From an uncultured Litoreibacter sp. (GTDB taxonomy: Bacteria > Pseudomonadota > Alphaproteobacteria > Rhodobacterales > Rhodobacteraceae): a stretch of 64,000 nt of DNA. The notes beneath the pieces were generated by a model. The model was not told where the DNA came from and did no database searches. It worked only from the letters and a program-made list of their open reading frames with translations. Shown piece by piece: positions 1-64,000 of the stretch. The first letter of the stretch is position 1. Each line of letters starts with the position of its first letter. The position numbers and the translations under genes are program-made. The DNA is taken from NCBI GenBank assembly GCA_947501685.1, contig CANMWQ010000001.1:620001-684000 (forward strand), read 5' to 3'.

Positions 1-353
1 AGAATGCCGGGCGGCATGCGATCACGCGCGCACGGGTGGTTGAGGGGTTTGGCACGCCGCCCACTGCCAGCCTGCTGGATTGCTGGCTGGAGACCGGGCG
101 CACCCATCAAATCCGGGTGCATCTGGCCTATTGCGGCCATGCGCTGATTGGTGATCCGACCTATGGCGGCAAGCGCAAACTGGCCAAAACGGCACTGTCT
201 GAGACCGCAATCGCGGCGATCGGGGCCTTCCCACGGCAGGCGCTCCACGCGGCGAGTTTGGGGTTTATGCACCCGGTGTCCGGCGAAACGCTGCACTTTG
301 AGGCAGATCTGCCAACAGATTTCGCAGAGCTGATCGCAGCGCTCCACCGCTGA
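1..353 (+). CDS. RluA-family 23S rRNA pseudouridine synthase, 3' end
   Basis: The reading frame is open from the window edge (first complete codon at base 3) to a TGA at 351-353, so only the C-terminal half of the protein is present. The visible segment contains [22 protein letters not shown] followed by PTYGG, which in shorter form ([14 protein letters not shown]) is the C-terminal signature of the RluA/RluC/RluD family that isomerises uridines in 23S rRNA. The catalytic aspartate region lies upstream of the window. The ORF-track start at 36 is an internal GTG. The branch (RluA, RluC or RluD) cannot be decided from this piece. Confidence 0.88.
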
Positions 354-515
354 GACCCTGAGATAACACCTTCTCGTGAGCGCGGATTACAAGCTCTTTT
401 ACGACAGGCACCGGCTCTTTACCTTTTGGTAACATGCGTGGCGCAAACCTGTGCCGCGCCTGCGGGTCGCACAGGCTTTGTGCGCCATATCGGCGATGAA
501 CGCGCAGGGCTATGG

Positions 516-543
516 CTTGAAATTGAACCGACCAGTTCATATT
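516..543 (+). promoter_or_regulatory. candidate sigma-32 (heat shock) promoter of rpoH
   Basis: CTTGAAA at 516-522 is followed after 13 bases by TTCATAT at 536-542. This resembles the sigma-32 consensus (CTTGAAA, then about 13-15 bases, then CCCATNT). It lies about 45 bases before the rpoH start codon at 589, the right distance for a short leader. In some alphaproteobacteria, such as Caulobacter, rpoH is transcribed partly by its own product, which would fit. The match was made by eye and no start site is known here. Confidence 0.4.
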
Positions 544-588
544 TCTATGTCAAGAAACGAACACGACCTTAAAGGGGGGCACTTTCTT

Positions 589-1485
589 ATGTCTAATATC
601 GGCAATCTTCCCGCACCAAGCCCGGAGCAGGGCCTGAACCGCTATATGCAGGAAATTCGCAAGTTCCCGATGCTGGAACCCGAAGAAGAATATATGCTGG
701 CCAAGCGCTGGGTGGAAGAAGAAGACACCGAGGCCGCCCATAAAATGGTGACGTCGCATCTGCGGCTGGCCGCCAAAATCGCCATGGGCTATCGCGGCTA
801 CGGCCTGCCGACGGCGGAGGTGATCTCGGAGGCGAATGTTGGATTGATGCAAGCGGTCAAGAAGTTTGACCCCGAAAAAGGCTTCCGCCTTGCGACCTAT
901 GCCATGTGGTGGATCCGGGCGAGCATTCAGGAATATGTGCTGCGCTCTTGGTCCATGGTGAAGCTGGGCACGACGAGTGCGCAAAAGAAGCTGTTCTTCA
1001 ACCTGCGCAAGGCGAAGAACCGCATCGGGGCGCTGGAAGACGGTGACCTGCGGCCTGAAAACGTAGCCCGGATTGCCAACGATCTGAATGTGACGGAGGC
1101 GGAGGTGATCTCCATGAACCGTCGCATGTCGGGCGGGGATGCGTCGCTGAACGCGGTGATCTCGGCGGATGGCGAGGGGGCCACGCAGTGGCAGGACTGG
1201 CTGGAAGACGAGGACGCGGATCAGGCGGGTGACTACGCCGAGAAAGACGAGCTGGAGACGCGGCGCGAAATGCTGGCCGAGGCAATGGATGTGCTCAATG
1301 ACCGTGAGAAAGACATCCTGATGCAGCGCCGCCTGTCGGAGAAGACGGTGACGCTGGAAGATCTGTCCGGCCAATATGACGTCAGCCGCGAACGCATCCG
1401 CCAGATCGAGGTGCGCGCTTTTGAAAAGCTGCAAAAGCGCATGCGCGAGCTGGCCAAGGAAAAGGGCCTGCTGGCCGACGCGTAA
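589..1485 (+). CDS. rpoH: RNA polymerase sigma-32 factor RpoH
   Basis: This 298-residue protein is the heat-shock sigma factor that directs RNA polymerase to chaperone and protease genes. Region 2 is recognisable by RLATYAMWWIRASIQEY (about residues 101-117). The RpoH box QKKLFFNLRKAK follows, and region 4.2 carries the helix-turn-helix VSRERIRQIEVRAFEKLQ near the C-terminus. The start at 589 is preferred to the ORF-track start at 451 because family proteins begin close to MSNIGNLP and a purine-rich site (AAAGGGGGG) lies 9-10 bases upstream. Rhodobacterales often carry two rpoH paralogues (rpoHI and rpoHII); which one this is cannot be told by eye. An intrinsic terminator follows, so the gene looks monocistronic. 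Confidence 0.95.
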   Translation: MSNIGNLPAPSPEQGLNRYMQEIRKFPMLEPEEEYMLAKRWVEEEDTEAAHKMVTSHLRLAAKIAMGYRGYGLPTAEVISEANVGLMQAVKKFDPEKGFRLATYAMWWIRASIQEYVLRSWSMVKLGTTSAQKKLFFNLRKAKNRIGALEDGDLRPENVARIANDLNVTEAEVISMNRRMSGGDASLNAVISADGEGATQWQDWLEDEDADQAGDYAEKDELETRREMLAEAMDVLNDREKDILMQRRLSEKTVTLEDLSGQYDVSRERIRQIEVRAFEKLQKRMRELAKEKGLLADA

Positions 1486-1514
1486 CGGTTTTAAGCCCTG
1501 AGGAACAAGACAGA

Positions 1515-1539
1515 GCCCGCCCTTTCGGCGGGCTTTTTT
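1515..1539 (+). terminator. intrinsic terminator of rpoH
   Basis: A perfect 7-bp stem GCCCGCC/GGCGGGC with a 5-base loop (CTTTC) is followed directly by six T residues. It lies 30 bases after the rpoH stop codon. Confidence 0.9.
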
Positions 1540-1577
1540 CTGTTCTAGGCTGGACGTTATATGTGAGGGAGACAGAC

Positions 1578-2552
1578 ATGACGCCAGTAAACTGGGGCAT
1601 CTTAGGTGCTGCGAAATTTGCACGGGAGCATATGGGCCCTGCGATTCATGCGGCCCGTGGCGCGCGGCTTGCCGGTGTGGCGTCCCGCTCTGGAGATATA
1701 TCCGGGTTTCAGGCCTTTGCGCCTGACTGTGTGGGGTTTGACAGCTATGATGCGCTGCTGGCCTCTCCCGAGATTGACGCGGTCTATATCCCGCTGCCCA
1801 ACCACCTGCATGTCGAATGGGCCGAGAAAGCCCTGAGGGCCGGCAAACACGTGCTTTGCGAAAAACCCATCGCCATGAGCGCCGCTGAGATCGACCCGTT
1901 GATTGCGCTGCGGGATGAGACCGGGCTGCTCTGCGCCGAGGCCTATATGATCGTGCATCACCCGCAATGGCAGCGCGCCCGGAAGATTGTGCAATCGGGC
2001 GGCATTGGCGATCTGATGCTGGTGGATGCCGTGTTCAGCTACGACAATTCCAGCGATACCGGCAATATCCGCAACAAACCCGAAACGGGCGGCGGCGGCA
2101 TTCCCGATATCGGGGTCTACACTTTTGGCGCCACGCGTTTTGTCACGGGGCAGGAGCCTGACGCCCTTGAGGCCCGGATCACCTGGGAGAACGGCGTGGA
2201 TGTTTTCGCCCATGTCACCGCCGATTTCCCGTCATTCCGCTATTCCTCCGTCACCTCCATGCGGATGCACCCGCGCCAAGAGGTGACATTTCAGGGCACG
2301 AAAGGTGCATTGAAGCTCACCGCGCCGTTTAACCCCAACGTCTTTGGCGAGGCGCAGCTGCATTGGCACGCGGACACGGCGCAAGGCGTTCCGTCAGTGA
2401 CCGTCGAGCGCTGGCCCGGCGTGAACCATTATGTGTTGCAGGTCGAGGCATTTTGCCGAAGCGTGCAGGGCGGGCCGGAATACCCCGCGACGCTGGAATT
2501 TGCCAAAGGCACGCAGGCGATGATCGACCGGGTGTTCGACGCGGCCAAGTGA
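1578..2552 (+). CDS. Gfo/Idh/MocA family NAD(P)-dependent oxidoreductase
   Basis: This 324-residue protein has an N-terminal Rossmann fold starting GILGAAKFAREHMGPAI, the family EKP motif (HVLCEKPIAMS, about residues 92-102) carrying a conserved lysine, and GGGGIPDIGVYTFGATR in the second domain. Such enzymes reduce or oxidise sugars, inositols or related cyclic substrates with NAD(P). The substrate is not recognisable from sequence and the neighbours give no pathway clue. The ATG at 1578, after GGGAG, is preferred to the GTG at 1563. A repeat-containing hairpin region follows the stop and separates it from the convergent pepF. Confidence 0.9.
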   Translation: MTPVNWGILGAAKFAREHMGPAIHAARGARLAGVASRSGDISGFQAFAPDCVGFDSYDALLASPEIDAVYIPLPNHLHVEWAEKALRAGKHVLCEKPIAMSAAEIDPLIALRDETGLLCAEAYMIVHHPQWQRARKIVQSGGIGDLMLVDAVFSYDNSSDTGNIRNKPETGGGGIPDIGVYTFGATRFVTGQEPDALEARITWENGVDVFAHVTADFPSFRYSSVTSMRMHPRQEVTFQGTKGALKLTAPFNPNVFGEAQLHWHADTAQGVPSVTVERWPGVNHYVLQVEAFCRSVQGGPEYPATLEFAKGTQAMIDRVFDAAK

Positions 2553-2584
2553 GGTGTCGCCGCGCTGGCGCGCGCCGACAGGGT

Positions 2585-2661
2585 GGGGGCTCTGCCCCCG
2601 TCGCTGACGCTCCTCCCCCGGAGTATTTTTAAAGCAGTGATAGGCGAGAGGCTATCACGGG
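2585..2661 (+). repeat. 77-bp intergenic repeat, left inverted copy
   Basis: The element starts with a GGGGGC-TCT-GCCCCC hairpin, runs through a variable centre into CTCCCCCGGAGTATTTTT, and ends in the palindrome GTGATAG-N8-CTATCAC. A near-identical copy lies in inverted orientation at 5428-5505. The last 49 bases agree at all but one position and only the 13-14 base centre differs. It sits between the convergent 3' ends of the oxidoreductase gene and pepF and probably acts in transcription termination. Confidence 0.85.
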
Positions 2662-2663
2662 AG

Positions 2664-4508
2664 CTAGGCCTCCATTGCCTCCAGCTCGTCGATCATGCTG
2701 GAGATCATGCTCAACCCCTTGTCCCAGAATTTCGGGTCCGAGGCGTCGAGGCCGAACGGGGCGAGAAGCTCCTTATGGTGTTTGGAGCCACCCGCCTTGA
2801 GCATCTCGAAATACTTGTCCTGAAAATCGTCGCCGCCTTCCTCATAGACCGCATAAAGCGCGTTCACCAAGCCGTCGCCAAACGCGTAGGCGTAAACATA
2901 GAAGGGGGAATGGACGAAGTGGGGGATATAGGCCCAGAAGGTCTCGTAGCCGTCCATATATTCAAACGCCGGCCCGAGGCTTTCGGCCTGTACCGACATC
3001 CACAGTGCGTTGATGTCATCAGGTGTCAGCTCACCTTTGGAACGCGCGTCATGCAGCTTGCATTCGAAATCGTAAAAGGCGATCTGGCGCACCACCGTGT
3101 TGATCATGTCCTCCACCTTGCCTGCCAGCATCACCTTGCGCTGCTCTTTGGTCTCGGCGCTGTCGATCATCTTGCGGAATGTCAGCATTTCGCCAAAGAC
3201 AGAGGCGGTTTCGGCCAGGGTCAGCGGGGTGGAGCTGAGCAGCTCGCCTTGACCTGCCGCCAGCACCTGATGCACCCCGTGGCCCAATTCATGCGCGAGG
3301 GTCATCACGTCGCGCGGTTTGCCCAGGTAATTCAGCATCACGTAAGGATGCACATCCGTCACCGTCGGGTGCGCGAAAGCGCCCGGTGCCTTGCCGGGTT
3401 TCACGGCGGCATCAATCCAGCCCTCGGAAAAGAACGGCTTGGCAATCTCCGCCATCTCCGGCGCGAAATCGGCATAGGCTTGCATCACGGTGTCCTGTGC
3501 GGCGTCCCAATGGACCAGCGTCGGGTCTTCCATCGGCAGCGGCGCATTGCGGTCCCAGACCTGCATCACGTCGAGCCCCAGCCATTTGCGTTTCAGCTCG
3601 TAATAGCGATGCGACAGCTTGGGGTAGGCGGCGACGACAGCGTCGCGCAGGGCCTCGACCACCTCCGGCTCCACATGGTTGGACAGGTGCCGCCCGGTTT
3701 GCGGGGTTTCCATGCCGCGCCATCGGTCCTCGATCTCTTTTTCCTTGGCCAGCGTGTTATGCACCCGGGCAAAGAGCTTCACATTCTGGCCAAACACATG
3801 CGCCAGTTCGCGCGCGCCAGCTTCCCGCTGGTTGCGGTCGGGGTCGGTCAGAAGGTTCAGGGTGCCCTCAATGTTCAGCTCCTCGCCATCCACGGTGAAG
3901 GTCAGCCCGGCAATGGTCTCGTCAAACAACCGGTTCCACGCGGCAGAGCCGACGGTGGACTGGTCATGCAGGAATTTTTCCAGCTCGTCGGAGAGCTGGT
4001 AGGGTTTCATGGCGCGCAGCCGCTCGAAAACCGGTTTGTAGCGGCCCAGATCGGCATTTTCCGCCAGCCAGCCATCCAACACGGCGTCGTCAATCCGGTT
4101 CAGCTCCAGCGAGAAGAACACCAGCGTCGTCGTATAGGTCGTGATCTTGTCCTGCGCGTTGGCCATGAATTGCGCGCGGTCCGCGTCGGTGGTGTTTTGG
4201 TAGTAACGCAGGCCTGCAAAGGACATGATCCGGCCCGCCACCGTATTGATCTTCTCGTAGCGCAGCACGCAGTCGAGCATGCCGGCCGCGCCAATGTCGG
4301 CCATCTTGCCCTCGTAATCCGCGGCGAAGCTGGCGCAGGCCTCCTCCAGCCAATCCATGTCGCGCTTGAATTCCTTGGCATCCGGGGCTGTGTAAAGATC
4401 GCTCAGATCCCATTCCGGCAGGTCGCCGAGACCCTTGTCTCCCGCGCCGCTCGTATCATGGGCGTCACGCGTTGGGGCGGGGAAGGTCAGGCGGAAGGGC
4501 GATGTCAT
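2664..4508 (-). CDS. pepF: oligoendopeptidase F family M3 metallopeptidase
   Basis: This 614-residue cytoplasmic zinc peptidase belongs to the M3B (PepF) clade, which degrades oligopeptides. The zinc-binding motif HELGH appears in MTLAHELGHGVHQVL (about residues 403-417), with a downstream glutamate in TLAETASVFGEML as expected for the third ligand. Length and the N-terminal helical region agree with the family. The start ATG at 4508 is preceded by AAAGGA at good spacing. It is transcribed in the same direction as the phosphodiesterase gene upstream (80-base gap) and ends beside the left copy of the inverted repeat. Confidence 0.93.
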   Translation of the reverse strand: MTSPFRLTFPAPTRDAHDTSGAGDKGLGDLPEWDLSDLYTAPDAKEFKRDMDWLEEACASFAADYEGKMADIGAAGMLDCVLRYEKINTVAGRIMSFAGLRYYQNTTDADRAQFMANAQDKITTYTTTLVFFSLELNRIDDAVLDGWLAENADLGRYKPVFERLRAMKPYQLSDELEKFLHDQSTVGSAAWNRLFDETIAGLTFTVDGEELNIEGTLNLLTDPDRNQREAGARELAHVFGQNVKLFARVHNTLAKEKEIEDRWRGMETPQTGRHLSNHVEPEVVEALRDAVVAAYPKLSHRYYELKRKWLGLDVMQVWDRNAPLPMEDPTLVHWDAAQDTVMQAYADFAPEMAEIAKPFFSEGWIDAAVKPGKAPGAFAHPTVTDVHPYVMLNYLGKPRDVMTLAHELGHGVHQVLAAGQGELLSSTPLTLAETASVFGEMLTFRKMIDSAETKEQRKVMLAGKVEDMINTVVRQIAFYDFECKLHDARSKGELTPDDINALWMSVQAESLGPAFEYMDGYETFWAYIPHFVHSPFYVYAYAFGDGLVNALYAVYEEGGDDFQDKYFEMLKAGGSKHHKELLAPFGLDASDPKFWDKGLSMISSMIDELEAMEA

Positions 4509-4588
4509 GAAGCGGTCCTTTGCAAAATGCTATTAGAGGCGAGCCTAGGCGCAGCCCGTGGCAGTCTCAAGGCAAAGGCTGCATGTTC

Positions 4589-5413
4589 TCAAGCCGAAGT
4601 GATGTCTTGCGCCATCCGCGCCGCCGCGGCGATCGCGAAATCCTCGCTATGCACAATCACACTGCCTGCGCCCACCAGCACAATGCCATAGGCCCCCGGC
4701 TCGGCCACGGAATGCGCGGAGCCCGCATCGCCCAGCCGCATCGGCATCTGGTGGCAGGGCGATTTGAAGACGGTGAAAGGCAGCCCCTCCGCATGGCCGG
4801 AGATGGTGCGGTGGATATGTCCGCAAAGCAGTTGCACGGGGCCAGAGTAGCCTTTGAGCAGGGCGTAAAGCGGCGCGGGGTTTTGCAGCGCAATCGCGTC
4901 CATGCCCGAAAATCCGGTGGCAAAGGGCGGGTGATGCAGCGCGACAATCACGGGCCGCCCGGCGGCCCAGGTCAGGGCGCGTTCCAGCCAGCCAAGCCGC
5001 TCGGCGCAGAGCCTGCCCGAATGTCGCGGGTCGGCATGATCATCCAGCGTATCGAGCGTGATCAGGCAAGCGGGGCCAAGGTCGACCATTTGCTGGACAT
5101 GGCCTGACGAGGTGACCTCTGCCTCTGGAAACACCCGCAGGAACGCCGCGCGGTTGTCGTGATTGCCAAGCAGGAAACTGACCGGCAGCGTAAGCCCGTC
5201 CAGCGCGCCGCGCAGGCGCTGATACTGGGCGCTGCGCCCGTGATGCGTCAGATCGCCCAGCAGCACGACCCGGCTGGCATCCGGGTGCTGGGACAAGGCG
5301 TGCTCCAGCCCGTCGCAAAAGCGCGCAAGCGGATCAAGCCCAATGATCTCGTCGCCTTCATCAACGAGATGCAGGTCGGAAAACACCAAAAACTTGGCCA
5401 TTTCATCCGCCAT
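4589..5413 (-). CDS. CpdA-like class III cyclic-nucleotide phosphodiesterase / metallophosphoesterase
   Basis: The protein (274 residues from 5413) has all five calcineurin-like metallophosphoesterase blocks in order: SDLHL, GDLTHHG, GNHD, LHHPPF and CGHIHRT. This motif set, including GNHD and the final GHxH, matches the CpdA-type phosphodiesterases that hydrolyse cAMP in proteobacteria, but other phosphodiester substrates cannot be excluded. The ORF-track start at 5452 lies inside the intergenic repeat. ATG 5413 (MADEMAKFLV) has GGGGGAG about 10 bases upstream, and ATG 5401 is an alternative. The ribosome-binding site abuts the right inverted repeat. It is followed by pepF in the same orientation. 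Confidence 0.85.
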   Translation of the reverse strand: MADEMAKFLVFSDLHLVDEGDEIIGLDPLARFCDGLEHALSQHPDASRVVLLGDLTHHGRSAQYQRLRGALDGLTLPVSFLLGNHDNRAAFLRVFPEAEVTSSGHVQQMVDLGPACLITLDTLDDHADPRHSGRLCAERLGWLERALTWAAGRPVIVALHHPPFATGFSGMDAIALQNPAPLYALLKGYSGPVQLLCGHIHRTISGHAEGLPFTVFKSPCHQMPMRLGDAGSAHSVAEPGAYGIVLVGAGSVIVHSEDFAIAAAARMAQDITSA

Positions 5414-5427
5414 ATCGCGCCACTCCC

Positions 5428-5505
5428 CCCGTGATAGCCTCTCGCCTATCACTGCTTCAAAAATACTCCGGGGGAGCGACCGAAGGGAGCGGGGGCAGAG
5501 CCCCC
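5428..5505 (-). repeat. 78-bp intergenic repeat, right inverted copy
   Basis: This is the reverse complement of the element at 2585-2661: GTGATAG/CTATCAC palindrome, AAAAATACTCCGGGGGAG, variable centre, then GGGGGC-AGA-GCCCCC. Read on the minus strand it comes 20 bases after the pyruvate carboxylase stop, so it also follows a gene in that gene's own direction. The GC hairpin there is a plausible terminator for pyc. The palindromic end borders the ribosome-binding site of the phosphodiesterase gene. Confidence 0.85.
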
Positions 5506-5524
5506 AAACACCTTACAATGCGCC

Positions 5525-8500
5525 TCACTCCAATTCGATCAGCAGATCCTTGGCATCAATCTGTCCGCCCGGCGTGACATAGACGGCCTTCACCACCGCG
5601 TCGCGCTCGGCGTGAATGCCGGTTTCCATCTTCATAGCCTCGATGGTCAGCAGCAGGTCACCCTCCTTGACCTTCTTGCCCACCTGAGCGGCCACCGTCG
5701 CCACAACGCCGGGCATGGGCGCGCCGATATGGTTCGGATTGCCCGCCTCGGCCTTGGCCATCTTGGCAACGGCGGAGGTGATCTTGCGGTCGGGCACCCG
5801 GATCGTGCGGGGCTGGCCGTTGATCTCGAAAAAGACCTTGGCCTCGCCATCCGCATTGGTGGCGGAGCGCGCCTGCATGCGGATCTCAAGCGTCTTGCCC
5901 GGATCAATCTCGGCGCTGATTTCTTCGCCGGGGCTCATGCCGTAAAAGAACGTATGCGTCGGCAGGGTGCGCACGGGGCCGTAGACCCGGTGCCGGCCCA
6001 TATAATCAAGGAACACTTTGGGGTACATCAGGTAGCCGTTGAGATCCTCATTGTCGATTGTCATGCCGTCCAGCTGCTCCGACAGATCACTGCGCGCGGC
6101 TTCCAGATCAACCGGGGCAAGCTCTTCGCCGGGACGTTTGGTCGACGGCTTTTCGCCCTTCAAGATCTTCTTCTGAATGGGCTTCGGCCACCCGCCCGGA
6201 GGTTGCCCCAGCGAGCCGCGCATCATGTCCACGACGCTTTCGGGGAAGGCCACATCCGTTTTGGGGTCTTCAACCTGATCACGTGTCAGCCCTTGGCTGA
6301 CCATCATCAGCGCCATGTCGCCCACCACTTTGGAGGACGGCGTCACCTTCACGATATCGCCAAACATCTGGTTCACATCCGCATAGGTCTGCGCGACCTC
6401 GTGCCAGCGCTCTTCGAGGCCAACAGAGCGCGCCTGCGCCTTGAGGTTGGTGAACTGCCCGCCGGGCATCTCATGCAGATACACTTCGGAGGCCGGGGCC
6501 TGCATGCCGCTCTCGAAGGCTGCATATTGGCCGCGCACGGCCTCCCAGTAATCCGAGATCTGGCGCACGGTTTTGATGTCGAGCCCGGTGTCGCGCTCGG
6601 TATTGGCCAGCACTTCGACCACAGAACCCAAAGTGGCCTGCGACGTGTTGCCAGACAGCGCGTCCATCGCGCAATCAACCGCGTCCACGCCCGCCTCGGA
6701 GGCCGCAACAATGGTCGCCACGGCGGTGCCTGCCGTATCATGCGTATGGAAATGGAGCGGCAATCCGACCTCTTCTTTCAGGGCTTTCACAAGGATCGTG
6801 GCGGAGGCGGGTTTCAGCAGCCCCGCCATGTCTTTCAGCCCCAGCACATGCGCGCCTGCGGCTTTCAGCTCCTTGCCCATATCGACGTAATATTTCAGGT
6901 CATATTTCGACCGCTCCGGGTTCAGCAGGTCGCCCGTGTAGCAGATGGAGCCCTCGCAGACCTTGCCGCTTTCGACCACCGCATCCATCGCAACGCGCAT
7001 GTTTTCAACCCAGTTCAGGCTGTCAAACACGCGAAACACGTCCACGCCGGTCTCCGCCGCCTGGCGCACGAATTCCTGCACCACATTGTCGGGGTAGTTG
7101 GTATAGCCCACCCCGTTGGAGGCGCGAAGCAGCATTTGCGTCATCAGGTTCGGCATGGCTTTTCGCAGATCGCGCAGGCGCTGCCACGGGCATTCCTGCA
7201 AGAAGCGATAGGCCACATCAAACGTGGCACCGCCCCAACATTCCATGGAGAACAGCCCCGGCATATTCGCCGCATAGGTCGGCGCCACCCGGATCATATC
7301 AATCGAGCGCATCCGTGTGGCCAGCAAAGACTGGTGCCCGTCGCGCATTGTGGTGTCGGTGATCAGCAGCTGTTTTTGCTCGCTCATCCAGTCTGCCACC
7401 GCCTGCGCGCCGTGTTCCTCAAGAATGTTGCGTGTGCCGTAAGCCGGGTCGTCTTTGGGCTCTGGCGGCTTCGGCGTCCGGCCCTCGGCGGGCAGGGGAC
7501 GGCCTTCGGTCTCGGGATGGCCGTTGACGGTGATGTCGGCGATATAGGTCAGGATTTTCGTCGCCCGGTCGCGGCGCTTTTTGAAGTCAAACAGCTCCGG
7601 CGTCTCGTCGATGAATTTCGTGTGGTAGCCGTAATTCAGGAAGGTCGGGTGCTTGAGCAGGTTTTCCACGAAGGCAATATTCGTGCTGACCCCGCGAATA
7701 CGAAACTCGCGCAAAGCCCGGTCCATGCGGCTGATCGTGGCCTCGGGGGTAGGTGCCCAAGCGGTGACTTTCTCCAGCAAGCTGTCGTAATAGCGCGTGA
7801 TCACCGCGCCCGAATAGGCGGTGCCGCCATCCAGCCGAATGCCCATGCCTGTGGCCGAACGGTAGGTGGTGATCCGGCCATAATCGGGGATGAAGTTGTT
7901 CTGCGGGTCTTCGGTGGTGACGCGGCATTGCAGCGCGTGGCCGTCCAGCTTGACGTCATATTGCGACGCGACCCCGGTGGCCTCCACCAAAGATTTGCCT
8001 TCGGCAATCAGGATTTGCGCGCGCACGATGTCGATGCCGGTGACTTCCTCGGTGACAGTATGCTCCACCTGCACGCGCGGGTTTACTTCGATGAAGTAAA
8101 ACGCGCCGCTGTCCATATCCATCAGGAATTCGACCGTGCCCGCACATTCGTAATTCACATGCTCGCAGATCTTCTTGCCCAAGGCACAGATTTGTTCGCG
8201 CTGCGTGCTGCTGAGATAGGGGGCGGGCGCACGTTCCACGACCTTCTGGTTGCGGCGCTGCACGGAGCAGTCGCGCTCCCACAAATGATAAATTGCGCCG
8301 TGGCTGTCGCCAAGGATCTGCACTTCGACATGCCGCGCGCGCATGATCATCTTCTCCAGATACCCCTCGCCATTGCCAAAAGCTGCCTCCGCCTCGCGGC
8401 GGCCCTCAAGGACTTTTTCCTCCAGCTCATCCTCGGACATGATCGGGCGCATGCCGCGACCGCCACCGCCCCAGGAGGCTTTGAGCATCAATGGATAGCC

Positions 8501-8962
8501 GACCTCAGCGGCCTGTTCCTTGATCTTGGCCATGTCGTCGCCAAGCACATCGGTGGCCGGAATGACCGGCACCTCGGCCGCCACCGCCACCTGCCGCGCG
8601 GAGGCCTTGTCGCCAAGCGCGCGCATGGTTTCGGCCCGAGGGCCAATGAATTTGATACCATTGGCCGCGCAGGCATCGACAAATTCGGGATTTTCCGACA
8701 GGAGCCCGTAGCCCGGATGGATCGCATCCGCACCGGACATTTTTGCGACGCGAATGATCTCGTCAATCGCGAGATAGGCCGCAACAGGGCCCAACCCCTC
8801 GCCAATGCGATAGGCCTCATCGGCTTTGAACCGGTGGAGCCCCAGCTTGTCCTCCTCGGCATAGACAGCCACGGTTTTCTTGCCCATTTCATTGGCGGCG
8901 CGCATCACCCGGATGGCAATTTCGCCTCGGTTGGCAATCAGGATTTTCTTGAAATCGGCCAT
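5525..8962 (-). CDS. pyc: pyruvate carboxylase
   Basis: This 1145-residue single-chain enzyme carboxylates pyruvate to oxaloacetate with ATP and biotin and replenishes the TCA cycle. The N-terminal biotin carboxylase domain (about residues 1-455) starts KKILIANRGEIAIRVMRAA and contains the glycine-rich loop KASWGGGGRGM and the active-site segment EVNPRVQVEHTVTEEVTG. The carboxyltransferase domain (about 540-810) has TTMRDGHQSLLATRMR and the metal-ligand region HFHTHDTAG. The C-terminal biotinyl domain carries the biotinylation motif EAMKMETG. Length matches the alpha-type enzyme. It is flanked by repeat-containing spacers and appears monocistronic. Confidence 0.97.
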   Translation of the reverse strand: MADFKKILIANRGEIAIRVMRAANEMGKKTVAVYAEEDKLGLHRFKADEAYRIGEGLGPVAAYLAIDEIIRVAKMSGADAIHPGYGLLSENPEFVDACAANGIKFIGPRAETMRALGDKASARQVAVAAEVPVIPATDVLGDDMAKIKEQAAEVGYPLMLKASWGGGGRGMRPIMSEDELEEKVLEGRREAEAAFGNGEGYLEKMIMRARHVEVQILGDSHGAIYHLWERDCSVQRRNQKVVERAPAPYLSSTQREQICALGKKICEHVNYECAGTVEFLMDMDSGAFYFIEVNPRVQVEHTVTEEVTGIDIVRAQILIAEGKSLVEATGVASQYDVKLDGHALQCRVTTEDPQNNFIPDYGRITTYRSATGMGIRLDGGTAYSGAVITRYYDSLLEKVTAWAPTPEATISRMDRALREFRIRGVSTNIAFVENLLKHPTFLNYGYHTKFIDETPELFDFKKRRDRATKILTYIADITVNGHPETEGRPLPAEGRTPKPPEPKDDPAYGTRNILEEHGAQAVADWMSEQKQLLITDTTMRDGHQSLLATRMRSIDMIRVAPTYAANMPGLFSMECWGGATFDVAYRFLQECPWQRLRDLRKAMPNLMTQMLLRASNGVGYTNYPDNVVQEFVRQAAETGVDVFRVFDSLNWVENMRVAMDAVVESGKVCEGSICYTGDLLNPERSKYDLKYYVDMGKELKAAGAHVLGLKDMAGLLKPASATILVKALKEEVGLPLHFHTHDTAGTAVATIVAASEAGVDAVDCAMDALSGNTSQATLGSVVEVLANTERDTGLDIKTVRQISDYWEAVRGQYAAFESGMQAPASEVYLHEMPGGQFTNLKAQARSVGLEERWHEVAQTYADVNQMFGDIVKVTPSSKVVGDMALMMVSQGLTRDQVEDPKTDVAFPESVVDMMRGSLGQPPGGWPKPIQKKILKGEKPSTKRPGEELAPVDLEAARSDLSEQLDGMTIDNEDLNGYLMYPKVFLDYMGRHRVYGPVRTLPTHTFFYGMSPGEEISAEIDPGKTLEIRMQARSATNADGEAKVFFEINGQPRTIRVPDRKITSAVAKMAKAEAGNPNHIGAPMPGVVATVAAQVGKKVKEGDLLLTIEAMKMETGIHAERDAVVKAVYVTPGGQIDAKDLLIELE

Positions 8963-9136
8963 GGCAGCTGTCCCGTCTTTGTCTCAATTATGCAGTTGCG
9001 GCATGCATAGGCGGGAATTGTCTTGGGGTAAACTAACTAGATGTGGGTACGCGCCAGGCAGTGCGGCTGCGCCGCGCGAGATATTTTGCGCTCTTTGAGG
9101 ACGTTCCGTCCTCAGCCGCGCGGGCAAACTCCTGAA

Positions 9137-9156
9137 GAGTATTTTTGAAGCAATGA
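9137..9156 (+). repeat. copy of the GAGTATTTTTGAA intergenic repeat
   Basis: GAGTATTTTTGAAGCAATGA matches the core of the inverted copies at 2621-2640 and 5449-5468 at 18 of 20 positions. It lies in the 199-base gap between the pyc 5' end and the lldD 3' end. It is preceded by a hairpin (TGAGGAC/GTCCTCA, about 9096-9114). Confidence 0.7.
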
Positions 9157-9161
9157 TGGGG

Positions 9162-10304
9162 TCAGAGGAGGGTATGTTTAACGTCGCTCAGCGTTTTCGT
9201 GCCAAGCTGGCCCATATTGGCGGCGAGATCTTTGGCGAGGATATCCGCCATATGGGCAGCACCTTTCGGTCCCAACGCCCCAAGCGCGTAATGCCAAGGG
9301 CGGCCCAGCATGATGAAATCCGCGCCAAGCGCAATGCCGCGCAAAATGTCGAGGCCGGTTTCAAAACCGCTATCGACGATCAGCGGCAAGGACGTAGCCT
9401 GTTTGATTGCAGGCAGGGTTTCGATTGTCGCAGGCCCTCCGTCAAATTGGCGGCCCGCATGGTTTGACACCCAAAGCGCGTCGACGCCTTCTTTTTCAAG
9501 CGCTTGCGCATCCTCGGGGCGGGAAATCCCTTTGACGATCAACGCCCCGTCCCATTCGGCGCGCAGCTTGCGCACGTAATCCCAATCCGGCGAGGTTCGG
9601 AGCAGGTAGCCTACATGCGCCGTCGAAGACCGCATGGTTTTGTCGAGCTGCACCTTTTCGGCATAGCCATCCATCATCTTCATGCGTGGCATGCCGGTTT
9701 TGCGGATGCCGTTGAGCCAGACCGGGCAAAGTGCTGCCTGCAGCGCCAGCCTTGGCGTCAGCTTTGGCGGCTGGGTCAATCCGCCTCGGGTCTGGCGCTC
9801 TCGCCTGCTGGCCACGGGCACGTCGACGGTCATGATCAGCGTGGTGAACCCAGCCCCCTTGGCGCGGGCCATCATATCGAGGCGGATCTCCGTGTCGCGC
9901 GGCGGGTACATTTGAAACCAGGCATGCTCCCCAAGATGCGGGGCCACATCCTCCGGCGTTTGGGTGGCGACGGTGGACATGGAATAGGGGATGTTCAGCT
10001 GCGCGCCTGCTTGTGCCAGCATCTGTTCCGCCCCCGGCCAGATCAGCCCGGACATGCCCACGGGTGCGATGCCAAAGGGCAGATCAAAGCGCTGCCCCAG
10101 AAAGCTGCGGCTCACATCTGGCGTGAACTCGCCATGCAGGACCGAGGGGCGAAACAGCACCTCGTCCAGCTTGTCGCGGTTGCGCTGCAAGGTGCGCTCA
10201 TTGCCGGTGGCGCTGTCGAGATACTCCCACACAAAATGCGGGATACGTTTGCGCGCGGCGCGGCGCAGGTCGGAAATGGCGGGGTATTTGGCGTGAAAAT
10301 CCAT
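9162..10304 (-). CDS. lldD: FMN-dependent L-lactate dehydrogenase / alpha-hydroxy-acid oxidase
   Basis: This 380-residue protein belongs to the FMN-dependent alpha-hydroxy-acid dehydrogenase family. The active-site signature SNHAGRQFDGGPATIE carries the catalytic histidine and the substrate-binding arginine. The C-terminal phosphate-binding region reads DSGFETGLDILRGIALGADF, followed by MLGRPW. Membrane-associated LldD oxidises L-lactate to pyruvate and passes electrons to the respiratory chain; a glycolate or mandelate substrate is possible. The ORF-track N-terminus (39 extra residues) is rejected because the family begins near MDFHAKYPAISDLR, at ATG 10304. It is divergent from uvrD with a 105-base gap. 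Confidence 0.88.
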   Translation of the reverse strand: MDFHAKYPAISDLRRAARKRIPHFVWEYLDSATGNERTLQRNRDKLDEVLFRPSVLHGEFTPDVSRSFLGQRFDLPFGIAPVGMSGLIWPGAEQMLAQAGAQLNIPYSMSTVATQTPEDVAPHLGEHAWFQMYPPRDTEIRLDMMARAKGAGFTTLIMTVDVPVASRRERQTRGGLTQPPKLTPRLALQAALCPVWLNGIRKTGMPRMKMMDGYAEKVQLDKTMRSSTAHVGYLLRTSPDWDYVRKLRAEWDGALIVKGISRPEDAQALEKEGVDALWVSNHAGRQFDGGPATIETLPAIKQATSLPLIVDSGFETGLDILRGIALGADFIMLGRPWHYALGALGPKGAAHMADILAKDLAANMGQLGTKTLSDVKHTLL

Positions 10305-10409
10305 GGCGTATCTTTGTCCGGGCAATCGAAACGCTTGTCCAGAGAAAGCTGTGGAACATATATAGAACACCTCTTTCCCTGCGGCGGGCTTGGCGCTATC
10401 TTGGCCGCC

Positions 10410-12809
10410 ATGAGCCAATCAGATGATTTCGACGCCTTCGAGGCCGCTTCCTCCGTCCCGCTGTCACAGCGCGCTTTTGGGGCGGCTGTGGCCTCCCGCG
10501 CGGCCCCGTATCTTGAGGGTCTGAACCCCGCGCAACGCGCCGCCGTGGAAACGCTGGACGGCCCCGTATTGATGCTGGCCGGCGCAGGCACCGGTAAAAC
10601 CCGCGCGTTGACGGCGCGGATCGCGCATTTGCTGACCACCGGGTCTGCGCGGCCCAATGAAATTCTGGCGGTGACCTTTACCAACAAAGCCGCCCGCGAG
10701 ATGAAAAACCGCGTCGGCAAATTGCTGGGCGAGCAGGTGGAGGGCGTGCCGTGGCTGGGCACGTTCCACTCCATCTGCGTGAAGCTCTTGCGCCGTCATG
10801 CCGAACTGGTGGGGCTGAAATCGAACTTCACCATTCTGGACACGGACGACCAGCTGCGGCTTTTGAAGCAATTGATCGCCGCCGAGGGCATTGACGACAA
10901 GCGCTGGCCCGCGCGGCAATTGGCCGGGCTGATTGACCAGTGGAAGAACCGCGCCTGGACGCCGCAAGCGCTGCCCGCCTCAGAGCATGGGGCCTATAAC
11001 AACCGGGGCGGCGAGTTTTACGACGCCTACCAGCAACGGCTGAAAACCCTGAACGCCGTCGATTTTGGCGACTTGCTGCTGCACATGGTGACGATCTTTC
11101 AAAATCACGACGACGTGCTGAAACAGTATCAGCGCTGGTTCAAGTACATCCTTGTGGACGAGTACCAAGATACCAACGTCGCGCAATATATGTGGCTGCG
11201 GCTTTTGGCCGCCGGGCACCGCAATATTTGCTGTGTGGGTGATGATGATCAGTCGATTTATGGCTGGCGTGGCGCAGAGGTGGGCAACATTTTGCGCTTC
11301 GAATCCGACTTTGAGGGCGCCAAAATTGTCAAATTGGAACAAAACTACCGTTCAACGGAGCATATTCTGGCCGCCGCCGCTGGCGTGATCGCGGCCAACA
11401 AAGGGCGGCTTGGAAAGACGCTGTTTACCGAAAGCGAGGGCGGCGAAAAGGTGCGTCTCATCGGCCATTGGGACGGTGACGAGGAGGCCCGCTGGATCGG
11501 CGACGAGATTGAGGCCATGCAGAGCGGCACGCGCGGAATGGGGCCAAAATCGCTCAACGACATGGCCATTCTGGTCCGCGCCTCGCATCAGATGCGCGCC
11601 TTTGAGGATCGCTTTCTGACCATTGGTCTGCCCTACCGCGTCATCGGCGGGCCGCGCTTTTATGAGCGGCTCGAAATTCGCGACGCCATGGCCTATTTCC
11701 GCCTCGCCGTCAGCCCTGAGGATGATCTGGCGTTCGAGCGGATCGTCAACACGCCCAAACGCGGGCTGGGAGACAAGGCGCAGCAAAAAATTCAGGTCTC
11801 TGCACGGGCCAACGGGGTCTCCTTGCATGAGGGTGCGCGGCTGCTTCTGATGTCAAACGGGCTCGGCGGCAAGGGCGCGGTTGAGCTGCAAAAGCTGGTC
11901 GATGGCATTGATCGGTGGTCCGCACAGGTGCGCGGGGAGGCGGACACCCATATCGAGCTGGCGGAGATGATGCTGGAGGAGTCCGGCTATACCGAGATGT
12001 GGCAAAACGACAAAACCCCCGACGCGCCGGGGCGGCTGGACAACCTCAAAGAGCTGATCAAGGCCCTTGAAGGCTTTGAAAACCTGCAAGGTTTTCTGGA
12101 GCATATCAGCCTTGTCATGGACAATGACACAGAAGCCGCGGGGGAGCAGGTCTCTATCATGACCTTGCACGGGGCCAAGGGGCTGGAATTTCCCGCCGTG
12201 TTCCTGCCGGGCTGGGAGGACGGGCTGTTCCCCTCGCAACGCTCCATGGATGAAAGCGGGCTGAAGGGCCTCGAGGAGGAACGCAGGCTCGCCTATGTCG
12301 GCATCACGCGGGCCGAAGAGGTTTGCACGATTTCTTTTGCAGGCAACCGCAGGGTCTACGGCCAATGGCAGTCGCAACTGCCTTCGCGCTTTATTGACGA
12401 GCTGCCAGAGGCGCATGTGGAAATTCTCACGCCGCCGGGGCTTTATGGCCATCAGGGCGGGATGATGGCGCAGGCCAGCCCTGATTTGCAGGCCCTGTCG
12501 GAGAGCGATTTGCACGACAAGGCGGCCTCGGCCAACGTCTATAACTCCCCCGGCTGGCGGCGCTTGCAGGAGCGTCAGGGTCAACGTGGCATGGGCCAGC
12601 CGCGTGAAAGCAAGAACATGGTGATCGACGCGCAGGCGGTCTCCAGCTTCACCACCGGGGAGCGGGTGTTTCACCAGAAATTCGGCTATGGCACGGTGGA
12701 TGCCATCGAAGGCGACAAGCTGGACATCGCCTTTGACAAAGCTGGCACCAAGAAGGTGGTTGGCAAGTTTCTGGTCGCCGCAGACAGCGCGGGGGATGTG
12801 CCGTTTTGA
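10410..12809 (+). CDS. uvrD: UvrD/PcrA-type superfamily 1 DNA helicase
   Basis: This 799-residue ATP-dependent 3'-5' helicase acts in nucleotide excision and mismatch repair. Motifs appear in order: LNPAQRAAVETLDGPVLMLA (Q motif side), Walker A AGAGTGKTRAL, Walker B VDEYQDTN, motif III DDDQSIYGWRGAEVG, motif IV QNYRST, motif V TLHGAKGLEFPAVFLPGWE and motif VI RRLAYVGITRAEE. The C-terminal segment GERVFHQKFGYGTVDAIEGD is a Tudor-like UvrD/PcrA tail. The ORF-track start at 9504 reads through antisense lldD; ATG 10410 gives the family N-terminus. Confidence 0.95.
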   Translation: MSQSDDFDAFEAASSVPLSQRAFGAAVASRAAPYLEGLNPAQRAAVETLDGPVLMLAGAGTGKTRALTARIAHLLTTGSARPNEILAVTFTNKAAREMKNRVGKLLGEQVEGVPWLGTFHSICVKLLRRHAELVGLKSNFTILDTDDQLRLLKQLIAAEGIDDKRWPARQLAGLIDQWKNRAWTPQALPASEHGAYNNRGGEFYDAYQQRLKTLNAVDFGDLLLHMVTIFQNHDDVLKQYQRWFKYILVDEYQDTNVAQYMWLRLLAAGHRNICCVGDDDQSIYGWRGAEVGNILRFESDFEGAKIVKLEQNYRSTEHILAAAAGVIAANKGRLGKTLFTESEGGEKVRLIGHWDGDEEARWIGDEIEAMQSGTRGMGPKSLNDMAILVRASHQMRAFEDRFLTIGLPYRVIGGPRFYERLEIRDAMAYFRLAVSPEDDLAFERIVNTPKRGLGDKAQQKIQVSARANGVSLHEGARLLLMSNGLGGKGAVELQKLVDGIDRWSAQVRGEADTHIELAEMMLEESGYTEMWQNDKTPDAPGRLDNLKELIKALEGFENLQGFLEHISLVMDNDTEAAGEQVSIMTLHGAKGLEFPAVFLPGWEDGLFPSQRSMDESGLKGLEEERRLAYVGITRAEEVCTISFAGNRRVYGQWQSQLPSRFIDELPEAHVEILTPPGLYGHQGGMMAQASPDLQALSESDLHDKAASANVYNSPGWRRLQERQGQRGMGQPRESKNMVIDAQAVSSFTTGERVFHQKFGYGTVDAIEGDKLDIAFDKAGTKKVVGKFLVAADSAGDVPF

Positions 12810-13270
12810 CCTATCACGTGACAAAATCACAAAAACTGAGCCTGCTTTTTTTGCGTGTCGCCACCGGGTTCTTGCTGATCTGGATCGGGCTCCGGCGGAT
12901 CGTCAACGGCTCCGCCCCGGGCGCGTTGCGCGACCTTGTGGAGCTGGGAGACGCCGCGACAAATGCGCTGGGTTACGCCGCGGGCGGCATTCAGCTGGCC
13001 ATCGGGGTTTTCTGCGTCATTGGCCTGTGGCGACGCGTGGTGTTGCCGCTGCAAGCGCTGATCCACGGGTTCACGGCGGCCAGCGTCTGGTGGGCGATCA
13101 TCGACCCCTATCGCTGGTATATCTCAGGCGTAGACCGGATCGTGTTCAACAGCCACGTCTTCTACCCCACGATCATCACTTTCGCCGCCTGCCTGCTGCT
13201 GATCGCGTTTCGGCGCATGGATCATTTCAGCGTGGACCACATGCGGGCTCAGCCCGACAGCACCGGGTAG
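12806..13270 (+). CDS. small integral membrane protein, possibly DoxX-like
   Basis: The 154-residue frame opens with a TTG overlapping the uvrD stop; a GTG at 12818 is an equally good start. Four hydrophobic segments can be seen: LSLLFLRVATGFLLIWIGL, NALGYAAGGIQLAIGVFCVI, a segment beginning VVLPLQALIHGFTAASVWW, and TIITFAACLLLIAF. The pattern and the opening FLRVATGFLLIWIGL recall DoxX-type membrane proteins, but this is only a likeness. The overlap suggests translational coupling to uvrD. Its 3' end overlaps the convergent lysE-type gene by 22 bases. Confidence 0.7.
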   Translation: MTYHVTKSQKLSLLFLRVATGFLLIWIGLRRIVNGSAPGALRDLVELGDAATNALGYAAGGIQLAIGVFCVIGLWRRVVLPLQALIHGFTAASVWWAIIDPYRWYISGVDRIVFNSHVFYPTIITFAACLLLIAFRRMDHFSVDHMRAQPDSTG

Positions 13271-13842
13271 AGCGAGGCTACGAGCAGCGCGGCCATCAGC
13301 CAGTTGAAGGCGCGCAGCCGTGCCGGATTGGTCAAAATACGCCGCAATTGCAGTCCCATGAGAGCCCAAATGCTGATCGACGGCCCGTTCACCACCCCAA
13401 AGATCAGCGCAACCAGTCCCGCCGCCCAGACCGAGCTGCCAAGGCTGTAGACCGTCACCGCCGTCAGCGCCATCGCCCAGGCCTTCGGGTTCACCCATTG
13501 AAAGGCGGCCGCCTGCAAAAAGGTCATTGGCGTGCCCGCGGCCTCGCCCTTTTTGGGGGGTGCCGCATTGGCGATCTTCCAGGCAAGCCAGCACATATAG
13601 ACCACGCTCACCACTTTGAGCACGTTATGCAGGGCAGGGTAGGTCTCGAAGATCTGGGCCAGACCGAGCCCCACTAGAAACACCATCAGCATGAATCCCA
13701 GCGAGATCCCCAGCATATGCGGGATGGACCGCCAGAACCCAAAATTCGCGCCTGACGCCATCACCATCAGGTTGTTGGGCCCCGGTGTGATTGAGGAGAC
13801 GAAGGCAAAGCCGGTCAGGCCAATGAGAATCTCGGTATTCAT
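13249..13842 (-). CDS. LysE/RhtB family amino-acid exporter
   Basis: This 197-residue inner-membrane protein has the LysE signature near the N-terminus (FAFVSSITPGPNNLMVMASG, about residues 13-32) and about six hydrophobic segments. Family members export amino acids such as lysine, threonine or homoserine lactones. The ATG at 13842 is chosen because family proteins begin MNTEI-like, and the upstream 10 residues in the ORF track are unsupported. It is divergent from an Lrp/AsnC regulator with an 82-base gap, the usual arrangement for regulator-controlled export, so it is probably controlled by that neighbour. Confidence 0.92.
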   Translation of the reverse strand: MNTEILIGLTGFAFVSSITPGPNNLMVMASGANFGFWRSIPHMLGISLGFMLMVFLVGLGLAQIFETYPALHNVLKVVSVVYMCWLAWKIANAAPPKKGEAAGTPMTFLQAAAFQWVNPKAWAMALTAVTVYSLGSSVWAAGLVALIFGVVNGPSISIWALMGLQLRRILTNPARLRAFNWLMAALLVASLYPVLSG

Positions 13843-13924
13843 ACACGCAACCCTAGGCCGCATGAGCCGCATCTAAATTGCGTTCTTGCGCGCGCCTGTC
13901 AAAAAATTGCAACTTGGCGGCGTC

Positions 13925-14368
13925 ATGGATCAGATAAACGAAAAAATATTGCAAGAACTGTCGCGCGACGGGCGGCTCAGCAACCTTGAGCTGTCGGAGC
14001 GCGTCGGCCTGTCGCCCTCCGCCTGTTTGCGGCGCGTGCAGGAACTGGAGCGGCGCGGGGTCATCAAAGGCTACCGCGCGGTGCTGGACCGCGACAAAAT
14101 GGGCGCGGGCTTTGTGGCCTATATCGCGGTGGGGCTGTCGGATCATTCCAAGGCCAGCCAGGAGGCGTTCGAGCGCTCCATCGGGCGGGCCAGCGAGGTG
14201 CGCGAATGCCATAACATCACCGGAACCGTGGAATATATGCTGCGCGTCGAATGCGCAGACTTGCCCAGCTATAAGCATTTTCACACTGAAATTCTGGGCG
14301 TCCTGCCACAGGTCAGCGCGATCACCAGCTATATTGTAATGGGGTCTCCCAAGGACGAGCGGGCGTAG
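13925..14368 (+). CDS. Lrp/AsnC family transcriptional regulator
   Basis: This 147-residue protein has an N-terminal helix-turn-helix (ILQELSRDGRLSNLELSERV, then GLSPSACLRRV, about residues 7-37) and a C-terminal RAM/ligand-binding domain (GFVAYIAVGL to ITSYIVMG). Lrp-type proteins bind amino acids and control transport and catabolism genes. ATG 13925 (MDQINEKI) matches the family N-terminus better than the ORF-track start at 13886. Its divergent partner is a LysE-type exporter, its likely target. Its 3' end faces the terminator of the minus-strand CcsR array. Confidence 0.92.
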   Translation: MDQINEKILQELSRDGRLSNLELSERVGLSPSACLRRVQELERRGVIKGYRAVLDRDKMGAGFVAYIAVGLSDHSKASQEAFERSIGRASEVRECHNITGTVEYMLRVECADLPSYKHFHTEILGVLPQVSAITSYIVMGSPKDERA

Positions 14369-14373
14369 GGGCG

Positions 14374-14409
14374 AAAAAAAACGGTGACACCGGGAGGAGG
14401 TGCCACCGT
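14374..14409 (-). terminator. intrinsic terminator ending the CcsR array
   Basis: On the minus strand the stem ACGGTG-G-CACC/GGTG-T-CACCGT encloses a TCCTCCC loop and is followed by eight T residues (14381-14374). The last CcsR stem-loop therefore doubles as the Rho-independent terminator of the transcript. Confidence 0.88.
14381..14409 (-). ncRNA. ccsR4: CcsR-type sRNA stem-loop 4 (terminator copy)
   Basis: This 29-nt hairpin has a 6-bp outer stem (ACGGTG/CACCGT), one mismatch, and a 4-bp inner stem (CACC/GGTG) closing a TCCTCCC loop. Counting the flanking C, the loop shows CCTCCTCCC, the defining motif of the CcsR (cuckoo) sRNAs of Rhodobacter sphaeroides, which act in one-carbon metabolism and oxidative stress control. 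It is the last of four copies on the minus strand after a DUF1127 gene, and the T-run follows it. Confidence 0.82.
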
Positions 14410-14419
14410 CTCTTATCAG

Positions 14420-14458
14420 TACGGTCCATCCACAAGGGAGGAGGAGGGTTGGACCGTA
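14420..14458 (-). ncRNA. ccsR3: CcsR-type sRNA stem-loop 3
   Basis: On the minus strand a perfect 9-bp stem TACGGTCCA/TGGACCGTA closes a large loop containing CCCTCCTCCTCCC. The motif lies in the loop, exposed for pairing with purine-rich (Shine-Dalgarno-like) targets. Spacing to the neighbouring copies is about 40-44 bases. It is part of the four-unit array described for the DUF1127 locus. Confidence 0.82.
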
Positions 14459-14462
14459 GGGT

Positions 14463-14496
14463 GCGACGCGCTCTGGGAGGAGGATGAGCGTGCCGC
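14463..14496 (-). ncRNA. ccsR2: CcsR-type sRNA stem-loop 2
   Basis: On the minus strand the stem consists of GCGGC paired with GTCGC (one G-U), an A-C mismatch, then CGCTC/GAGCG, closing the loop ATCCTCCTCCCA. The loop holds the complete CCTCCTCCC motif. The G-U pair forms only when the minus strand is transcribed, which supports that strand as the RNA. Confidence 0.82.
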
Positions 14497-14500
14497 GATA

Positions 14501-14543
14501 TTGCGCCGGGCCATCAATCGGGAGGAAATCGGGCCGGGCGCAA
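14501..14543 (-). ncRNA. ccsR1: CcsR-type sRNA stem-loop 1 (degenerate motif)
   Basis: On the minus strand TTGCGCC pairs with GGCGCAA, then a C-C mismatch, then GGCC/GGCC, closing a 19-base loop with TTTCCTCCCGA. The loop keeps only CCTCCC, so this copy has a shortened motif. It begins 5 bases after the DUF1127 stop codon, the position of the first CcsR in Rhodobacter sphaeroides. Confidence 0.75.
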
Positions 14544-14548
14544 ATCTC

Positions 14549-14755
14549 TTAATTCAGATACGCAGCCTCATAGGCGATGCGTTTGATCTCGCTGCGGTGA
14601 ATGCCCAGATCGGCCAGTTCGCGGCCAGACAGGTTGTTCAGCTCTTCAACGGTGCTGCGGTATACTTTCCGACGTGTCGCACGATCCAGCACATCGGCAA
14701 TGACTGCGCGGACACGGTCAGCGAAGCCGTTTTGTGTTGCGGAGATGTAAGCCAT
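14549..14755 (-). CDS. ccaF1: DUF1127 small RNA-binding protein, CcaF1-like
   Basis: This 68-residue protein ends in a DUF1127 domain (EELNNLSGRELADLGIHRSE, then IKRIAYEAAY, about residues 39-66). In Rhodobacter sphaeroides the DUF1127 protein CcaF1 is encoded directly upstream of four CcsR sRNAs, binds RNA and affects sRNA maturation. The same order appears here: the gene is followed on the minus strand by four hairpins with CCTCC-rich loops. ATG 14755 is preceded by GGAAAG, and the longer ORF-track start has no support. The name rests on family and synteny, not on a search. Confidence 0.85.
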   Translation of the reverse strand: MAYISATQNGFADRVRAVIADVLDRATRRKVYRSTVEELNNLSGRELADLGIHRSEIKRIAYEAAYLN

Positions 14756-14829
14756 ATTACTTTCCTTTGCTTCGGTTAAGCGGTTCGGGCTGTCCCGGAG
14801 GCCGCGGTGTTCTCTTCTGTTGTGATCAA

Positions 14830-14857
14830 TATGTAGGAAGATGCTGCGCTGCCGCAA
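14830..14857 (-). promoter_or_regulatory. candidate promoter of the ccaF1-CcsR transcript
   Basis: On the minus strand TTGCGG (14857-14852) and TACATA (14835-14830) are separated by 16 bases. This places a start about 65-70 bases before the ccaF1 ATG. In Rhodobacter sphaeroides this transcript depends on RpoHI/RpoHII, whose promoters have TTG-type -35 boxes. The assignment is by eye only. Confidence 0.3.
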
Positions 14858-14977
14858 TAGCTCTTTGATCAATGCTGCTATGCAGCAATTGCATGGCTTA
14901 AGTCTTTGTTTTTTATGGTTAACCCAAGGGCAATTTCCTGCCAAATTGCCTCAATTCTGAGCGGGATACGAACATTT

Positions 14978-14993
14978 GTGACGTTTACGTCAC
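14978..14993. promoter_or_regulatory. 16-bp perfect palindrome, possible operator
   Basis: GTGACGT-TT-ACGTCAC has two perfect 7-base arms with a 2-base spacer. It lies in the 349-base gap between the divergent ccaF1 and apbC genes, 112 bases before apbC. The rest of this gap holds the ccaF1 promoter candidate and no other gene. The binding protein is unknown. Confidence 0.5.
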
Positions 14994-15104
14994 CCTGTCG
15001 CCCTTGAATTAAAGCCCTTTCGCCTGCGCAAAGCGCCGCACGGGGTTGTCCTTGGGCAAGATGGTCTTCAATTAGGCAGGACCAGAACAAAGCGAGGCGC
15101 GCGC

Positions 15105-16211
15105 ATGACCCCGACACAAGAGCAGATTTTGGCGGCCCTGAGCAGTTTGGGCCTGCCGGATGGCGGAAACCTTGTCTCGCGCGACATGATCCGGGCACTC
15201 TCCATTGACGGCGGTACAGTGCGCTTTGTGATTGAAGTCTCGCCTGACCTGGCCCCGAAATTCACAGGTGTGCGCGACGCAGCGCAAGCCATCGTCAGCC
15301 GCGTGGAGGGGGTCGAGAGCGTCTCAGCCGTGCTGACAGCTCACGGGCCCGCCGCCAAACCTGCCGCCAAACCGAGCGCGCCCCCGCCGGATCTGGACGG
15401 TGCCAAGCCTGCGCTTAAGATTGGCGGCCACCCAACTCCGCAAGCCGAGGCCACCAAACCCTCCGGCGTGGACCGCATCGTGGCCATTGCCTCTGGCAAG
15501 GGCGGGGTGGGCAAATCCACCTTGTCCTCCAACCTCGCCGTGGCGCTGGCCAAACAGGGCCGCAAGGTCGGGCTTCTGGATGCCGATATATATGGGCCGT
15601 CCCAGCCCCGCATGATGGGCGTGTCCGAGCGCCCGAAATCCCCGGACGGTAAAACCATCATCCCGCTGACTGCCCATGGCGTCACCATGATGAGCATCGG
15701 CTTGATGATGGACCCCGACAAGGCGGTGGTCTGGCGCGGCCCCATGCTGATGGGCGCGCTGCAACAGATGATGGGGCAGGTGGAGTGGGGCGAGCTCGAT
15801 ATCCTGCTGGTCGATTTGCCGCCCGGCACGGGCGACGTGCAACTGACGCTCTGCACAAAGACGCAGCTGACCGGGGCCATTGTGGTCTCCACCCCGCAGG
15901 ACGTCGCCCTTCTGGACGCGCGCAAGGCGCTCGACATGTTCAGGACGCTGCACACCCCGGTTCTGGGCCTCGTCGAGAACATGTCTCACTATATATGTCC
16001 GACCTGCGGCACGCAGGCGCATATCTTTGGCCATGGCGGCGTCGCCGCTGAGGCCAAGACGCTGGGTCTGCCTTTCTTGGGTGAAATCCCGCTTGAGCTG
16101 GACATCCGGCTGGCAGGCGACAGCGGCACGCCGATTGCGGCGGGGCAAAGCGCTGTGGCGCAGGCCTATGCCGATTTGGCCCAGCGGCTGGTCGATGGCG
16201 GCATGGCCTAA
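15105..16211 (+). CDS. apbC: Mrp/NBP35 (ApbC) family iron-sulfur cluster carrier ATPase
   Basis: This 368-residue protein has an N-terminal MIP18/DUF59-like domain (about residues 1-85), a proline/alanine linker, and a P-loop ATPase domain with deviant Walker [18 protein letters not shown] (about residues 127-143). The C-terminal pair CPTC (in [13 protein letters not shown]) is the dimer-bridging Fe-S site of ApbC/Mrp. Such proteins carry Fe-S clusters to target apoproteins. It starts at ATG 15105 and ends before the control region of the dcw cluster; no terminator stronger than the short stem GCGGGC/GCCCGC (16263-16286) was seen. Confidence 0.93.
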
Positions 16212-16286
16212 GCGCGCTTTCCCTCTCTATAGAGTAGGTGATCCACCGCCGCCGATAGGTGCGCGGGCAGGCGGGGTTTGGCCCGC

Positions 16287-16311
16287 TTAACCACAGCTTT
16301 CCTGTGGATAA
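16287..16311. promoter_or_regulatory. convergent DnaA-box pair upstream of mraZ
   Basis: TTAACCACA at 16287-16295 faces TGTGGATAA at 16303-16311. The latter is the exact reverse complement of the consensus DnaA box TTATCCACA, and the former differs by one base. Together they form a hairpin with CCACAG/CTGTGG arms, so a role as the apbC terminator is an alternative. Confidence 0.45.
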
Positions 16312-16321
16312 CTTGATCTGC

Positions 16322-16413
16322 GAATCAAAATGACTCAAAAAGAGGTGATTCGTTGGGCCGGGATGGTCTGGCCCCATCGAAAATATCCGCTGGTCAGGGA
16401 AAATTTGGGATTC
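16322..16413. promoter_or_regulatory. cluster of four GANTC (CcrM-type) methylation sites
   Basis: GAATC (16322), GACTC (16332), GATTC (16347) and GATTC (16409) occur within 92 bases. Random expectation for GANTC is about one site per 256 bases. CcrM methylates this site in alphaproteobacteria and links promoter state to the cell cycle. Confidence 0.45.
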
Positions 16414-16430
16414 CATGGGAATTTATGTGA
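16396..16430 (+). promoter_or_regulatory. MraZ-box array, forward orientation
   Basis: AGGGA (16396), TGGGA (16406), TGGGA (16416) and TGTGA (16426) follow one another at exactly 10-base intervals. MraZ is known to bind TGGGN repeats separated by 5-base spacers, which gives this period. The two central boxes are exact and the outer two are degenerate. Confidence 0.6.
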
Positions 16431-16514
16431 AAAAAGTTCAACACAATATCTAGTGGAGGGCGGGTGCGCCAACCGCAACCACGGCCACAAATCTCTCATT
16501 TCCGTGAACAAGTT

Positions 16515-16568
16515 CCCATTGTTACCCATCTAGGCCCATAAATTTCCATTGCTTCCCATATTTCCCCG
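16515..16568 (-). promoter_or_regulatory. MraZ-box array, reverse orientation (six boxes)
   Basis: CCCA, CCCA, CCCA, TCCA, CCCA and CCCG begin at 16515, 16525, 16535, 16545, 16555 and 16565, exactly 10 bases apart. Read on the minus strand these are TGGG boxes at the 5+5 base period recognised by MraZ. They lie directly before the inferred start of the mraZ leader, so the MraZ product encoded downstream probably represses its own operon here. Confidence 0.8.
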
Positions 16569-16574
16569 TGTCAC

Positions 16575-16788
16575 AACAGTTTCACGGAGAGAGCGGGCTA
16601 ACAAAAAACAAGGGGCACTTAAGAACCCCAAAGGCGACCGAAAAGGTTTCATACAGGCGCCCATTCTCTCCGAACGACGACGGCCCCTGCGCGAGCAGAC
16701 ATCCCCCCAGGTGGCGCGGGACCGTCCTTCCCCAAGCGGGAAACATACGGCGAGTTGATCAGTGGCAGCAGATCAACTCGCCGTTTTT
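16575..16788 (+). ncRNA. upsM: UpsM-like sRNA from the mraZ 5' leader
   Basis: The stretch between the last MraZ box and a strong intrinsic terminator (16747-16788) holds no gene and would give an RNA of about 200 nt. In Rhodobacter sphaeroides the abundant sRNA UpsM arises in this way, by termination in the mraZ 5' untranslated region of the dcw operon. Position, length and terminator all fit. The 5' end is inferred, and no clear -10/-35 pair was found. Confidence 0.7.
16747..16788 (+). terminator. strong intrinsic terminator before mraZ
   Basis: A perfect 14-bp stem (ACGGCGAGTTGATC paired with GATCAACTCGCCGT) with a 10-base loop is followed by a run of five T residues. It lies 48 bases before the mraZ start, between the operator region and the coding sequence. 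It must limit read-through into the dcw cluster or generate the leader sRNA. Confidence 0.93.
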
Positions 16789-16835
16789 CATTCAAAACAA
16801 GCTGGGCGGGAGACGAACATAAGGGGTCACATCTC

Positions 16836-17348
16836 GTGGCACAAAGGTTCAGAGGCGAAAGCGTCCACAAGGTGGACAGCAAGGGCAGGGTGTCCATCCC
16901 GGCCCTGTTTCGCCGTGTGCTTGAAGCCGCCGACCCCGAATGGACCTCCGGATTGCAGCCCAATGTCGTGATCGTCTATGGCGGCGCGAGCCAGAAATAC
17001 CTCGATTGCTATACAGTCGACGCGATGGACGAGGTGGACGCCAAGATCTCGGCCTTGCCGCGCGGCTCCAAACGCCGCCGCGCGATGGAACGCATCTTTA
17101 ACGGTCAGACCTTGCCCACCCAGACCGATGACACAGGCCGTTTGGTCCTGCCTGCCCATTTGCGCGAAAAGGTCGGCATCACCGACAAAGCCTATTTCAG
17201 CGCCTCCGGCGACACGTTCCAAATCTGGGAGCCCACCGCCTTCGAGGCCCGTGACGCCGCAATCGAAGAGTTCATCGCCATGGAAGGGGAGGATTTCGAC
17301 CCGCTCACTTGGCTCGATGAAGACCCGTTCCGGCCCGCAGGAGAGTAG
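16836..17348 (+). CDS. mraZ: transcriptional regulator MraZ
   Basis: This 170-residue protein is the first gene of the dcw cluster. MraZ is a DNA-binding protein of the AbrB-like fold that binds TGGG repeats and controls its own operon. Two halves each carry the family motif: [16 protein letters not shown] near the N-terminus and [17 protein letters not shown] in the middle. The GTG at 16836 is preceded by AAGGGG and gives the expected N-terminus, while the ORF-track start at 16755 lies inside the terminator hairpin. It is followed by rsmH after 2 bases. Its presumed operators are at 16396-16430 and 16515-16568. Confidence 0.94.
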
Positions 17349-17350
17349 CC

Positions 17351-18349
17351 GTGGCAGAGCATGCGCGTGATCTTGAAAATGATGCACCGCACCTGCCGGT
17401 CCTCATTGACGCGATCCTTGACCATGTAGACGCGTCCGGCACATGGCTGGACGGCACATTCGGCGCAGGCGGCTACAGCCGCGCCTTTCTGGACGCAGGC
17501 GCGGATAAGGTAATCGGCGTGGACCGCGACCCGTCGGTCTTTGACCTCGCGGCCCCTTGGATTGGTGATTGCGGCGACCGCCTGACGCTGGTCGCAGGCA
17601 CATTTTCCGACCTCGACACGCTGGCAGGGGACCTGTTGCCGCTCGACGGTGTGGTGCTCGATCTGGGCGTCTCCTCCATGCAGCTGGACCAGCCGGATCG
17701 CGGCTTTTCCTTCCTGCGCGACGGCCCGCTCGATATGCGCATGGGGCAAGACGGCCCCTCTGCGGCCGATCTGGTCAATGGCGCAGATGAGGCGCTGATC
17801 GCCGATATCCTGTTCCAATATGGCGAGGAGCGCGCCTCGCGCCGCATCGCCCGCGCCATTCTCTCGGCCCGCCCGATCACCACCACGGCGGCGCTGGCCG
17901 AGGTGATCGAGAGCGTCTTGCCGAAATCCAAACCCGGCCAAAGCCATCCCGCCACCCGCAGCTTTCAGGCGATCCGCATCGCGGTCAATGACGAGTTTGG
18001 ACAGCTTATCAAAGGCTTGGAGGCCGCGGAGCGCGCCTTGAAACCTGGCGGCCAGCTGGCCGTGGTCAGCTTCCACTCGCTCGAAGACCGCGTGGTCAAG
18101 AAATTCATGGCGTCGCGCGCAGGGGCCACCTCAGGCGGGTCGCGCTATGCGCCTGCGCTGGAAAAAGACGCGCCCACCTTTGATCTGACGCCCCGCCGCG
18201 CCATCGCGGCAGACAAGGACGAGCTGGCCCGCAACCCGCGCTCCCGCTCGGCGAAACTGCGGGTCGCCACCCGCACCGATCAGCCGGCGCGCGACACGGA
18301 CCGCGCGGGGCTGGGCTTGCCAAAACTAGTCGGAAAGGACCTGTTCTGA
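17351..18349 (+). CDS. rsmH: 16S rRNA (cytosine(1402)-N4)-methyltransferase RsmH
   Basis: This 332-residue SAM-dependent enzyme (formerly MraW) methylates N4 of C1402 in 16S rRNA. The N-terminal segment [14 protein letters not shown] is typical. The SAM site is [18 protein letters not shown] (about residues 36-53), and the later blocks [34 protein letters not shown] and [14 protein letters not shown] complete the family pattern. It starts with GTG two bases after the mraZ stop. Its TGA overlaps the ftsL ATG. Confidence 0.96.
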
Positions 18350-18720
18350 TGCGTGGTTTACTGTTTGGCGCCTTTGCGCTCGTGGTGATGGGCTTGGCCT
18401 ATTGGGCCTATTTCGAGAATTACAAAACCCAGGAAGCCCTGCGCAGCGCCAGCGCGCTGCAACGCGAAATCGGCTCCTCGCGGGAGACATTGGCCGTGTT
18501 GCAGGCCGAATGGGCCTATCTCAACCGACCCGAACGGCTGGCCGATCTGGCAGCGCTGAATTTCGAGCGGCTGCAACTGCAACCGATCACCCGCAACCAG
18601 TTCGGCGCGCTCAAACAGGTGGGCTACCCGCTGCCCGAGTTCAATATCGACGAGCTTCTGGGCTCGGTTGAGGTGCGCGGCCAGATTGAAAGCACCGAAG
18701 TCGAGGGAGACCGCCCCTAA
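18349..18720 (+). CDS. ftsL: cell division protein FtsL
   Basis: This 123-residue bitopic membrane protein has a single N-terminal transmembrane helix (GLLFGAFALVVMGLAYWAY) followed by a periplasmic coiled coil. EWAYLNRPERLADLA is the conserved block of alphaproteobacterial FtsL. It belongs to the FtsQLB complex, which activates septal FtsWI. The ATG overlaps the rsmH stop and its TAA overlaps the ftsI ATG, so translation is coupled on both sides. Sequence is poorly conserved in this family, so position in the cluster carries weight. Confidence 0.87.
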   Translation: MRGLLFGAFALVVMGLAYWAYFENYKTQEALRSASALQREIGSSRETLAVLQAEWAYLNRPERLADLAALNFERLQLQPITRNQFGALKQVGYPLPEFNIDELLGSVEVRGQIESTEVEGDRP

Positions 18721-20501
18721 TGCGCACGCCCCTCCGCCCTCTTGCCCGCATCCTGCCCGCGCGTCTGCGCGGCGAGAACACCGACCGTATTGAAGCCGAA
18801 AACATCCGCCAACGTCACGAGGAGATGCGCGACCGCATGCGGGTCCGTGCCAAATCGCGACTGCTTTTCGTAGGCGTGCTGTTTCTGGCGGGCTTCAGCG
18901 TGGTGGGCGCGCGCATGACGGTTCTTGCGTCGTCTGAGGCGGTGGAGCCGCAGGCCTCGGCCTCCTCTGCGGCCATCGTCGCGCAGCGCTCCAACATCGT
19001 GGACCGGCAGGGCCGCGTGCTGGCCACGAACCTGATCACCAACTCCCTCTACGCCCAGCCGCAACTGATGATCGAGCCCGAGCGCGCCGCCAAAGCGCTG
19101 GTCGGCATCTTCCCCGATCTGGATGAAAAACGATTGCTCAAGGATTTCACCGGCACCCGTAAGTTTTTGTGGGTAAAGCGAAAAATCAGCCCTGAGCAGC
19201 AACAGGCCGTGCATGAAATAGGCGATCCCGGCCTGCTCTTTGGCCCCCGCGAGATGCGGCTCTATCCCAACGGGCGGCTGGCCCCGCATGTCTTGGGCGG
19301 TGCCTCATTTGGGCGCGAGGGCGTGCATTCGGCGGAAGTTATCGGCACCGCCGGGGTGGAGCGGAAATTCGACGACTTCCTGCGTGACCCCGCCTTGGAA
19401 GGCGCGCCGCTGCGCTTGTCGATCGACATGACCATCCAATCCGCCATGCGCCGGGTGCTGTTTGGCGGCATGAAACTGATGAACGCCAAGGCGGCCACGG
19501 CGGTGCTGATGAAGGTCGATACGGGCGAGGTCGTCTCCATGGTCTCCCTGCCTGATTTTGACCCCAACACCCGCCCGCGCGAGGCCTATAAGGGCGACCC
19601 GTCCGAAAACCCGCTGTTTAACCGCTCCGTTCAGGGCGTCTACGAGCTGGGGTCCACCTTCAAGGTCTTCGCCGCCGCGCAAGCGCTTGAGCTGGGGCTG
19701 GTCAACCCAAACACCGTGCTGGACACCAAAGGCCCGATGGTCTGGGGCAAACACAAAATACGTGATTTCAACGATCATGGCGACACGCTGAGCGTCACGG
19801 ATGTGATCGTCGAATCCTCCAACATTGGCACCGCCCGCATGGCGCTTAACATCGGGGCCGAGCGCCAGCAGGCCTTCCTCAAGGCGCTGGGCTTCTTTGA
19901 CCCCACCGAGGTGGAGCTGGTCGAGGCCCCGGGTGCCAAGCCGCTTTTGCCCAAGAAATGGTCCGAGCTGCACACGATGACAATCAGCTACGGCCACGGC
20001 ATAGCGGCAAGCCCGCTGCATCTGGCCGCAGGCTACGCAACGATGGTGGGCGGTGGCACGCTGGTAAAACCGACCTTGCTGAAAGTCGACGAAGTGGCCC
20101 CCGGCCCGCGCATCATCTCGGAGCGCACCTCCGCGCAAATCCGCGAGATGCTGGGCGCCGTGGTCGAGCGGGGCACGGCCTCTTTCGCCAAGGACACCGG
20201 CTACCGCATCGGCGGCAAAACCGGCACCGCCGACAAACCAAAACGCGCGGGCGGCGGCTATTATAAGGACAAGGTGATCGCGACATTCGCCTCGGCCTTC
20301 CCCATCGAGGACCCGGAATATGTGCTGGTGGTGACGCTGGACGAGCCGTCAGAGAACTCCGGCGACAAGCCGCGCCGCACTGCCGGCTGGACCGCCGTGC
20401 CCGTCGCCGCCGAGATCATCCAGCGTACCGCACCGCTTCTTGGGGTCAGACCGATTGAACCTGCCACGCCAACTGGGGTAACAGCGGTCAAGTTCGAGTA
20501 A
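18720..20501 (+). CDS. ftsI: septal peptidoglycan transpeptidase FtsI (PBP3)
   Basis: This 593-residue class B penicillin-binding protein has a short cytoplasmic tail and one transmembrane helix (about residues 40-60: LLFVGVLFLAGFSVVGARM). The pedestal domain follows. The transpeptidase motifs are the active-site serine in GSTFK (SxxK), then SSN and KTGTADKPK. It crosslinks septal peptidoglycan with FtsW. Length is normal for the family. Its start overlaps the ftsL stop. Confidence 0.96.
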   Translation: MRTPLRPLARILPARLRGENTDRIEAENIRQRHEEMRDRMRVRAKSRLLFVGVLFLAGFSVVGARMTVLASSEAVEPQASASSAAIVAQRSNIVDRQGRVLATNLITNSLYAQPQLMIEPERAAKALVGIFPDLDEKRLLKDFTGTRKFLWVKRKISPEQQQAVHEIGDPGLLFGPREMRLYPNGRLAPHVLGGASFGREGVHSAEVIGTAGVERKFDDFLRDPALEGAPLRLSIDMTIQSAMRRVLFGGMKLMNAKAATAVLMKVDTGEVVSMVSLPDFDPNTRPREAYKGDPSENPLFNRSVQGVYELGSTFKVFAAAQALELGLVNPNTVLDTKGPMVWGKHKIRDFNDHGDTLSVTDVIVESSNIGTARMALNIGAERQQAFLKALGFFDPTEVELVEAPGAKPLLPKKWSELHTMTISYGHGIAASPLHLAAGYATMVGGGTLVKPTLLKVDEVAPGPRIISERTSAQIREMLGAVVERGTASFAKDTGYRIGGKTGTADKPKRAGGGYYKDKVIATFASAFPIEDPEYVLVVTLDEPSENSGDKPRRTAGWTAVPVAAEIIQRTAPLLGVRPIEPATPTGVTAVKFE

Positions 20502-20523
20502 CGCAAAGCCAAGCGGGGGCGGC

Positions 20524-22005
20524 ATGGGCCAAAAGACGACAGGGTTATCTCAGCTGGGTCTGACCGCTGTCGGGGGCAAAGACGCGGTGATCACCGGCCT
20601 CTCGGTGGACAGCCGCCACGTGAAGCCAGGGCATCTCTTTGCCGCTTTGCCCGGCTCTGACCGCCACGGCGCGGACTTCATTCAATACGCCCTGCGCATG
20701 GACGCCGCCGCCGTTTTGACCGACCCGGCGGGCGCGGAGATCGCGGCAGATGTGCTGGAAGCCTCGGACGCCGCTTTGGTGATCACCGAAGATCCCCGCC
20801 AAGCGCTGGCCTATGCAAGCGCGATCTGGTTCGCCGCGCAGCCCGGCCACATGGTGGCCGTGACAGGGACCAACGGCAAAACCTCCGTCGCCAGCTTCAC
20901 CCGCCAAATCTGGAGCGAGCTGGGCCTGCAAGCCGCAAATCTCGGCACCACCGGCGTCGAAGGCGCGTTCAGCGCCCCCATGACCCACACCACGCCCGAG
21001 CCGATCACGCTTCATGCCCTTCTGGCCGATATGGCCAAGGCAGGCGTGACCCATGCCGCGATGGAGGCGTCGTCACACGGGCTGGCCCAACGCCGCCTTG
21101 ATGGCGTGCATCTGATGGCCGCCGCCTTCACCAATTTCACGCAAGACCACCTCGACTATCACGCCACATTCCAAGAATATTTCGACGCCAAGGCCGGCCT
21201 CTTTTCCCGTGTGCTGGCGCAAGACGGCGTGGCGGTGATCAATATGGATGACCCGCGCGGGCGGGACATGGCCTCCATCGCGCGCAAACGCGGGCATAAA
21301 TTGCTGCGCGTGGGCATGGGCGAGGGGTGCGAATTGCAGCTTCTGGGCCAGCGGTTCGACGCCACCGGCCAAGAGCTGCGCTTTGCCTATGGCGGCGACG
21401 TGCATCAGGCGCGGCTGGAGCTGATCGGCGGGTTTCAGGCCTCCAACGTGATGGTCGCCGCCGGGCTGGCCATCGGCTGCGGGGCCAAACCCTCCGAGGT
21501 GTTTCAGACGCTCCCCATGCTGCAAACCGTGCGCGGACGCATGCAAAAAGCCGCGACCCGCGATAATGGTGCGGCGGTGTTTGTGGATTACGCCCACACG
21601 CCCGACGCGTTGGAAACCGCGCTGAAAGCTATGCGCCCGCATGTCATGGGTCGCCTCTTGGTGGTCTTCGGCGCAGGCGGCGACCGTGATGCGTCCAAAC
21701 GCCCGCTCATGGGCAAGGCCGCGCAGGACCATGCCGATGTGGCTTTTGTGACAGATGACAACCCGCGCTCCGAGGACCCGGCCAGCATCCGCGCGGCCAT
21801 CATGCAGGCCATTCCCAACGCCAACGAGGTCGGCGACCGGGCCGAAGCCATCCTGCGCGGCGTTGACGCGTTGGGGCCGGGCGACACGCTTTTGATCGCG
21901 GGTAAGGGCCATGAAACAGGCCAGATCGTGGGCGATGACGTGCTGCCTTTTGATGATGTGGAGCAGGCCAGCGTGGCCGTGGCCGCTTTGGACGGGAGGC
22001 TCTGA
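20524..22005 (+). CDS. murE: UDP-MurNAc-L-Ala-D-Glu:meso-DAP ligase MurE
   Basis: This 493-residue cytoplasmic ligase adds the third peptide residue to the peptidoglycan precursor. The ATP site is TGTNGKTSVASF, and HTTPEPITLHALLADM and FTNFTQDHLDYH mark the central domain. The substrate motif DNPR (in VTDDNPRSEDP) marks meso-diaminopimelate as the amino acid, as expected in a Gram-negative. Its TGA is followed directly by the murF ATG. Confidence 0.96.
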   Translation: MGQKTTGLSQLGLTAVGGKDAVITGLSVDSRHVKPGHLFAALPGSDRHGADFIQYALRMDAAAVLTDPAGAEIAADVLEASDAALVITEDPRQALAYASAIWFAAQPGHMVAVTGTNGKTSVASFTRQIWSELGLQAANLGTTGVEGAFSAPMTHTTPEPITLHALLADMAKAGVTHAAMEASSHGLAQRRLDGVHLMAAAFTNFTQDHLDYHATFQEYFDAKAGLFSRVLAQDGVAVINMDDPRGRDMASIARKRGHKLLRVGMGEGCELQLLGQRFDATGQELRFAYGGDVHQARLELIGGFQASNVMVAAGLAIGCGAKPSEVFQTLPMLQTVRGRMQKAATRDNGAAVFVDYAHTPDALETALKAMRPHVMGRLLVVFGAGGDRDASKRPLMGKAAQDHADVAFVTDDNPRSEDPASIRAAIMQAIPNANEVGDRAEAILRGVDALGPGDTLLIAGKGHETGQIVGDDVLPFDDVEQASVAVAALDGRL

Positions 22006-23427
22006 ATGGCGCTTTGGACAGCAGCAGAGGCCGTGCAGGCCACAGGCGGCGTGACGGCGTTTGACTGGGAGGTCAGCGGGGTCTCCATCGACACGCGCAC
22101 GCTTGCGGCGGGTGATTTGTTCGTGGCTCTGAAAGACGTGCGCGACGGCCATGAGTTCGTCGCCCAAGCCTTGGAAAAAGGGGCAGGTGCCGCATTGGTC
22201 AGCCATGTGCCGGACGGCCTGCCGGGAGATGCGCCGCTGCTGATTGTGGAGGACGTCCTGCAAGGTCTGGAGGCTCTGGGCCGCGCCGCGCGGGTTCGGA
22301 TGAAAGGCAAGGTCATCGGGGTGACGGGCTCCGTGGGTAAGACCTCCACCAAGGAAATGCTGCGCAGCTGCCTGACCGGGCAGGGGGCCGTGCATGCCGC
22401 CGAGAAAAGCTACAACAACCATTGGGGCGTGCCGTTGACGCTGGCCCGCATGCCGCGCGATAGCGATTTTGCGGTGATCGAGATCGGCATGAACCACCCC
22501 GGCGAAATCGCGCCTCTGGCGCGCATGGCCGATCTGGACGTGGCGCTTGTCACCATTGTGGCCCCGGCGCATTTGGAAGCGTTCGACAATATCGAGGGCA
22601 TCGCCCGCGAGAAAGCCTCCATCTTCGACGGGCTGCGCGCAGGCGGTCAGGCGATCATCAACGGCGATCTCGACGTGACCCCCGTGCTGCGCGACCTCGG
22701 CCCGGACAGCGTGCAAAGCTTTGGCCGCAGCGAGGGGTGCGACTGGCATTTGCTGGATGCCGAGCAGGCGCAGCATACCACGGTCTGCCGCGCGCGCCAT
22801 GACGGCGAGGCGATCCTTTTCAAAATCGCAGCCCCCGGAAAACATTTTGCAATGAACGGCTTGGCCGCTTTGGCGGCCTGCGTGGCGGCAGGGGCTGATC
22901 TAGGGCAATCCGTGATCAATCTGGGCCAATGGCAGCCGCCCCAAGGCCGTGGCCAGCGGCATTTTCTGGGATTGGACGGCTCGGATGAAAGCCGGGGCGT
23001 GGACCTGATTGACGACGCTTATAATGCCAACCCGGCTTCCGTTGGTGCTGCGCTGGACGTGTTGGCGGGGACCAAAACATCGCTCCCCCAAGGCCGCCGC
23101 ATCGCGGTGCTGGGCGACATGAAAGAACTGGGCCCGACAGAGGCCCAACTGCACGCGGCGCTGGCGCGCCATGAGGGGCTGGATCAGCTGGCAGCGGTGC
23201 ATTGCGTGGGGCCCCTGATGCGCCACCTTCACGCGGCATTGCCCGTTGATATCCAAGGCAAATGGGTCGAAACCGCCGCCGAGCTGGCGCCCGAGATGCG
23301 CAAACTGGTGCATGCCGGAGACGTGGTCATGGTGAAGGGCTCATTGTCGATGAAAATGGCGCTGATCGTTGACGCGATCATGAAATTGAGCCAATCGGGG
23401 CAGGCAAAACGCAAGGGGCACCACTAG
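22006..23427 (+). CDS. murF: UDP-MurNAc-tripeptide:D-Ala-D-Ala ligase MurF
   Basis: This 473-residue ligase adds D-Ala-D-Ala to complete the UDP-MurNAc pentapeptide. The N-terminal domain has SIDTRTLAAGDLFVALK. The P-loop is VTGSVGKTSTKEML, followed by KSYNNHWGVPLTLAR and EIGMNHPGEI, then DDAYNANPASV. It abuts murE upstream and mraY downstream with no spacer. The product is the substrate of the next enzyme in the operon, MraY. Confidence 0.96.
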   Translation: MALWTAAEAVQATGGVTAFDWEVSGVSIDTRTLAAGDLFVALKDVRDGHEFVAQALEKGAGAALVSHVPDGLPGDAPLLIVEDVLQGLEALGRAARVRMKGKVIGVTGSVGKTSTKEMLRSCLTGQGAVHAAEKSYNNHWGVPLTLARMPRDSDFAVIEIGMNHPGEIAPLARMADLDVALVTIVAPAHLEAFDNIEGIAREKASIFDGLRAGGQAIINGDLDVTPVLRDLGPDSVQSFGRSEGCDWHLLDAEQAQHTTVCRARHDGEAILFKIAAPGKHFAMNGLAALAACVAAGADLGQSVINLGQWQPPQGRGQRHFLGLDGSDESRGVDLIDDAYNANPASVGAALDVLAGTKTSLPQGRRIAVLGDMKELGPTEAQLHAALARHEGLDQLAAVHCVGPLMRHLHAALPVDIQGKWVETAAELAPEMRKLVHAGDVVMVKGSLSMKMALIVDAIMKLSQSGQAKRKGHH

Positions 23428-24513
23428 ATGTTGTATTGGCTGACGCTGTTTTCTGATGGCGGGGATTTCTATAACCTGTTTCGCTACATCACCTTCCGCG
23501 CCGGTGGGGCCTTCTTCACCGCGCTGATATTCGGCTTCATTTTCGGCCGCCCGCTGATCAACCTGCTCAAGCGCAAGCAGCGCCATGGCCAGCCCATTCG
23601 CGATGACGGCCCGGAGGGCCATGTGCTGACCAAGCAAGGCACACCCACGATGGGAGGCGTGCTGATCCTTGGCGCGCTGATCCTCTCGACGCTGCTCTGG
23701 GCGCGGCTCGACAATGGCTATGTCTGGATCGTGCTGCTGGTCACGATGGGCTTCGGTGCCATCGGCTTTGTTGATGATTACGCCAAGGTCACGTCAAACA
23801 GCCATGGCGGCATTTCGGCCAAATCGCGCCTGATCGTGGGCTTTGCCATCGCTGCAGTTGCGGGCTACGCGACCACGCTTTTGCACCCTGAAGGGCTGGT
23901 CAACCAGCTGGCGCTGCCGGTCTTCAAGGACGTGCTGATCAATATGGGCTTCATGTTCATCCCCTTCGCCATGTTCGTCATCGTGGGGGCCGCCAATTCG
24001 GTGAACCTGACGGATGGCCTTGACGGTTTGGCCATCATGCCAGTGATGATCGCCGCAGGCGCGTTGGGCGTCATCGCCTATGCCGTGGGCCGGGTCGATT
24101 TCACCGATTATCTCGGCCTGCATTACGTCCCCGGCACCGGAGAGCTGTTGATCTTCATGGCTGGCATCATCGGCGGCGGCTTGGGCTTTTTGTGGTACAA
24201 CGCCCCTCCGGCGGCCGTCTTCATGGGCGACACCGGCTCGCTGGCCTTGGGCGGCGCGCTTGGCACCATCGCGGTGCTGACCAAGCATGAGCTGGTCATG
24301 GGCATCATCGGCGGGCTCTTCGTGGTCGAGACGCTCAGCGTCATCATTCAGGTGCTCTATTTCAAGAAAACCGGAAAACGCGTCTTCCTGATGGCGCCCA
24401 TCCATCATCACTTTGAGAAAAAAGGCTGGGCCGAGCCGCAGATCGTGATCCGCTTCTGGATCATCTCGCTGATCCTCGCGATGATCGGTCTGGCCACGCT
24501 GAAAATCAGATGA
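23428..24513 (+). CDS. mraY: phospho-N-acetylmuramoyl-pentapeptide transferase MraY
   Basis: This 361-residue integral membrane enzyme (about ten helices) transfers phospho-MurNAc-pentapeptide to undecaprenyl phosphate to form lipid I. The catalytic aspartate motif DDYAK, the segment [26 protein letters not shown] and the histidine-rich [11 protein letters not shown] are all present. It begins directly after the murF stop. Its 3' end overlaps murD by 4 bases. Confidence 0.97.
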
Positions 24514-25913
24514 TCCCGGTTCTTGGTTTCCAAGGCCTGAAGGTCGCCGTTCTGGGGCTGGGCCGCTCCGGTCTGTCCGCCGCACGTGCGTTGCGCGAAG
24601 GCGGGGCCGAGCCACTGGTCTGGGACGACAACGCATCCGCGCGCGACGCCGCGGAGGCCGAAGGGCTCACCGTCACCGATCTGTCCAAACCCGGAGCGCT
24701 GGAGGGCGTGGCCACGCTCATCGTCTCCCCCGGCATCCCGCATCTCTACCCCGCGCCGCATCCGGTGATCGCGGCGGCTTGGGCGGCGGATGTGGCGGTG
24801 GACAATGATATCTCGCTCTTTTTCCGCTCCTTTGCCACGCAGGCGTGGGAGGGGTTTGACCAGATGCCCAAAGTCGTGGCCGTCACCGGCTCGAACGGCA
24901 AATCGACAACTTCCGCGCTGATCCATCACATTCTGACCGACGTGAATCGCCCGACGCAATTGGCGGGCAATATCGGGCGCGGCGTGCTTGATCTGGAGCC
25001 TGCCATTGACGGCGAGGTCGTGGTGCTGGAGCTGTCGAGCTACCAGACCGAGCTGGCCCGCAGCCTGACGCCGGATGTTGCGGTCTTCACCAATCTCAGC
25101 CCCGACCATCTGGACCGGCATGCAGGAATGGGCGGGTATTTCGCGGCCAAACGCCGCCTGTTTTCCGAAGGCGGGCCGGACCGGGCGGTGATCGGCATCG
25201 ACGAGCCTGAGGGGCGGATGCTGGCCAATCAACTGTCGGGCGGCAATGGCGATGACCGGGTGATCCGGGTCTCCTCTGGCGGCAAGATCGCAGGTCCCGG
25301 CTGGGCGGTGTTTGCCAAGAAGGGTTTTTTGGCCGAATGGCGCAAAGGCAAGCAGCTGGCCAATATCGACCTGCGCGAGGTCGCCGGGTTGCCGGGCGCG
25401 CATAACCACCAAAACGCCTGCGCCGCCTATGCCGTATGCCGCACGCTGGGCTTTGCGCCCAAGGTGATCGAGAAGGCGCTGCACAGTTTTGGCGGGCTGA
25501 AACACCGCTCCCAGCAAGTGGCTGAGATAGACGGTGTGCGTTTCGTCAATGACAGCAAAGCCACCAACACCGACAGCGCCGCCAAGGCGTTGCAGGCCTT
25601 TTCCAACATTCGCTGGATTTGCGGTGGGCTGGAGAAAGAGGGCGGCTTGGATGCGCTGACCGCGCATCTTGGTGCGGTCAAGAAAGCCTATGTGATCGGG
25701 CGCGACGCCCAGAAATTCGCGTTGCAGCTGGGCGGCGTGGAGGTGGCAGTGTGCACAACGATGCAGGCTGCCGTCAGCTTGGCCGCCGAGGAGTCCGAGG
25801 CGGGCGACACGGTCCTGCTGGCCCCGGCCGCGGCCAGCTTTGATCAATATGACAGCTTCGAGCAGCGCGGAGATGACTTCGCCGCTGAGGTCACAAAGCT
25901 GCAATCGCGTTAA
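24510..25913 (+). CDS. murD: UDP-MurNAc-L-Ala:D-Glu ligase MurD
   Basis: This 467-residue ligase adds D-glutamate, the second peptide residue. The N-terminal Rossmann-like domain opens [17 protein letters not shown]. The ATP site is [14 protein letters not shown], with LELSSYQTE and [12 protein letters not shown], and late motifs [14 protein letters not shown] and [12 protein letters not shown]. It overlaps mraY by 4 bases (ATGA). After murD the cluster is interrupted by a gene on the other strand before ftsW. Confidence 0.96.
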
Positions 25914-26017
25914 CCTTTCGGCCGTTGCCGCTCCACCCGGCCCTGCGTCCCGAGGCCGGGAATTCAGCCGCTTAGATCCTGCGCTTTCGTGTGCGAAACC
26001 GGCATGGTCTTAACGGC

Positions 26018-26602
26018 CTAGACGTAAGCCGTGGCGCGCTCCGCCTCGCTGAGCGTGTAGGGTTTGGACACCGCGCGCCCTGTCTCTGCATCGAAAAACG
26101 GCGTTTGCTTCCAGCGCCCCGACAGCCTTGCGCGGAGCATGTTTTTCATCGTCTTGAACGCAAACGCGGCCAAGCTGCCCGAGGGGCCGTCAACCGGCGC
26201 AAGCGCTTGCTCTTTCTTGTAGCGAAACGCGATAGGGGGCAGCTCAGCCTCAACAAAATTGCAGGTCAGAAATCCGACGAAGGACAGTTTCGCGCTGCCC
26301 ATCGTGTTGCCAATCGGAGTGTTGCAGCAACGCGTGTACCAGCGGTAAAGACCCTTTGGCGCCAGTGTGAGGACGGCCAGATGCTCCGCTCCGGCGGTGA
26401 TCTCAAACTTGCTGGGCTGGGTCTGGTACAGGTCTGTGCCACCTGCTGCATCAAGGCAGCGTTCGGCTTGACCAAGGTGGCGCGGGAAGGCCTGGCAATC
26501 AACGCAGTAGCAAATCCCGTGATTGTCCGTGGAGGGACCGGGCGCATGGATCACAGCCTGAAACGCGCCGCAGTTGCAATGAAGAGAGATGTCTTGCGCC
26601 AT
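26018..26602 (-). CDS. GFA/DUF6151-like zinc-binding protein, antisense inside the dcw cluster
   Basis: This 194-residue protein has paired cysteines of the kind seen in glutathione-dependent formaldehyde-activating (GFA) enzymes: CNCG near residue 9, CYCVDC near residue 32 and CC in TRCCNTPIGN. The layout resembles the GFA-related DUF6151 group, for which no function is established. It is the only minus-strand gene inside the dcw cluster and sits between murD and ftsW, with about 104 and 208 bases of spacer. Gene boundaries are clear (ATG 26602, stop 26018). The substrate is unknown. Confidence 0.75.
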   Translation of the reverse strand: MAQDISLHCNCGAFQAVIHAPGPSTDNHGICYCVDCQAFPRHLGQAERCLDAAGGTDLYQTQPSKFEITAGAEHLAVLTLAPKGLYRWYTRCCNTPIGNTMGSAKLSFVGFLTCNFVEAELPPIAFRYKKEQALAPVDGPSGSLAAFAFKTMKNMLRARLSGRWKQTPFFDAETGRAVSKPYTLSEAERATAYV

Positions 26603-26810
26603 GTTTGGCCCCCATTGTTCATCACGCTTAACCTACCACGTCTCAACCCCATCCCAAAGCGGCATCGGCGCAAAGCCTCTGACATCAAAACTCAGGCTGG
26701 ATTGAGCGAAATTTTCACGCTATGGTGAACAGATAGACCCGAAAAATCGGGCGCAAGTAAGAACGAGTTCCGGGGCAACCGGATGTGAGGCAGTAAATGG
26801 CGGTACTCTC

Positions 26811-27980
26811 ATGACTGAGATGGTGTATGGCACCGTAACGGCGCGCGTGGGCGAGCCGATCCTTCCCAAATGGTGGCGCACGGTGGACCGCTGGTCGATG
26901 GCCTGCGTCTTCGCGCTGTTCGGCGTGGGGCTCTTGCTGGGGCTCGCGGCGTCTCCACCGCTGGCGGCCAAAAACGGGCTGGACCCGTTTCACTATGTCT
27001 CCAAACAGGCGTTTTTTGGCTGCATCGCGATGAGCGTGATGGTCTGCATCTCGATGATGTCCACGCAGATGGTGCGCCGCTTGGCGATCATGGTCTTCGC
27101 TGTGACCTTCGTGGCGCTGATCCTGCTGCCGGTGTTTGGCACGGATTTCGGCAAAGGGGCCACGCGCTGGTACTCGCTGGGCTTTGCCTCCATCCAGCCC
27201 TCTGAATTTCTCAAACCCGTCTTCATCGTGCTCTCGGCCTGGCTGATCGCCGCCAGTCAGGAGATCAACGGCCCGCCGGGCAAGACCGCCTCTTTCGTGC
27301 TGATGGCCATCGTGGTGGGTTTTCTGGCCATGCAGCCCGATTTCGGGCAGGCCTGCCTGATCCTCTTTGGTTGGGCCGTGGTCTATTTCGTGGCCGGAGC
27401 GCCGCTATTTTTGCTCATTGGCATGGCAGGCGTGGTGATTGTTGCGGGCGTCAGCGCCTATAATATGTCGGACCATTTTGCGCGTCGCATCGACGGGTTT
27501 CTTTCCGCAGAGGTCGACCCGACCACGCAGCTGGGCTACGCCACCAACGCGATCCGCGAGGGCGGTTTCTTCGGTGTGGGCGTCGGCGAGGGCTCCGTCA
27601 AATGGTCGCTGCCCGACGCGCATACCGATTTCATCATCGCCGTCGCCGCGGAGGAATATGGGCTCGTGATGGTCATCGCGATCATCTCGCTCTACGCCAT
27701 TTTCACCATGCGCTCGCTGCACCGGCTGACCCGCGAACGCGACCCGTTTATTCGGCTTGCAGGCACCGGGCTCGCGGCAATGTTCGCCATGCAGGCGATC
27801 ATCAATATGGGCGTCGCTGTGCGGCTGCTGCCCGCCAAGGGGATGACGCTACCTTTCGTGTCCAACGGAGGCTCCTCGCTGATCGCGGGGGGCATCGCGC
27901 TGGGGATGCTTCTGGCCTTCACCCGCTCGCGCCCGCAAGGAGATATGCGTGACATCATGATCCAAGGCGGCCGGGGATGA
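26811..27980 (+). CDS. ftsW: septal peptidoglycan glycosyltransferase FtsW
   Basis: This 389-residue SEDS-family membrane protein with about ten helices polymerises lipid II at the septum with FtsI. The SEDS blocks are visible: [36 protein letters not shown], and near the end [21 protein letters not shown] 26811 is used and ATG 26820 is a possible alternative. Because the antisense gene separates it from murD, ftsW-murG-murC probably has its own promoter in the 208-base gap, which also holds a CCCGA/TCGGG hairpin. It overlaps murG by 4 bases. Confidence 0.95.
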
Positions 27981-29074
27981 GCGCGCCGCTTCTGGTGATC
28001 GCCGCTGGCGGCACGGGCGGGCATATGTTTCCCGCGCAAGCGCTGGCCGAGGCGATGCTGGCGCAAGGCTGGCGGGTCAAGCTGACCACGGATGCGCGCG
28101 GCGCGCGCTACGTCTCGGGCTTCCCGCATAGCGTGCAGATCGAAGAGCTGAAATCAGCGACCTTCGCCCGCGCCGGGCTAGCCAACAAGCTGACCGCGCC
28201 CTTCAAACTGGCCGCAGGCGTGCTGTCGGCCATGGCGAATTTCAAACGCGACCGCCCTGCGGTCGTGGTGGGCTTTGGCGGCTATCCGTCCTTTCCGGCC
28301 ATTGCCGCTGCGTGGTTGTTGCGCCTGCCGCGCATGATCCATGAGCAAAACGGCGTGCTGGGCCGGGTCAATCAGGCCTTCGCCACCCGCGTCGACAAGA
28401 TCGCCTGCGGCACATGGCCCACCGCATTGCCGGGGGGCGTCGAGGGCGTGTTCACTGGCAACCCGGTGCGCCGCTCCGTGCTGGAGCGCGCAGGAGCCGC
28501 GTATATTCCGCCGGGCGACTACCCGATGAGCCTTGTCGTGATCGGTGGCAGCCAAGGCGCGCGCATTCTGGCGCAAGTGGTGCCGCGCGCGGTGGCGCTT
28601 TTGCCCTATGAGCTGCGCCAACGTATTCGCGTTGCCCAACAGGCCCGCGACGACGATGCAAACGAGGCCGCAACCATCTACGCCCAAGCCGGGGTCTCCG
28701 CCGAGGTCGAGCCGTTCTTTCAAGACATCCCCAGCCGCTTTTCCGAGGCGCAACTGGTGATCGCACGCTCCGGGGCCTCGACGGTGGCGGATCTGTCGGT
28801 CATTGGACGTCCCTCCATTCTGGTGCCTCTGGCCGCCGCGATCCGCGACGAGCAAACCGCAAATGCACGTGGTTTGACCAGCGCAGGTGCCGCCGTGTTG
28901 ATGCCCGAAAGCCTGTTCACGCCCGAAGCGCTGGCCGAGCAGATCAACAACATCCTGACCAACGAGCCCGCAGCCACCCAGATGGCCAACGCGGCGCTTG
29001 GCACCGGAAAGCCAGACGCCACGGAGGCGCTGGTGGCCCTGACGCTAGAGCTGAACGAGAAGAACCGCCGATGA
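27977..29074 (+). CDS. murG: UDP-GlcNAc:lipid I N-acetylglucosaminyltransferase MurG
   Basis: This 365-residue GT28-family enzyme makes lipid II on the cytoplasmic face of the inner membrane. The N-terminal glycine-rich loop [16 protein letters not shown], the second GGSQGARIL and the UDP-GlcNAc site region [11 protein letters not shown] with [12 protein letters not shown] are present. It overlaps ftsW and murC by 4 bases each, so the three genes are probably translated as a coupled unit. Confidence 0.96.
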
Positions 29075-30471
29075 ACGCTGCTGCCACAAAACTGCCCCTT
29101 GAGCTGGGCGCTATTCACTTCGTCGGTATCGGAGGTATCGGCATGTCTGGCATCGCAGAGGTGCTCTTGAACCACGGCTATTCGGTGCAGGGCTCGGATC
29201 AGAAGACCTCCAAGATCACCGACCGGCTGGCAGAGCTGGGGGCTAAGATTTTTGAAGGGCAGAAAGCCGCTAACCTTGAGAATGCCGACGTCGTCGTGAT
29301 TTCCTCCGCCATCAAACCGGGCAACCCGGAGCTGGACGCGGCGCGCGCGCAAGGCCTGCCCGTAGTGCGCCGCGCCGAGATGCTGGCCGAGCTGATGAGG
29401 CTAAAATCGAACATTGCTGTCGGTGGCACGCATGGCAAAACCACCACGACCACGATGGTCGCCGCCTTGCTGGATGGCGGCGGGATTGACCCCACGGTGA
29501 TCAATGGCGGGATCATTCATGCCTATGGCTCGAACGCGCGCGTGGGGCAGGGCGAGTGGATGGTGGTTGAGGCCGATGAAAGCGACGGCACGTTCAACCG
29601 CCTGCCTGCGACCATCGCGATTGTGACCAATATCGACCCCGAGCATATGGAGCATTGGGGCGATTTCGACACGCTAAGGCAGGGGTTTCTGGAGTTCGTC
29701 TCGAACATCCCCTTTTACGGTCTGGCCGTGTGTTGCACCGATCACCCCGAGGTGCAGGCGCTGGTCGGCAAGATCACCGACCGCCGCGTGGTGACATTCG
29801 GATTCAATACCCAGGCCGATGTGCGGGCCATCAATTTGAGCTACAGAAACGGCTCGGCCTATTTTGATATTGCGCTGCAAAATGACGGCATGGTCATCGA
29901 GGGCTGCGAGTTGCCGATGCCGGGCGATCACAACGTCTCCAACGCGCTGGCGGCAGTCGCCGTGGCGCGGCATCTGGGGCTGAAAGCCTCCGAGATCAAA
30001 GCGGCGCTGGCGGGTTTTGGCGGGGTAAACCGCCGCTTTACCAAAGTGGGCGAGGTGAATGGCGTCACGATCATCGACGATTACGGCCACCATCCCGTCG
30101 AGATCGCCGCCGTGCTGAAGGCCGCGCGGCAGGCAACCGAAGGCCGGGTGATCGCGGTGCATCAGCCGCACAGGTTCTCGCGGCTGCATGATCTGTTTGA
30201 CGATTTTTGCTCCTGCTTCAATGACGCCGATATCGTGGGCATCTCTGACGTGTTTTCGGCGGGGGAGGACCCGATCAAAGGTGCCAGCCGTGACGATTTG
30301 GTCGCAGGCCTGACGCGCCACGGCCACCGTGACGCGCGGATCATTGAAGATGAAGACGCGCTGGAAGCTTTGGTCCGCGCAGAGGCAAAACCCGGAGATA
30401 TGGTGGTTTGCTTGGGCGCAGGCACAATCAGCAGTTGGGCGATTGGCTTGCCGGAGCGGCTGAGTTCTTAA
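29071..30471 (+). CDS. murC: UDP-N-acetylmuramate:L-alanine ligase MurC
   Basis: This 466-residue ligase adds the first amino acid to UDP-MurNAc. The N-terminal segment [16 protein letters not shown] is the family hallmark. The ATP site is [14 protein letters not shown], followed by [20 protein letters not shown] and the late block [11 protein letters not shown] copy of the TATTTTTTGAA repeat follows the stop (about 30485-30508). Confidence 0.96.
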
Positions 30472-30484
30472 CCCTCCGCTCTGA

Positions 30485-30508
30485 GGCGGTATTTTTTGAA
30501 TTGGATTG
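30485..30508 (+). repeat. divergent copy of the intergenic TATTTTTGAA repeat after murC
   Basis: GGCGGTATTTTTTGAATTGG matches the repeat core (GAGTATTTTTGAA) with one extra T. It follows the murC stop in the same orientation. Confidence 0.45.
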
Positions 30509-30605
30509 CACTTAAAATGAGACGCCAAGGCCACAAAAAGGCTGACTCTCTCCAAATTCCATGCGATTACCAACTCAGTTTTTGCGCATGTGTGGGGGAC
30601 ACGTC

Positions 30606-30860
30606 GTGAGTTTGTCGCTTTTGCTGGCCGCCATCTGGGCCATCTCGGCCACTTTGGTGGCCTTTCTGCCGATGCGGTATCAATACCCGCCGGGTCTGGT
30701 CCTGCTTGTCGCGGCACCGTGCCTGCTGGTGTATATCGGCGTTCAGCACGGCATTTGGGTGGCGCTTCTGGGGCTGTTTGGTTTCGTGTCAATGTTCCGC
30801 AACCCGCTGATCTTTTTCTGGCGCATGGCGCGCGGTGAAAAGCCGGAGGTGCCGCGATGA
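30606..30860 (+). CDS. small membrane protein, DUF2484-like
   Basis: This 84-residue hydrophobic protein has three likely membrane segments (LSLLLAAIWAISATLVAFL, PPGLVLLVAAPCLLVYIGV, and GIWVALLGLFGFVSMF) and a basic C-terminus. It resembles the DUF2484 proteins commonly found between murC and murB in Rhodobacteraceae; no function is established for that family. The GTG at 30606 gives a typical N-terminus, but ATG 30588 cannot be excluded. It overlaps the next small gene by 4 bases. Confidence 0.7.
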   Translation: MSLSLLLAAIWAISATLVAFLPMRYQYPPGLVLLVAAPCLLVYIGVQHGIWVALLGLFGFVSMFRNPLIFFWRMARGEKPEVPR

Positions 30861-31129
30861 GCTGGCCTTTGGTTCTTGCATTGGCGTGGCTGGTTGTCGC
30901 CAACCTGATGGCCATCATCCCCTCGCGCGACAATCACTGGCGGCGTGCTTACGTACTCATTGCCATCGGGATCCCGCTTCTGGGCTGGCTGACATGGGAA
31001 AATGGTCCCTGGATTGGCCTGATCGCATTGGCCGCAGGGGCGTCGATCCTGCGCTGGCCTGTGCGCTATTTTGGCCGCTGGATGCGCCGGGTGCTGGGGT
31101 TGCAAAAGCCAATCGAGCCTGCGGAATAG
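30857..31129 (+). CDS. small membrane protein between murC and murB
   Basis: This 90-residue protein has three hydrophobic segments (LVLALAWLVVANLMAII, RAYVLIAIGIPLLGWLTW, WIGLIALAAGASILRW) and a basic, arginine-rich tail. Family is not recognised with certainty. Its ATG overlaps the stop of the DUF2484-like gene, so the two are coupled and may act together at the membrane, possibly in envelope synthesis given the setting. Confidence 0.7.
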   Translation: MSWPLVLALAWLVVANLMAIIPSRDNHWRRAYVLIAIGIPLLGWLTWENGPWIGLIALAAGASILRWPVRYFGRWMRRVLGLQKPIEPAE

Positions 31130-31152
31130 AAGGCTGACCGACCCTGCGGGGC

Positions 31153-31174
31153 GGATATTTTTGAACATGGAAAG
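31153..31174 (+). repeat. copy of the intergenic repeat before the murB remnant
   Basis: GGATATTTTTGAACATGGAA is a variant of the GAGTATTTTTGAA-type repeat found after other genes in the window. It follows the small membrane gene in the same orientation. Confidence 0.55.
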
Positions 31175-31192
31175 CGGATAGGGGCAGTCAAG

Positions 31193-31345
31193 GTGACGCA
31201 AGTTTGGCCCGAGACACGCGGGGCGCTGAGGCCGGACCGCGCGCTGGCAGACCTGACATGGCTGCAGGTCGGGGGGCTGCGACGGCTCTGTTTCAACCGG
31301 CTGGGGCTGGTGTTTTTCGTTTCGGCTATGCTGATGGTCCTACCC
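31193..31345 (+). pseudogene. murB 5' remnant (truncated and frameshifted)
   Basis: The translated start (GTG 31193) reads RGALRPDRALADLTWLQVGG, aligning with [20 protein letters not shown] of the intact murB 600 bases downstream. After VGG the frame shifts by one base: a second frame continues ATALFQPA, matching ARALFQPA of murB, and then similarity fades near GYADGP (murB AYEGP). Only the first 50 or so codons are left. The remnant keeps the native upstream context (repeat, purine-rich site GATAGGGG before the GTG), whereas the intact murB does not. Confidence 0.85.
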
Positions 31346-31493
31346 CAAGGGCTTCTCGCAGGATTGCGCCACTCCCGCCAGCGAGGGCGTTAGCCGCAAG
31401 TAAAAGGGCGGGCCCTCGCGGCAAACAATCGCCTCATTGGTGCCCCGATCGCATGATAGCCGATCTCTTCACGAATTGAGTTGGAGAGACGTG

Positions 31494-31796
31494 ATGGAGA
31501 ATTTGGTTGGTAACGAGGCCCTTACGATGGGAACGATCTTGGTGGGTTGGCTAGCGATCTTGATTGTGCGTGGTGCGAAGTGGGGAATTGTCACAAGTGT
31601 TGTCTTCGGGGCTATTGTGACTTTTAGTGTTGTGACAGGCATATACGCGAGCCCTGAAGCCGATGTCACTCGGTTGCCTGTCGTTATCTCCGTAATTCTA
31701 CCTCTTTCGATCTTGGTCTTCCTGGTTCCTTTCGGCGTCTGTGCGCTGTTGAGGTTATTGCTCCGAACTCTGACGGGTACTAGCGCGCCCGCTTAA
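31494..31796 (+). CDS. small hydrophobic protein of atypical composition, inserted before murB
   Basis: This 100-residue protein has three hydrophobic stretches ([37 protein letters not shown], and [18 protein letters not shown]) and no recognised family. ATG 31494 follows GGAGAGAC. Its codons use far more GTT, ATT, TTG and ACT than the neighbours, and base composition is visibly less GC-rich, which suggests recent transfer. It lies between the murB remnant and the intact murB, inside the division operon. Confidence 0.6.
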
Positions 31797-31818
31797 TTTG
31801 TTGCATAGCCTTCGCGCT

Positions 31819-32739
31819 ATGCAAGATGCAGTTCGTCAGATTCCGACCCGTGGGCCACTCACGCCAGACAGGCCACTCGCTGACCTGACATGGTTGCGTG
31901 TTGGTGGTCCGGCGCGGGCGCTGTTTCAACCGGCTGACCGCGCGGATTTGTGCGATTTTCTGAAAGCCTATGAGGGTCCTGTGTTCCCGATGGGGGTGGG
32001 CTCGAACGTGATCATTCGCGACGGTGGGCTGGACGCGGTGGTGATCCGGCTGGGGCGGGGCTTCTACGGGTTTGAGGTGGATGGCACGCGGGTGACCTGT
32101 GGTCCGGCGCTGTTGGACGCGCATTGTGCGCGCAAGGCGGCGGATGCGGGGCTGGACCTGACGTTCCTGCGCACCATCCCCGGTGCCATTGGCGGTGCTG
32201 TTGCAATGAATGCGGGCTGCTATGGCAGCTATATGGCGGATGTGTTTGTGGAGGCGACGGTCGTGCTGCGCTCGGGCGAGGTTGTGGTTTTGACCCGCGA
32301 TGATCTGCACTTTGCCTATAGGCAATCGCAATTGCCGCAAGGGGCGGTGATCGTTGAGGTGGTAATGGAGGCTCCAACGGGCGAGCCTGCTGCCTTGCAT
32401 GCCCGCATGGAAGAGCAACTCGCCAAGCGCGACGCAACGCAGCCCACAAAGGACCGCACGGCGGGATCGACTTTTCGCAACCCGGCGGGGTTTTCCTCGA
32501 CTGGGCGGGCCGATGACAGCCATGAGCTGAAGGCTTGGAAGGTGATTGACGACGCCGGATTGCGCGGCACGCGGCTGGGCGGGGCGCAGATGAGCGAGAA
32601 ACACCCCAACTTTCTGATCAACACCGGCGGGGCGACGGCGGCGGATCTGGAAGATTTGGGCGAGCAGGTGCGGAAAAAGGTTTTCGAGCACAGCGGAATT
32701 GAGTTACACTGGGAAGTGCTTCGCGTAGGGTTTAGGTAA
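31819..32739 (+). CDS. murB: UDP-N-acetylenolpyruvoylglucosamine reductase MurB
   Basis: This 306-residue FAD enzyme reduces UDP-GlcNAc-enolpyruvate to UDP-MurNAc. The FAD-binding segment is [20 protein letters not shown], with [20 protein letters not shown] and GSTFRNP, and the C-terminal block [19 protein letters not shown] 31819 (MQDAVRQI) is used; a TTG at 31798 is possible and neither has a clear ribosome-binding site. A GCATAG/CTATGC inverted repeat (31803-31822) overlaps the start region and may mark a recombination junction with the insert upstream. Confidence 0.94.
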
Positions 32740-32825
32740 GCCCGCGCGGCGGTAAATTGGAGCGGCCAAAAGGCTGCCCGAGAAAAGGCCCGGAGATAAG
32801 GGTCCAAGATAAACACGAGGCGGCT

Positions 32826-33740
32826 ATGTCGAGCAGGGCATTCCGTAAAGTGGCGGTACTGATGGGTGGCCCCTCGGCTGAGCGCGAGGTGTCTCTGTCT
32901 ACGGGGCGTGCCTGCGCTGCGGCTTTGCGGGACGAGGGATATGAGGTGGTCGAGCTGGACGCGGGTCCGGACCTTGCCGCGCGTCTTTCCGAGATTTCTC
33001 CCGATTGCTGTTTCAACGCCCTGCATGGCCGTTGGGGTGAAGATGGCTGTGTACAAGGCCTGCTGGAGTGGATGGGGTTGCCCTACACGCATTCGGGCGT
33101 GCTGGCCTCGGCCCTTGCGATGGACAAGGAGCGCACCAAAGAGATTTACCGGCTGCATGGCCTCCCCGTGGCCGACAGTATGCTGGCCGACAAAGCGGAG
33201 GTTATGGCGGGCCATGTGATGGCGGCGCCTTACGTGGTGAAACCCTATAATGAAGGCTCCTCCGTTGGGGTCTATCTGGTCAGCGACGGCGCGAATGGCC
33301 CGGCGCAATTGGCTGGTGACATGCCCGATACGGTGATGGTCGAGGCGTTTGTGCCGGGGCGTGAGCTGACCGTTTCTGTGCTGGGCGACCGTCCGTTGGA
33401 GCTGACCGATATTCTGACCGATGGCTGGTACGATTATGAGGCGAAATACGCCGAAGGGGGCTCGCGCCATGTGGTGCCTGCCGAGGTGCCGAGCGACATT
33501 CGCGCGCTGTGTTTTGAGCATGCCGTAACCGCGCATAAGGCGCTGGGCTGCCGGGGCGTGTCGCGTACCGATTATCGCTGGGACGAAAGCAAAGGCGCCG
33601 CCGGGCTGATCTTGCTTGAGACCAACACCCAGCCGGGGATGACCGGCACTTCGCTGACGCCCGAGCAGGCGCAGGCGGCGGGAATGACCATGGGCGCGCT
33701 CTGCGCCTGGCTGGTGGAGGACGCGTCATGCGGGCGGTGA
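32826..33740 (+). CDS. ddl: D-alanine:D-alanine ligase
   Basis: This 304-residue ATP-grasp enzyme makes D-Ala-D-Ala for MurF. The N-terminal motif VAVLMGGPSAEREVSLSTG, HGRWGEDGCVQGLLEWMGLP and the C-terminal ETNTQPGMTGTSLTPEQA are family hallmarks. ATG 32826 gives the usual start, 86 bases after the murB stop, and the ORF-track start at 32757 is rejected. Its 3' end overlaps ftsQ by 13 bases. Confidence 0.96.
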   Translation: MSSRAFRKVAVLMGGPSAEREVSLSTGRACAAALRDEGYEVVELDAGPDLAARLSEISPDCCFNALHGRWGEDGCVQGLLEWMGLPYTHSGVLASALAMDKERTKEIYRLHGLPVADSMLADKAEVMAGHVMAAPYVVKPYNEGSSVGVYLVSDGANGPAQLAGDMPDTVMVEAFVPGRELTVSVLGDRPLELTDILTDGWYDYEAKYAEGGSRHVVPAEVPSDIRALCFEHAVTAHKALGCRGVSRTDYRWDESKGAAGLILLETNTQPGMTGTSLTPEQAQAAGMTMGALCAWLVEDASCGR

Positions 33741-34618
33741 AGCGGAGCCCAAAGATCAGGCGCGATCCGGCCCCCAGCAAATGGGCCTACCGCGCCGAGC
33801 GGCTTTGGCTGCGTCCAGGCTTTCGGCGGCTGGTGCGTCTGGGCGCGCCGCTGGGGATCGCGGTTGCGGCGGGCATTTGGTATTTTGGCGACGCCACGCG
33901 CCAGCAGGAGATTGCGGATTGGATGGTGGAGGCGCGGGCCTCCATCGAGACGCGGCCGGAATTCATGGTGAAGGTGATGGCAGTGGACGGCGCGTCCGAC
34001 CTGCTGGACGGCCATATCCGAGAGGTGATGCCGGTGGACCTGCCGGTCTCCAGCTTTGATCTGGACCTTGAGGCGATGCGGCAACAGGTGGAAAGCCTTG
34101 ACGCGGTGGAGCGCGTGGACCTGCGTGTTCGTACGGGGGGCGTGTTGCAGGTGACGGTAGACGAGCGTGTGCCGGCGGTGATCTGGCGCGGGCCGGACGG
34201 GTTGGAGCTGCTTGACGCAAAGGGCCACCGGGTGGCGCCGATTGAGACGCGCGCGCAGCGGGCAGATTTGCCGATTATTGCAGGTGAGGGCGCGGATATG
34301 GCCGTGCCGGAAGCGCTGGCGCTATTGGAGGCCGCAGCCCCGATCGGCGACCGGGTCCATGGCCTTGTGCGGATCAGCGAGCTGCGTTGGGATCTGGTGA
34401 TGGACCGAGGCCAGCGGATCATGCTGCCGCAAAGCGGCGCGGGCCCCGCTCTGGACCGGGTGATCGCATTAAACGAAGCGCAAGACCTCTTGGAACGGGA
34501 TGTTTTGCGGGTGGATATCAGAAACGGCGACAGGCCAACGGTGCGGCTGACGCAAGGCGCGTTGGATGACATGCGTGCGCTGAAAGGCATTGAGATCAAA
34601 GGGAATACGGACGAATGA
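33728..34618 (+). CDS. ftsQ: cell division protein FtsQ
   Basis: This 296-residue bitopic membrane protein has a basic cytoplasmic tail, one transmembrane helix (about residues 38-55: LGAPLGIAVAAGIWYF), a POTRA domain and a beta domain with VERVDLRVRTGGVLQVTVDE and VPAVIWRGPDGLELLDAKG. It recruits FtsL/FtsB to the divisome. It overlaps ddl at its start and ftsA by 4 bases at its end. Confidence 0.92.
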   Translation: MRAVKRSPKIRRDPAPSKWAYRAERLWLRPGFRRLVRLGAPLGIAVAAGIWYFGDATRQQEIADWMVEARASIETRPEFMVKVMAVDGASDLLDGHIREVMPVDLPVSSFDLDLEAMRQQVESLDAVERVDLRVRTGGVLQVTVDERVPAVIWRGPDGLELLDAKGHRVAPIETRAQRADLPIIAGEGADMAVPEALALLEAAAPIGDRVHGLVRISELRWDLVMDRGQRIMLPQSGAGPALDRVIALNEAQDLLERDVLRVDIRNGDRPTVRLTQGALDDMRALKGIEIKGNTDE

Positions 34619-35949
34619 GCGATCTTTACCAAACACAACGTGCAATGCGAAACAAGCGCCAAGCGGCCATCCAGCGGGGCGTGATTGCTGTGCTTGACGT
34701 GGGCTCTGCCAAGATTGCCTGCTTCGTGCTGCGCTTTGACGGGCCCGAGCGGTTTCGCGACGCCGAAGGCATCGGCTCCATGGCGGGGCAATCGGCTTTT
34801 CGGGTGATTGGCGCGGCTACCACGCGCTCGCGCGGGGTGCGTTTTGGCGAGATCGAGACCATGCATGAAACCGAGCGCGCCATTCGCACTGCGGTGCAGG
34901 CGGCCCAGAAAATGGCCAATGTCCGGGTCGATCATGTGATCGCGTGTTTCTCGGGCGCCAAGCCGCGCTCTTACGGGGTGACGGGCTCGGTGGAGCTGCC
35001 GGAAGGTCAGGTCAGCGAAAACTGCGTGGCCCGCGCCTTGGCCAGTTGTGATCTGCCCGATTATGGCGGTGAGCGCGAGGTGCTGCATGCGCAGCCGGTG
35101 AATTTCGCGGTGGATCATCGCTCAGGGTTGGGTGATCCGCGCGGGCAGGCGGGCAACGCGTTGTCGACGGATTTGCATATGCTGACCGTGGACCGCACGC
35201 CCATTGAGAACCTGCTCTATTGCATCAAACGTTGCGATCTGGATGTGGCGGGGATCGCGTCCTCGGCCTATGCGGCCGGGATCTCGTCGCTAGTTGAGGA
35301 TGAGCAGGAACTGGGCGCGGCCTGTATTGATCTGGGTGGCGGCTCAACCGGCATTTCGATCTTCATCAAGAAGCACATGATCTATGCGGATACCGTGCGG
35401 ATGGGCGGGGATCATGTGACCTCCGATATCAGCCAAGGTTTGCAAGTGCCGATGCCGACCGCCGAGCGGATCAAGACGTTTTATGGCGGGGTTGTGGCCA
35501 CTGGCATGGATGACCGTGAGATGATTGATCTGTCCTCGGATACCGGCGATTGGGAGCATGACCGCCGAACGGTCTCGCGTGCCGAGGTGATTGGCGTGAT
35601 GCGGCCCCGGATGGAAGAGATTTTGGAAGAGGTGCGCGTGCGGCTGGATGCGGCAGGGTTTGAGCATTTGCCCTCGCAGCGGATTGTGCTGACGGGCGGG
35701 GCCTCGCAGCTGCCGGGGCTGGACGGCTTGGCCACCAGAATATTGGGACAGCAAGTGCGGCTGGGACGCCCCCTTAGGGTGCAAGGCCTGCCGCAATCGG
35801 TGACGGGGCCAAGCTTTGCCGCCGCCGTCGGCACCTGTTTGTTTGCCGCGCATCCGCAGGATGAGTGGTGGGATTTTGATGTGCCTGTGGACAGCTACCC
35901 TGCGCGTTCGCTGAAGCGGGCGGTGAAGTGGTTCAAGGATAACTGGTAG
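34615..35949 (+). CDS. ftsA: cell division actin-like ATPase FtsA
   Basis: This 444-residue actin-fold protein tethers FtsZ to the membrane. The phosphate 1 loop DVGSAKIACFVLRF, the phosphate 2 region ACIDLGGGSTGISIFI and the adenosine motif IVLTGGASQLPGLDGLA are present. The C-terminus ends in a short basic/aromatic helix (SLKRAVKWFKDNW), the expected membrane-targeting helix. It overlaps ftsQ by 4 bases. A 357-base gap separates it from ftsZ. Confidence 0.95.
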   Translation: MSDLYQTQRAMRNKRQAAIQRGVIAVLDVGSAKIACFVLRFDGPERFRDAEGIGSMAGQSAFRVIGAATTRSRGVRFGEIETMHETERAIRTAVQAAQKMANVRVDHVIACFSGAKPRSYGVTGSVELPEGQVSENCVARALASCDLPDYGGEREVLHAQPVNFAVDHRSGLGDPRGQAGNALSTDLHMLTVDRTPIENLLYCIKRCDLDVAGIASSAYAAGISSLVEDEQELGAACIDLGGGSTGISIFIKKHMIYADTVRMGGDHVTSDISQGLQVPMPTAERIKTFYGGVVATGMDDREMIDLSSDTGDWEHDRRTVSRAEVIGVMRPRMEEILEEVRVRLDAAGFEHLPSQRIVLTGGASQLPGLDGLATRILGQQVRLGRPLRVQGLPQSVTGPSFAAAVGTCLFAAHPQDEWWDFDVPVDSYPARSLKRAVKWFKDNW

Positions 35950-36306
35950 GGCTTTTAGAAAAATGTCGCGCTGACGCGCGGCGAGATGTTTTCCGCGCTT
36001 CGCGCGGTGCCTGCGGCGCGCATATTTGTGCCAAGATGAAACCCTGCATGCGCGCATAGGTCGGCGGCGGGGCTTAATTCATTGGGCATATGGCTGGTGG
36101 TGTGTCGCCCGGCCTCTGCCATATCTGCCGCCTTTGGCAAGATGCCGCTGATAAGCTCTGAGTTTTCCCCAGATTTTGTGGCAAAATTGCCTTTTTCCAC
36201 GTGACGCCACGCGCGACTCTCGGTAGGATCACCGTCAAAGAGGCAAAACTATAAGGGCCAAAGGCCCGTTACGTGCACTTAAAAGTACAGACAGGCGGAC
36301 ATAGTC
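35950..36306 (+). promoter_or_regulatory. ftsA-ftsZ intergenic control region
   Basis: This 357-base gap has no gene. It holds GC-rich inverted repeats after ftsA (about 35968-36020), a divergent copy of the intergenic repeat (CATATTTGTGCCAAGATGAA, 36021-36040), one GANTC site (36215), a TATAAG at 36250 without a convincing -35 box, and a GGGCC-AAA-GGCCC hairpin (36255-36267) 40 bases before ftsZ. It probably contains a separate ftsZ promoter. Confidence 0.5.
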
Positions 36307-37908
36307 ATGACACTCAACCTTCGGATCCCTGAGCAACCAGAGCTGAAACCACGCATCACCGTTTTTGGTGTTGGCGGGGCAGGCGGCAACGCGGTCAACA
36401 ATATGATCGAAAAGGAGCTGGACGGGGTGGAGTTCGTGACCGCGAACACCGACGCCCAAGCGCTGCAGCATTCCAAAGCTGCTGCGAAAATTCAGATGGG
36501 CGTGAAAGCCACCGAAGGTCTGGGTGCTGGCGCACGGCCCACCGTAGGGGCCTCAGCCGCTGAGGAAACCATCGAAGAGATTGTCGACCATCTGGCCGGC
36601 GCGCATATGTGCTTCATCACCGCTGGCATGGGCGGGGGCACCGGCACCGGGGCCGCGCCAATCATTGCGCAGGCCGCCCGCGAGCTGGGTGTTCTGACCG
36701 TAGGTGTCGTCACCAAGCCGTTCCAGTTTGAGGGCGGCAAGCGGATGAAGCAAGCCGATGAAGGCATTGAAGCGCTTCAGAAAGTTGTCGACACGCTGAT
36801 CATCATTCCAAACCAGAACCTGTTCCGTCTGGCCAATGAGAAGACGACCTTCACCGAGGCGTTTTCCATGGCGGATGACGTGCTCTATCAGGGCGTCAAA
36901 GGCGTCACTGACCTGATGGTGCGGCCGGGCCTGATCAACCTCGACTTTGCCGATGTGCGCGCCGTGATGGACGAGATGGGCAAAGCCATGATGGGCACCG
37001 GCGAGGCCGAGGGCGAAGACCGCGCCATTCAAGCCGCCGAGAAGGCGATTGCCAACCCGCTGCTGGACGAAATTTCGCTGCGCGGCGCCAAAGGCGTGCT
37101 GATCAACATCACCGGCAGCCACGATCTGACCTTGTTCGAGCTGGACGAAGCCGCCAACCGTATTCGCGAGGAAGTTGACCCAGAGGCGAACATCATTGTG
37201 GGCTCGACTTTGGACACAGATATGGACGGCAAAATGCGCGTCTCTGTTGTGGCCACGGGCATTGAGGCGTCGGAAGAGCTGCTGGCGCAGCCTGTGCCGC
37301 GCCGGTCCCTAGCGGCTCCGCTGTCGCAAGCGACAGCTGCCGAGATGCCGCTTGACGAGGTTCCCGCAGCGGTGGCGCACACGCCTGCTGTGGAAGAACC
37401 AAGCCTTTTTGAAAGCCCAGCCGCAGCCGCGCCACAACCCGCGCCGCAAGCGCCGCCAATGCAGGCCCGCGCCTATGCGCCTGCTCCGACGGCGAAAGAT
37501 CACCTGCCGCAGGACGGCCTGCCTGAGCCGGTGTATCAGCCGACGCCAGAGCCCGCGCCGACCATCGTGGCGGAACAACACCCCGGGCAGCAATCTGCAG
37601 ACGCCTTTATGGCACCGCAGCCGGGCACACCTACGCCGGAAGCCATGGAGCGCCTGCGCGCGGCGGTCGGCCGTCAGCCAGCCCCATCGGCCCCCGCAGC
37701 CCCTGCGGTTCAGCCAGCAGAACCCGCCAGTGAGAAGCCGCGCTTTGGTATCAATTCTCTGATTGGACGGATGACCGGATCGGCAGAAGACGCGCCTCAA
37801 CCGGCGCGGCAACAGCCTCAGGTCAACGCGATCCAGCCCTCTGCTGAGGTTGATCCCGAGCAGGAGAAGATTGAGATTCCGGCCTTCCTGCGGCGTCAGG
37901 CCAACTGA
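36307..37908 (+). CDS. ftsZ: cell division GTPase FtsZ
   Basis: This 533-residue tubulin homologue forms the Z-ring. The N-terminal GTPase domain opens [18 protein letters not shown] and has the tubulin signature [11 protein letters not shown] (about residues 112-122) and the T7 loop region [16 protein letters not shown] proline/alanine-rich disordered linker of about 190 residues follows, and the conserved C-terminal peptide for FtsA binding is [10 protein letters not shown]. The long linker is normal for alphaproteobacteria, where FtsZ exceeds 500 residues. A terminator follows. Confidence 0.97.
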
Positions 37909-37934
37909 CGCAGACAAAAAAGACGCAACGTCAG

Positions 37935-37959
37935 AGGCCGGGCATGCCCCGGCCTTTTT
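37935..37959 (+). terminator. intrinsic terminator of ftsZ
   Basis: AGGCCGGG pairs with CCCGGCCT around a 5-base loop and is followed by a run of T residues. It lies 26 bases after the ftsZ stop. Confidence 0.88.
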
Positions 37960-38145
37960 CGTTTTAAAACAGAGACTTGCTGCGGGTGCATAATGAATTT
38001 CTGCGTTTGTGACAGCTATGTTGCAAACGGTCATAAAGAGTGAGTTGAGGGATCTCAGCGGCGACCCTATTTTCCGACCCATGGAACAATTGCGTTCTGT
38101 CGGATTTGAATAGAAACCCTGACGCTTCCTGAGGAGGCACCCCAC

Positions 38146-39066
38146 GTGCAAGCGACATTGAACTCTGCAGTCACTTTTAAAGGTGTCGGATTGCATTCCG
38201 GCGTCGCTGTGACGATGACAGTGCTGCCAGCAGGGGTGAACCACGGTATCTGGTTCAAGCGGGTGGATGTGTCGGGTGCGGACCCGATGATCCCGGCGCT
38301 TTATGACGCGGTTGAGCACAAGCCTCTGTGCACCCGGATCGTCAACGCGGCGGGCACGGATGTCACCACCATCGAACATATCATGGCGGCCCTTGTTGGC
38401 TGCGGCGTGCAGAACGCTTTGATCGAGATTGACGGCCCCGAAGTGCCCATCATGGACGGCGCGGCGGGTGATTTTGTACGCGCCTTCGTGGCAACGGGCG
38501 TGGCGCGCCAAGACGCGCCGCTTTACGCGATTGAAGTGCTGAAACCCGTGAGTGTTGAGTTGCATGGTGCGACGGCGACGCTGGCCCCTGCGGGGTCTTT
38601 GGAGATTTCGTTCGAGATCGACTTTGAGGACGCGGCCATCGGCACGCAGTCCAAATCGCTGAACATGGCGAATGGCACCTTTGTGCGGGAGCTGTCCGAC
38701 AGTCGCACCTTCTGCCGCAAATCCGACATTGATATGATGCATGCGGCGGGGCTGGCGCTTGGCGGCACCTATGAAAACGCCGTTGTCGTGGATGGTGACG
38801 ATGTCCTCAGTCCGGGCGGTTTGCGCCATAAGGATGAGGCCGTGCGCCACAAGATGCTTGATGCGCTGGGTGATCTGGCGCTGGCAGGGGCCCCGATCCT
38901 TGGACGCTACACTGGTATCCGCGCCGGTCATGCGATGACCAACATGCTGCTGCGGGAGCTTTTCGCGACCCCGGAGGCCTACCGTCTGGTCGACTGCACC
39001 ACTGCGCAGCTGAGCCGCCTGCCGGGTGTTGGGGTCAAACATGCGGATCTTGCGCTGGTTGCCTGA
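38146..39066 (+). CDS. lpxC: UDP-3-O-acyl-GlcNAc deacetylase LpxC
   Basis: This 306-residue zinc amidase carries out the committed step of lipid A synthesis. The metal and active-site regions are TTIEHIMAALVG, MDGAAGDFV, RHKMLDALGDLALAG and AGHAMTN. The GTG start at 38146 is supported by GAGGAG 10 bases upstream and the N-terminus MQATLNSAVTFKGVGLHSG. It is separated from ftsZ by 237 bases including a terminator, so it has its own promoter. No specific regulator site was recognised. Confidence 0.96.
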   Translation: MQATLNSAVTFKGVGLHSGVAVTMTVLPAGVNHGIWFKRVDVSGADPMIPALYDAVEHKPLCTRIVNAAGTDVTTIEHIMAALVGCGVQNALIEIDGPEVPIMDGAAGDFVRAFVATGVARQDAPLYAIEVLKPVSVELHGATATLAPAGSLEISFEIDFEDAAIGTQSKSLNMANGTFVRELSDSRTFCRKSDIDMMHAAGLALGGTYENAVVVDGDDVLSPGGLRHKDEAVRHKMLDALGDLALAGAPILGRYTGIRAGHAMTNMLLRELFATPEAYRLVDCTTAQLSRLPGVGVKHADLALVA

Positions 39067-39201
39067 CCCTGCCGCAACTTTTTGTTTTCCAAAAACCGCC
39101 GCAAAGACGTTTTGCCTTCCAGACACATGTGCTAAGACTTTCAAAAGCGCTCCACCTCGCGCGGGTGTGGCGGACATGAGTTGCAGGGTTGGCGGGCTGA
39201 T

Positions 39202-40077
39202 ATGCCGAACATGTCTTTGATCAAAACAGCGGTCATGCTGGCGCTTGTCTCGAGCGTTGCCGCATGTGGAACGCGCGACCGCAACGGGGGCGGCTTCCTG
39301 TCGAACCTCTTTGTGGGCGAGCAAGAGGCCCCGCTGGAAAGCTTCACCGCGGATGAGATTTACAAGCGCGGCGAGGCCGAGTTGGCCAATGGCGACGTGG
39401 ATGATGCGGTGCGCCTGTTTGGCGAGGTGGAGCGGCTCTACCCCTATTCGGAATGGGCCAAACGCGCGCTGATCATGCAGGCCTTTGCCTACCATGCGGA
39501 CCGCGAATATGAGCAATCGCGCGCGGCGGCGCAGCGGTTTCTCGACTTCTACCCGGCGGATGAAGACACGCCCTATGCGCAGTATTTGCTGGCGATCAGC
39601 TATTACGACCAAATTGATCAGGTGGGCCGCGACCAAGGGCTGACCTTTCAGGCGCTGCAAGCCCTGCGAACCGTGATCGAGCGCTATCCGGACAGCGAAT
39701 ATGCGCGCTCCTCCATTTTGAAATTTGACCTCGCCTTTGACCATCTGGCCGGCAAGGAGATGGAGATCGGGCGCTACTACCTCAAGCGCGGGCATTACGC
39801 CGCCGGGATCAACCGGTTCCGCGTTGTGGTGGAAGAATTCCAGACGACGACCCACACGCCCGAAGCCTTGCACCGGCTCGTGGAAAGCTACCTTTCGCTG
39901 GGGCTGACCGACGAGGCGCAGACGGCGGCGGCGATCCTTGGGTTCAACTACCAGTCCAATGAGTTTTATCAGGACAGTTTTGAGCTGCTGGCCGGGCGCG
40001 GGCTGAAACCGGCGCCCAAGGGCACCGGCTGGCTGGTGGATATTTACCGGCAGGTCATCCGCGGCAGGTGGCTGTGA
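39202..40077 (+). CDS. bamD: outer-membrane assembly lipoprotein BamD
   Basis: This protein of about 291 residues is the lipoprotein partner of BamA in outer-membrane protein insertion. The signal peptide ends in a lipobox (VSSVAAC, lipidated cysteine about residue 22 from 39202). TPR-type helices follow, with DEIYKRGEAELANGDVDDA and YPYSEWAKRALIMQAFAY. ATG 39211 is an alternative start that gives a normal lipoprotein signal. Placement between lpxC and recN is common in alphaproteobacteria. Confidence 0.92.
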   Translation: MPNMSLIKTAVMLALVSSVAACGTRDRNGGGFLSNLFVGEQEAPLESFTADEIYKRGEAELANGDVDDAVRLFGEVERLYPYSEWAKRALIMQAFAYHADREYEQSRAAAQRFLDFYPADEDTPYAQYLLAISYYDQIDQVGRDQGLTFQALQALRTVIERYPDSEYARSSILKFDLAFDHLAGKEMEIGRYYLKRGHYAAGINRFRVVVEEFQTTTHTPEALHRLVESYLSLGLTDEAQTAAAILGFNYQSNEFYQDSFELLAGRGLKPAPKGTGWLVDIYRQVIRGRWL

Positions 40078-40113
40078 AGGTGGCGGGGTAAACCCCGCCA
40101 TGCGGGACCTATC

Positions 40114-41757
40114 ATGCTGAGATCTCTTGATATTTCCGATATGCTGATCATTGACCGGCTGGTGCTTGAGTTCCAGCCCGGCCTCAATGTGCTGACCGGG
40201 GAGACCGGCGCGGGCAAGTCGATCCTGCTGGACTCCTTGGGCTTTGTGCTGGGCTGGCGCGGCCGGGCCGAGCTGGTGCGCGCAGGCGCGGAAAAGGGCG
40301 AGGTGACGGCTGTGTTCGACCTGCCTGCGGGCCATCCCGCGCGGGACGTGCTGGCCGAGGCGGGGTTTGACAGCGAAGACGAGCTGATCCTGCGCCGCGT
40401 GAACCACCCAGATGGCCGCAAACAGGCCTGGATCAACGACCGACGCGCCAGCGGCGAGGTGCTGCGGGCCTTGTCGGACGCGCTGGTGGAGCTGCATGGG
40501 CAACATGACGACCGGGGGCTGTTGAACCCGCGCGCGCATCGCATGCTGCTCGATCAATTTGCAGGCACCGATTTGGGGCCCGTGCGGGCGGCTTGGAGTG
40601 ATATGTCCGCCGCCCGCAAGGCCTTGGCGGCAGCAGAAACAGCGCTTGCCAAGATGAGCGCGGAGGAAGATTTTCTGCGCCACTCGGTGGAAGAGCTGGA
40701 CGCGCTTGCGCCCGTCGCGGGCGAGGAGCCTGAACTGGACACACGTCGCCGCGCCATGCAGGCGGGGGAGCGGATCAAGGACGATATAACCAAAGGATTA
40801 CAAGCGCTTGGCACCTCTGGTGCCGAAGGTATGGCGCTGGATGCGGCGCGCTGGCTGGACGGCGTGGCGGATAAGGCGGATGGGCATTTGAACGCCCCGC
40901 TGGCCGCATTGGAGCGCGCCATGACCGAGCTTGGAGAGGCCACGCAAGGCGTGGAGGCGGCGCTGGAGGCGGTCTCCTTTGACCCGTTTGAGCTGGAGCG
41001 CGTGGAAGAGCGGCTCTTTGCGATCCGCGCGCTGGCCCGCAAACATGATGTGATGCCTGATGAGTTGGCTGAGCTCGCAGAGCGCTACCGCGCGCGTCTC
41101 GACGCGCTGGATGGGGGTGCTGCCGAGATTGAAGGGCTGGAACAGGCTGTGGCCGCAGCAGAAGAGGCTTACGGGATTGAAGCGGACAAGTTGCGCGTCG
41201 CGCGGGTAGAGGCCGCGACCCGGCTGGACGCCGCGATGATGGAAGAACTGGCCCCGCTGAAGATGGAACGCGCGGTGTTTCAGACCGACATCACCAATGA
41301 GGCTTACGGGCCGGAGGGGCATGACTTGGTGGCCTTCACCGTCGCCACGAACCCCGGCACCCCGGCGGGACCGCTGAACAAAATCGCCTCGGGTGGGGAG
41401 CTGTCGCGGTTCTTGCTGGCTTTGAAAGTCTGCCTGACCGGGACCAGCGGCGACGTGACGATGATCTTTGACGAGATCGACCGGGGCGTCGGCGGGGCCA
41501 CGGCGGATGCGGTTGGGCGCAGGTTGGGAGCACTGGCGGAGGGCGGTCAGGTCTTGGTGGTCACGCATTCACCGCAGGTGGCAGCTTTGGGTGGGCATCA
41601 CTGGCGGGTCCAGAAATCGGTGCAGGATGAGGTGACGCTCTCAACCGTGGTGGCGCTGGATGACGAGGCCCGTGTGGACGAGATTGCGCGTATGGTGTCG
41701 GGCGACACAGTGACGGAAGCCGCGCGCGAGGCAGCGAGGGCGCTCTTGGGCCGATAG
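40114..41757 (+). CDS. recN: DNA repair protein RecN
   Basis: This 547-residue SMC-like ATPase acts in double-strand break repair. The N-terminal Walker A is TGETGAGKSILLDSLGF. The central part is coiled-coil with alanine/glutamate-rich helices, and the C-terminal ABC signature is ASGGELSRFLLALK with Walker B VTMIFDEIDRGVGG. It starts at ATG 40114, 36 bases after the bamD stop, and is probably co-transcribed with bamD. Confidence 0.96.
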   Translation: MLRSLDISDMLIIDRLVLEFQPGLNVLTGETGAGKSILLDSLGFVLGWRGRAELVRAGAEKGEVTAVFDLPAGHPARDVLAEAGFDSEDELILRRVNHPDGRKQAWINDRRASGEVLRALSDALVELHGQHDDRGLLNPRAHRMLLDQFAGTDLGPVRAAWSDMSAARKALAAAETALAKMSAEEDFLRHSVEELDALAPVAGEEPELDTRRRAMQAGERIKDDITKGLQALGTSGAEGMALDAARWLDGVADKADGHLNAPLAALERAMTELGEATQGVEAALEAVSFDPFELERVEERLFAIRALARKHDVMPDELAELAERYRARLDALDGGAAEIEGLEQAVAAAEEAYGIEADKLRVARVEAATRLDAAMMEELAPLKMERAVFQTDITNEAYGPEGHDLVAFTVATNPGTPAGPLNKIASGGELSRFLLALKVCLTGTSGDVTMIFDEIDRGVGGATADAVGRRLGALAEGGQVLVVTHSPQVAALGGHHWRVQKSVQDEVTLSTVVALDDEARVDEIARMVSGDTVTEAAREAARALLGR

Positions 41758-41767
41758 GTTGGAATTT

Positions 41768-41791
41768 GAGTATTTTTGACCAAATGGAGAC
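41768..41791 (+). repeat. copy of the intergenic repeat after recN
   Basis: GAGTATTTTTGACCAAATGG matches the repeat core seen at 2621 and 9137. It begins 11 bases after the recN stop, in the same orientation as the gene. The convergent gene downstream ends at 41827. Confidence 0.65.
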
Positions 41792-41826
41792 AAGTGTGGC
41801 GCTTAGAATGTTGTGTATGTGCAAGC

Positions 41827-43200
41827 CTAGTTGACCTGAACCATCTTGCCGGGGTTCAGAATATTCTGCGGATCGAAGCTGCGTTTGATGTCGGCCATGA
41901 CGCTCCATGCGTCGCCATGTTCGCGGGTCATATATTTCATTTTGCCCATGCCGACGCCGTGCTCCCCGGTGACGGTGCCGCCCATCTCAAGCGCGCGGTC
42001 CACCATGCGATCAGCAAGGCGTTTGGCCTCGGCCAGCTCTTCGGGCTTGTTCGGGTCCATCATCAGGATGGCGTGGAAATTGCCGTCGCCCACATGGCCC
42101 AAAATGGGGCCGGGGATGAAGCTGGCGGCGATGTCTTTCTGGGTTTCGGTCACCGCCTCGGCCAGACGGGAAATCGGCACGCAAATGTCAGTGGACATGG
42201 CGGTGCAGCCCTTGCGGGAGGCTAGAATGGCGTAATAGCCGTCATGGCGCAGCTGCCAGAGCGCTGTGCGTTCCTCCGGCTTGGTGGCCCATTCGAAATC
42301 GGCCCCGCCGTGATCGGCCACGATCTCGCCAAAGCGCTTGGCGTCCTCCGCAACGGCGGCGGGGGAGCCGTTGAACTCGATCAAAAGATGCGGCTGAACC
42401 GGCATGTCGCGGCCGGAATAGGCGTTGAAGGCTTGCGTGGTGGCGGCGTCCACGAACTCGATCCGGGCCATGGGGAGCCCCATCTGGATCGTCTCCATCA
42501 CGCAGGCCACGGCGCTGTCCATGTCGGGGAAAGCGCAGATGCCGGCGGAGATGGCCTCGGGCTGGCCTTGCAATTTCAGCGTCAGCTCGGTGATCAGGCC
42601 GAGCGTGCCCTCCGAGCCCACGAACAGATGGGTGAGGTCGTAGCCTGCGGAGGTTTTGCGCGCGCGTGACCCGGTGCGGATGATGCGGCCACCGGCCAGC
42701 ACGACCTCCAGCCCCATCACATTGTCGGCCATCGTGCCGTAGCGCACTGTCGTGGTGCCAGAGGCGCGCGTCGCGGCCATGCCACCGATGGAGGCGTTGG
42801 CTCCGGGATCGACCGGAAAGAACAGCCCCGTGGCGCGCAATTCCTCGTTCAGCGCCATGCGGGTGATGCCGGGCTGGACACGCACGTCCATATCCTCTGC
42901 GTTTACCTCAACCACCTGCGCCATCCGCGCGAAATCCACCGTGACCCCGCCTTTGATCGCCAATGCGTGGCCTTCCAGCGAGGTGCCTGTGCCCCATGGG
43001 ATGACGGGGCAGTCATGTTTGGCGCAGATCTTGACCAGCGCGCTGACCTCTTCCGTGGTTTCGGGGTAAGCGACGGCGTCGGGGGGCATCGGGGCATAAT
43101 AGACCTCCGAGCGGCCATGAATGTCGCGATCTGACTTGGAGACGGTCAGCCTTTCGCCTAAGAGGGATTGTAGCTCCGAGATGGCGGCGGGAATGGTCAT
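41827..43200 (-). CDS. FAD-linked D-lactate / D-2-hydroxyacid dehydrogenase
   Basis: This 457-residue protein belongs to the VAO/PCMH flavoprotein family. The FAD-binding domain includes PVIPWGTGTSLEGHALA, VQPGITRMALNEEL, FPVDPGANASIGGMAAT and HLFVGSEGTLGLITELTLKL. The C-terminal FAD-oxidase domain has GTVTGEHGVGMGKMKYM, then FDPQNILNPGKMV. This set matches D-lactate dehydrogenase (cytochrome type) and the glycolate oxidase subunit GlcD; D-lactate is the more likely substrate for a stand-alone protein. The start is ATG 43200. Confidence 0.88.
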   Translation of the reverse strand: MTIPAAISELQSLLGERLTVSKSDRDIHGRSEVYYAPMPPDAVAYPETTEEVSALVKICAKHDCPVIPWGTGTSLEGHALAIKGGVTVDFARMAQVVEVNAEDMDVRVQPGITRMALNEELRATGLFFPVDPGANASIGGMAATRASGTTTVRYGTMADNVMGLEVVLAGGRIIRTGSRARKTSAGYDLTHLFVGSEGTLGLITELTLKLQGQPEAISAGICAFPDMDSAVACVMETIQMGLPMARIEFVDAATTQAFNAYSGRDMPVQPHLLIEFNGSPAAVAEDAKRFGEIVADHGGADFEWATKPEERTALWQLRHDGYYAILASRKGCTAMSTDICVPISRLAEAVTETQKDIAASFIPGPILGHVGDGNFHAILMMDPNKPEELAEAKRLADRMVDRALEMGGTVTGEHGVGMGKMKYMTREHGDAWSVMADIKRSFDPQNILNPGKMVQVN

Positions 43201-43268
43201 GTGCTGGCCTCTGTACGATTTCGGACAGTTTAGGCCAGTGGGCCTGCAAGGGAAAGCGCGAGGCGGGT

Positions 43269-44957
43269 ATGGCCGAGCCGGAAAAGTCGATAATCGCGGG
43301 CCAGATTGGCGACGTGGTACAGTCCTGCAAAACGGGCTGGCTGGTGTTGCGCCACCGGGGCCCTTCCAAAATACAGTTCTGGTTCATTGCGCTGATGGTG
43401 GGCATCGCGGCGGGCGGCGCGGCGGTGGGCTTTCGCATCGCCATCGAGTGGCTGCAGGGCGTGCTCTACAACGCCAAGGATGTGCGCAGCCTGCAGGAAT
43501 TCATTGCGGATGTGGAATGGTATTTCATCCTGTTGATCCCGGTCGCGGGCGGGCTGTTGACCGGCATCGTGCTGCATGTGTTTACCCCGGACGGGCGCGC
43601 GCGGTCGGTGGCGGATGTCATTGAGGGGGCTGCGATGAACAATGGCCGGGTCGGGATACGGTCCGGGCTGGCTTCGGCTTTTGCGTCAATGATCACGCTG
43701 TCCTCGGGCGGCTCGACAGGGCGGGAGGGGCCGGTGGTCCATTTGGCGGCTGTCATCTCGAGCTGGGTGTCCGGGGTGTTGAAAGCCGACGGCATCACCG
43801 GGCGCGACCTGCTGGGATGCGCCGTGGCCGCCGCCGTGTCGGCCAGCTTTAACGCGCCTATTGCGGGCGCGCTCTTCGCGCTGGAGGTCGTTTTGCGCCA
43901 TTTCGCGGTGCATGCCTTTGCGCCGATTGTGATTGCCAGCGCGGCGGGGACGGTGATCAGCCGCCTGACCTTTGGCGACGTCACGGAATTTATGCTGCCT
44001 GCGGGATCCGCGCTGAGTTTTTACCAGGAGCTGCCGGCCTTCCTGATCCTCGGGCTGCTTTGCGGCCTGGTCGCGGTGGTGATGATGCGAACGATCTTCT
44101 GGGCCGATACGATGGGCACGGCTGTCCAGAAGGCCACCGGCATGCCGCGCTGGTTGCGACCTGCGGCGGCGGGGCTGGTGTTGGGGGCATTGGCGATTTT
44201 CTTTCCGCATATCATCGGGGTCGGTTACGGCACCACGTCGGCGGCGCTGACGGGGGAGTTGCTGCTCTATGAGGCGGTGGTGTTCACGATTTTGAAGGTG
44301 ATCGCGGTGGCCGTCACCATGGCGGGGCGCATGGGGGGCGGGGTTTTTTCCCCCTCGCTGATGGTGGGCGCGATGACCGGGCTGACTTTCGGCATGATCG
44401 CCACGAGCGTCTTTCCCAATGTCTCAGGGGCGGAGACGCTTTACGCCTTGGCGGGGATGGGCGCGGTGGCGGCGGCGGTGCTGGGCGCGCCGATCTCGAC
44501 CACGCTGATTGTGTTCGAGCTGACCGGAGACTGGCAGACAGGGCTTGCGGTGATGGTGGCGGTGTCGCTGTCCTCCGCGCTGTCGAGCCGGATGGTGGAC
44601 CGGTCGTTCTTCCTGACGCAGCTGGAGCGGCGCGGGGTGCATTTGGCGGCGGGGCCGCAGGCCTATTTGCTGTCGATGTTCAGGGTCAGCAACGTGATGC
44701 GCAAGCCGGACCACCCCAGAGCAGCCTCCGACGAGGCGATCTGGCAGGCAATCGAAGCGGGACATTTCATTGACCCCAACGCCACGCTGGAAGACGCAAT
44801 GCCGATCTTCGAGGAGACCAACGAGCCATTTTTGCCCGTCGTCACCCTAGGCGCGGAGGGAGAGCCCCCGACCGTGCAGGGCGCGTTGTTTCAGATGGAT
44901 GCGTTGCGGGAATATAACCGGGCTTTGGCCGCCACGGCGGCGGAGGAGCATTCCTGA
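43269..44957 (+). CDS. ClC family chloride channel / chloride-proton antiporter
   Basis: This 562-residue membrane protein has the ClC motifs GSTGREGPVVHLAA (with the gating glutamate), a segment of FNAPIAGALFALEVVLRHF, and GGGVFSPSLMVGAMTG. The gating glutamate is kept, which is compatible with a transporter. After the membrane part (to about residue 440) a C-terminal cytoplasmic region with CBS-like features (VMRKPDHPR to NATLEDAMPIFEE) follows. It moves Cl- or related anions. It is divergent from the dehydrogenase gene, with 68 bases between. Confidence 0.9.
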   Translation: MAEPEKSIIAGQIGDVVQSCKTGWLVLRHRGPSKIQFWFIALMVGIAAGGAAVGFRIAIEWLQGVLYNAKDVRSLQEFIADVEWYFILLIPVAGGLLTGIVLHVFTPDGRARSVADVIEGAAMNNGRVGIRSGLASAFASMITLSSGGSTGREGPVVHLAAVISSWVSGVLKADGITGRDLLGCAVAAAVSASFNAPIAGALFALEVVLRHFAVHAFAPIVIASAAGTVISRLTFGDVTEFMLPAGSALSFYQELPAFLILGLLCGLVAVVMMRTIFWADTMGTAVQKATGMPRWLRPAAAGLVLGALAIFFPHIIGVGYGTTSAALTGELLLYEAVVFTILKVIAVAVTMAGRMGGGVFSPSLMVGAMTGLTFGMIATSVFPNVSGAETLYALAGMGAVAAAVLGAPISTTLIVFELTGDWQTGLAVMVAVSLSSALSSRMVDRSFFLTQLERRGVHLAAGPQAYLLSMFRVSNVMRKPDHPRAASDEAIWQAIEAGHFIDPNATLEDAMPIFEETNEPFLPVVTLGAEGEPPTVQGALFQMDALREYNRALAATAAEEHS

Positions 44958-44960
44958 GCC

Positions 44961-45302
44961 TCAGGTGGCCTCAACCGTGACCTTGTCGGCATAGAAAGCC
45001 AGATGGCCTGCGATTTGTTCCATCCCGTCTTTGGGCGACTCGTAAGACCATGCCGCATCCTGGATGGGACCGCTTTTGGCCTGTAGCGTGTAATAGCTGG
45101 CGTCGCCCTTGTGCGGGCAATGGCTCGTGGTAGCCGTCTTGTCGAAAAACGCCATGGCCAGATCGGAGCGCGGGACGTAAAGCACCGGCGCGTGGCCGCC
45201 CTCGTGAAGCGTGATGACATTGGCGCTCTCCCCCAGAACCGCCCCGGCGGCGCGGATGGAATAGGTGCCGATGGCGGGCTTCAGCGTGATATGGTCGGAC
45301 AT
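44961..45302 (-). CDS. DUF427 domain protein
   Basis: This 113-residue single-domain protein has the DUF427 pattern: a central block SHCPHKGDASYYTL and a C-terminal AWSYESPKDGMEQIAGHLAF. No function is established for the family. It ends 3 bases from the convergent ClC gene stop. The start ATG at 45302 is clear, and no operon partner is evident. Confidence 0.88.
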   Translation of the reverse strand: MSDHITLKPAIGTYSIRAAGAVLGESANVITLHEGGHAPVLYVPRSDLAMAFFDKTATTSHCPHKGDASYYTLQAKSGPIQDAAWSYESPKDGMEQIAGHLAFYADKVTVEAT

Positions 45303-45409
45303 GGCAGTGGCCTCTTCGGAATAGTCTGTCTATTTTTGTAGACACTCTACATGCCAGACTTGCTACCCCGATGACAAGCGTGCAGATGCCGCAGGGCAGC
45401 GTGACGGCT

Positions 45410-47188
45410 CTAAAGCGGCGCGGTCGCGGCGGCGAGCCAGTCCTGCTCTGGGCCGCTCATATCGAGCTTTTCAGCGATTTCAGCGTGATAGGCGTCGATC
45501 CAGTCGCGTTCCTGCGGGCTGAGCATCTCGACGGCGATCAGGCGGCGGTCTATCGGCACCCAGGTCAATGTCTCGAACTGCAGCTGTTCCCGGTTGTCGC
45601 CCAGCGCGGGCGCGGGTTGGGTCACGATCAGGTTTTCGATGCGGATGCCGAACGCACCCTCGCGGTAATAGCCGGGCTCGTTGGACAGGATCATGCCCGC
45701 CTGCAACGGCACTTCCGAGATACGGCTGATGCGCTGCGGCCCTTCATGCACAGACAGGTAGACGCCGACACCGTGCCCCGTCCCATGGTCATAATCAAAC
45801 CCATGCCGCCAGAGCGGCGCCCGCGCCAAAGCGTCCAGATCGCGACCTGCCAGCCCTTTGGGGAAACGCGCCAGTGACACCGCGATCATGCCTTGCAGCA
45901 CCAGCGTGAAGCATCTGCGTTGCTCCTCGGTGGGCCGGCCGATGGCGATGGTGCGGGTGATGTCGGTGGTGCCATCGACATATTGCCCGCCGGAATCGAC
46001 CAGCAGCAGGCCTTCATCGACGCGGCGGTTGGTCTCTTCGGTGACGCGGTAATGGACGATCGCGCCGTTGGGCCCGGCGCCTGAGATGGTCTCGAAACTG
46101 ATGTCTTTCAGCGCGTTGGTTTTGCGGCGGAACCCTTCCAGCGTGCGGGCCACGTCGATCTCCGTCAGAGAGCCTGCGGGCTGCGCGTCGAGCCAGCAGA
46201 GAAAAGCGACCATGGCCTTGGCGTCGCGCAGATGCGCCAAACGGGTCGCCGCAATCTCGGTGCTGTTCTTGCAGGCTTTGGGCAGAATGCAGGGGTCTTC
46301 CGCATAGGCGATCTCAACGGAAGCCGCCTGAAGCGCTGCGCTGACGGCCAGAGGCGCGGAGGTGGGGTCCATGCGCACCGCCCCGGTCAGCGTGGCCAGT
46401 GCGGCCTCAAACTCACCTTGCGGGCGGGAGGTGATATCTGGGCCCAGCTCCAGCGCGCCCAGCTTTACCGGGTCGATGAACAGGTCGAGATTGCCATTGG
46501 CATGCAGCACCGCGAAACACTGCGCGACGGGGATACGCGGAATGTCCGAGCCGCGGATATTGAGCAGCCAACAGATTGAATCGGGCAAGGTCAGCACAGC
46601 TGCACGTTGGCCCGCCTCTTTTAGGGCGGCCGCAAGACGCGCGCGTTTGTCCTGGCTCTCCTCGCCGGCCATCGCGATCGGATAGAGGCTGACCGCGCCC
46701 TGAGGCGGGGCCGGGCGGTCCTCCCAAATGCGGTCCACCAGATTGTCGGAGGCCACCAGCGTCAGCTTGGTGCCTTTCAACCCGCGCTCAATCTCGTCGA
46801 TCTGGCCTTTGGTGAACAGCCACGGGTCGTAGGCGATGCGTCCGGTGCTCAACTGGTCTTTCAACCATGTGGCGGGCTTGGTCTCGGGCCAGTGCACGGG
46901 GATGAAGGCCTGCATGTCGACCTGCTCTTTCACCTGCAACCGGTAGCGCCCGTCGATGAACACGCCTGCGCTGTCCATCAGCGCAATGCAGAACCCAGCC
47001 GAGCCGGTGAAGCCCGTGAGCCATGCCAGCCGGTTGTCGCACTCGGCCACATACTCGCCCTGATGGGCGTCGGCGCGGGGAATGATGACGCCGTCAAAGC
47101 CCGCCTTTTGCAGTTGCGCGCGCAGGGCAGCGAGCCGGGCAGGCCCGTCGGCGGGGGAGGTCGTCTTGGTGTAGGTTTGAAAGGTCAT
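45410..47188 (-). CDS. Xaa-Pro aminopeptidase P family peptidase (M24B)
   Basis: This 592-residue enzyme removes an N-terminal residue that precedes proline. Two N-terminal creatinase-like domains precede the pita-bread catalytic domain. Metal ligands can be placed in DSGGQYVDGTTDITRT (two aspartates), HGTGHGVGVYLSVHEGPQ (histidine), SNEPGYYREGAFGIRIEN (two glutamates). ATG 47188 replaces the ORF-track start at 47224, because the family begins near residues LAALRAQLQKAGFDGVIIPR. Confidence 0.93.
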   Translation of the reverse strand: MTFQTYTKTTSPADGPARLAALRAQLQKAGFDGVIIPRADAHQGEYVAECDNRLAWLTGFTGSAGFCIALMDSAGVFIDGRYRLQVKEQVDMQAFIPVHWPETKPATWLKDQLSTGRIAYDPWLFTKGQIDEIERGLKGTKLTLVASDNLVDRIWEDRPAPPQGAVSLYPIAMAGEESQDKRARLAAALKEAGQRAAVLTLPDSICWLLNIRGSDIPRIPVAQCFAVLHANGNLDLFIDPVKLGALELGPDITSRPQGEFEAALATLTGAVRMDPTSAPLAVSAALQAASVEIAYAEDPCILPKACKNSTEIAATRLAHLRDAKAMVAFLCWLDAQPAGSLTEIDVARTLEGFRRKTNALKDISFETISGAGPNGAIVHYRVTEETNRRVDEGLLLVDSGGQYVDGTTDITRTIAIGRPTEEQRRCFTLVLQGMIAVSLARFPKGLAGRDLDALARAPLWRHGFDYDHGTGHGVGVYLSVHEGPQRISRISEVPLQAGMILSNEPGYYREGAFGIRIENLIVTQPAPALGDNREQLQFETLTWVPIDRRLIAVEMLSPQERDWIDAYHAEIAEKLDMSGPEQDWLAAATAPL

Positions 47189-47530
47189 AGGCGCGACGTT
47201 GCAGCGGATTGCGTCAGCACGCAAGATAGCGTTTGCGCGGTTTCAGGCGTCACGATGCCCAAAGCGAAACCGCGCGGGCCCTATTTCTTCGGGACATATG
47301 CGATCACGCGCGGGTGTGTGCTCTGCGATCCGTGAAGGGCCACGGCAGAGCCAGCCCATATATTTAAACGATGTTTGCGCGAAACACCGATCACGAGATG
47401 GCCCGCAGTGAACCGCCTCATCACAACCGCGCCGAAAAAGGTGACGCGATGCGTTTTGCCTTTGTCCGCGGCTTGGCCGGAGTGTGGAAAAATGTCGCAA
47501 CCCGCGACGTCCAACACAGGAGAGAACAAC
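47189..47530. other. intergenic region before the porin gene
   Basis: This 342-base gap between the divergent peptidase and porin genes has no convincing gene. It contains an AT-rich patch (CATATATTTAAACG, 47357-47370) that could be a promoter -10 area, and the porin ribosome-binding site (AGGAGA) near its end. No clear -35 box was found. Confidence 0.4.
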
Positions 47531-48673
47531 ATGAAAAGATATATCTGGGGAACCGCTGCCATCCCCGCGATCATGGCCGGATTGGTCAGCACCGCAACAG
47601 CACAAGAGAACCAGACGCGCTTTGAGCAATTGGAGGCCCGCATCACAGAGCTGGAGGCAGACAAAGGCTCACGGTTGAAATTTAACGTCACGGCAAACAC
47701 CGAAATCCAGATTTACGGCTTCGCGCGGTTTGAAGCGTTCTACGATTTCGACACGGATCAGGGCGACCTGACCCGCACCTCGCGGATTGGCGACCCGGCT
47801 TTCGCGACGGATGGCCAGTTCGGCACCAGTGTCCGCGTCTCAAGGCTGGGGGTCCGCAGCAAAACCCAGACCGATATCGGCGAGATCGGCACCCAGCTGG
47901 AATTTGACCTCTTTAGCGGGGATGACGAGACGACGTCTCCGAACCCGCGGCTGCGCCATGCCAATGTAACCATCGGGGATGCCTGGCTGTTCGGGCAGTT
48001 CTGGACCAACTTCATGCCGTTGGTGCATTACCCCCGCACTGCTGATTTCAACGGGCCCGTGGGCATCGCCTTCGCCCGTGTGCCGCAAATTCGGTACACG
48101 CATAAGGTTTCTGGCGGTTTGACCTTCTCGGCCTCTGTGGAGGAATCCGTGGGCCCATCCAGCGACCCGGTGCTGACGGCAGCGGCTTTCTATGAGGCTG
48201 AGAAATACTCCCTGCGGGTCTCCGGTCTGGTTGGTACGTTTGACGCAGGCGGCGAGGAGCTGGACACCAACGGGATCACCCTGTCGGGCGCTGTCACACC
48301 GTGGGAGGGCGGCGAGTTCGCGGCGACCTATGTGACAGGGCAGAGCCTCGGCAACCTGCTCATTGGTGGTGGCGCGCAATCCGTTGGCGGCATCGAGAAC
48401 GACGTGACAGGCTTCACGCTAGCCTTCACACAATCCGTGTCGGACAAGCTGTCCTTGGGCATTGGGTACGGCAATGAGAGCTACGATCTCGCGACCACAA
48501 CCGGCACAGGGGCGACCTTTACCGACCTTGAAACGGTTTATCTGAATGCGTTCTACACACCTGTCGATAACCTGACGATTGCCGCCGAATACATTCGCGG
48601 CGAACGGACGGATGCGGCAGGCGCGACGTTTGACGCGGACCGACTTGGCGCGTCGATTACCTTCAGCTTCTAA
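47531..48673 (+). CDS. outer-membrane porin, DcaP-like
   Basis: This 380-residue exported protein has a signal peptide (cleavage likely after ATAQE-like residues, about 24), a short coiled-coil segment (TRFEQLEARITELEADKG), then a beta-barrel pattern of alternating residues ending in a C-terminal phenylalanine (LGASITFSF), as outer-membrane proteins require. The N-terminal coiled coil followed by a barrel with EIQIYGFARFEAFYDFD recalls DcaP-like trimeric porins. Substrate is unknown. ATG 47531 follows AGGAGAGAAC. The ORF-track start at 47375 is rejected. Confidence 0.82.
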   Translation: MKRYIWGTAAIPAIMAGLVSTATAQENQTRFEQLEARITELEADKGSRLKFNVTANTEIQIYGFARFEAFYDFDTDQGDLTRTSRIGDPAFATDGQFGTSVRVSRLGVRSKTQTDIGEIGTQLEFDLFSGDDETTSPNPRLRHANVTIGDAWLFGQFWTNFMPLVHYPRTADFNGPVGIAFARVPQIRYTHKVSGGLTFSASVEESVGPSSDPVLTAAAFYEAEKYSLRVSGLVGTFDAGGEELDTNGITLSGAVTPWEGGEFAATYVTGQSLGNLLIGGGAQSVGGIENDVTGFTLAFTQSVSDKLSLGIGYGNESYDLATTTGTGATFTDLETVYLNAFYTPVDNLTIAAEYIRGERTDAAGATFDADRLGASITFSF

Positions 48674-48721
48674 GGGTGTCTTGATCGTCCTGACCCTCGA
48701 AGCAGGACGTTACACGACCAA

Positions 48722-48751
48722 AGCGGGCCAGTTTTCATCGTCTGGCCCGCT
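48722..48751. terminator. bidirectional hairpin between porin and cobT
   Basis: AGCGGGCCAG pairs perfectly with CTGGCCCGCT (10 bp) around a 10-base loop starting TTTTC. It lies between the convergent porin and cobT genes and can serve either. There is no long T-run on the + side. Confidence 0.65.
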
Positions 48752-48773
48752 TACTGCGAGCTCCAACCAGCCT

Positions 48774-50654
48774 TCAGCCTGCGCGCTTCATGCCCATCAC
48801 GCGCGCACGGGCGCGAGGATCGCTGTCAAACAGCGCGGCCAGCTGTTCGGTCATGGCACCGGCCAATTGTTCGACATCTGTAATTGTCACCGCGCGGTCA
48901 TAGTAGCGCGTGACGTCATGACCAATGCCCACCGCGATCAGCTCCACCGCCTTGCGTTTCTCCACCATGGCGATGACGTCGCGTAGGTGTTTTTCGAGGT
49001 AATTCGCGGGGTTAACGGACAAAGTTGAATCGTCCACCGGCGCGCCGTCAGAGATCACCATGAGGATTTTGCGGCTCTCGGGACGGCCTATCATGCGTCG
49101 ATGCGCCCATTCCAACGCTTCGCCGTCAATGTTCTCTTTTAACAAGCCCTCTTTCATCATCAGGCCCAGATTTGGCCGCGCGCGACGCCACGGGGCGTCT
49201 GCGGATTTGTAGATGATGTGGCGCAGATCATTGAGACGTCCCGGCGCTTGCGGGCGGCCATCATTGAGCCAGTTCTCGCGGCTCTGGCCGCCTTTCCACG
49301 CGCGGGTGGTGAAGCCAAGGATTTCGGTTTTGACCTGACAGCGCTCCAGCGTGCGGGCCAGCACATCTGCGCAGATCGCAGCGATGGAGATCGGGCGGCC
49401 CCGCATGGACCCGGAATTGTCCAGCAGCAGCGTGACGCAGGTGTCGCGGAATTCGGTGTCTTTCTCGACCTTGAAACTGAGCGGCGTTGTCGGGCTGACG
49501 ATCACACGGGCGAGGCGGCCTGCATCGAGAATGCCTTCCTCCAGATCGAACTCCCATGAGCGGTTCTGCTGGGCCTGCAGGCGGCGTTGCAGCTTATTGG
49601 CCAGACGTGAGACAGCACCTTTCAAAGGCTCAAGCTGCTGGTCAAGATAGGCGCGCAGGCGTTCCAACTCGGCAGCCTCGGCCAGATCTTCGGCCTTGAT
49701 TTCTTCATCAAATTCAGTGGAGTAGACGGCGTAATTCTCATCGGCCTCGGAATGCGGTGTGGGTGGGGGCGGGTCCATCGGGGCCTCGCCCTCGGGCATT
49801 TCTGCCTCATCGCCCATCTCAGCATCGGCCATGTCGTCCAGCTGAACAGTGGCTTGGCTCGCGTCTTCCTGCTCTTCCTGAGATTGCTCGGCGGAGGCGT
49901 CTGCATCCTCGGAATTGTCTTCCTTGTCAGCGTTAGATTGGTCGTCCTGATCGGCCTGATCCTCGTCCTGATTGGCCTCGTCTTCCTGATCTTCGCTGAT
50001 ATCGTCCGGGTCGTCGCCCAACTGGTCGCCATAGCCCAGATCATCAATGATCTGGCGCGCGAATTTGGCGAAGGCCTGCTGGTCGGAGAGCACATCTTGC
50101 AGATTGTCGAGCGTACCGCCCGCGGCGCCTTCGATGAAATCTTTCCACAGCCCCATCACATTATCGGCGGAGGCAGGCAGGTCGCGCCCGGTGGCCAAAT
50201 GCCGGATCAAATAGCCCGCCGCCACAGACAGCGGGGCCTGCCCGGCCTCCGTGATCTGGCCATAGCCTTTGCGATCGGCCTCCGTGCCGATCTTGGCGTC
50301 GATATTGCCCGCCGTGCCGGGCATGGAGCGTGCGCCCATCGCCTCGCAACGCGCGGTTTCCATCGCGTCATAAAGATCGCGCGCCATATTGCCCTGAGGC
50401 AGATATTTGTTCGAGGTGGAGGGGTTATGAAACCGGCGGCGCAGCGCATAGGCATCCGCCGTGCCCCGCGCCAGCATCACCTCGTCGCGCGTCATGCGAC
50501 GCGTCACCTGCGGCAGACGCACCTGCTCATTGGTCATGCCCGGAGGATCAACGGAGTAGCTGACCCCCAGATCAGGGTCATTGGCCAGCGTCTTCGTGGC
50601 CTCTGCCAGCGCCTTTTTGAAAGGGTCGGCGGGGTTGTCGTTTTTGTTAGCCAA
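48774..50654 (-). CDS. cobT: cobaltochelatase subunit CobT
   Basis: This 626-residue subunit of the aerobic CobNST cobaltochelatase inserts cobalt into hydrogenobyrinic acid a,c-diamide in B12 synthesis. A long acidic middle region (about residues 210-300, rich in E, D and Q) separates the N-terminal part from a C-terminal von Willebrand A domain with the MIDAS motif [11 protein letters not shown] (about residue 413). CobS is encoded immediately upstream with an 8-base overlap. CobN is not in the window. Confidence 0.94.
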
Positions 50655-51633
50655 GACTCACCGAAGCCGCACTTTCGGGCAGCTCCTCGTCGAAACAGCG
50701 TTGGTAAAACTCCGCCACGGTTTCGCGTTCCAGTTCGTCGCATTTGTTCAGGAAAGACAGGCGGAAGGCGTAGCCTACATCGTTGAAAATCAACGCGTTC
50801 TGGGCCCATGCGATAACGGTCCGGGGCGACATCAGCGTGGACAGATCGCCGTTCATGAAAGCGGTCCGCGTTAGGTCGGCAACGGTGACCATCTGGCCCA
50901 CTTTCTTGCGACCATCCTCGGTGTTGTAATGCGGGTTTTTCGCCAGCACGATGGCGGCTTCTGCATCATGGCTGAGATAGTTCAGCGTGGAGACCAGCGA
51001 CCAGCGGTCCATCTGGCCTTGGTTGATCTGCTGGGTGCCGTGGTAAAGCCCGGTCGTGTCGCCCAAGCCCACGGTGTTGGCGGTCGCAAAGATGCGGAAA
51101 TTGGGGTGCGGCTCGATCACCTTGTTTTGGTCCAGAAGCGTCAGCTTGCCGTCTACTTCCAGCACCCGCTGGATGACGAACATCACATCCGCGCGGCCCG
51201 CATCATATTCGTCAAACACGATGGCCGTCGGGTTGCGCAGGGCCCAAGGCAGGATGCCTTCCTGAAATTCGGTGACCTGCACGCCGTCTTTCAGCTTGAT
51301 CGCGTCCTTGCCGATGAGGTCGATCCGGGAGATGTGGCTGTCGAGGTTCACCCGCACGCAAGGCCAGTTCAGGCGCGACGCCACCTGTTCGATATGGGTG
51401 GATTTGCCCGTGCCGTGATAGCCTTGGATCATTACGCGGCGGTTATGGGTGAAGCCTGCAAGGATCGCGAGGGTGGTGTCGCGGTCGAACTTATAGGTGC
51501 TGTCCAGCTCTGGCACGCGGTCGGTGCGGTCTGCGAAGGCCTTGACCTTCATGTCGCTGTCAATTCCAAAGACCTCGCGGACCGAGATCTCCTCAGTGGG
51601 TTTTGCGCCCAGATCGATGCTGCCATCCGCCAT
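50647..51633 (-). CDS. cobS: cobaltochelatase subunit CobS
   Basis: This 328-residue AAA+ ATPase of the CobNST complex has Walker [19 protein letters not shown] (about residues 62-79) and Walker [19 protein letters not shown], followed by a sensor region [19 protein letters not shown]. It powers cobalt insertion with CobT. ATG 51633 gives the family N-terminus (MADGSIDL), and the ORF-track start at 51714 is rejected. Its 3' end overlaps cobT by 8 bases. Confidence 0.94.
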
Positions 51634-51784
51634 TGTCTTGTCCTTTGATCGTAACGCGTTTGGGATGCCTGAATTTGCACTCAAGGGCAAGGGGAGCAGG
51701 GGGCCAAAAACCACATTCCCGACTGCGACCTAGCGACCCAAGGATCAGATCGCCTGCGCCGGAGCCGGCCAGAGCTTTGCGGCT

Positions 51785-52423
51785 CTATTCTGCGAAGTTG
51801 CGGCTTTCCTTGATCTGATCCCAGGCCCAGACAACCTGTTGCAGTTGGTCCTCGTCAGAGCGGTTGCCGCCATTCATATCGGGGTGCAGCACCTTGATCA
51901 GCGACTTGTAGAGCTTGCGCAGATCCTTCTTGGTCATATCGGGCTTGCCGTCGAGAATTTCGAGCGCCTGCCGCTCAGTAGGTGGCAGCTTGCGGCCCGC
52001 ATTGCCACCATTGCGGCCCGGATTGCGTGTGGCGTTTTCGCCCAGCACGGCCATCGGATCATCAATGCCCAGCCGCGACCACGCACGTTGCTCCTCGCCC
52101 TTTTTCATCGGCTTGGTGGGGCGCTCCCAGACCTTGTCCGACGACATCTGACGCTCCATCTCTTCTTGCGTATGGGTCTCGAAGAAGTTCCATTTCAGGT
52201 TGTATTCGCGGGCATGCGCCTTGCAAAACCAATAGTAATCATCGAGCACATCCGGGCTTTTGGGCGCGCGGTACTGTCCAGCCTCCTTGCAATCGGGGAC
52301 CTCGCATTCACGCTGCGATGTCTCGACAGCACCTGACATGCCGCGCCGCCCGCGCGCGCGTTTTTTCTTGTCGCTGGAGACGGACATATCGAACTCAAAC
52401 GGGTCAAATGGGGCGCGGGCCAT
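51785..52423 (-). CDS. J-domain (DnaJ-like) protein
   Basis: The protein of about 212 residues has a C-terminal J domain: ALEILDGKPDMTKKDLRKLY, then KSLIKVLHPDMNGGNRSDED. The HPD motif, which stimulates Hsp70 ATPase, is in KVLHPDMNGG. The N-terminal part contains CEVPDCKEAGQYRAP and is rich in basic residues. ATG 52423 has AAAGG at the better spacing; ATG 52429 is an alternative. This gene upstream of cobS-cobT is a frequent alphaproteobacterial order. It is divergent from bolA with 75 bases between. Confidence 0.88.
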   Translation of the reverse strand: MARAPFDPFEFDMSVSSDKKKRARGRRGMSGAVETSQRECEVPDCKEAGQYRAPKSPDVLDDYYWFCKAHAREYNLKWNFFETHTQEEMERQMSSDKVWERPTKPMKKGEEQRAWSRLGIDDPMAVLGENATRNPGRNGGNAGRKLPPTERQALEILDGKPDMTKKDLRKLYKSLIKVLHPDMNGGNRSDEDQLQQVVWAWDQIKESRNFAE

Positions 52424-52498
52424 GAACATGCCTTTCGTATTGGGAGAGGAGAGTTTAGGGTTTTTGCCAGCAAGGTGAAGGGGCAAATCGGACAAATT

Positions 52499-52762
52499 AT
52501 GGGGATAGCGAAAGAAATTGAGCAAAAGCTCGCCAGCGCCTTTGCGCCGCAGCTTTTGGAAGTGGTCGATGACAGCGAAGCGCATCGCGGTCATGCGGGA
52601 TTTCAGGAGGGTGGCGAGAGCCACTTCAACGTCAAGATCGTCTCGGAGGCATTCAAAGGCCAGTCACGGCTGGCCCGCCACCGCGCGGTGCATGCGGCCA
52701 TTGGCCCCGAGCTGATCGCGCGCATTCATGCGCTGGCTTTGGATATTTCCGACGGCGGGTGA
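52499..52762 (+). CDS. BolA family protein
   Basis: This 87-residue protein has the BolA fold markers: HFNVKIVSEAFKGQSRLARH followed by RAVHAAIGPELIARIHALAL. BolA proteins work with monothiol glutaredoxins in iron-sulfur handling and stress response. ATG 52499 replaces the ORF-track start at 52475. Its stop lies one base from the stop of the convergent DUF4177 gene. Confidence 0.92.
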   Translation: MGIAKEIEQKLASAFAPQLLEVVDDSEAHRGHAGFQEGGESHFNVKIVSEAFKGQSRLARHRAVHAAIGPELIARIHALALDISDGG

Positions 52763-52763
52763 G

Positions 52764-53219
52764 CTAGACCTCGTCCCGCGTCACGCCGCCCAGAGATTTG
52801 CTTTTGAATTCTGTTTCGGGCTCTTCGATGTCGGGGTCCTCAGCGGTCGGCTCTTCGGCGTCGGGGTCTTCGGTCTCGCGTTCTTTGGACTCGGGCGCGT
52901 CTTCCGGCGTCTCATCGCGTTCGGGTGTCTCTTCGTCCTCGTGATGCTCCAGCGCGAGAGGTTCTTCCTCCAGGACCACCTCATCTGCCACGGCGCGGCG
53001 AAAAACCAACATGGAATGGTACTTCACCGTCTTTGAGGTCAGACCCTGCCGCTCTTCGCAAGGCAGTGTGTCCGCGCGCAGATAGTCCCAACCTTCGGCG
53101 GCCATCTCATTCATCAAGCCGCTGATCGCATTGGCAAATTTCGCAGGCCCGCCTTTGACACCTTTGCCCGACTTGCCTTTGCGCGGCGCGGCGACGACCT
53201 GGTATTCGTAGTTGGACAT
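52764..53219 (-). CDS. DUF4177-like protein with acidic repeat tail
   Basis: This 151-residue protein has an N-terminal domain (about residues 1-75) with YEYQVVAAPRKGKSGKGVKG and AAEGWDYLRADTLPC, similar to DUF4177. The rest is a low-complexity acidic tail with repeated ExxEDPD/EEP units (ETEDPDAEEPTAEDPDIEEP). No enzymatic motif is visible. ATG 53219 fits the domain start. Function unknown. Confidence 0.75.
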   Translation of the reverse strand: MSNYEYQVVAAPRKGKSGKGVKGGPAKFANAISGLMNEMAAEGWDYLRADTLPCEERQGLTSKTVKYHSMLVFRRAVADEVVLEEEPLALEHHEDEETPERDETPEDAPESKERETEDPDAEEPTAEDPDIEEPETEFKSKSLGGVTRDEV

Positions 53220-53427
53220 GGCAGACGTTCTCCCTCGGCTTGCGGGGTTGAGGTAGCACCCTAGCGGACCCTCAATCAAGGGGGAGTTCGTGGGGTTTGG
53301 CCCCGTGCACGGCGCACCTTCTCAGGGTAGGCTCGCGGAAAGTCACAGTGTCCCGGAAAGACCAAATATAGTGCTGAGAACGGCATTGGAGCTATATATA
53401 CTTGACGCAATGAGATTGTGAGGCGCT

Positions 53428-54606
53428 ATGCCTGACCTGCTTCTTGGCGGGATCGCCATAAACGAATTTCTAGCTGATCCGAACGGCGCGTCAAATTTTG
53501 ACACCGACGGAAGCGGAGCCGCGCGGGGTGGCGACGAGTTCGTTGAGCTGATCAACACATCTGGTAGTGCGATCGACATTTCTGGCTTGGAGCTATGGGA
53601 CGCGGGGCGCGACAATTGGTTCACCTTTCCGCCGGGCACCGTGTTGCAACCCGGCGCGGTGGCTCTGGTTGTGCGCAATGTCCAGTTTGGCGGCACCCTT
53701 CCGAGCGTCACCGGCGACGACTTGGCTTTTGACGCGGATTTCGCGGGGAATATCTTCAACAACAGTGGCGATAACCTCGTTGTTTATGATCCAACCAACG
53801 ATGAATTCATCCAAGCCACCTTCAATGGCGACACCTTGGATGATCCCACAGCAACGCCCCCGAATACCTATCTCGGCTTCTCGTCCACAGCGACCCGCAT
53901 TGGGGCGGGGGAAGATTTTGGCAATGACCAAGACGGCTTTTCGATCCAGCGTACGTCAACCGGGTTCAGCAATAATGATACCCCGACACCTGGCATGGCG
54001 AATGTGTGTTTTGTGTCAGGCACTTTGATCGGAACGCCCGACGGGTTTGTTGCGATCGAACAGCTGAGATTGGGCGACCGGATCAACACTCGAGATAGCG
54101 GACCGCAGCCGATCCGCTGGATTTTCCGCCGGGAAATTGGTCTGACGGAGCTGTTGTCCGATCCAAGGCTTTGTCCAGTCATTCTGCCGGGAACGAGGCG
54201 ATTGAGGGTGTCTCGGCATCACCGCGTTCTGGTCGGCGGAAAGATCGCTCAAAGGATGTTTGGCGAAGACGAGGTATTGGTGCCCGCGAAGGACTTGGTC
54301 GGAGCCTGCGGCGTTGAGCTGGATCGCAACAGCGCTGGCTTCTGCTACCACCATATTCTGCTCGATAGTCACAACATCATCAATGCCGACGGCTTCGCTG
54401 CGGAAAGCCTGTATCTTGGAGCAGAGGGTCTGCACGCGATGACGCCAAGTGCGCGAAAAGAGTTGGAATTAATCTTCCCGAGCTCCAGTCACGCGGACAG
54501 CTTTTTGCCACCACCGCTGTGCCTACCATCGGTCTCTGGTCGCCGGGTGCGACATCTCGCGCAGCGGCATCACAAGAAGGACCGCCCGCTTGTCGAGACG
54601 TCCTGA
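53428..54606 (+). CDS. lamin-tail domain and Hint domain protein
   Basis: This 392-residue protein has an N-terminal lamin-tail-like domain (about residues 5-130: IAINEFLADPNG, EFVELINTSGSAIDISGLEL) and a C-terminal Hint (hedgehog/intein) domain starting at Cys193 (CFVSGTLIGTPDGFVAIEQL). The Hint part continues RLGDRINTRDSGPQPIRWIF and SRHHRVLV. This Hint variety is common in Roseobacter surface proteins. No signal peptide is seen, so export would need another route such as type I secretion. ATG 53428 follows GAGG. A TATATA-rich patch (53392-53399) lies upstream. Confidence 0.8.
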   Translation: MPDLLLGGIAINEFLADPNGASNFDTDGSGAARGGDEFVELINTSGSAIDISGLELWDAGRDNWFTFPPGTVLQPGAVALVVRNVQFGGTLPSVTGDDLAFDADFAGNIFNNSGDNLVVYDPTNDEFIQATFNGDTLDDPTATPPNTYLGFSSTATRIGAGEDFGNDQDGFSIQRTSTGFSNNDTPTPGMANVCFVSGTLIGTPDGFVAIEQLRLGDRINTRDSGPQPIRWIFRREIGLTELLSDPRLCPVILPGTRRLRVSRHHRVLVGGKIAQRMFGEDEVLVPAKDLVGACGVELDRNSAGFCYHHILLDSHNIINADGFAAESLYLGAEGLHAMTPSARKELELIFPSSSHADSFLPPPLCLPSVSGRRVRHLAQRHHKKDRPLVETS

Positions 54607-54787
54607 CAGCTTATCTTCAATCTACCTACAATCCCCGCCGGATTCTCGCATTGTTTCGATATTGGAAACACGCTGCTCCACTTCCATGGAACTACGGCGG
54701 ACTTGCCTCAAACTCTTCGCGTTTCCGCCGAAAACCAGTGGCAGATCTTGAGCATTGGTTAATGGACGATCATCGAGGGGGTTCGTC

Positions 54788-55468
54788 ATGGGACTTAAAG
54801 TCTCTGCGCTCGCAACAGCGCTTGTCTTTGGAGCACATGCAGCAACAGCGGCCGTTGTCACCAATGGCAGCTTTGAGCTTGATCCAGGTGTGATCAGCCA
54901 AGGCGTTGGTGGTCATGGACGCGGTGCCGTGTTTTCGGAGCTTCCCGAAAAGGAAGGGCGCAGCTGGGGGATTTGGACATCGGGCGTGGCCGGTTGGTCT
55001 TCGGATGCGAATGGCATCGAGTTTCAGACCTCACGCACTTTGGGTCCACAGCTGACCCCATCCGACGGCAACTACTATGTTGAACTGGACACGCGTCGCA
55101 ACAGTCGCATTTTTCAGAATGTGAACCTGAATCCCGGCCGCTACAATCTGAGCTTTGACTATGCGCCACGGGTCAACTCGAACACGTCCAACGATATTTC
55201 GGTGACATTGGGCAGCTATGTCGATGAGCTTGTGTCGAGCAGCTATTCCGGCGGCGCGCGGTCTTGGACGACGTTCAACTACAATTTCGACGTCAGCTCC
55301 AGCGGGCTGGTCGAGCTGGGCTTTGCCGCGGGCGGGAAATCGAACTCGCTGGGCGGGCTTTTGGACAATGTAGATATCTCGGTCGTGCCGCTGCCCGGTG
55401 GGCTGGTGTTCTTGCTCTCGGCTTTGGCAGGGTTCGGCATCTTGCGCCGTTCCCGGAGCGCCGCCTAG
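54788..55468 (+). CDS. exported surface protein with VPLPA-CTERM-type sorting tail
   Basis: This 226-residue protein has an N-terminal signal peptide ([19 protein letters not shown]), a beta-rich domain ([36 protein letters not shown]), and a C-terminal tail [20 protein letters not shown] with a basic end RRSRSAA. The motif, hydrophobic span and basic end match the VPLPA-CTERM sorting signals processed by exosortase-type enzymes in alphaproteobacteria. ATG 54788 follows GAGGGGG. No exosortase gene is in the window. Its stop overlaps the gatB stop by 4 bases. Confidence 0.85.
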
Positions 55469-56979
55469 CCTTTGAGCTTTTGCGCCACCAGCTGATTGAC
55501 GGCCTTCGGGTTCGCCTTGCCCCCGGTGGCCTTCATCACCTGACCGACGAACCATCCCGCAAGTTTCGGGTTTTCCTGCGCCTTGGCCACTTGGTCGGGG
55601 TTGTCGGCAATGATCTGATCCACAGCCGCCTCGATGGCGCCAGTGTCTGTGACCTGCTTCATGCCGCGCGCTTCAACGATCTCCGCCGGGTCGCCGCCTT
55701 CGGTATAGACGATTTCGAACAGGTCCTTGGCGATTTTTCCGGAGATCGCGTCTGACGTGATCAGGTCAATAATCCCGCCCAATTGCGCAGGCGAGACCGG
55801 GCTGTCGGTGATGGCCTTGTCGTCGTCTTTCTTGAGACGGCCAAACAGCTCGTTGATCACCCAATTGGCCGCCAGCTTGCCGTCGCGCCCATCGGCCACC
55901 TGCTCGAAATAGGCGGCGTTGATCGTGTCGGCGGTCAGAACGCTTGCGTCATATTCCGACAGGCCAAAATCCCCCATGAAGCGCAAACGCTTGGCGTCGG
56001 GCAGCTCCGGCAATTTCGAGGCCAGATCATCGACCCAATCCTGTTCAATCTCCAGCGGCAGCAGGTCGGGGCAGGGGAAGTAGCGATAGTCATGCGCCTC
56101 CTCTTTGGAGCGCATCGACCGCGTCTCGCCCTTGTCCGGGTCGTAAAGCCGTGTTTCCTGATCGACGGTGCCACCCGCTTCCACGATGGCGATCTGGCGC
56201 TTGGCCTCGACCTCGATGGCTTGCTGGATGAAGCGCAGCGAGTTCATGTTCTTGATCTCGCAGCGCGTGCCGAGATGGGAGAAATCCTGCGTCTCCATGT
56301 ACTTCTCATAAGCGCCGGGCAGGCAGATCGACACGTTCACATCGGCCCGCAGATTGCCGTTTTGCATGTTGCCATCGCAAGTGCCCAGATAGCGCATGAT
56401 CTGGCGCAGCTTGCTCACATAGGCGGCGGCCTCTTCGGGGCCGCGAATGTCGGGGCGGGAGACGATCTCCATCAGCGCCACGCCCGTGCGGTTCAGATCC
56501 ACGAAGGACATGGTCGGGTCCATGTCGTGGATGGATTTGCCCGCGTCCTGCTCAAGGTGGATACGCTCGATGCGGACCGTGCGGGCAATGCCGGGCTCCA
56601 TATCGACATGCACTTCGCCCTCGCCCACGATGGGGTGGTAGAGCTGGCTGATCTGGTAGCCCTGCGGCAAGTCCGGGTAGAAATAGTTCTTACGGTCAAA
56701 GGCAGAGTAAAGATTGATGTCGGCTTTCAGGCCCAGCCCCGTCCGCACCGCTTGGGCGATGCATTCCTCGTTGATCACAGGCAACATGCCGGGCATGCCC
56801 GCATCCACGAAAGCCACGTTGGAATTGGGCTCCGCCCCGAATTGCGTAGAGGCCCCGGAGAACAGCTTGGCGTTGGTGGCAACCTGCGCGTGAACCTCAA
56901 GCCCGATGACCAGCTCCCAATCATGCTTGGCACCCGAGATGATCTTGGGTTTCGGCGTCTCGTAGGTGAGGTCCAGCAT
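55465..56979 (-). CDS. gatB: Asp-tRNA(Asn)/Glu-tRNA(Gln) amidotransferase subunit B
   Basis: This 504-residue subunit of the GatCAB complex converts misacylated Glu-tRNA(Gln) and Asp-tRNA(Asn). The family blocks are [18 protein letters not shown] (about residues 24-41), [37 protein letters not shown] and the C-terminal YqeY-like domain with [14 protein letters not shown] 56979 is chosen over 57039 because the family starts near [11 protein letters not shown]. Other subunits are not nearby. Confidence 0.95.
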
Positions 56980-57084
56980 GGTCCGGCTCCGCGTGGGTGG
57001 TGTTGCCTTGCTTTTATGGGAGGGCCGGGGGGCGGGCAAGCTCTATCAGGTGCCCCTTGTGTCCGCGCGCTCAGTCTGGTCTGT

Positions 57085-57789
57085 ATGCTGCCCATGCGCT
57101 GCCACGCTCTCATAGCTGTCCTGTTGGGCCTGTGTTTTGCCACCCCGCTGGCCGCCACGGAGCCGCGTGTTGCGGGCGGGTCGGCCTCTCTTGCCGAGAC
57201 CAGACCCCTGCCGCGCGAGGACATGGTGCCGCGTGCGCGGTGGGATTTTCGACGGGACGGGCACCTGTGGACCCGCGCCACCTTGTCGGCGCTCAAAGGC
57301 CATGGCCGTCCGCTGATCGAGATGGTGCCAGACGACATTGCCGATTGGTGCCCGGCCTACGCCCAAAACGGCCCAGACCAACGGGCGGCGTTTTGGAACG
57401 GGTTTATTTCAGGGCTGGTGAAGCATGAAAGTACCTACAAGCCACGCGCCGTGGGCGGCGGCGGGCGGTGGTATGGGTTGACCCAGATTTTGCCCGCAAC
57501 AGCACGTGGCTATGATTGCCGCGCGGGCAGCGGTGAGACATTGAAGGCGGGGCCTGCGAACCTCAGCTGTGCGGTGCGGATCATGGCCACGACCGTCACC
57601 CGCGACGGGGTTGTAGCGCTCAAGAACGGCAAGTTGGCGGGAGTTGCTGCCGATTGGGGCCCGATGACGAAACGTGCCAAACGGGCCGATATTGCGGGCT
57701 ACACCAAGCGGCAGAAATACTGCAGATTGTTGTCCTCCGTGCCGCCTTTGCCGCGACCGGACCGGGTGGCGAAGGCTGCTTTGGACTAA
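57085..57789 (+). CDS. exported lytic-transglycosylase-like (SLT) protein
   Basis: This 234-residue protein has an N-terminal signal peptide (ALIAVLLGLCFATPLAATE) and an SLT-type domain: LVKHESTYKPRAVGGGGRWY followed by GLTQILPATARGYDC. The glutamate in HESTYKPRA corresponds to the transglycosylase catalytic residue. It probably cleaves peptidoglycan in the periplasm. ATG 57085 or 57094 are both possible. The long ORF-track frame from 55783 runs through antisense gatB and is rejected. Confidence 0.83.
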   Translation: MLPMRCHALIAVLLGLCFATPLAATEPRVAGGSASLAETRPLPREDMVPRARWDFRRDGHLWTRATLSALKGHGRPLIEMVPDDIADWCPAYAQNGPDQRAAFWNGFISGLVKHESTYKPRAVGGGGRWYGLTQILPATARGYDCRAGSGETLKAGPANLSCAVRIMATTVTRDGVVALKNGKLAGVAADWGPMTKRAKRADIAGYTKRQKYCRLLSSVPPLPRPDRVAKAALD

Positions 57790-58538
57790 CGTCCGCCCGA
57801 CACGTCCACGGATGTGCCCGTAATATAACTCGCCCCTTCGCCCATCAGATAGAGGATTGCATGCGCGCACTCCTCCGCATCGCCGGGGCGCTGCATTGGC
57901 ACCATATGGGCCAGATCATCGCAGCGATCCGGCAGCCCGCCTTTGGCGTGAATGGCGGTCTCGATCAGTCCGGGGCGGATGGCCACGACGCGGATACCCT
58001 CGGCTGCAACCTCGTCGCTGAGGCCTTTGGTAAAGATGTCGATTCCAGCCTTGGCGGCGGCATAGTCCACATATTGCCCGGCGGAGCCAAGCCGTGCGGC
58101 GGCGGAGCCGGTATTGACGATCACGCCGCCGTCGCCGCCATAGGCGGTGGACATGCGCAGCACAGCTTCCTTGGCCACAAGAAACGGCGCAATCAGGTTG
58201 ATGTTCATCATCCGGTGCAAACGCTCCGGGCTCATTTCGTCGACGCGTTGAGGTTTGTCGACCACGCCGGCATTATTGACGAGGGCATCGAGCACGGGGA
58301 AGACGGCGTCCAGCTCCTCAAAGAGGCGGGTGATAGCCTCGGTGTCGGACAGATCAGCTTGCAGCATGTAGGTCGTGGCCCCTTCCTGCTCGCACATCTG
58401 GGAGACAAGCTGCGCGCCTTTTAGATCCGAATTGTAATGGATCGCGATATCATAGCCGTGCTTGGAGGCAAGCACAGCCGTGGCGGCGCCGATGCCTGAG
58501 CTGGCGCCGGTTATGAGGACGGTTTTCTTGCGGGCCAT
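57786..58538 (-). CDS. SDR family NAD(P)-dependent oxidoreductase
   Basis: This 250-residue Rossmann-fold dehydrogenase has the cofactor motif TGASSGIGAATA (about residues 10-21), NNAGVV, and the active-site YVDYAAAKAG (YxxxK). The C-terminus SYITGTSVDVSGGR is typical of classical SDRs. Substrate unknown. It ends 4 bases inside the convergent transglycosylase gene. The start ATG is at 58538. Confidence 0.92.
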   Translation of the reverse strand: MARKKTVLITGASSGIGAATAVLASKHGYDIAIHYNSDLKGAQLVSQMCEQEGATTYMLQADLSDTEAITRLFEELDAVFPVLDALVNNAGVVDKPQRVDEMSPERLHRMMNINLIAPFLVAKEAVLRMSTAYGGDGGVIVNTGSAAARLGSAGQYVDYAAAKAGIDIFTKGLSDEVAAEGIRVVAIRPGLIETAIHAKGGLPDRCDDLAHMVPMQRPGDAEECAHAILYLMGEGASYITGTSVDVSGGR

Positions 58539-58742
58539 TATACGGACCGCCTTTGGGCGCGGTGGGTCACGGTCATCGGGTCACTCGTTGCTGATTGGGT
58601 CCTCTTTGACCCCGCTATTTGGCGGATTTATGGCAGGCAGGGCAAGTTTTTTCGCTCTGCGACGCGTGCGTCGGATCTGTCTAAAATATTGAAGTAAAAG
58701 CAAACTGTTGATTTCGTTAGGGCGATGTTAACCTCCTGAAAA

Positions 58743-58940
58743 CGCTCCCTCTTTGGATGGCGCGCGGGCTTTCTCTCCTCGCTGGAGGCCGTGGGCTTCA
58801 TGGCCCGCATCTCCACCGCGCTGGCCGCCCATGACATGGGCGTGACCCCGGTTTCAGGCTTCTACCTCGACCATCTGTTCGTCCCGCTGGGGCGTGAAGA
58901 GGACGCAATGGCGGTGCTTGCGGAGATGGCGGAGGGGTAG
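58743..58940 (+). pseudogene. 5'-truncated ACT-domain (DUF2241-like) fragment
   Basis: The frame after an upstream TGA (58737-58739) has no start codon but reads FLSSLEAVGFMARISTALAA, then SGFYLDHLFVPLGRE and a TAG. This matches the C-terminal half of small ACT-domain proteins of the DUF2241 type. It is a degraded gene, the first of several in this region. The flanks 58539-58742 and 58941-59116 hold no gene; the second includes the phoX-like leader. Confidence 0.7.
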
Positions 58941-59116
58941 GTGTCGCTGATACATTTGGCACGCTAGACCGCTTTGAGCCGGAATTGAGCGAGGCTGCTC
59001 TGGCTCTTTGCTTGGACCTGTCACAAAAACTTAACGAGGATGTCAAAAAGCCTTCGTGTCTGCTTTTTACCGCTAGCCCTGTCGGACCCGCTGCGGGTCA
59101 AAACAGGAGAAGCGAC

Positions 59117-61041
59117 ATGTCCCAAATCAACTATGATGAATTGTCTTTTGATGATGAAGACGAACTGAAATTTCCGCGCCCGACACGGCAGGGCTTTGAC
59201 GACGTCGTAGAGCGCGCGGTGTCGCGCCGTGGTTTTCTTGGGGGCGCATTGGCGTTTGGATCCGGTGCCGCCGCAATGGGCACGGGCTTGCTGTCGGGCA
59301 CATCCGCGCAGGCACAGCAAACATCTCGTTTCGCCTTTGATCAGCTTGCCCCGCAGACGGACGGGACCGTCCACGTCCTCGATGGTTATGATTGGGACGT
59401 GCTTGTCCGTTGGGCGATCCGCTGTTTTCCGATGCGCCCGCTTTCGATCCGACAACCGGCATTCCGACGGAAGGCTCTGACCGCGTGTTTGGTGAAAACA
59501 CCGATGGGATGGAGCTGTTTCTGGTCGGGGACAAAGAACTGCTGGTTGTAAACTCCGAATATGTGAACGGAGGTATCAACCTGCCCGCCGAGCAGGAAGG
59601 CAAACCCATTTCAGCGAGTGATGTCGTCGGCCTGCAAAACTTCCAGGGCGTCACCGTGATGGAAGTCACCGAGGGCAGCAACGGCTGGGAGGTCGTTATG
59701 GATAGCCCGTATAACCGCCGTATTCATCACCGCACGCAGATGCAAATCGATGGCCCCGCCGCTGGCCATGACCTGCTGAAAACCACTGCTGACCCAACCG
59801 GCATGGTGTCTTTGGGCACATTCAACAATTGTGGATCCGGGCGCACGCCTCGGGGCACCCACCTGACCTGCGAAGAGAATTTTAACGGTTATTTCGGCAC
59901 GACGGCCGAGCTGTCTCTGGAGGACGCAACGGCTGCTGGTTTTGCGCGCTATGGTGTGAAAACCGACATTGATCCGGGCCGCTACAACTACCATGGTTTT
60001 GACGCCCGGTTCCATCTGTCTCAAGAGCCCAACGAGCCGCATCGTGCGGGTTACATCGTTGAAATCGATCCCGCCGACCCGGCATCCACACCCATCAAAC
60101 GCAAGGCCTTGGGCCGGTTCAAGCATGAGAATGCGGCGTCCGTTGTCGCACCTGACGGGCGCGTCGTGGTCTATATGGGCGATGATGAGCGGGGCGAATA
60201 CATGTATAAATGGGTCAGCCGGGACATCTACACACCGGGCGGAGATACATCGAGCCTGCTCAGCGAAGGCCAGCTTTTCGTGGCAAAGTTCAACGACGAC
60301 ATGACCGGTACTTGGATCGCATTAACCCCCGAAGACACAGGCATGTCCGAGGCCGAGATTGCGACATTCACGCGCATCGCCGCAACCCAAGTCAGCGCAA
60401 CCACGATGGACCGCCCCGAGTGGATCGCCGTCAACCCTGTCTCCGTGGAGGCCTATTGCTGCCTGACCAACAATTCCCGGCGGGAGGCCACGAATGAAGA
60501 CGGCTCGATCCGGACCAACGCAGCGGGCGAGCCGATTGTCGTCAACGCGCCCAATCCGCGCGAGCTCAATAACTACGGCCAGATCGTGCGTTGGCGGCCC
60601 TCGGGCAGCGACCACGCGGCATCAACATTTGAATAGGACCTGTACGTCATGGCAGGCAATCCGACCGTTTACACCGACGGTCTCTATGCAGGGACGGCCA
60701 ACATCAATGCAGGCAACCTCTTCAACTCGCCTGACGGGATGCAAATCGACAGCACCGGCCTGATCTGGATCCAAACAGAAGGCAATGATGACAATGAAGA
60801 CGATTTCCTTGGCATGGGCAACAATCAGATGCTGGCGGGTGACCCGGTCACGGGCGAGATCCGGCGCTTTCTGACAGGTCCAAAAGGGTCCGAGGTGACG
60901 GGGCTAACGTGGTCCGCAGACCATCGTACAATGTTTGTCGGGATCCAACACCTCGCCGCACCGTTCCCCGACGGGGAAGGCAGCTTGCCACGTTCGGCCA
61001 TCGTCACGGTAAAACGCAGGGACAACGCACTGGTTGGCTGA
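59117..61041 (+). pseudogene. PhoX/DUF839-like phosphatase, broken by a frameshift and a nonsense codon
   Basis: The frame starts at ATG 59117 after AGGAG and encodes a twin-arginine-like signal (SRRGFLGGALAFGSGAA, about residues 36-52). The protein continues to VLVRW near 59413, where the frame is lost; the next frame resumes GDPLFSDAPAFDPTTG. Restoring one G in the TGGGC at 59411-59415 repairs the reading frame. It then reads through TFE to an in-frame TAG at 60634, followed by DLYVMAGNP and a further 130 codons to 61041. PhoX-like proteins have a tryptophan here (TGG). The repaired product resembles the alkaline phosphatase PhoX. Confidence 0.85.
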
Positions 61042-61050
61042 TTTGAACAC

Positions 61051-61083
61051 GTCTCAGGCGCCGCATCGCTTGGCGCCTGAGAC
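61051..61083 (+). terminator. hairpin after the broken PhoX-like gene
   Basis: GTCTCAGGCGCC pairs perfectly with GGCGCCTGAGAC (12 bp) around a 9-base loop. No T-run follows. It lies 10 bases after the last stop of the PhoX-like frame. Confidence 0.55.
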
Positions 61084-61401
61084 GCCGCCTTCCGTCCGGC
61101 GCAGGCGAGGCGGTATTCAATGGTTTCTTCTCGATGACGTGTCATCTCTGCGGGGTTTGTGAAGTCGCACTCTCAATGTCATCGCGGTCCTCGCCTGTCA
61201 TGAGGAGATCTGTGGCAAGGGCGCCCCGGCCGAGAATAACAGATCGCGCTCTCCATAAGACCTTTGCCGCGGGTCTTTGTCAGCTTCCAGTGCTTTGGCC
61301 CGCAGGCCGTAGCGGATGGGCACGTCGAGGCTATGCGGGCTGGGGGTCATTCACCGGATGTCGACGCGTGGCATCATGGGGTTGAAACCGCGGTGTTCGT
61401 T
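61084..61401. other. gap without an identified gene
   Basis: This 318-base stretch after the PhoX remnant has no recognised coding region. Short frames exist on both strands but none resembles a known family. It may hold decayed sequence, in line with its neighbours. Confidence 0.4.
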
Positions 61402-61902
61402 TCAGGTGTCTTTGCCCGAGTTGCGTTTACGGGCATTCTTCTGAATGTCTTGGGCTGCCTTGTTCAACATGCGCAACGCGTCTGGGTCAATGCCGTCGAC
61501 TAGGGCCGCTTCATATGCGTGGACCGCCTTGAGGCAGCGTTCATAAAGGTGACGGCCCTCCAATGTGGCCCGCAGCGCATAGGCGCGGCGGTCGGTGGGC
61601 ACCGTGTCGCGGGTGATTAATTTTCGTTGTTCCAGCTCAGTAACGATGACCACCAGGTTGGGCCGTTCCACATCCATCGCATCTGCCAACTGCGATTGCC
61701 GTAATCCGGGATTGTCGACGATAAGCACAAGGGCGGTATATGTGATCATGCGCAGCTCGAATGGTTTTAGCGCCGTTGCCAAGTCACTTAAGGCAGCGTT
61801 TGACGCGCGCCTTAGCTGGTAGCCCACGAACTGCTGCAACGTGTCGTCACGCACAATGGTGACCTCAGTTGTGGCTCTGGTTTTGGATTGGCGCCGCGTC
61901 AT
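61402..61902 (-). CDS. MarR family transcriptional regulator
   Basis: This 166-residue winged-helix protein has the MarR pattern: LRMITYTALVLIVDNPGLRQ, then SQLADAMDVERPNLVVIVTE and LITRDTVPTDRRAYALRATL (beta-wing). MarR-type proteins respond to small aromatic or lipid-like ligands. The ATG overlaps the stop of the chimeric SDR/enoyl-CoA hydratase scar upstream (ATGA), so the two were once translated together. Targets are unknown; a beta-oxidation or aromatic pathway is suggested by the scar. Confidence 0.9.
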   Translation of the reverse strand: MTRRQSKTRATTEVTIVRDDTLQQFVGYQLRRASNAALSDLATALKPFELRMITYTALVLIVDNPGLRQSQLADAMDVERPNLVVIVTELEQRKLITRDTVPTDRRAYALRATLEGRHLYERCLKAVHAYEAALVDGIDPDALRMLNKAAQDIQKNARKRNSGKDT

Positions 61903-62123
61903 CGGAACGTCGGCGGACGTTTTTCCAGAAAGGCATTCAGGCCTTTCTCCGCGCCGAATTTGTGGCCTGTCAGCACCATTTCGGTAATCCGGTTCACCCC
62001 CAGAATGCGGCCATTAACCGCGTCGGGGGCCAGATCCACGGCAGCGACTTTCGCGCCGTTGGCCGTAACTCCTGAACCTCTGTCCCCACCGGTGACCAAG
62101 GCAACTGATCCATTCAACTCCAT
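61899..62123 (-). pseudogene. chimeric scar: SDR 5' end fused to enoyl-CoA hydratase 3' end
   Basis: The 74-codon frame begins as a short-chain dehydrogenase (MELNGSVALVTGGDRGSG, then GAKVAAVDLAPD with about 15-20 family residues missing between). It ends as an enoyl-CoA hydratase C-terminus (KFGAEKGLNAFLEKRPPTF). Neither part can be functional. The simplest reading is one or more deletions that joined the start of an SDR gene to the end of a hydratase gene in the marR operon. Confidence 0.72.
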
Positions 62124-62154
62124 TCTGCGTTGCCTTTCATGAGGGTCTTTCGCG

Positions 62155-63654
62155 CTAAAGCGTCAGCACAAAAAGTGTGATGGAGGGGAACAGCACCAGC
62201 AGGATCACGCGGAAGATGTCTGAGGCGACAAAGAACAGGACCGCCTTGTAGGTTTCGACCATCGGTGTCTCTCGATCCATTGCGTTGATGATGAACAGAT
62301 TCATGCCCACGGGCGGGGTGATCAAACCAACCTCGACCACGATCAGCACCAAGATGCCGAACCAGATCGCGAGATATTCGGCCTCAATCCGGTTCGCCAT
62401 GCCTTGGGTCATGCGGATATCAAGGGCGGCCATCTGCTCGCGGGTCAACTCGGCTCCGCTGGCAATCGCTGTCTGGATGCTCTCGAGCATCTCCGCGCCC
62501 ATGCCCGGAGGCACGCCAGAGGCCAAAGCCTCGATCGCCATTATGCCTTGCAGTTCGGCCAGATTGACCAGACCGAAATCCATGGCGGAGATGACAGGAA
62601 AGAAGATCGGAATTGTCAGCAAGATCATCGACAGCGAATCCATCACGCAGCCGAAGATCAGGTAGAAAACGAGGATCAGCGTCAGCACCATCCAAGGGGT
62701 CAGGCCCAGCGACAACACGTAATTCGCCAGCTCCTGCGGGACCTGCGTGAGTGCCAGAAACGAGTTGTAGAAGGCCGCGCCGAGGATGATGAAGAAGATC
62801 ATCCCCGTGGTTGTGGCCGTGGCGAGGATTGCGTTGCGGAACAGGGCCCATGACAGGTTGCCGGATGCGAAGGCGAGTAGGCCCGTGCCAAACGCGCCTA
62901 CGGCGGCCCCTTCGGTCGGGGTAAACCAGCCAAGGTATATCCCGCCGACAACCAGCCCAAAGACCAGCAGTACCGGCCAGACGTTCAGCAGGGCCAGCAT
63001 ACGTTCGCTATATGGCACCGCTGGCCGTGTCCCCGCAGAAGCGGGAAAGAGACGCACGTAGATCGAGATCGTGATCATGTAGCCAATCGCGGCCAACAGT
63101 CCCGGAATGAACGCCGCCAAGAACAGCTTGGCGATATTCTGTTCGGTCAGGATCGCGTAGATCACAAGGATCACAGATGGCGGGATCAAGATGCCCAAAG
63201 TGCCGCCCGCCGCGAGCGTCGCTGTCGAAAATCCGCCTGAATAGCCGTATCGCTTAAGTTCTGGCAGGGCGACTTTGCTCATGGTGGCGGCGGTGGCCAG
63301 CGACGACCCGCAGATCGCGCCGAAGCCCGCGCACGCCCCTACCGAGGCCATTGCCACGCCGCCCTTGCGATGCCCGAGCCAGCTTTCGGCGGCTTTGAAC
63401 AAGGCCTGAGACATGCCTGACAGGGTCGCGAACTGCCCCATGAGCAGGAACATCGGAATGATCGTCAGCGAATAGCTGGAAAACGTCGTGAGGGTCTCGG
63501 TCTTGAGCTTTGCAAGAAACACAGTGGGCTCGCCAAGAGCCAGCCATATGCCACCGATGCCGACGCCAAGCATCGCCAACCCAATCGGCGCGCGTGCGAA
63601 AATCAGCAGCAGGAGAACAGGAAACGACCAAAAGCCGAGCTCGAGCATCGACAT
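62155..63654 (-). CDS. dctM: TRAP transporter large permease DctM
   Basis: This 499-residue membrane protein with about 12 helices is the large subunit of a tripartite ATP-independent periplasmic transporter. Family blocks include CAGFGAICGSSLATAATMSK (about residues 107-126), AAGGTLGILIPPSVILVIYA and a C-terminal LITPPVGMNLFIINAM. It follows dctQ directly (stop TAG adjoins its ATG). The substrate depends on a DctP partner outside the window; organic acids are typical. Confidence 0.95.
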   Translation of the reverse strand: MSMLELGFWSFPVLLLLIFARAPIGLAMLGVGIGGIWLALGEPTVFLAKLKTETLTTFSSYSLTIIPMFLLMGQFATLSGMSQALFKAAESWLGHRKGGVAMASVGACAGFGAICGSSLATAATMSKVALPELKRYGYSGGFSTATLAAGGTLGILIPPSVILVIYAILTEQNIAKLFLAAFIPGLLAAIGYMITISIYVRLFPASAGTRPAVPYSERMLALLNVWPVLLVFGLVVGGIYLGWFTPTEGAAVGAFGTGLLAFASGNLSWALFRNAILATATTTGMIFFIILGAAFYNSFLALTQVPQELANYVLSLGLTPWMVLTLILVFYLIFGCVMDSLSMILLTIPIFFPVISAMDFGLVNLAELQGIMAIEALASGVPPGMGAEMLESIQTAIASGAELTREQMAALDIRMTQGMANRIEAEYLAIWFGILVLIVVEVGLITPPVGMNLFIINAMDRETPMVETYKAVLFFVASDIFRVILLVLFPSITLFVLTL

Positions 63655-64000
63655 CTACGCAGCCCCGTCTTCGTCAAACACCACGTCAACACCCCTGACC
63701 GCCGCCAAACCGCGGACCGTGGCGCAGTAGATCGCAACGATAGACGCAACAACCGCGGCGAGGAGACTGGCCGCAAAGGCCCACCATTTTGGGAAACCCA
63801 ACAACAAAGTGGTCTCGCCATTGCTCATCTTGTCGATGAGCCCCACGCCAAGCCGCCATGTGATCAGAACGATGGCGGCGCACAGGACAATCTCCCAGAA
63901 CGCTTTGAGCCTCATGCTCATTCGATGGGGCAAAAACGAGGTGAACACGTCGACCGTCGCATGTGCGTTCTTCAGCTGGCACAGCGGCAGAAACGCGAAA
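63655..64000 (-). CDS. dctQ: TRAP transporter small permease DctQ, cut by the window edge
   Basis: The frame stays open to the window edge, so the 5' end is missing. The segment LCQLKNAHATVDVFTSFL is the DctQ family block after the second helix, and two more hydrophobic helices follow (IVLCAAIVLITWRLGVGLI and WAFAASLLAAVVASIVAIY). DctQ forms the membrane complex with DctM, encoded directly after it. The ORF-track GTG at 63948 is internal. Confidence 0.88.
   Translation of the reverse strand, partial: FAFLPLCQLKNAHATVDVFTSFLPHRMSMRLKAFWEIVLCAAIVLITWRLGVGLIDKMSNGETTLLLGFPKWWAFAASLLAAVVASIVAIYCATVRGLAAVRGVDVVFDEDGAA

Follow-up and report, generated by a model that had tools for sequence, protein, structure and literature searches.

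The window analyzed here, a stretch of 64,000 nucleotides from an uncultured marine bacterium, a Litoreibacter species, carries on its minus strand a DUF1127 gene followed by four hairpins. With a probability of roughly 0.88, this is the Litoreibacter version of the CcaF1-CcsR operon (cuckoo, ar14, CIN1), read from an RpoH-type promoter, delivering small RNAs that block Shine-Dalgarno sequences and probably activated by a regulator of the VtlR/LsrB type. Sequence and conservation together establish the gene, the hairpins, the terminator, and the promoter-like and box-like elements. These are, in the order of transcription:

14870-14899, minus strand: 30-bp conserved element AAGCCATGCAATTGCTGCATAGCAGCATTG; within it lie a VtlR/LsrB-type box, TGCATAGCAGCATTG (14884-14870), and an ATGC half-site upstream
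14831-14858, minus strand: RpoH-like promoter, with -35 ATTGCG (14858-14853), a 15-nt spacer and -10 CCTACAT (14837-14831), kept in the genus
14549-14755, minus strand: DUF1127 gene, ccaF1 orthologue, 68 amino acids (PF06568, E 1.3e-11)
14501-14543, minus strand: hairpin 1, short CCUCCC loop (fold -21.1 kcal/mol, z -3.8)
14463-14496, minus strand: hairpin 2, loop CCUCCUCCC at 14475-14483 (fold -16.8 kcal/mol, z -5.1), within the Rfam ar14 match
14420-14458, minus strand: hairpin 3, loop CCUCCUCCUCCC at 14436-14444 (fold -16.4 kcal/mol, z -3.4), within the ar14 match
14374-14410, minus strand: hairpin 4, loop CCUCCUCCC at 14392-14400, followed by T8 (fold -20.1 kcal/mol, z -6.4), within the ar14 match

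The gene and its hairpin array

The DUF1127 protein has full-length relatives across the Rhodobacteraceae, Cereibacter johrii among them, at 43-88 % identity; its nearest relatives are Litoreibacter entries. The gene directly precedes the array on the same strand, with 5 nt between its stop codon and hairpin 1. Here, the first-pass annotation, made from the letters of the sequence, had seen a DUF1127 reading frame followed by four stem-loops. The PF06568 match and the folds bear this out, with the coordinates right to within a few bases.

Each single hairpin folds better than every shuffle of its own sequence. The entire hairpin stretch (14374-14543) has a folding energy of -81.4 kcal/mol (z -8.3), lower than that of any shuffle. 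The hairpins are evenly packed, at spacings of 42, 36, and 47 nt. As the same annotation had said, three loops are intact and the one next to the gene is not: the DNA of copies 2-4 carries CCTCCTCCC (at 14475-14483, 14436-14444, and 14392-14400, copy 3 strictly reading CCTCCTCCTCCC), while the loop of copy 1 is CCTCCC alone (14520-14525). The last hairpin runs, again as described, into a T8 tract (14381-14374). Judged by this arrangement, hairpin 4 and its T8 are the Rho-independent terminator of the operon.

A covariance-model search had been proposed as a check. It gave a match to Rfam ar14 (RF02344) at 14373-14502 that scored 68.4 bits against a gathering score of 58.8 (E 3.1e-10), the only ar14 match that the Rfam search returned in this genome. 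The match covers hairpins 2-4, the three of the four that carry the CCUCCUCCC loop motif of the cuckoo/ar14 family; it starts at 14502, and hairpin 1, having CCUCCC only, lies outside it. The motif CCTCCTCCC occurs just 29 times in the 3.32 Mb genome, with three of these occurrences falling within 92 bases at the array. Together with the ar14 E value of 3e-10, this argues that the array did not arise by chance.

The array shares with the Rfam ar14/cuckoo family (SmelA075 and SmelA099 in Sinorhizobium) its CCUCCUCCC loops, its variable stems, its several hairpins, and its link to stress. It differs in that the family model covers three hairpins and leaves hairpin 1 out. Matches to ar14 are found in 167 of 200 genomes of the family and in all 21 of the genus. 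In 112 distinct loci where the DUF1127 gene and its downstream region were read, the number of hairpins per array ranged from 1 to 16, with none in seven loci; the hairpin caller uses a fixed window around CCTCC, and may miss or add a copy. The stems show paired changes; the loops are constant.

Some Rhodobacteraceae (L034, L114, L117, L121; for example, Flavimaricola and Pseudotabrizicola) have arrays of 15-16 hairpins, sometimes with evenly repeated spacings. The repetition suggests that such long arrays grew recently in tandem.

Correspondence with the operon of Rhodobacter sphaeroides

In the R. sphaeroides operon, four CcsR RNAs are co-transcribed with ccaF1, whose RNA-binding product influences the maturation of CcsR (PMC10253847). 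An RpoHI/HII promoter, processing that depends on RNase E and CcaF1, and a role in stress defence are also described (PMC10253847, PMC8307010, PMC8625941). By its sequence, the Litoreibacter locus is an orthologue of this CcaF1-CcsR (cuckoo, CIN1) operon. Like the CcaF1-CcsR1-4 operon (RSP_6037, RSs0680a-d; CIN1), it has a DUF1127 gene, downstream hairpins with CCUCCUCCC loops, a terminator, and an RpoH-like promoter sequence. A divergent mrp/apbC gene flanks the DUF1127 gene opposite the array, as it does in most of the named loci, Cereibacter johrii included. Because a DUF1127 gene and hairpins beside a divergent mrp/apbC gene are also found in Cereibacter (the R. sphaeroides group), the orthology proposed from the sequence alone can be accepted. 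By analogy with R. sphaeroides, co-transcription, processing, and stress induction would then be expected here as well.

Orthology does not, however, extend to a count of RNAs. The four hairpins had been equated with the four CcsR RNAs, a reading that fails on two grounds. The RS0680a RNA of R. sphaeroides has two stem-loops (PMC3927594), and both Cereibacter johrii and Luteovulum azotoformans have eight hairpins whose spacing alternates between ~36 and ~75 nt, making four pairs. Since C. johrii has eight paired hairpins and the window has four evenly packed ones, the hairpins do not correspond one-to-one with CcsR1-4. Four sRNAs of two stem-loops each is not the layout here, where there are four hairpins in total; this leaves the orthology unaffected. 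The product of the array could be one RNA of ~170 nt, two RNAs of two hairpins, or four single hairpins. Two further differences may be noted: the DUF1127 protein shares ~57 % identity with its C. johrii counterpart, and the CCUCCC loop of hairpin 1 is distinct and conserved.

On the downstream side, the Lrp and LysE neighbors are largely confined to Litoreibacter. The Lrp gene, stop codon included, ends at 14368, and the array RNA terminates short of the Lrp coding sequence. Thus, the earlier statement that the array lies 5 bases beyond the end of the Lrp gene stands, but the description of it as antisense to Lrp does not: array and gene are convergent, tail-to-tail, and no coding sequence is overlapped.

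The first hairpin

The first-pass annotation treated the degenerate first copy as a specific difference of this locus. It is not peculiar to this genome: eight species share it, and its apical sequence is conserved among them. That sequence, AUUUCCUCCCGAUUGAU (17 nt, 14513-14529), has 16 positions that are invariant in eight Litoreibacter species. A four-hairpin array with AUUUCCUCCCGAUUGAU in its first hairpin is found in eight of the 21 Litoreibacter genomes; the sequence is identical in seven, and the eighth has one change, outside CCUCCC. Both strands of the outer stem of hairpin 1 vary in the same eight genomes (C-G becoming U-A or G-C, for instance), and the two most divergent of them have a different outer stem that still closes. 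The 12-mer CCTCCCGATTGA is absent from the loci compared outside the eight genomes.

A missing TCC unit might, of course, be the mark of a copy that is decaying and has no function. Such decay would fit a pattern seen throughout the family, where 31 % of first and 32 % of last copies lack the full CCTCCTCCC, compared with 9 % of internal copies, a roughly threefold difference. A decaying copy would not, however, be expected to hold 16 of 17 apical positions identical across eight species while its outer stem changes on both sides, nor to retain the CCUCC core for pairing with GGAGG. Decay is, for these reasons, very improbable. Because the apical sequence is fixed while the outer stem co-varies, the constraint falls on the loop beyond its anti-Shine-Dalgarno core. 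Searching this genome for the complement of the apical sequence with up to three mismatches gave no convincing match at a start site.

The RpoH-like promoter and the element upstream of it

The RpoHI/RpoHII control that the first-pass annotation named for R. sphaeroides has a counterpart here in a promoter-like match that is conserved in the genus, there taking the form TTG-N17-CCTAnAT. In sequence, ATTGCG-N15-CCTACAT is close to the alphaproteobacterial RpoH consensus, CTTGNN-N15-16-CCTATNT (PMC4843759). The TTG that matters for RpoHI/HII promoters in R. sphaeroides (PMC3441632) is present here.

Eleven bases upstream of the -35 ends the 30-bp element, kept across the genus and more weakly across the family. 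In reverse complement, it matches 13 of the 15 positions of the box bound in Brucella by the LysR-type regulator VtlR, CAATGCAGCCATGCA (PMC12595884). When the Brucella motif is used unchanged, 75 of the 110 loci agree with it at 13 or 14 positions out of 15, where shuffled upstream regions lead one to expect 0.2; many of these loci are related, so the 75 are not independent events. The box departs at one fixed position (AG for TG) from the proposed form GCAT-N3-TG-N3-T.

In Brucella and Agrobacterium, both DUF1127 orthologues and AbcR sRNAs are direct activation targets of VtlR (PMC12595884, PMC7486931). That VtlR/LsrB regulon and the present locus have in common a box TGCATRGCNGCATTG in front of a DUF1127 gene that is associated with anti-Shine-Dalgarno sRNAs. 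The difference is that the regulon in those organisms includes the AbcR/VrsA sRNAs, whereas here DUF1127 and sRNAs would form one operon with an RpoH-type promoter, for which a VtlR-type regulator is a candidate. One paper calls LsrB/VtlR unique to the Rhizobiales (PMC11975290). A literature search, itself of incomplete coverage, found no report linking VtlR with CcaF1 or CcsR.

The same element might instead be a site for PhaR, which would place the array under a polyhydroxybutyrate-sensing repressor rather than a LysR regulator of the VtlR type. PhaR was at first preferred as the main regulator. The element contains TGCTGCATAGCAGCA, which fits the sequence CTGCNNNGCAG bound by PhaR in R. sphaeroides (PMC12542648). 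Besides this site, the exact 15-mer pattern has just two occurrences in this genome, both between phaP and phaC, and a phaR gene is present. Further, the PhaR/AniA protein of S. meliloti represses MmgR, an sRNA with an anti-Shine-Dalgarno loop (PMC7143759).

PhaR was demoted when a wider alignment showed that bases left free by a PhaR site are nearly fixed. Exact CTGCN3GCAG is found in just 57 of 110 loci, and its half-sites vary independently. Yet in 96 loci selected on the PhaR palindrome alone, columns free under PhaR are strongly conserved: A7 in 92, T17 in 91, T8 in 87, and the upstream ATGC in 78-88. These conserved columns lie outside any competing palindrome. The VtlR box, in contrast, explains A7, T8, and T16-G18, and in other organisms DUF1127 genes are under VtlR control. 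A PhaR site is therefore unlikely to be what the element is, and a LysR activator of the VtlR/LsrB type, its identity suggested by the box, probably acts there.

The phaP-phaC interval with its two exact TGCTGCNNNGCAGCA sites (G000:C4:320781-320823; L259:1501-1543), where phaP is phasin-like and phaR is ~1.7 kb away, looks like a PhaR-regulated phasin promoter.

This genome has two other DUF1127 genes. Downstream of the second (G000:C1:335224-335412; L161) is a single terminator hairpin with the loop TCTCCTCCCT. It was considered as a further cuckoo copy and rejected; the CCTCCC loop is limited to this genome and its two nearest relatives, and the loop differs elsewhere in the genus. Across the genus (L161-L181), another conserved block, ATGC-N7-GCATAGGGG-CATGCAAAAATC, stands ~110 nt before the start codon of this gene. 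Its half-site layout is like that of the VtlR-like box, but it scores 9-11 of 15 to the Brucella motif. The third gene (L003; G000:C1:521574-521660) is without CCUCC hairpins, and apparently adjoins a divergent gene for a LysR-like regulator.

How the operon would act

In the mechanism proposed, a single transcript would start at the RpoH-type promoter, ~70 nt upstream of the DUF1127 gene, and end at hairpin 4. It would encode the small RNA-binding DUF1127 protein. Its 3' UTR, the four hairpins of ~170 nt, would be released or trimmed, probably by RNase E aided by the DUF1127 protein, to give one or more stress-induced sRNAs. Their CCUCC(UCC)C loops would pair with GGAGG(AGG) Shine-Dalgarno sequences, blocking translation of the target mRNAs. 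Binding of a VtlR/LsrB-like LysR regulator to the conserved element, immediately upstream of the -35, would probably also activate transcription.

The loops are complementary to the Shine-Dalgarno sequence, consistent with the pairing that the annotation had predicted, and we infer that they block target mRNAs in this organism. Target prediction for the loops, also suggested there, was run as a pattern search of this genome. The perfect complement of the 9-nt loop has 26 other genomic sites, two of them near the start codon of a recognizable gene. One precedes a gene for an AcoR-like regulator (G000:C11:16336), the other a gene for an ABC-transporter ATPase, where the spacing is only 1 nt. The AcoR-like regulator was dropped as a conserved target after comparison with 20 genus-mates, a close orthologue being found in one. 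No conserved mRNA target of the loops emerged from the pattern search and this comparison.

Hairpins that serve mainly to stabilize the 3' UTR and terminate the DUF1127 mRNA, with CCUCC loops that bind a protein (Hfq or the DUF1127 protein) instead of target mRNAs, would account for this outcome of the pattern search in this genome. They would likewise account for loops that stay constant while stems drift, and CcaF1 is an RNA-binding protein with an effect on CcsR maturation (PMC10253847). Such hairpins would not, however, need loops that are the exact complement of a strong Shine-Dalgarno sequence; a stabilizing role hardly explains arrays with as many as 16 copies; and CcsR1-4 of R. sphaeroides target flhR mRNA (PMC8307010). 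This alternative is accordingly given a low probability, and Shine-Dalgarno-blocking sRNAs remain the preferred reading of the array.

Significance

This is an otherwise ordinary, well-conserved member of its family, in which two points are worth the attention of specialists: the box of VtlR type and the fixed loop of hairpin 1. From them comes a proposal that we hold tentatively, at somewhat under an even chance for its two parts jointly. It is that the CcaF1-cuckoo operon of the Rhodobacteraceae belongs to a VtlR/LsrB-type regulon, with DUF1127 and anti-Shine-Dalgarno sRNAs co-controlled by one kind of regulator in both Rhizobiales and Rhodobacterales, and that hairpin 1 of Litoreibacter has turned into a dedicated element, its extended recognition loop fixed for one specific partner. 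The conserved loop of hairpin 1 offers a concrete 17-nt bait for such a specific partner.

The DUF1127-CcsR operon of R. sphaeroides has been described as RpoH-driven, while the DUF1127 and AbcR genes of Brucella and Agrobacterium are switched on by VtlR/LsrB. A shared box, if true, would show those working on R. sphaeroides which kind of regulator to seek. It would also make of two separately studied regulons one ancient alphaproteobacterial circuit.
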